From: a virus
Virus record (IMG/VR): IMGVR_UViG_3300030419_004004
Coordinates: 1 to 20,049 of that record
Length of the DNA stretch: 20,049 nt
Strand: one strand, 5' to 3'
Shown here: positions 1 to 20,049 of the stretch, piece after piece
How the letters are laid out: each line of letters begins with the position of its first letter
Numbering within the stretch: position 1 is the first letter of the stretch
Program-made: the position numbers and the translations under genes
Notes under the pieces: model-generated
What the model was told of the DNA's origin: nothing
The model's input: only the letters and a program-made list of their open reading frames with translations
Database searches by the model: none

Positions 1-248
1 TCTACAAGAGGATGTTGGTCATAAAGTAGTTTGGGAGTCTTTGCCATGTAAACAAAGGTATACATTGCTCCTACATTGTCAGGAGCCCATTCGGTAACTG
101 TTAAGGCTTCCATAATTGCCATCATCAGATCATCTGGATCTTCAGTTCCAGTCAAATTTGCTTGAATGGGATAGATTCGATTGGGTTCTTCACTGAATCC
201 AAAGTTTGGATCTGCGAGAACCTTTTGATCTCCAGCACGATTCGCCAT
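1..248 (-). CDS. Partial phage protein downstream of gp4, unrecognised (C-terminus off the left edge)
   Basis: The reading frame is open from an ATG at 248 to the left edge of the window, giving the first 82 residues (start MANRAGDQKVL). The start codon shares one base with the gp4 stop codon (TAATG), so it is probably translated by coupling to gp4. The visible part is soluble, with no signal peptide or membrane segment. It contains an acidic helix-like stretch (DPDDLMMAIMEAL, about residues 37-49) and a tail reading AKTPKLLYDQHPL. In T4 the gene after 4 is 53 (baseplate wedge), and gene 3 (tail terminator) is nearby, so a tail or baseplate role is likely from position. I do not recognise the sequence as gp53 itself. 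That it is a real gene is well supported; the function is not. Confidence 0.7.
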   Translation of the reverse strand, partial: MANRAGDQKVLADPNFGFSEEPNRIYPIQANLTGTEDPDDLMMAIMEALTVTEWAPDNVGAMYTFVYMAKTPKLLYDQHPLV

Positions 249-676
249 TAGATACCTAGTTCTTTTTCGGTAATAATCTTAAATTCATATCGACGATCCT
301 TGCAGTATGCCCTTGCTGCTTTCCATTTCGCTTGATTTTTGGCATATTCCATAGACTCATAGAGAAAAGTCTTCGTTTTGCTTTTATTTGGTGGTTTGGT
401 TTGCCTTAATGGTTTTACTTCAATTACATAACGTTTAATAGTACCGTTCTTTTCCTTTAATTTCATATGAAAGTCTGGAAAATAACGATGTACTCTTTGA
501 TCAACTGGACTGCGATAGGGTATCCAAAATTCTTCACTACCCCATTCTAAAATATTTTGATTAGTGTCACAATATTGCATAAATTTTCTTTCCCAAAGTG
601 ATCTATAAATGATCTGAGTGGGGTCACCTTTATACTTTTGGTAGTTTTTTGGTTTAAACCTACCTTTATATGACAT
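248..676 (-). CDS. 4: Head completion protein, T4 gp4-like
   Basis: The protein has 142 residues, close to T4 gp4 (about 150). gp4 acts at the last step of head assembly, before the tail joins the DNA-filled capsid. The sequence starts with a basic SYKGRFKPKNYQKYKGD segment. It continues with YRSLWERKFMQYCD, then RYFPDFHMK and YVIEVKP at about residues 64-88. The WERKFM...D...PDF...EVKP arrangement is the restriction-nuclease-like core (TnsA-N-like) known for this family: an early Glu, a PDF-Asp and an ExK. It keeps the acidic residues and lysine expected of that fold, although the biochemical role in virions is unclear. It is transcribed divergently from the baseplate operon and overlaps the next gene by one base. 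A CTAAATA box sits 23 bases upstream of the start. Confidence 0.85.
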   Translation of the reverse strand: MSYKGRFKPKNYQKYKGDPTQIIYRSLWERKFMQYCDTNQNILEWGSEEFWIPYRSPVDQRVHRYFPDFHMKLKEKNGTIKRYVIEVKPLRQTKPPNKSKTKTFLYESMEYAKNQAKWKAARAYCKDRRYEFKIITEKELGI

Positions 677-699
677 ACATAGTATATAAGACTAGTAGG

Positions 700-706
700 T
701 ATTTAG
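700..706 (-). promoter_or_regulatory. Late-promoter-like box (CTAAATA) for the gp4 unit
   Basis: On the minus strand the divergent spacer holds CTAAATA, ending 23 bases before the gp4 start codon. T4-type late promoters have a TATAAATA core bound by the phage sigma gp55. The spacing matches other TAAATA boxes in this window (at 1399, 6837 and 8445). The assignment rests on core match and position only. Confidence 0.4.
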
Positions 707-709
707 AAA

Positions 710-1399
710 ATGGCGAGTGGAACCGGAACCGTTCCGTTCAGAACGTATAGTACTAATGACTTTATTAAGCGTTTTATGCATCTGGCTCAATCGAGTCAGT
801 TTCGTGCCGTTCTGCAAGTAAGTAGATTACCGTTCACCAAGGACTTCAATCCTCAAGGTGGTAGATTTTATGATGACTTGAGTATTTTGTGTACAAATGC
901 TATTCTGCCTGGATCAAGTTTTTCTACGACAGAGAACGGTCAAGATTTCTATGGTGTAAATCAAAGGTTTGCTTATAGAAGAGATTTTGATGATCTTAGT
1001 TTAGATTTTTATGTTGATGCTAAGTATCAAGTCTTAAAGTTTTTTGAGACTTGGATGGATTGGATTGCAAGTCCTGGTACTTATGAAACAGTAGGAACCG
1101 ATCAAAAGAATACGAATAATGTTTATAGATTTAATTATCCCAATGATTATAAAGTAACTATTGATATTCATAAGTTTGATAAAGATTATGAAAGAGTTAA
1201 TGCAGGAGATAAGAATATAAAAGGTACAGGAGATAGGAATGACATACTTTATACTTTTATCAATGCATTTCCTCTTAGTGTAGCTTCTGTTCCTGTTTCT
1301 TATGATGCGTCAGAAGTACTAAAAGTTAGTGTTACTTTTGCTTATGATAGGTATTTCTTGAATAAAAATACTAAGGCCGTACAACGTTCATTAGCGTGA
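710..1399 (+). CDS. Baseplate tail-tube-fold protein (gp48/gp54/gp19-like)
   Basis: This 229-residue protein opens the plus-strand structural operon. It has the look of the T4 tail-tube fold family (gp19, gp48, gp54). An extended beta-rich start (FRAVLQVSRLPF) and a NAILPGSSFSTTE loop come first. Then comes the central FAYRRDFDDLSLDFYVDAKY strand pair, followed by a helix with KFFETWMDWI, about residues 85-123. The C-terminal half has the typical FINAFPLSVASVPVSYDAS...VSVTFAYDRYF ending. It is probably the baseplate cap or initiator ring on which the tail tube polymerises, because it sits with hub genes rather than beside a sheath gene. It is shorter than T4 gp54 (320) and gp48 (364), so a plain tube protein is not excluded. 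A TAGGT ribosome-binding-like element lies about 10 bases before the ATG. Confidence 0.7.
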   Translation: MASGTGTVPFRTYSTNDFIKRFMHLAQSSQFRAVLQVSRLPFTKDFNPQGGRFYDDLSILCTNAILPGSSFSTTENGQDFYGVNQRFAYRRDFDDLSLDFYVDAKYQVLKFFETWMDWIASPGTYETVGTDQKNTNNVYRFNYPNDYKVTIDIHKFDKDYERVNAGDKNIKGTGDRNDILYTFINAFPLSVASVPVSYDASEVLKVSVTFAYDRYFLNKNTKAVQRSLA

Positions 1400-1405
1400 T
1401 AAATA
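1399..1405 (+). promoter_or_regulatory. Late-promoter-like box (ATAAATA) upstream of gp26
   Basis: GATAAATAAC overlaps the TGA stop (1397-1399) of the preceding gene and lies 27 bases before the gp26 ATG. It matches 7 of the 8 bases of the T4 late core TATAAATA. A start site about 6 bases downstream would leave a short leader of normal length. Confidence 0.5.
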
Positions 1406-1432
1406 ACCATACTGAATTGTTTATAGGTTATT

Positions 1433-2152
1433 ATGCCTTTACCAAAAATTGCGACTCCATATTATGAACTTGAACTGCCATCAAGTGGTGAGAAGATTGA
1501 GTACAGACCGTTCCTTGTAAAAGAAGAGAAACTTTTAGTCCTGGCAATGGAGACGCAGGACCAGAAACAAATTACAAGGGCAATTAAAGAAGTTATCAAG
1601 TCATGTGTAAGAGGATCTCTTAAGGTAGAGAGTCTTCCTACATTTGATATTGAGTATCTCTTTTTAAACATTCGTGGTAAGTCTGTTGGAGAAGAGATTG
1701 AATTAAATGTGGTAGCTCCTGATGATGAAGTTACAGAAGTACCGGTAACTATTAATATTGATGATATTCAGGTTATAAAGAATGAGAAACATAAGCGTGA
1801 TATTGATCTAGGTGAAGGGTTGATGATGCGTCTCAAGTATCCTTCTCTGGAGCAATTCATTTCAGAGAACTTTGATATGAGTGAAGGTGCTTCAAATGTT
1901 GAGAAAACTTTTGATTTGATTGCTACTTGTGTGGATACAATTTATAGTGCAGATGAAGCATGGACAACTTCAGATGTGACTAAGAAAGAATTAAATGATT
2001 TCTTAGATCAATTGAATACAAAGCAGTTCCAAGAAATTGAAACTTTCTTTGAGACAATGCCTAAACTTCAACATACTGTGAATATTAAAAATCCTAAGAC
2101 CAAAAAGAAAAGTGAGGTTGTACTGGAGGGCTTAGCGTCTTTTTTCGCATAG
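1433..2152 (+). CDS. 26: Baseplate hub assembly protein, T4 gp26-like (probable tail-assembly chaperone)
   Basis: This 239-residue protein belongs by sequence pattern to the T4 baseplate (gp26) family common in marine T4-like phages. Landmarks are the N-terminal LPKIATPYYELELPSSG, the YRPFLVKEEKLLVLAMET helix (about residues 25-42), and the IKEVIKSCV...SLPTFDIEYLFLNIRGKSVG block, which is shared with many such proteins. A C-terminal helical and acidic region follows. Family members take part in hub assembly. The gene sits just upstream of gp51 and two tape-measure-like genes. The last codons contain T TTT TTC in frame, a canonical -1 slippery heptamer, so a minority of ribosomes may continue into gp51. 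A TAAATA late-type box precedes it. The start is the first ATG after the upstream stop. Confidence 0.85.
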   Translation: MPLPKIATPYYELELPSSGEKIEYRPFLVKEEKLLVLAMETQDQKQITRAIKEVIKSCVRGSLKVESLPTFDIEYLFLNIRGKSVGEEIELNVVAPDDEVTEVPVTINIDDIQVIKNEKHKRDIDLGEGLMMRLKYPSLEQFISENFDMSEGASNVEKTFDLIATCVDTIYSADEAWTTSDVTKKELNDFLDQLNTKQFQEIETFFETMPKLQHTVNIKNPKTKKKSEVVLEGLASFFA

Positions 2153-2190
2153 CGATGTCTCATATGGATCTTGAGGCATATTTTAAGATC
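2125..2190 (+). promoter_or_regulatory. Predicted programmed -1 frameshift signal joining gp26 to gp51
   Basis: The slippery heptamer T TTT TTC (2140-2146) is in frame with gp26, two codons before its stop. GGAGGG (2125-2130) ends 9 bases before it and serves no start codon, resembling the internal Shine-Dalgarno stimulator of dnaX. Downstream, GATCTT (2167-2172) pairs perfectly with AAGATC (2185-2190) around a 12-base loop; the 20-base spacer is longer than usual. A -1 slip reads R-I-A and then enters the gp51 frame exactly, giving a fusion of about 299 residues. The -1 frame is open from 2116 to the gp51 stop. Confidence 0.65.
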
Positions 2191-2331
2191 AACTTTGCCT
2201 TGATGCAGCATCATAAATACAGCTTAAGTGAAGTTGAAAATATGATGCCTTGGGAACGGGACATCTATGTTGAATTATTAAAACAGCATATTGAAGAACA
2301 AAAACTAGAACAGCAGAAACAAAATGCTTAG
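2155..2331 (+). CDS. 51: Baseplate hub assembly catalyst, gp51-like short protein (possible frameshift extension of gp26)
   Basis: This small gene encodes 58 residues from ATG 2155 (start MSHMDLEAYFKIN) to TAG 2331. It is largely helical: an acidic/aromatic first helix, KYSLSEVENMMPWERDIYVELL in the middle, and a Gln/Glu/Lys-rich tail (HIEEQKLEQQKQNA). The MPWERD...L pattern resembles the short C-terminal modules of tail-assembly chaperones such as lambda gpT. Position between gp26 and the tape-measure-like genes matches the gene called 51 in marine T4-like phages, although T4 gp51 is much longer. No ribosome-binding site precedes ATG 2155 or ATG 2164, and only 2 bases separate it from the gp26 stop. 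It is therefore made by coupling, by -1 frameshifting, or both. Its end overlaps the next gene by 8 bases. Confidence 0.75.
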   Translation: MSHMDLEAYFKINFALMQHHKYSLSEVENMMPWERDIYVELLKQHIEEQKLEQQKQNA

Positions 2332-4384
2332 TTTACCCCCTGCAGGAGGAACTGGTAAGAAAATTAACGGGACCAGTCTTTTTGGTAAGGATCGGTATGC
2401 TCAGTATGTTCGTGAAATGAATTCTCATGGAACCATTGAGGGTATTCCATTAACTAAGAGTGAAAGAAAGGAAGGATTTCAGAGTAGAGATAGTAAAGTA
2501 AATTTTGAGAAGTTTGTTGGTAAAGTTGTTACCAAGAAAAAGGCAAGTGCAAAGGGAACGGGTAGTGGACCAGTAGGTCAAAAACTTTTGATGGGTAGGA
2601 ATGTAAAATTTAGCAGCAAACCTTTTACTGCTCCTGATATTCCTGAACCTGAAACTCAAACTCAATCTCAAGATGCATCAGAAAAAGAAGATTTTGAGGG
2701 TGTAGGTGATAAAATTGATGAATTAATTGCAGAGATTAGATCAGAGAATAAGGCTGATAGAAAGGATGCTGATAGTGAAAGAAAAAGATTAGAACTAGAG
2801 AAGAGAAAGAAAAGAGAAGAGATGAAGGAGAAAGTAAAATCCTTTATTGCTGCTCCTATAAAGAAAGTATTAGCACCTGTTACCAATATTTTTAAAGCTA
2901 TATGGGATGCTTTGACTAAGATTCTCTTTGCCAAAGTTTTGATGAAGTTTATTGATTGGTTTACCGATAAAGAGAATCAGAAAAAGATTAATGCGATTGG
3001 TAGATTTATTAAAGATTTTTGGCCGGCAATTGTTGGTGGATTTTTATTATTTGGTACTGCCTTAGGTGGTTTAGCTACGTTTATAACTGCTGGAGCAGGA
3101 GTTGCTTTAATTGCAAAACTTGTTGCTTTGACGGCTAAATTAGCAATAGCAGCTGCCAAATTTGGATTTGGTGCGGCAAAATGGGCCATGAGGAATCCTA
3201 TTACTGCAGGACTCTTATTGATTGGAGGATGGGGTATAAGTCAGTTTCTTGGTGATAAAGGGGAGAAAGAAGATAAGAAGAATATGAAAGAGTTAGAAGA
3301 TGACGACCCAGAACTATCAGATGATGATCAACAATCGACTACAACTACAGGAAGTACAGAAGAACAAAAATCTGGAGGGTTCTGGGGTGGATTATTCGGT
3401 GGTGGAGATAAACAACAAAGTGGAGATTTAGAACCACAAGAGGGTTCAGAGGGTAATTCTGAAAGTAACTCTACCAAGTTTTCTGGTGGAGGTCTTGCAA
3501 AAGGAACTGATATAGTTCCTGCCATGTTAACTCCTGGTGAATTTATTATGAGTAAAGGTGCTGTAGATAAATTTGGTGTTGATACTTTGGAGAGTATGAA
3601 TTCTGTGGGTGGTGGTGATAATAGACCTAAAGTTTCAAAGAATGGAATACATGCTTCTGGTGGTGGTCTTATTAAAGTAAAAGGTAGTGGTGATGGTTCT
3701 ACTGGAAAGTTGACCATGCATGATGACAAGGGTAAGCAGCAAGGTGGATCTTGGGATATTATCAGTGGATTATCTGGTAAGGGTGGTGCAACACAAAAAG
3801 AAAGAATGAATATATCTGGTCAAGGACTCCCAATGCCAGATGGAGATTTTGATCTTCATGGATTTGAGGAAAAGAAAGGAGGTTGGAAAGGTTTACCAGG
3901 TTTAGGTGATTGGTCAGCATTTATTGGACCTGGTAGTGGTAATATAGGGAGAAGAACTGGATTGATGCTTCATAGTGACATTGATCCTTATGGAACTCTG
4001 GGATGTATTGGAGTTGGATTGGGTGGTAAGGTAGGAACTAAGTCTGAAAAGGCATTTTTATCAGCATATGCTGCTGCAGATCCAAGTAAGATTAGCGTTA
4101 AATTACTTGGTGGAGGTGCTAGTGCTACTAAAGCAGATAGAAGTGCTACTGCTGATAATACTTTACAACTATCAGGACAGACGAAGGGTGGATCTAATGC
4201 TAAAGCAATTGTGAGTAAGGCAGCTCAAGTGGGAAGATCAGTTTTACAGCAATTACCTTTGGTTATGCCTACTCCTCCACCAGCTAGTCGTGGTGAGTCA
4301 CCAGATGTTCCTACTTTGGGTGATATTGATCCTAATAATCCTACTTTATGGTTGCAGAGATCCATGTATAATGTAGGTGGTTGA
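2324..4384 (+). CDS. Tape-measure-like tail protein with a YkuD/DUF2778-type peptidoglycan-active domain
   Basis: This 686-residue protein reads as follows. A Lys/Gly/Pro-rich N-terminus leads to a strongly charged coiled-coil-like helix (about 130-172). APVTNIFKAIWDAL comes next, then a long hydrophobic stretch with two or three membrane-like segments (about 232-308). An acidic Ser/Thr/Gly linker precedes the GGGLAKGTDIVPAMLTPGEF motif (about 388-407) seen in phage tape-measure proteins. From about 455 to 600 there is a module with GLPMPDGDFDLHG, then RTGLMLHSDIDPYGTLGCIG, with His550 and Cys561. That spacing of H and GCI fits L,D-transpeptidase-like (YkuD/DUF2778) active sites. It probably sets tail length, inserts in the inner membrane and modifies peptidoglycan during DNA entry. 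T4 gp29 holds the equivalent place. Start ATG 2324 overlaps gp51, without a clear own ribosome-binding site. Confidence 0.7.
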   Translation: MLSLPPAGGTGKKINGTSLFGKDRYAQYVREMNSHGTIEGIPLTKSERKEGFQSRDSKVNFEKFVGKVVTKKKASAKGTGSGPVGQKLLMGRNVKFSSKPFTAPDIPEPETQTQSQDASEKEDFEGVGDKIDELIAEIRSENKADRKDADSERKRLELEKRKKREEMKEKVKSFIAAPIKKVLAPVTNIFKAIWDALTKILFAKVLMKFIDWFTDKENQKKINAIGRFIKDFWPAIVGGFLLFGTALGGLATFITAGAGVALIAKLVALTAKLAIAAAKFGFGAAKWAMRNPITAGLLLIGGWGISQFLGDKGEKEDKKNMKELEDDDPELSDDDQQSTTTTGSTEEQKSGGFWGGLFGGGDKQQSGDLEPQEGSEGNSESNSTKFSGGGLAKGTDIVPAMLTPGEFIMSKGAVDKFGVDTLESMNSVGGGDNRPKVSKNGIHASGGGLIKVKGSGDGSTGKLTMHDDKGKQQGGSWDIISGLSGKGGATQKERMNISGQGLPMPDGDFDLHGFEEKKGGWKGLPGLGDWSAFIGPGSGNIGRRTGLMLHSDIDPYGTLGCIGVGLGGKVGTKSEKAFLSAYAAADPSKISVKLLGGGASATKADRSATADNTLQLSGQTKGGSNAKAIVSKAAQVGRSVLQQLPLVMPTPPPASRGESPDVPTLGDIDPNNPTLWLQRSMYNVGG
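4374..4380 (+). promoter_or_regulatory. Ribosome-binding site that sets the start of the second tape-measure-like gene
   Basis: TAGGTGG lies at the very end of the upstream gene, 6 bases before ATG 4387. This favours ATG 4387 over the in-frame TTG at 4381, which overlaps the upstream TGA stop (4382-4384). Confidence 0.5.
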
Positions 4385-4386
4385 TC

Positions 4387-6840
4387 ATGGCTTGGGCAGC
4401 ACTTTTAAAGGGAGCACAAACAGCACAAACCGTTAAGGGAGCCATTGGAGGCAAAAAGAAGAAAGGTGGTGCTTTAGTTAAAAAAGAACGACCTCAGATG
4501 GGTCAGTTTGCAAAGGATGTTGAGAAAAAGAAAGTAGAAGCTGCTCCTCAACAAAAGTTAGTTCCTACTCTTGCACTTCCACAGGCGGCTTCTCCAGGAG
4601 AAGAGAAGTCTAAAAAAATTGAAGAGAAGATTAGTCTTCTTTTGAAATTTGTTCGTGAAAGGAAGGGGATTAAAGCAGAACGTAGGAAACAGAGGGATGC
4701 TGCTAATTTAGATGCTAAAAGAAAAGAAAAAGAAGCAAAGAAAGAGAACCTTGGCAAAGGATTAGTTAAAGGTGCTAAAAATATTGGCGGCAAGATCTTA
4801 GCACCGGTAAAATCCCTTTGGGATAATATTATGAATGCTATTGGGACTATAGTGATGGCCTATATTGGAATGTGGGCGGTTGATAATCCCGACAAGTTTT
4901 TGGGAATACTTAAAGGATTGATTGGTATTACTGAGACGGTATCAAATGTAATTCTTGGAGCTCTTGATATATTTGGTGGTATAGTTAAATTTGGATATGA
5001 TTTGGTTGATGGATTTGGAGATTGGGTTGGATCTACTTTAGGAGAAGATGCTGCTGCAAAATTAGAGGAATGGGGTCCAAAGATTACAGGATTCCTTAAT
5101 GGTGCAATTATTCTTGCTCAGGTAATGATTGCCAAGTCCATGTGGGAATCTACTTTGGGTGGTAAGAAAGGTCAATTACCTAAACCCATAAGAAGGTTTG
5201 TTACAAGATTAAGAAGGAAATTAACGGTTTTCCTTGGACGGAGAATGCAATGGTTTAAGGCTCTTAAACAGGGATGGTGGAAAAGATTTAGAAACACTCC
5301 TCTTGGTGGAGCACTGCGAAGGGTTGGATCTTTAGCAAAGAGACCGGATAAATGGATTCGTAGAGGTTTAAGGAATATTAAAGGTCCACGAAATTGGTCG
5401 ATGCCTCAAGTGAGGACTCCTGGATGGATGAAGACTGCTGGATCTGCTATTAAAAAAAGAACTCTAGGTGCAGTTGATTGGGTTAAGAGTCTTCCTGCTA
5501 AGACTAGGCAATTGTGGGATGATGTTGCAAAGAAAATGGGTCCTTATATAGATGAGATTGGTGAAGGAGTAGCGAATGTTGGTAAGAGTATTGGTGCTCA
5601 ATGGGATGAAGCCACTAAAAATATGAAACCTCAAAAGGTCATTGATGATTTAATGGCTAAAATTAAACCTGCTATTGATGATATTTTAAAGAAAAATCCC
5701 ATTATTAGTAAAATTGCTAGCAAGTTAAATCCTAAGAATGCAAAAGGAGCAATTCGAGGATTAATTGAAAAGGCAGCAAAGAATCCAGCACTAAAAAAAA
5801 TAATTAATACTTTGAAAGCTAATAAGGGTGCTTCTAAAGGATTAGGTCCTATTGATAAAATTATTACTGCTTTAATGGCTCTTGTTGACTATGCTTTTCT
5901 TAAAGAGTCTCCTATTAATGCAATCTTAAAGGGATTGGGTGGACTTCTTGGATATGGTGTTGGTTTCTCTGCTGCAAGTGCTGTTCCTGTTCTTGGACAG
6001 AGTGGTATATTTAATTTTATGGGAGGTATGGCAGGTGGTATAGCAGGAGAATGGTTAGCAATGAAGATTGCTAAGGGATTAGCATTAACTCCATTAGGAG
6101 ATATTGATGATCCTATTATGGGTCCGAAAGATATAGAGCAAGGATTACCAGCAAGAAAATTAGTAAGGGATCCTGATGGTTTATTGGATCATATGGTACA
6201 GGGTACAAAACTTAATATGGATCCTGCTAAAGGAGAAGGTAAAGGAAATACAGTAACTAAGACTAAGATGGATGATGCGACAGCAAGAGACTATTTAAAA
6301 CTTAAAAAGAAAAAGATGGAGGTGGGTAAGAATATTATTCTAGAGAAAGATCCTATTAAGAAGAAAGCATTGCAACAACAAGAAAATGAATTGAGTATGA
6401 AGATAAGAAAATTGGAAGGTGAATCGACAGACTCCTCAGGTAATGTTCTTGATTATACTAAGGGTGGAAGCACTTATGAGACTCAATTAACGAAGAAGGC
6501 TATAGAGGAGGAGAGCTACCATAAAGGTGGATGGGTTCCTGGAAAAGGTGAAAGGTTAGCAAAATTATTAGGTGGTGAGATTGTTATTGATGTTGACAGT
6601 GCAGGACCAGCAAAAGATATGTTACTTGCCATTAACCAAGCAAGTACTTATGAAGGTATAGTTGATGCTATTAAGAAATTTGCTCCTTATGAAGCATTGT
6701 CTCCAGAAACCATTACTGTTCCTAATCCTATAGGTCAGGTAGTTCAACAAGGAAGTAAAGGAAATCTAACATCAATATTTTTGAGTGTGGGGGAAGAGGA
6801 TCCAAAGGATGCTTTTGAAATTTTATATAAAGGTGGTTAA
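4387..6840 (+). CDS. Second tape-measure-like tail protein
   Basis: This 817-residue, highly basic protein is probably a paralogue of the preceding one at its N-terminus. A Lys/Glu/Arg-rich helix (about 70-125) is followed by KILAPVKSLWDNIMNAIG, matching LAPVTNIFKAIWDALTK upstream. A hydrophobic region comes next (about 144-210). The middle (about 255-345) is rich in Arg and Trp, with repeated RRxxxxLRRK and WWKRF patches. A second hydrophobic, Gly/Ala-rich block (about 495-575, with GLGGLLGYGVGFSAASAVP) looks membrane-seeking. Near the C-terminus, GGWVPGKGERLAKLLGGE (about 714-731) is a degenerate form of the GG..PG..GE tape-measure motif. No catalytic site is visible. It may be a second ruler or a tail-lumen protein ejected with the DNA. 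It starts 2 bases after the upstream stop. Confidence 0.6.
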   Translation: MAWAALLKGAQTAQTVKGAIGGKKKKGGALVKKERPQMGQFAKDVEKKKVEAAPQQKLVPTLALPQAASPGEEKSKKIEEKISLLLKFVRERKGIKAERRKQRDAANLDAKRKEKEAKKENLGKGLVKGAKNIGGKILAPVKSLWDNIMNAIGTIVMAYIGMWAVDNPDKFLGILKGLIGITETVSNVILGALDIFGGIVKFGYDLVDGFGDWVGSTLGEDAAAKLEEWGPKITGFLNGAIILAQVMIAKSMWESTLGGKKGQLPKPIRRFVTRLRRKLTVFLGRRMQWFKALKQGWWKRFRNTPLGGALRRVGSLAKRPDKWIRRGLRNIKGPRNWSMPQVRTPGWMKTAGSAIKKRTLGAVDWVKSLPAKTRQLWDDVAKKMGPYIDEIGEGVANVGKSIGAQWDEATKNMKPQKVIDDLMAKIKPAIDDILKKNPIISKIASKLNPKNAKGAIRGLIEKAAKNPALKKIINTLKANKGASKGLGPIDKIITALMALVDYAFLKESPINAILKGLGGLLGYGVGFSAASAVPVLGQSGIFNFMGGMAGGIAGEWLAMKIAKGLALTPLGDIDDPIMGPKDIEQGLPARKLVRDPDGLLDHMVQGTKLNMDPAKGEGKGNTVTKTKMDDATARDYLKLKKKKMEVGKNIILEKDPIKKKALQQQENELSMKIRKLEGESTDSSGNVLDYTKGGSTYETQLTKKAIEEESYHKGGWVPGKGERLAKLLGGEIVIDVDSAGPAKDMLLAINQASTYEGIVDAIKKFAPYEALSPETITVPNPIGQVVQQGSKGNLTSIFLSVGEEDPKDAFEILYKGG

Positions 6841-6843
6841 ATA
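6837..6843 (+). promoter_or_regulatory. Late-promoter-like box (TTAAATA) upstream of the gp27-like gene
   Basis: TTAAATA contains the TAA stop (6838-6840) of the preceding gene and ends 21 bases before ATG 6865. It differs from the T4 late core at one position of the last seven. Position and spacing match the boxes at 1399 and 8445. Confidence 0.35.
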
Positions 6844-6864
6844 GAGATGAGGAGATACAGTTAA

Positions 6865-8448
6865 ATGGCAAGAACAATTGCAGGAGCAAAAGCAGCATTA
6901 GCCGCCTTTAAGGAAGGTCAAGGTGCTGGTGTTCTAAAATTTGATATTACAGGTAATGAATCAAAGAAGAAGGCAAGTATTATTAATGGTTTAGTTACTT
7001 TTTCTTATTATGAAAGTCTTTTGCAAGATTCTATTAGAGCATCAGTAACCTTTGTTGATAGTGGGGGTGCTGTTGATGGAAAAACTATTATGGCAGGATT
7101 ACCAATATATGGATCAGAACTTACTTCAATAAAAATAGAAGATAATAATAATGAGACTTTAGAATTGAATATGTATGTAAATAAACCTGATGATCTGGTG
7201 GATGATACTACAAAATCTATAGCTGTTTTAAATTTTGCATCTAAAGAGTTTTTGATGAATGAAAAAGTAAGACTTAGTACTAGATTTGATGGTCTCATAT
7301 CTGACCATGTGGAGGCTATTTTAACAAAACACCAAGGAGAAAATGGTGGAAAGGAGCAACAATATTTGAATACAGAGAAAGAGATTGATATAGAACCTAC
7401 TCTTAATAAGAGAAATTTCTGTGGTAATAACTGGAAACCTTTTTATGCAATTAATTGGCTATGTAAACAGGGAGTTCCTTCAGCGGAAGGGAATCCAGAG
7501 GCAACTGGGGGTGGAAATACTAATAGTGCAGGATATATGTTTTGGGAAACTGCTGATGGATTTAATTTCAGATCTATTGATTCTTTAATGAATACTGAGA
7601 CAAATAAACCCAAGAAAAAATATATTTACAATGAAACAACTGATATGGGTGGATGTGAGATTCCGGAGGGATATGATGCAAAAGCTTTAACTATGACTGT
7701 TGATAAAAGAACAGATGTTCAGCACAAATATAATATGGGAGCATATTCTACTCGTATGTGGACATTTAATCCTCTTAATTGTGAGGTTAACTTTGAATAT
7801 CCTAATGCCTTTTCTTCTTCAATTGGATCTGAAGAATATTTAAAGATGGCGGGAAAAAATCTTCCATCTTTAAATGAGGAATTTGATACGGATGTAGATT
7901 TTAGTAGATCAAATTTTTTAGTATTAGATACTGGAACTTTACCTCTTGGACCAGGATCTGGTGAAAATAGTGAACAAATTAAAGAATCGAAAAAGGAAAA
8001 TTCTAAACCTCGTGATACTTTAAGTCAGGGTATTATGAGAATGAATCAATTATTTTCTCTTAAAGTGTCGATCACTATACCTGGTGATTTTTCATTACGT
8101 GCTGGAGATGCAGTTTATTTTGATGCTCCTGGACTTACGATGGATCCTAAGGAACAGATTGAAGACCAACAAATAGGTGGTAATTATGTTATTGGAAGTT
8201 TGTGTCATTATATAGATGGTTCTAATACATTAACTAAGTTAGATTTAGTTAGGGATTCCTTTGGTAGAAAACCAAAACAAAGAAATAATTCTACTTCAAG
8301 TAGTTTTCAGAATAGGATATCTGCTAGAAGGTCTTCAAGTGCTGCTGCTAGAGCAAATACTAATAGAGTGGGTCAGAATATAAAGACTTCTTCGAATGCT
8401 TCTCCTACAAACTGGGCAGCCCGAAGAAGAGCTAGACATGGAAGATAA
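6865..8448 (+). CDS. Baseplate hub protein, gp27-like
   Basis: The protein has 527 residues. It is beta-rich, with VLKFDITGN...SIINGLVTFSYYESLLQDSIRASVTFVDSG at the N-terminus (about 23-68), typical of the first barrel of T4 gp27-type hub proteins. Later blocks are NWKPFYAINWLCKQG (about 190-204) and MFWETADGFNFRSIDSL (about 226-242), the second of which is a recognisable hub motif. KVSITIPGDFSLRAGDAVYF...NYVIGSLCHYIDG follows (about 399-451), resembling the second barrel of gp27/gpD-type proteins. The C-terminal 60 residues are Ser/Arg-rich and probably disordered. gp27 is 391 residues in T4 and forms the trimeric ring that holds gp5; gp5 is two genes downstream here. AGGAG (6850-6854) lies 10 bases before the ATG. 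Confidence 0.75.
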   Translation: MARTIAGAKAALAAFKEGQGAGVLKFDITGNESKKKASIINGLVTFSYYESLLQDSIRASVTFVDSGGAVDGKTIMAGLPIYGSELTSIKIEDNNNETLELNMYVNKPDDLVDDTTKSIAVLNFASKEFLMNEKVRLSTRFDGLISDHVEAILTKHQGENGGKEQQYLNTEKEIDIEPTLNKRNFCGNNWKPFYAINWLCKQGVPSAEGNPEATGGGNTNSAGYMFWETADGFNFRSIDSLMNTETNKPKKKYIYNETTDMGGCEIPEGYDAKALTMTVDKRTDVQHKYNMGAYSTRMWTFNPLNCEVNFEYPNAFSSSIGSEEYLKMAGKNLPSLNEEFDTDVDFSRSNFLVLDTGTLPLGPGSGENSEQIKESKKENSKPRDTLSQGIMRMNQLFSLKVSITIPGDFSLRAGDAVYFDAPGLTMDPKEQIEDQQIGGNYVIGSLCHYIDGSNTLTKLDLVRDSFGRKPKQRNNSTSSSFQNRISARRSSSAAARANTNRVGQNIKTSSNASPTNWAARRRARHGR

Positions 8449-8451
8449 ATA
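8445..8451 (+). promoter_or_regulatory. Late-promoter-like box (ATAAATA) upstream of the CP12-like gene
   Basis: GATAAATAT includes the TAA stop (8446-8448) of the hub gene and ends 21 bases before ATG 8473. It is 7 of 8 to the T4 late core. If active, the CP12-like gene and gp5 get their own late start site. Confidence 0.5.
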
Positions 8452-8472
8452 TCAAAGTAAGGGACTAATTTT

Positions 8473-8742
8473 ATGACTAAAGAAATCAAACACGATCTGG
8501 ATCACGAAGTTTATATTGATCCTAAAGATGGTAAGGAGCATATTAATCATGGTATGCTTGAATATACTAAAGAAGATTTAGAATCTGCTCATGCATATTA
8601 TGATGAGTATCATAAGGGTGAAGAAGTAGATCCTAGTGATGCAAAGATTAATGATTATCATACCAGACATCAGGATCAACATCTTGAAGTTTATTGTGAT
8701 GATCATCCTGATGCATTTGAATGTAGAGTATACGACGAATAA
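8473..8742 (+). CDS. cp12: CP12-like protein (Calvin-cycle regulator, auxiliary metabolic gene)
   Basis: This 89-residue, acidic and histidine-rich protein ends in YCDDHPDAFECRVYDE (residues 74-89). It matches the C-terminal signature of CP12 (YCDENPxxxECRxYD), including two cysteines eight residues apart (Cys75, Cys84) that form the redox loop binding GAPDH. In cyanobacteria CP12 ties GAPDH and phosphoribulokinase into an inactive complex in the dark. Cyanophage versions are thought to turn carbon flow from the Calvin cycle to the pentose phosphate pathway. The N-terminal cysteine pair and the central AWDxVEEL core of host CP12 are absent; residues 1-70 (about ten His, LESAHAYYDEYH) are not recognisable. 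AAGGGA (8459-8464) gives a good ribosome-binding site, and gp5 starts 3 bases after the stop. The alternative is a structural protein with a coincidental match, which I think less likely. Confidence 0.72.
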   Translation: MTKEIKHDLDHEVYIDPKDGKEHINHGMLEYTKEDLESAHAYYDEYHKGEEVDPSDAKINDYHTRHQDQHLEVYCDDHPDAFECRVYDE

Positions 8743-8745
8743 CTT

Positions 8746-11457
8746 ATGTCAGGATTATTTAATTCGGGTGATAGTGGAATGCTGTGGTGGATTGGTCAGA
8801 TAGCTGACGATTCCACTTGGCGTGATAATACAATGAAGGGAAAATTTAAAGAGGCCGAAACTATTCCTGGATGGGGAATGAGGTATAAGGTGAGGATCAT
8901 GGGTATCCATGATCAGGGTAGTACTGATGCTGCCCCAATTCCCGAAGATCAGTTACCATGGGCAAATATTGTTTATCCTGTCACTGCTGGTGGTGGGCAA
9001 GGTGGTTCATACCAGACTCCAAACCTTCGTCAAGGTAATGTTGTCTTTGGGTTCTGGATGGATGGTAAGGACATGCAAACTCCTATTATCATGGGAGTAC
9101 TGGGTAACAATGCTCAGACTGCATTGGGAACAGATATTGGAAAGGCTGAAAAAAGTGGTGTTACTAATACATCAAGTGGAAGTATAGCAAAAAGTGGATT
9201 TCCAAATAAGCAAGAAGTAGAGAAAAAAGGAACATCAAAGGCAAAGATTCCTCAGTCTAGTTTAATAACAGGTAAACCAACAACACCAGATATAGCAAAA
9301 GAATCTGCTCCCGCAGCACCTGGAACTGTACTTGATAACTTGGGATTGGATCCATCTCGTGGAAAAACTCCATCTATACTGAATGATATTGCAAGTGGAA
9401 GGGCACAAGCTCAGGCTGCTGGATTAACAGGAGCAGATTCTATTGATAAGATTAAGAGTGTAGTTCAAGGTGGAATTAGAAATCGTGCTGGTGCGGCACA
9501 ATCACCAGCTTCTCCTCCTCAACCTGGACCTACTCAAGAACACCCAGATAATCCTCATCATTTGAGTGCTGCTGATGTAGTTTTAGAAACAAAGCTTCAG
9601 GAAAAAATTGTTGCTCCATTAAAGCAGGAAGATCCTGTAGGATCTGCAACTAAAGCAATACAAACAGAGATTGATAATCTAACAGCAAAGGTTGATAAGT
9701 TATTGGGTTCTAGAAAGAATTATATTGATGCTGTATCAGGACCTCCTACTGAAGATGATATACAGAAAGCAGTTAGGGATACTGCATGTAAGGTGGCGAA
9801 ATTTCAGAAGGTTATCATGGATAAGGTTCAGGAATATCAAAATAAAAAAATGAATCAGGCATTGACTACGGTGGTAGCAGCAATGCCTTCTTCTATGAGA
9901 GCTATGTTTGGGGATCAAAAATTCCTTAATACTCAAAATAATCTTGAAAAATATAATGAGATCACAAATTCTATGTGTGATCAGATGGAAGGTATTTTGT
10001 CAGCGAAGTTAGATGTTCCTAGTTTAATACAGAGAGCAGATGCAGTAGCTCTTAGTGGTGCTTTGTGGGCTGATCCTAATTCGCAAGCAGCTGTTTCAGG
10101 ACTATTAGATTTAAGCATTGGTGGATCCCAAGGTGCAGGAAGTGGTGTTGGTGGAGGAGGTAGTGATGTTATATCAGTAGATAATCCTGCTGTTAGTAGT
10201 GTTGCTGACGTGAGGACTCCACGAGTTCCTATATGTTATGCTGAGGATGTTGTTGCTCAAGGAATAGCGGTAAATAAGGATAAACTTGCTAAGATTGCCA
10301 ATGATCAACATAAAAATTATAATCGTTTTTTAAAAGATGTTAAAAGTCAGTTAGAAAAAACTGATAAAGAATTGGGTGCAAATGCATATGATATGAGTGA
10401 GAATGGGAAAGTTCTTAATATAAGTGATGAAGAGGCTAATGATTTACCTATCGGTGGTACAAATTATTATACAGAGACTGGAGTTCCTACTACTGGTGGT
10501 AGTGGAACAGGACTTATGGTTGATATTGTAGTTCCTGATGGTGGTTGGTATGATAATGGTTTTGCTACTCTAAATGAAGGAGGTGCTGGATATTATGTTG
10601 ATACTCCTAATGGAGGTGGAGTATCGGGCACAGGGACTACAACAGGTATAAGTGCTACTGGTGGTTCTGGATCTGGAATTAAGTTAAATTACACTATATC
10701 TTCTGGTGTTATTACTGGTATTACAACTAATACTGGAGGAGCAAATTATAAGAATGGTGATGTTCTTACTATTTCTCAGGGTTCTCAAGCTGCTATAAAT
10801 CCAACTACTTATGCTACATTTACTGTTGACAAAGTAAGAGGTGTAGTTAATAGAATTAAGAATGGTGGTATAAAGATTAATAAGCCTGGTATTGGTTATA
10901 AAATGGGTGATGTGTTAATTGTTAATCAGCAAGGAAGTGGAATGAATTGTGGTACAATAGTCATTCAAGTAATGGATCCAGGAGAAAAGAAAGCTACTGC
11001 AGGTCCTGTTACACCAGGGGATCTTGCAGGTTCTCTTGGTAAATGGATTCCACCAAGACCACCTTCTAAACCTGCGGTAAATGCAGGACAGAATTTGGGT
11101 GATATGCTTCAGATGTTAGGTGGAATGTCTGGTAGTATGACTCAGGCATTAGACTTTAAGAATATTATGGGAAATATCTTCCCCTTTGAGACACCACCTA
11201 ATATGGCTGTTTCAGATTTCTATACTTTAGCAAGGGGTGGTGCTGGTCAACCTGAAACTGAAACACCTACTGCGGATGTTATTGATAAAGCAATTCCTGC
11301 AGTGACCGATGTTGCAGCTGCTATACCGTCAATTCCTTTTGCTGGACCTGGCCCTGACAAAGGTGATATTCAGTTATTGGCGGATAAGGTTTCATCTGTT
11401 AGTGATACAGGACAAGCAGCAATAGCTGCTCAAGATGATGTTCTTGACCTCTATTAA
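8746..11457 (+). CDS. 5: Baseplate hub/central spike protein, gp5-like, without a visible lysozyme domain
   Basis: The protein has 903 residues, against 575 for T4 gp5. The first 130 residues (MSGLFNSGDSGMLWWIGQI, GWGMRYKVRIMGIHD, QLPWANIVYPVTAGGG, GNVVFGFWMDGKD, PIIMGVLGNN) are the OB-fold of marine T4-like gp5. It sits on the gp27 ring and leads the tail through the outer membrane. A low-complexity Ala/Pro linker follows, then a long helical region (about 285-440). Next is a Gly/Ser/Thr-rich beta region (about 568-745) with two GD-containing turns (NYKNGDVLTISQG, GYKMGDVLIVNQQG). I see no T4-type lysozyme motif and no regular VxGxxxxx helix like gp5C. It starts 3 bases after the CP12-like gene with no clear ribosome-binding site, so coupling is likely. 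Confidence 0.85.
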   Translation: MSGLFNSGDSGMLWWIGQIADDSTWRDNTMKGKFKEAETIPGWGMRYKVRIMGIHDQGSTDAAPIPEDQLPWANIVYPVTAGGGQGGSYQTPNLRQGNVVFGFWMDGKDMQTPIIMGVLGNNAQTALGTDIGKAEKSGVTNTSSGSIAKSGFPNKQEVEKKGTSKAKIPQSSLITGKPTTPDIAKESAPAAPGTVLDNLGLDPSRGKTPSILNDIASGRAQAQAAGLTGADSIDKIKSVVQGGIRNRAGAAQSPASPPQPGPTQEHPDNPHHLSAADVVLETKLQEKIVAPLKQEDPVGSATKAIQTEIDNLTAKVDKLLGSRKNYIDAVSGPPTEDDIQKAVRDTACKVAKFQKVIMDKVQEYQNKKMNQALTTVVAAMPSSMRAMFGDQKFLNTQNNLEKYNEITNSMCDQMEGILSAKLDVPSLIQRADAVALSGALWADPNSQAAVSGLLDLSIGGSQGAGSGVGGGGSDVISVDNPAVSSVADVRTPRVPICYAEDVVAQGIAVNKDKLAKIANDQHKNYNRFLKDVKSQLEKTDKELGANAYDMSENGKVLNISDEEANDLPIGGTNYYTETGVPTTGGSGTGLMVDIVVPDGGWYDNGFATLNEGGAGYYVDTPNGGGVSGTGTTTGISATGGSGSGIKLNYTISSGVITGITTNTGGANYKNGDVLTISQGSQAAINPTTYATFTVDKVRGVVNRIKNGGIKINKPGIGYKMGDVLIVNQQGSGMNCGTIVIQVMDPGEKKATAGPVTPGDLAGSLGKWIPPRPPSKPAVNAGQNLGDMLQMLGGMSGSMTQALDFKNIMGNIFPFETPPNMAVSDFYTLARGGAGQPETETPTADVIDKAIPAVTDVAAAIPSIPFAGPGPDKGDIQLLADKVSSVSDTGQAAIAAQDDVLDLY

Positions 11458-11468
11458 TAAATATACCT

Positions 11469-14400
11469 ATGGCAGATTCTACATTTAATTTATTTGGACC
11501 TCTTACGAAGGACGACGTCAGGGTAGGATATATTTCTACCGATAGAGGGTATATTAATGGTGTGAGTATTTGTCAAGCTAATGTTCATGCAAAAAAGAAT
11601 CCAGGTGAGACTTTCATTTATAAACCTCAGAGAAATATAGTTCAATTTTTAACTATTAATGAAGTTAATAGAATAGGTGAGGATCCAAGTGATGCGGGAA
11701 GGGATAGAAGTTGTCCTGATGGTCTTCAAATGGATGGAGTACCTTCACCTTTGAGGGCAGTTTTTATGGGTGGAGGTGGAGTAGGTGTTGTAGGAAATCC
11801 AGTTGTTAGTGATAATGGTCAAGTGATGGCTGTTCATTTAATTGATGGTGGATTTGGGTATAAGTATCCTCCACTTGTTCAAATAAGGGATGATACTGGT
11901 ATTGGTGCGGGTGCTGTTATTTCTGTGGGAGTTGGTACGGTTGCCGACAAATTTGAATATTATACAGATAAAGAAGATTTTGAAGAATATAATCTTTGTA
12001 CTGATGTTTTTACTGATCCATCAAAGAGTGATGGTGGAAAGGATTCAAAAGATTCAACGAGAAGATCTGCATATGGTAGAAGATGGAGTCCATCTGGAAA
12101 GGATTTAGGTCCGTGGGTACCTCAAAATTATACTGATGATACGGAGGAACCTTTTGAGGATGTAATAGATGAGTATATTAAGCAACTCAATGAATCAGGC
12201 AAAGATTGGTGGACTACAAGAAAAGAACCACCTTTAAAAGTAACTGCGGAGGGAGTTACTACGAAGAGTTTTTATAAAGTACAACATTGGACATGGGGAC
12301 CAGGCAGTGCTACACCTTTTAGTGAGGTTCCTTTTGAGATACATTGGCATTCTCCTCATAGAAAGAAAGCTCTTGGGTTTGAGTTTGTGGCTAGAGATAA
12401 ATCTCATTCTTTTAGGATAGTAGATACCAGTAAGAAGGATGATGGTAGTAGAACAGATGTTTATCAGGTTAGAGAGAATGTAACTTATGATATAAAGGTA
12501 ATTGGTAAAAGGCCAGGGCCAGATTTTAAGAGTAAGCAGAGTGATAAGATTAACGAATTAGCAGAGATGGGACTCCTTAAAAAACTTGGAGCAGGAAGAT
12601 TACAAAAGGATTGGAAACAGTTAGATGCTAATGAGATAGGTGAGGGAGATAAAATTTTTGCTGATTTTTTAGATACTTTAGACGACGATGATGATATTCA
12701 AGTGCAAGCACATCGGGGAAGATTTAAGGCGACTAAACCGAGAAAAACTGCAGGACTTAGAAAGGATAGAACGACTTATAACTTAACTTATAGATTAGAA
12801 ACTGGGAGACAGGAGTTGGCACCTAGTTTTATGAATACGTATGCCATATCTCCTAAACCACCATCAAATGTAAAGGGATCAGATTTTGCAGGACGATGGT
12901 TTACTTTTGAGTGGGATATTGATTTTCCTTATGATGGAGATTATATTATACAGACAGCAAGGGATTGGAGCTCAAGAATTTATCTTGATAGTGAATCTTA
13001 TACAGATAAACTTGTAACCAATACTGGGACTAATCCAGGAGGTGATAAGAGGACCACTAAGACGGGGCATCGAAATAAGGTAAGCATTAAAAAAGGTCTT
13101 AAGAGGTTGCGATTAGATCTTTATAATCAACCTGAGATGGGGTTAACCTATGACCAGCAACCACCTTCACCTTCTAAAAGTCAGATAGTTTTTAATATTT
13201 CAACTGGATCCATGTTTGCTAATGGAGTTAGAATAGAAGGACTTGATATTAATGAATCAAAACCCTTTACTCCTGTAAGTATGGGACAAAAGGGTCAATT
13301 AAGGGTAACTCATACACGACAAATTGAGTATGGAAAGAAATATAAGGTAGTCTTTACAAGTAAAGGTAAAGGAGGAGTACAGGGTGATATTAAATATAAT
13401 AATTTACACCCTAGAAATAATCCTATAAGAGTTGTGAGGGGTGGAAGGAGAATTGAATTAGTAGATGGTAGTGGTAGTGATACTAATTTTGCACTTGATA
13501 TTGATTCTGGGAGAGGAAAGTTTTCTAATGATGGAAAACAATTGCAAGGAAGTGGAAATATTAGATTAACTGCTTCGTGGAAAGATAAAACTAATGTTGC
13601 AGGTGTAGCAGTAGATAGTGTTCAAATTGCTGGAAAAACTTGGAGGAGAAGCCGGACTAGAGGAAGTCAAACTCATACTATTAATGTGAGTAGTGCTAGG
13701 CCAAACATAAAATTGAGAACACAAGGTCCTAATGTTATTCAGATGGAGGATTTCACTGATAATGATTGGACTGATGTAATTGTAACTGCTAGTGGTGGTC
13801 AATTTACTGATCTAAAAGGAAATGTTGCATATTTTAGTGTTCCTTATCCTCCTAAAAAGGTAGGAAGATCCGAATCTGGTACTCTAACAGTAGCAGAAGT
13901 TTTTAATACTATTGATTATATTAATAAGGCAAATCGAAAATTATGGAGAACGAATGTTTATGAGAGAGGTGGATTTCTAAATGACTATGGTATTTGTCCT
14001 TTCGATACAAATATACAGTTAAAAGATAATCCTTATGCAGGAGAACATCAAATTGTATGGCCTAATGTTAATTTCCCTATTGATGGAAATTATGATATTG
14101 AAGTAGCAGTAGATGATAATGTAAAGATACAGATTGGGGATCAGGTTAAGATTGATAAAAAGGGATTTATTGGTGATACAGATGTAAGCACGGGAACATT
14201 AAAATTAACACGATTTATTAAACAGGGAACTTATAATATTACTGCAGATTTATATCAAAAGCCTGGTGGTGCATATTCTTTTAGAGATATTACTACTGGT
14301 AAGGAAGTTGAGAGAATTGATCCTGTTACTGGTCTGGTAAGGAAGTTCATAGAGAAAGTTCAGAAAACTGAGGTTACTTTTAATATAACTACTTCTGCAC

Positions 14401-17400
14401 TTTTTCCAAGTGGAATAAGTATTCCTGGACTTTTCTCTATAGGAAAACTGCTTGGTAACACCCAAAGAAAACAAACAATTATTAAGCAAGTAGAATCTGA
14501 TAAGGAATATGATATTATATTACCTACTCGTACATTTGTACCTACTGGTGTAAGAATAAAGATTGAAGATAAGGGTACCAAATTAAAGATGGAAGAATGG
14601 GTTAATAATGTTTGGGAAGATCTTAAAGTCACTGTAAGTGGTGGAGAATTTTATAATATACAAGGAAATAGGTGTAAGTTTAGAGTAAATAGGAGTCTTA
14701 AGGGTATTAACCCAATGGCTCTTGCTATTAATATTGAGTCTACTTTTACTGCGAAAAAAGAGATAGTTCCAAAATCTTGGAATGAAAATCCTATGGGTGT
14801 GGCATTAACTATTGAGGCACCTCCACCACCAATTCCTCAAGAACCTGTTCCTAAAGCAGAAGGTAGATGTCCTAATAATCCTTATTGGACAACTAGGTTC
14901 CCTGGTGCTAAAGAGAGATGGTATCCGGTTCGGTATGATGGATGGGGTAAATTGTTGAATGATTATGGTATTTCGCCACTTCCACCTTATGATGAGGATA
15001 GGCAACCTCTAGTTGATGTACCATTTGAGGTATACTGGAATTCTCCTCATAGAGATCATGGGTTGGGATATAGATTTAGGTCTCAAGATGGATCTCATTC
15101 TTTTACTATATTGGATAGTAGTAGTGTAATGGAGGGTCAACGAACTGAAACTCATAAAGTTAAATTAAATACTACTTATAACGTAAAAGCAATTGGAACG
15201 AGAGCACATGCTCAGGGAAGTAAGATATCTAAAAATGGTCCTCTTGGAAAAGCAGGTACGGGAAGTTTTGATAATTCCAAAGTTATTGAACTGGCAGAAC
15301 AAGGTCTTCTTAGACAGATGGGTGCAGGTGCATCTGTACAAGAATGGAAGACTGATAGGTTAGATGCTAATAGGAGTGGTACAGGGGATAAAATCTTTGC
15401 TGATTTTCTTGATACTTTGGATGATGCAGATGATCTTCAGATACAAGCCGGAGCAGGACAATTTACTGCATCTAATGCGAGAACAGTCGATTCTTTGAGA
15501 GGAACTAGAACAACTTATGATTTAACTTATAGAGTAAATAGGGTTCCTCCTAATGATGCTGGTAATTTTACAAATAGTTGGACCAAAAGTTTTGATTTTG
15601 GTGGATGGTTTAAAGTGCAAATGGAAGCAGATGATATTGGTGAGTTGTGGATTGATGATGAGAAAGTAATAGATTTGGATAGAAGAAGAAAGAAAACTTT
15701 TGATGAAAAGTTAATTTGGATTGATGGACCTACTTCTGATGAGGAATTTAGGAAAAAGGGTCCTACTAACCATGATATAAAGGTAGTTGTTGAGAACTTT
15801 AAGTCTCAAATTATGAAAACTGTTAATGCAAAAGTTTTCAATACTATGGACTGGATTGGTGGTGGTACTGTTAAACCACAAAAGAAAGTAGTTAGGTTTA
15901 GAATTACATCTGGTTCAATGTTTGCTAATAGTATAAGTATTCCTGAATTAGGTATTCATGAATCAAAACCCTTTACACCACCTACGCAAGGACAAAGAGG
16001 TCAAATTAATGTAACCCGTGAGAAAGAAGTGGAGGTTAATAAAGTTTATGATGTAGAGTTTTCTAGTAATAACAAGGGAAGTCAGAAGAATTGGGGACTT
16101 AAGTATGTGGGATTGAATTCATTAAATAATGTTATTAAGGTTCGAAGAAATAATAAAAGAATTGAATTAAAAGATGGTAGGGGTAATGATACTAATGCAT
16201 CATTGACTATTGATAGTGGAAATGTGAAATTTACCGATGATGGTAAGGGATTAGTAGTAAAAGGAAATGAAGCTACGTTTACTTTTGATTGGAATGATAA
16301 TCCAAATGTAGCTGGAAGAGCAGTACAATCAATTCAGATTGGTGGTAAAACATGGAGAATAACAAGAGCTAGAAGAGGTAGTATAACAAAAACCGTTCAG
16401 TTTTCTACTCAAGCTTCTCCTGATAATACATCTAATATAAGATTACGAAATAGGGGTGAGTCGGTTGTTCAGATGGAAGATCATACAGATAATGATTGGA
16501 CTGATATTCAATGTGCTGCTACTGAAGGAAGATTTTTTGATTTTAATGGAAATAGATGTAAATATGTTGTTGGATCTGCTACTAAAAGTGCTGGTGGAAT
16601 TGCGGGTGGTACAACAAAAGATGGTGTGACTTATGAGGGTCCACATTTATTCCATTATACCGATAGTCGATGGGGTAGAGTTATGAATAAGGAGGGTGTT
16701 TCTCCTATTGCATCTCCTGGTCAAAGTTTGTCTGATCCTAATGAAAATATTCTTGGTTGGAAGATTCTAACATGGAAAAATGTGAATTTTCCTCAAACAG
16801 GAAGGTATGAAATAGTTATGGCAGCAGATAATAACGCAAAGCTGTTTATTGATGGTAAACAGATGGATTTTGTGCAAGATAATTATAGAAAAAATGATTA
16901 TGATACAACATCAATAGAAGAAATAGGGAAGGGTAATCATGATATTAGAGTTGAATTATTCAATGCCAATCATAGATATAGAAATAACTCTAGTAAAAAC
17001 GATAGAAAGTTTTTATCTAATCCAACGGGTGTTGCTTTAAAGATTACTACAAGGATGACTGTTGGAACAGGTACTTATAAGTCTTGGAAGGAAAATCCAT
17101 TGGGTGTTTCTGCAAAACTTATTCCACCACCTTGCCCTAAGCCTATTAAAGGTAAGGGTACGGTTGTAGATCCTGTTGTATTAGATCCTGGGAATGGATA
17201 TCCAAGACCTAAGGGGCCTGGATATCCTGTTCTTTTAAAAATGAAGCCACCTATTATTAAAGATGGTGGAATCAATTATGATTGTTCGAAGGATACTATA
17301 AGATTGGAACCTTCTAATGGTGTAAAACTTTCATTGTGTCAATGTGGTCCTTTTGGTAGAGTTGAGAAGGTTTGTATAGAAGGTGAGGGAGGACCTGATG

Positions 17401-17786
17401 ATGGAACTGGATACTTTACTGAACCACCTGAAGTTATAATTGATTCTCCTACTGGTGTTAATTTAGATATAGCATTACAATTTGAGGTTGTAGTAGCTCC
17501 TCCGGATATTCCTGATATAATTCAGGTAACTGATTTGGTTGGACTTAAGAGGACTGGTTATTATAAAGGTAAGCCTTATTATGGTGCTGTTTTCTATGAA
17601 AATGGTATTAAATACTCCGGATGGTATAAAACAGCTGGTGAAATGGTACAAGTTTATGATACAATGCAAGAGAGCATCGATGCTACAGTAACTACTCCTC
17701 CATCTGCAATTCTCAGACAGGGTAGTGATGTTACAAGTAATGATCCCAATCTTAATATTCCAGGAACTCCTGAGAATCTAACATAA
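11469..17786 (+). CDS. Giant modular virion adhesin with repeated PA14-like domains
   Basis: This 2105-residue protein has a DGGFGYKYPPLVQIRD beta motif near the N-terminus (about 126-141). A long mosaic of repeated beta modules follows. Four PA14-like strands are visible around positions 12890, 14060, 15590 and 16780 (e.g. FPYDGDYIIQTARD, FPIDGNYDIEVAVDD, FPQTGRYEIVMAADNNAKLFIDG). A GSMFANxxxIxxL module occurs three times (about 13200, 14390, 15910). A KMEDxTDNDWTD-type module also occurs three times. A PFExxWxSPHR module occurs twice. The C-terminus (about 1890-2000) has another GYP-rich beta region with a Cys cluster. PA14 modules usually bind glycans, so contact with host surface polysaccharide or another virion part is likely. 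No ribosome-binding site precedes the ATG, which is 11 bases after gp5, so coupling is probable. I cannot assign a T4 counterpart. Confidence 0.75.
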   Translation: MADSTFNLFGPLTKDDVRVGYISTDRGYINGVSICQANVHAKKNPGETFIYKPQRNIVQFLTINEVNRIGEDPSDAGRDRSCPDGLQMDGVPSPLRAVFMGGGGVGVVGNPVVSDNGQVMAVHLIDGGFGYKYPPLVQIRDDTGIGAGAVISVGVGTVADKFEYYTDKEDFEEYNLCTDVFTDPSKSDGGKDSKDSTRRSAYGRRWSPSGKDLGPWVPQNYTDDTEEPFEDVIDEYIKQLNESGKDWWTTRKEPPLKVTAEGVTTKSFYKVQHWTWGPGSATPFSEVPFEIHWHSPHRKKALGFEFVARDKSHSFRIVDTSKKDDGSRTDVYQVRENVTYDIKVIGKRPGPDFKSKQSDKINELAEMGLLKKLGAGRLQKDWKQLDANEIGEGDKIFADFLDTLDDDDDIQVQAHRGRFKATKPRKTAGLRKDRTTYNLTYRLETGRQELAPSFMNTYAISPKPPSNVKGSDFAGRWFTFEWDIDFPYDGDYIIQTARDWSSRIYLDSESYTDKLVTNTGTNPGGDKRTTKTGHRNKVSIKKGLKRLRLDLYNQPEMGLTYDQQPPSPSKSQIVFNISTGSMFANGVRIEGLDINESKPFTPVSMGQKGQLRVTHTRQIEYGKKYKVVFTSKGKGGVQGDIKYNNLHPRNNPIRVVRGGRRIELVDGSGSDTNFALDIDSGRGKFSNDGKQLQGSGNIRLTASWKDKTNVAGVAVDSVQIAGKTWRRSRTRGSQTHTINVSSARPNIKLRTQGPNVIQMEDFTDNDWTDVIVTASGGQFTDLKGNVAYFSVPYPPKKVGRSESGTLTVAEVFNTIDYINKANRKLWRTNVYERGGFLNDYGICPFDTNIQLKDNPYAGEHQIVWPNVNFPIDGNYDIEVAVDDNVKIQIGDQVKIDKKGFIGDTDVSTGTLKLTRFIKQGTYNITADLYQKPGGAYSFRDITTGKEVERIDPVTGLVRKFIEKVQKTEVTFNITTSALFPSGISIPGLFSIGKLLGNTQRKQTIIKQVESDKEYDIILPTRTFVPTGVRIKIEDKGTKLKMEEWVNNVWEDLKVTVSGGEFYNIQGNRCKFRVNRSLKGINPMALAINIESTFTAKKEIVPKSWNENPMGVALTIEAPPPPIPQEPVPKAEGRCPNNPYWTTRFPGAKERWYPVRYDGWGKLLNDYGISPLPPYDEDRQPLVDVPFEVYWNSPHRDHGLGYRFRSQDGSHSFTILDSSSVMEGQRTETHKVKLNTTYNVKAIGTRAHAQGSKISKNGPLGKAGTGSFDNSKVIELAEQGLLRQMGAGASVQEWKTDRLDANRSGTGDKIFADFLDTLDDADDLQIQAGAGQFTASNARTVDSLRGTRTTYDLTYRVNRVPPNDAGNFTNSWTKSFDFGGWFKVQMEADDIGELWIDDEKVIDLDRRRKKTFDEKLIWIDGPTSDEEFRKKGPTNHDIKVVVENFKSQIMKTVNAKVFNTMDWIGGGTVKPQKKVVRFRITSGSMFANSISIPELGIHESKPFTPPTQGQRGQINVTREKEVEVNKVYDVEFSSNNKGSQKNWGLKYVGLNSLNNVIKVRRNNKRIELKDGRGNDTNASLTIDSGNVKFTDDGKGLVVKGNEATFTFDWNDNPNVAGRAVQSIQIGGKTWRITRARRGSITKTVQFSTQASPDNTSNIRLRNRGESVVQMEDHTDNDWTDIQCAATEGRFFDFNGNRCKYVVGSATKSAGGIAGGTTKDGVTYEGPHLFHYTDSRWGRVMNKEGVSPIASPGQSLSDPNENILGWKILTWKNVNFPQTGRYEIVMAADNNAKLFIDGKQMDFVQDNYRKNDYDTTSIEEIGKGNHDIRVELFNANHRYRNNSSKNDRKFLSNPTGVALKITTRMTVGTGTYKSWKENPLGVSAKLIPPPCPKPIKGKGTVVDPVVLDPGNGYPRPKGPGYPVLLKMKPPIIKDGGINYDCSKDTIRLEPSNGVKLSLCQCGPFGRVEKVCIEGEGGPDDGTGYFTEPPEVIIDSPTGVNLDIALQFEVVVAPPDIPDIIQVTDLVGLKRTGYYKGKPYYGAVFYENGIKYSGWYKTAGEMVQVYDTMQESIDATVTTPPSAILRQGSDVTSNDPNLNIPGTPENLT
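12240..14830 (+). repeat. Internal tandem duplication of the adhesin gene, copy 1
   Basis: This stretch encodes, in order: an SPHR module, FADFLDTLDDDDD, a PA14-like strand set, a GSMFAN module, the IELxDGxGxDTN and VAGxAVxSxQIxGKTWR modules, TDNDWTD, a second PA14-like set, and a closing SWNENPMGVALTI. The same order recurs at 14930-17140. Copy 1 has an extra GSMFAN-like and MEEW module pair near 14370-14690. Similarity is clear in protein; the DNA has diverged. Boundaries are approximate. Confidence 0.75.
14930..17140 (+). repeat. Internal tandem duplication of the adhesin gene, copy 2
   Basis: This is the second copy of the module series of 12240-14830: PFEVYWNSPHR, FADFLDTLDDADD, KSFDFGGWFKVQMEADDIG, GSMFANSISIPEL, IELKDGRGNDTN, VAGRAVQSIQIGGKTWR, TDNDWTDIQ, FPQTGRYEIVMAAD, then SWKENPLGVSAKL. 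It lacks the extra pair found near the end of copy 1. Boundaries are approximate. Confidence 0.75.
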
Positions 17787-17796
17787 GGTAATTAAA

Positions 17797-18477
17797 ATGG
17801 CACCACAACAAATAGATGCTCCTGGAGCAGTCTCTCAGAATACTAGTAATAATAGAACAGAAAAAGGTTCTAAGCAAAATTATACTGAGGTTGCTTGGGC
17901 TAATGATAAAGGAGCAGTAAGATTAGGTCATATTCATAAACAAGGGGATGTAACTTCTGGAGTGATGTTGAATACTCCTATTGGTGATCATCAATTATGT
18001 TTGGACATTGATGGACCAAGAGAAGGATGGACTACTTCTACTAGTCCGGGAAATTTTTCAGTTGAATGTGGGGAAAACAATGAAGAAGCAGAAGATAGCT
18101 TGTCATTAACTGCTAAAAATGGTAATATATTGATTACTGCTGCTAATGGAAAGATTAGATTACAGGGAACTGATATTGAACTTGTTGCAGTAGGTGCAGG
18201 TGATGATAAGGGTAATATTAAGTTGGAAGCAACTGAAAGTATTAATACTACTTCTAAAAAGTTAATGATGTCTGCCAAAGCATTTTATAGGATTGCTACT
18301 CCAGGTATTGGTGAAGTTGTGGCAAATGCGGTTTTGCAGATTTATGGATCTGTTTTTCGAGGAGTATCTGATGGATGTGTATTTAAAGATTCTAAAGTGG
18401 GTGGACAAAAATATGTTATTCTACAAACTGCCCTGGCAGCTGCTACAATAGCAAATCCAGATCCCGAACCACAATAA
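17797..18477 (+). CDS. Beta-rich spike-like virion protein
   Basis: The protein has 226 residues. An Asn/Gln-rich, probably disordered start (about 1-28) precedes YTEVAWANDKGAVRLGHIHK and a NTPIGDHQLCLDID segment. The middle (about 100-155) has short alternating strands, SLSLTAKNGNILITAANGK, KIRLQGTDIELVA and NIKLEATESINTTSKKLM. This resembles the triangular beta-prism of VgrG/gpV/gp5C-type spikes. No enzyme motif is visible. It is placed two genes after gp5 and could supply the spike tip that gp5 lacks here, or be a small fibre or baseplate decoration; this is inference from pattern and position. AAGGT (17785-17789) lies 7 bases before the ATG and overlaps the upstream stop. Confidence 0.6.
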   Translation: MAPQQIDAPGAVSQNTSNNRTEKGSKQNYTEVAWANDKGAVRLGHIHKQGDVTSGVMLNTPIGDHQLCLDIDGPREGWTTSTSPGNFSVECGENNEEAEDSLSLTAKNGNILITAANGKIRLQGTDIELVAVGAGDDKGNIKLEATESINTTSKKLMMSAKAFYRIATPGIGEVVANAVLQIYGSVFRGVSDGCVFKDSKVGGQKYVILQTALAAATIANPDPEPQ

Positions 18478-18490
18478 GAGGAAAAGTTAA

Positions 18491-19252
18491 ATGCAATTTG
18501 ATGACGTAAACATTGGCGGACAACTTAAAGTAGGAACAGGAGTTTGTGCTGCTATTAAAGAGGGTAATGAAAAGATCAATGGATCTTGTTTAATGGAGGG
18601 TCCTGTAGTTCTTGGAAGTCCTACATCATTTGGTGCACAAGAAGCTACATTAATGGTTGGACCTACTACAAATGAGGATCCAGATTCGGAGATGCCAGAA
18701 TGTAGCATAGGTGTTTCTGGTAACCTTCCTACAGGGGTAAAAGTAAGAGGGAATGTTTATATTGAAGGAGATTTATATACAACTGGATCTGTTGATTGTA
18801 TTTCTGTTGGAAGATTGGAAGCAAGACATGCTGTAGCAGATGGTCTTCCTAAGAAATTTGACATACCTCATCCTTCTAAAGATGGAATGCGTCTTGCTCA
18901 TGCATGTATAGAAGGTCCTGAAGTTGGTGTTTATCATAGAGGAATGTTGAAGAATGAGAAAGAAATATTCTTACCTTCTTATTGGAAAGATTTAGTGCAC
19001 GAGAGTAGTATTACTGTTCAACTTCAACCTATTGGGGCACATCAAGATATTATTGTAAAGAGATGGGATAATGAAAAGGTATATCTTCAGTCTAAGGGAG
19101 GAATGCCCATTCATTGTTTTTATCATATCTTTGCAGAGAGAAAGGATATTAATCCATTAGTAGCAGAATATGAGGGTGAAACATGGGAGGATTATCCAGA
19201 TCCTAAGGCAGATGATCCCAAATATGCTGGACAGAACACAATAACAGGTTGA
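18491..19252 (+). CDS. Fibre-like virion protein with the conserved FDIPHPSKDGMRLAHACIEGPE domain
   Basis: This 253-residue protein starts with a beta-rich half: NIGGQLKVGTGV, GPVVLGSP, and VRGNVYIEGDLYTTGSVDCISVG at about 84-106. That repeat style is common in cyanophage fibres and baseplate appendages. From about residue 115 it carries KKFDIPHPSKDGMRLAHACIEGPEVGVYHRG and then LPSYWKDLVHESSITVQLQPIG. This C-terminal domain recurs in many marine phage fibre-type proteins and has no known catalytic role. The end is acidic and Pro/Asp-rich. It is the last gene of the structural operon; its TGA stop overlaps the -35 box of the next promoter. GAGGA at 18478-18482 provides the ribosome-binding site. 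A short tail-fibre tip or baseplate appendage is the best guess. Confidence 0.65.
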   Translation: MQFDDVNIGGQLKVGTGVCAAIKEGNEKINGSCLMEGPVVLGSPTSFGAQEATLMVGPTTNEDPDSEMPECSIGVSGNLPTGVKVRGNVYIEGDLYTTGSVDCISVGRLEARHAVADGLPKKFDIPHPSKDGMRLAHACIEGPEVGVYHRGMLKNEKEIFLPSYWKDLVHESSITVQLQPIGAHQDIIVKRWDNEKVYLQSKGGMPIHCFYHIFAERKDINPLVAEYEGETWEDYPDPKADDPKYAGQNTITG

Positions 19253-19277
19253 CACCTTTCTAGAAATGGTATATAGT
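19249..19277 (+). promoter_or_regulatory. Strong sigma70-type promoter after the structural operon
   Basis: TTGACA (19249-19254), a 17-base spacer, and TATAGT (19272-19277) give a perfect -35 box and a -10 box one base off TATAAT. The -35 box contains the stop codon of the fibre-like gene (TGA, 19250-19252). It is of the host RNA polymerase type, as used for early genes of T4-like cyanophages, and unlike the TAAATA boxes of the late genes. Transcription should start near 19284. Confidence 0.75.
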
Positions 19278-19283
19278 ATCTTT

Positions 19284-19500
19284 GTTGGATCGACGGGTTC
19301 AACACGGGAGTGACTGAATAAACTTGCTGGCATAAGGCTAGTTAAGGTGATGGGACACAGGTGGTGCTGCTGGAGAGAGTCTCCAGAATCGACTTACCAG
19401 TCGGGTCTCAGATAGTACAGTAAAAATCTACTCAATGTAGCAATGCCCTGTACTTGTTGGTAAACATGAATCCAACCTCCCACCCTAATATTTGGAGAGA
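19284..19500 (+). ncRNA. Structured RNA candidate (independent ncRNA or long leader of the next gene)
   Basis: This non-coding stretch of about 215 bases lies between the sigma70 promoter and the next start codon. Hairpins found by eye are: TTCA/TGAA with an inner CAC-GGGA-GTG, a GNRA loop (19298-19318); CTGGC/GCTAG (19327-19341); a perfect 7-bp stem CTGGAGA/TCTCCAG (19370-19386); CGACT/AGTCG (19390-19403); AGTACAG/CTGTACT enclosing CTAC/GTAG (19414-19454); and GTTGG/CCAAC (19456-19476). GGTGG (19360-19364) could pair with CCACC (19480-19484). CTCC (19477-19480) faces the GGAG of the ribosome-binding site (19494-19497). No tRNA or tmRNA fold is evident, and I recognise no Rfam family. It may be a regulatory leader or a stable RNA. 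Confidence 0.5.
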
Positions 19501-19504
19501 ATGA

Positions 19505-19690
19505 ATGGAAGATGACGAGTTTTTGACCAAATGTGTGGTTGATCCAGAAAAGAGAACTTTTTATCTTTATTCTAGTGAAGGTGATACGAAGCAGGTGGAT
19601 TGTGATAATGTGGAAGAATTTATGAATGTGTTAGATGTAGTTCGTAAATTGTGTCCACAAGAAAGATTAGCATATACTGACCCTCTTTAA
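19505..19690 (+). CDS. Small acidic phage protein, unknown function
   Basis: The protein has 61 residues, with a beta-strand-like first half (FLTKCVVDPEKRTFYLYSSEGD) followed by CDNVEEFMNVLDVVRKLCPQERLAY, which is probably one helix. It contains three cysteines, no signal peptide and no membrane segment. GGAGAG (19494-19499) is spaced 5 bases from ATG 19505. The overlapping ATG at 19501 opens only a four-codon frame, so 19505 is the start. It is the first gene behind the sigma70 promoter and structured leader, so early expression is likely. I do not recognise it beyond the style of short uncharacterised cyanophage genes. Confidence 0.65.
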   Translation: MEDDEFLTKCVVDPEKRTFYLYSSEGDTKQVDCDNVEEFMNVLDVVRKLCPQERLAYTDPL

Positions 19691-19713
19691 TCAATTTCCG
19701 TAATAAATAAATT

Positions 19714-19929
19714 ATGGATATTAAACTCTGGTACTCAAAAGATTTAAAGAGATGGCGTTGGTCATTGATTGATCCTGTGACGCGAAGACAAGAATCGGGT
19801 CAACAATTTGATTTGAGAGAAGCGATGAATGATGTTGCCAACACAGTAGAGTATTTAATAGAGAAAGGTTATGATGGAGAAATTGAAGACAATGGACGAA
19901 GAGTTGTTGGAAGCGGAACGGTGGATTGA
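19714..19929 (+). CDS. Small phage protein, unknown function
   Basis: The protein has 71 residues. The first part is Trp-rich and looks like a beta-hairpin (DIKLWYSKDLKRWRWSLIDP, residues 2-21). A helix follows (FDLREAMNDVANTVEYLIEKG, about 32-52), then an acidic/basic tail. The small alpha/beta layout suggests a regulatory or host-takeover protein, but no family is recognised. It follows the previous gene by 23 bases. An ATAAATA sequence lies only 4 bases before the ATG, too close to act as its late promoter. Its 3' end overlaps the next gene in another frame. Confidence 0.65.
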   Translation: MDIKLWYSKDLKRWRWSLIDPVTRRQESGQQFDLREAMNDVANTVEYLIEKGYDGEIEDNGRRVVGSGTVD

Positions 19930-20049
19930 TGATGATTATGAAATGATTAGTCAATTTTATACTGCAAAGAGGATGCATCCAAATATTCCTTTTTATCTGC
20001 AGGATGAAAATGGAGAGACATTTGTATTTGGGTGGGATTTAATATTTCA
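19874..20049 (+). CDS. Partial small phage protein, unknown function (runs off the right edge)
   Basis: The frame is open from ATG 19874 (or the adjacent in-frame ATG at 19871) to the end of the window, giving 58 residues so far. It starts MEKLKTMDEELLEAERWIDD, an acidic helix. It continues with MISQFYTAKRMHPNIPFYLQ and then a beta-like GETFVFGWDLIF. AAAGG just upstream gives a ribosome-binding site 5 bases from ATG 19874. The first 56 bases overlap the end of the previous gene, so the two are probably coupled. An ATG at 19892, or one near 19943 just past the overlap, would give a shorter form. The coherent protein-like composition past the overlap supports a real gene. Confidence 0.55.
   Translation, partial: MEKLKTMDEELLEAERWIDDDYEMISQFYTAKRMHPNIPFYLQDENGETFVFGWDLIF

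Follow-up and report, generated by a model that had tools for sequence, protein, structure and literature searches.

Genes 26 and 51 of a T4-like cyanophage-type virus are very probably one tail assembly chaperone gene read two ways by a -1 frameshift

In T4-like cyanophages the genes annotated as 'baseplate hub subunit gp26' and 'hub assembly catalyst gp51' raise the question of whether they are two genes for two hub proteins or one gene with two products. We examined this question in a window of 20,049 nucleotides, positions 1 to 20,049 (one strand) of the IMG/VR record IMGVR_UViG_3300030419_004004, a T4-like cyanophage-type virus (features in Table 1). The initial annotation had regarded the pair as joined by a programmed -1 frameshift, and the comparative evidence given below bears this out. 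We consider gp26/gp51 to be one chaperone gene read in two ways by -1 frameshifting, with a probability of roughly 94%.

Table 1. Position of the gp26/gp51 junction features and of the neighboring genes in the window
Feature	Position	Strand	Evidence
Tail tube protein gene, upstream neighbor	710-1399	+	Pfam PF23849 Phage_TTP_2, E 8.8e-18; PHROG 45 tail tube, E 4e-34
gp26, probable TAC-N (short form, 239 aa, zero frame)	1433-2152	+	Pfam PF12322 T4_baseplate, E 2e-73; PHROG 150
Internal SD-like GGAGGG, 9 nt before heptamer	2125-2130	+	sequence; anti-SD duplex vs synonymous controls
Slippery heptamer T TTT TTC	2140-2146	+	sequence; T TTT TTN in 267/270 distinct junctions
-1 frame extension, R-I-A and gp51 (probable TAC-C)	2146-2331	+	PHROG 634 baseplate hub assembly catalyst, E 1.6e-27
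gp26 stop codon TAG, one codon past heptamer	2150-2152	+	sequence
8-bp hairpin, 2155-2162 with 2172-2179, 9-nt loop	2155-2179	+	synonymous controls, covariation
Large gene downstream, possible tape measure protein, 686 aa	2324-4384	+	PHROG 37649 tape measure, E 0.001

The final codons of gp26 were read base by base as GAG GGC TTA GCG TCT TTT TTC GCA TAG. The T TTT TTC that had been claimed for the end of this gene is indeed there, in the gp26 frame and in the correct X XXY YYZ phase, and TTTTTTC occurs a single time on the + strand of the 20-kb window. A ribosome that slipped by -1 would read TTT TTT CGC ATA GCG ATG..., a frame open without a stop to 2331, and the predicted product of 299 residues is composed of gp26, R-I-A and then all 58 gp51 residues, exactly as proposed, while a gp51 initiated at its ATG would span 2155-2331 (58 residues). 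Two hallmarks of a programmed -1 frameshift, a zero-frame X XXY YYZ heptamer and a -1 frame open into the downstream gene, are present.

The order of genes at this locus is tail tube - gp26 - gp51 - large gene. The tail tube gene upstream of gp26 is clear, while a tape measure gene downstream is suggested by gene order and by a weak, local PHROG 37649 match that covers only residues 388-429 of the product (E 0.001). The tape-measure-like character claimed for the gene after the pair is to be corrected to this weaker form. The gp51 extension also matches C-terminal columns 241-280 of PHROG 150, which indicates that some members of this family carry both parts. Elsewhere in the window, on the + strand, we noticed a full-length match (169 bits) to manA RNA (Rfam RF01745) at 19283-19486 and an ORF of 2105 residues at 11469-17786 which, judged by eye, seems to contain long internal repeats.

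The first sample of relatives consisted of 158 IMG/VR loci, the window counted. Gp51 was in the -1 frame in 157 of them, and the heptamer TTTTTTC stood one codon before the stop in all 155 scorable loci. Widened scans yielded 271 distinct gp26/gp51 junctions; the frame of gp51 is -1 in 270, of which 267 carry an in-frame T TTT TTN heptamer ahead of the gp26 stop. The frame relation and the heptamer are therefore conserved far beyond chance. The sole frame exception (L124) has a gp26 broken just upstream and an intact heptamer. The three junctions that lack the canonical heptamer, all from Ackermannviridae (L165, L170 and L173), keep the -1 frame and a T-rich site, which in L165 is G GTT TTC, the site of T7 gene 10. 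A Vibrio phage outside the count of 271 (L174) has a TTTTC-type site, also with the -1 frame. It can be added that in these four loci, which all retain the -1 frame, P-site re-pairing at the TTTTC-type site is incomplete. Besides Kyanoviridae-type phages, the heptamer and the -1 frame were found in Vibrio nt-1, Stenotrophomonas DLP6, Agrobacterium Atu_ph07, Pseudomonas pf16 and Milchi, and Sinorhizobium phiM7 and phiM9. The alignment of still more distant gp51s (A2) was too diverse for scanning. Relatives that have both genes together with no slippery site or an incompatible frame would speak against the frameshift, and the proposal withstood this comparison: all sampled T4-like lineages in which the genes are adjacent keep the frame, and only the Ackermannviridae, whose T-rich site is a different one, depart from the heptamer. 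T4, T2 and Aeromonas phage 25 are set apart, having divergent genes and a gp51 which already possesses both domains.

Selection on the site was examined in 164 diverged genomes, less than 80% identical to each other. Where Phe is encoded at both codons of the heptamer, the pair is TTT TTC in 143 of 146 genomes, against a background in which TTC makes up only 30% of Phe codons, and only 2 of 143 genomes have TTT TTC at a second Phe pair of gp26 that served as control. The base preceding the two Phe codons is T in 154/164 genomes, while the residue encoded there varies (Ser, Asn, Ala, Asp). The genomes share ancestry and p-values calculated from them overstate independence; the contrast between the two Phe pairs is free of this problem, since the control pair has the same ancestry. 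The heptamer site is thus conserved beyond the need for protein coding. As a separate observation, codon usage predicts TTT TTC in about 21% of cases at the control pair (gp26 codons -35/-34 in relatives), well above the 2/143 found, which suggests that the slippery codon order is avoided elsewhere in gp26.

Could gp51 simply be a gene of its own, reached by termination-reinitiation coupling at the gp26 stop, with the heptamer being incidental? The gp51 ATG lies 2 bases past the gp26 stop in the window, and an ATG at this spacing is found in 61 of 143 diverged heptamer-bearing genomes. It is, however, missing in the other 82, and in 87 of the 270 junctions gp51 has no ATG, GTG or TTG in its first 15 codons, yet these codons are conserved as protein. 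The gp51 frame of S-CAM1, S-CAM4, Syn33 and ACG-2014c lacks ATG throughout codons 1 to 18 and in-frame GTG or TTG over the first 7 to 18 codons, and the records of these phages omit or truncate gp51, which supports the view that this gene is often missed in annotation for want of a start codon. Coupling also leaves unexplained the frozen third base ahead of the heptamer's two Phe codons, and these codons themselves, as well as a frame which is always -1 (270/271 junctions) and the heptamer being kept in five loci where the gp26 stop comes seven codons later. We regard coupling as the sole route to gp51 as very improbable. In those five loci (L223, L242, L244, L251 and L252), whose stop is seven codons past the heptamer, TTTTTTC keeps its position relative to the gp51 protein.

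Given the position of the ATG in the window, coupled re-initiation could nevertheless yield some separate gp51. In lineages with the ATG, the frameshift fusion might then be accompanied by free gp51 as a third product, which would be compatible with the frameshift reading. The exact spacing maintained in the window's lineage is in favor of such a combination of routes, but there is no Shine-Dalgarno (SD) sequence at initiation distance from this ATG, which moreover lies inside the 5' arm of a conserved hairpin that would hinder initiation; we therefore find this combination rather unlikely.

It had also been noted that GGAGGG lies 9 bases upstream of the heptamer and that gp51 has no ribosome-binding site of its own, and the sequence confirms both. 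With 24 bases between them, GGAGGG is too distant from the gp51 ATG to serve it, and no other SD-like stretch is close to this ATG. In the 164 genomes the anti-SD duplex amounts to -7.0 kcal/mol, compared with -5.4 kcal/mol in synonymous controls (p about 1e-20, kinship ignored), and this gain is local, strongest around the SD-like element. Codon choice shows the same. Of 141 Glu-Gly pairs ahead of the site, 98 have GAG for Glu, a codon whose background share is 30%; among the 43 pairs with GAA, the Gly that follows uses the rare codon GGG 14 times. The SD-like element is under synonymous selection, and a stimulatory element of this type is present broadly among the relatives.

The situation downstream of the heptamer is different for different lineages. 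The 6-bp stem named in the initial annotation (GATCTT, 2167-2172, with AAGATC, 2185-2190) is present in the window, but all six pairs are intact in only 8% of relatives and it was rejected as a conserved signal; it is another hairpin (Table 1) that is supported. This hairpin begins 8 nt past the heptamer. In the window it has -8.8 kcal/mol as compared with a mean of -2.3 for synonymous controls, of which 1.2% are as stable. Where the ATG is kept, in 61 diverged genomes, folding of the initial ten codons of gp51 is 5.4 kcal/mol more stable than after codon randomisation (p 2e-23, kinship ignored), a gain far above that of any later stretch tested, while in the 82 diverged genomes without this ATG the effect is much weaker and the hairpin is absent or different. 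In 60 distinct relatives, 29 cells of the helix carry two-sided changes, compared with 12 when shuffled; for example, the third base of codon 2 changes together with the middle base of codon 7 as U-A, G-C and A-U. The window's downstream region folded alone gave a z near 0 against dinucleotide shuffles, which means that single-sequence folding hid the hairpin and that it is revealed only with codon-preserving controls and many genomes. RNAalifold found no consensus structure over the mixed set of 61 sequences, and the hairpin is therefore claimed for the window's lineage only, where it is a supported, lineage-restricted feature. An inner tetraloop hairpin of the GGTCC-ATAT-GGACC type was seen in a minority of relatives (12%). 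It is tempting to assign the hairpin of the window's lineage a double role, that of stimulating slipping and that of holding the gp51 ATG and blocking free initiation, so that the gp51 domain would be made only within the fusion. We offer this tentatively, as possible and still doubtful; if true, lineages without the ATG would be freed of the need, which would explain why the folding effect is strong with the ATG and weak without it.

What are the two products? When the predicted fusion was compared with T4 gp51, the alignment extended end to end, spanning the junction with 235 columns (hhalign probability 98.2, E 3.4e-14), the gp51 extension aligning with the C-terminus of T4 gp51. Gp26 is homologous to T4 gp26 over its whole length (E 1e-15), and T4 gp26 and the N-terminal part of T4 gp51 are themselves related. 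In the structural model of gp26 (pLDDT 85.7) the N-terminal domain, residues 1-87, has its best matches in HK97 gp13 (2OB9, Z 7.9, a value just under 8 that would be inconclusive if taken alone) and YqbN (3KLU, Z 7.1). These are the best two of 748 aligned chains, the third having Z 5.4. The Foldseek match of the model to HK97 gp13 was weak (E 0.58), and neither a profile search with gp26 among sequences of solved structures nor an NCBIfam search returned a match. HK97 gp13 and YqbN are both tail assembly chaperones (TACs), YqbN of B. subtilis being described as one in PMC9603447. As modelled, gp26 has the TAC-N fold of HK97 gp13 and YqbN, and the short and C-terminally extended forms predicted from the overlapping frames are the pair of forms characteristic of TACs. 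Because the fusion aligns with T4 gp51 and gp26 resembles TACs, gp26 is probably TAC-N and the fusion TAC-NC.

The possibility that gp26 and gp51 are structural hub subunits joined by a frameshift for some other purpose agrees with their annotation in records and with earlier T4 genetics, which put gp26 in the hub (PMC3004832). The same review, however, counts both proteins as chaperones of hub assembly, gp51 not being part of the particle, and gp26 matches TAC structures in a gene order which is that of TAC genes. We can hardly give credence to hub subunits, and the proposed analogy with lambda G/GT, recasting gp26 and gp51 as tape measure chaperones, is supported by the comparative evidence.

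For the chaperone gene read two ways we infer slipping itself, its frequency and the roles of both products in tail assembly as follows. Most ribosomes would translate gp26 alone and produce TAC-N of 239 aa. A minority would pause at the heptamer and slip back one base, helped by pairing of the internal GGAGGG with 16S rRNA and, in the window's lineage, by the hairpin starting 8 nt downstream, and would continue to 2331 to give the 299-aa fusion, TAC-NC. If the lambda gpG/gpGT model applies, TAC-N would coat the tape measure protein, and tail tube subunits would be brought in through the C-terminal domain of TAC-NC.

The two TAC genes of T4 are reportedly genes 26 and 51. The TACs of T4-like phages were treated by Vladimirov, Gautam & Davidson (2022, Virology 566:9-15); two papers citing that work state that T4-like phages have TAC genes, that their TAC-N genes carry polyT frameshift signals, and that some of these phages make do instead with two genes, a short one and a long one that is fused. 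These TACs are the same genes as the pair in the window. Chaperone frameshifts in T4-like phages have thus been known since 2022, and the present finding is a correct rediscovery with a new example genome. In the literature searched, which did not include the 2022 Virology paper, we found no description of the SD-like element, the hairpin, start-less gp51s or the heptamer site in cyanophages. Our results support the misnaming of gp26 and gp51 in hundreds of cyanophage records, and add a clean data set of an invariant heptamer, an SD-like element and a lineage-specific hairpin which would make frameshift efficiency, and the switch of T4 to two separate genes, directly testable.

In lambda, the short chaperone gpG is lengthened to gpGT by a -1 frameshift, and their coding region is flanked by the genes for tail tube and tape measure. 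The window is similar in having a probable short chaperone with a predicted -1 extended form, 3' of the tail tube gene, and differs in its heptamer (G GGA AAG in lambda) and in the internal SD-like element and hairpin seen here; the likeness was found without sequence similarity being shown. T4 gp51 is collinear with the whole fusion of the window, but genes 26 and 51 are separate as well as divergent in T2 and T4, likewise divergent in Aeromonas phage 25, and in T4 gene 26 the codons for Phe-Phe are TTC TTT and the heptamer is absent. With divergent genes and a gp51 that has both domains, T4 would have a gene for each of the two forms. The signal of E. coli dnaX consists of an SD-like element about 10 nt upstream, an X XXY YYZ heptamer and a downstream hairpin. 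The same three elements are present in the window, while the dnaX heptamer is A AAA AAG and serves another gene.
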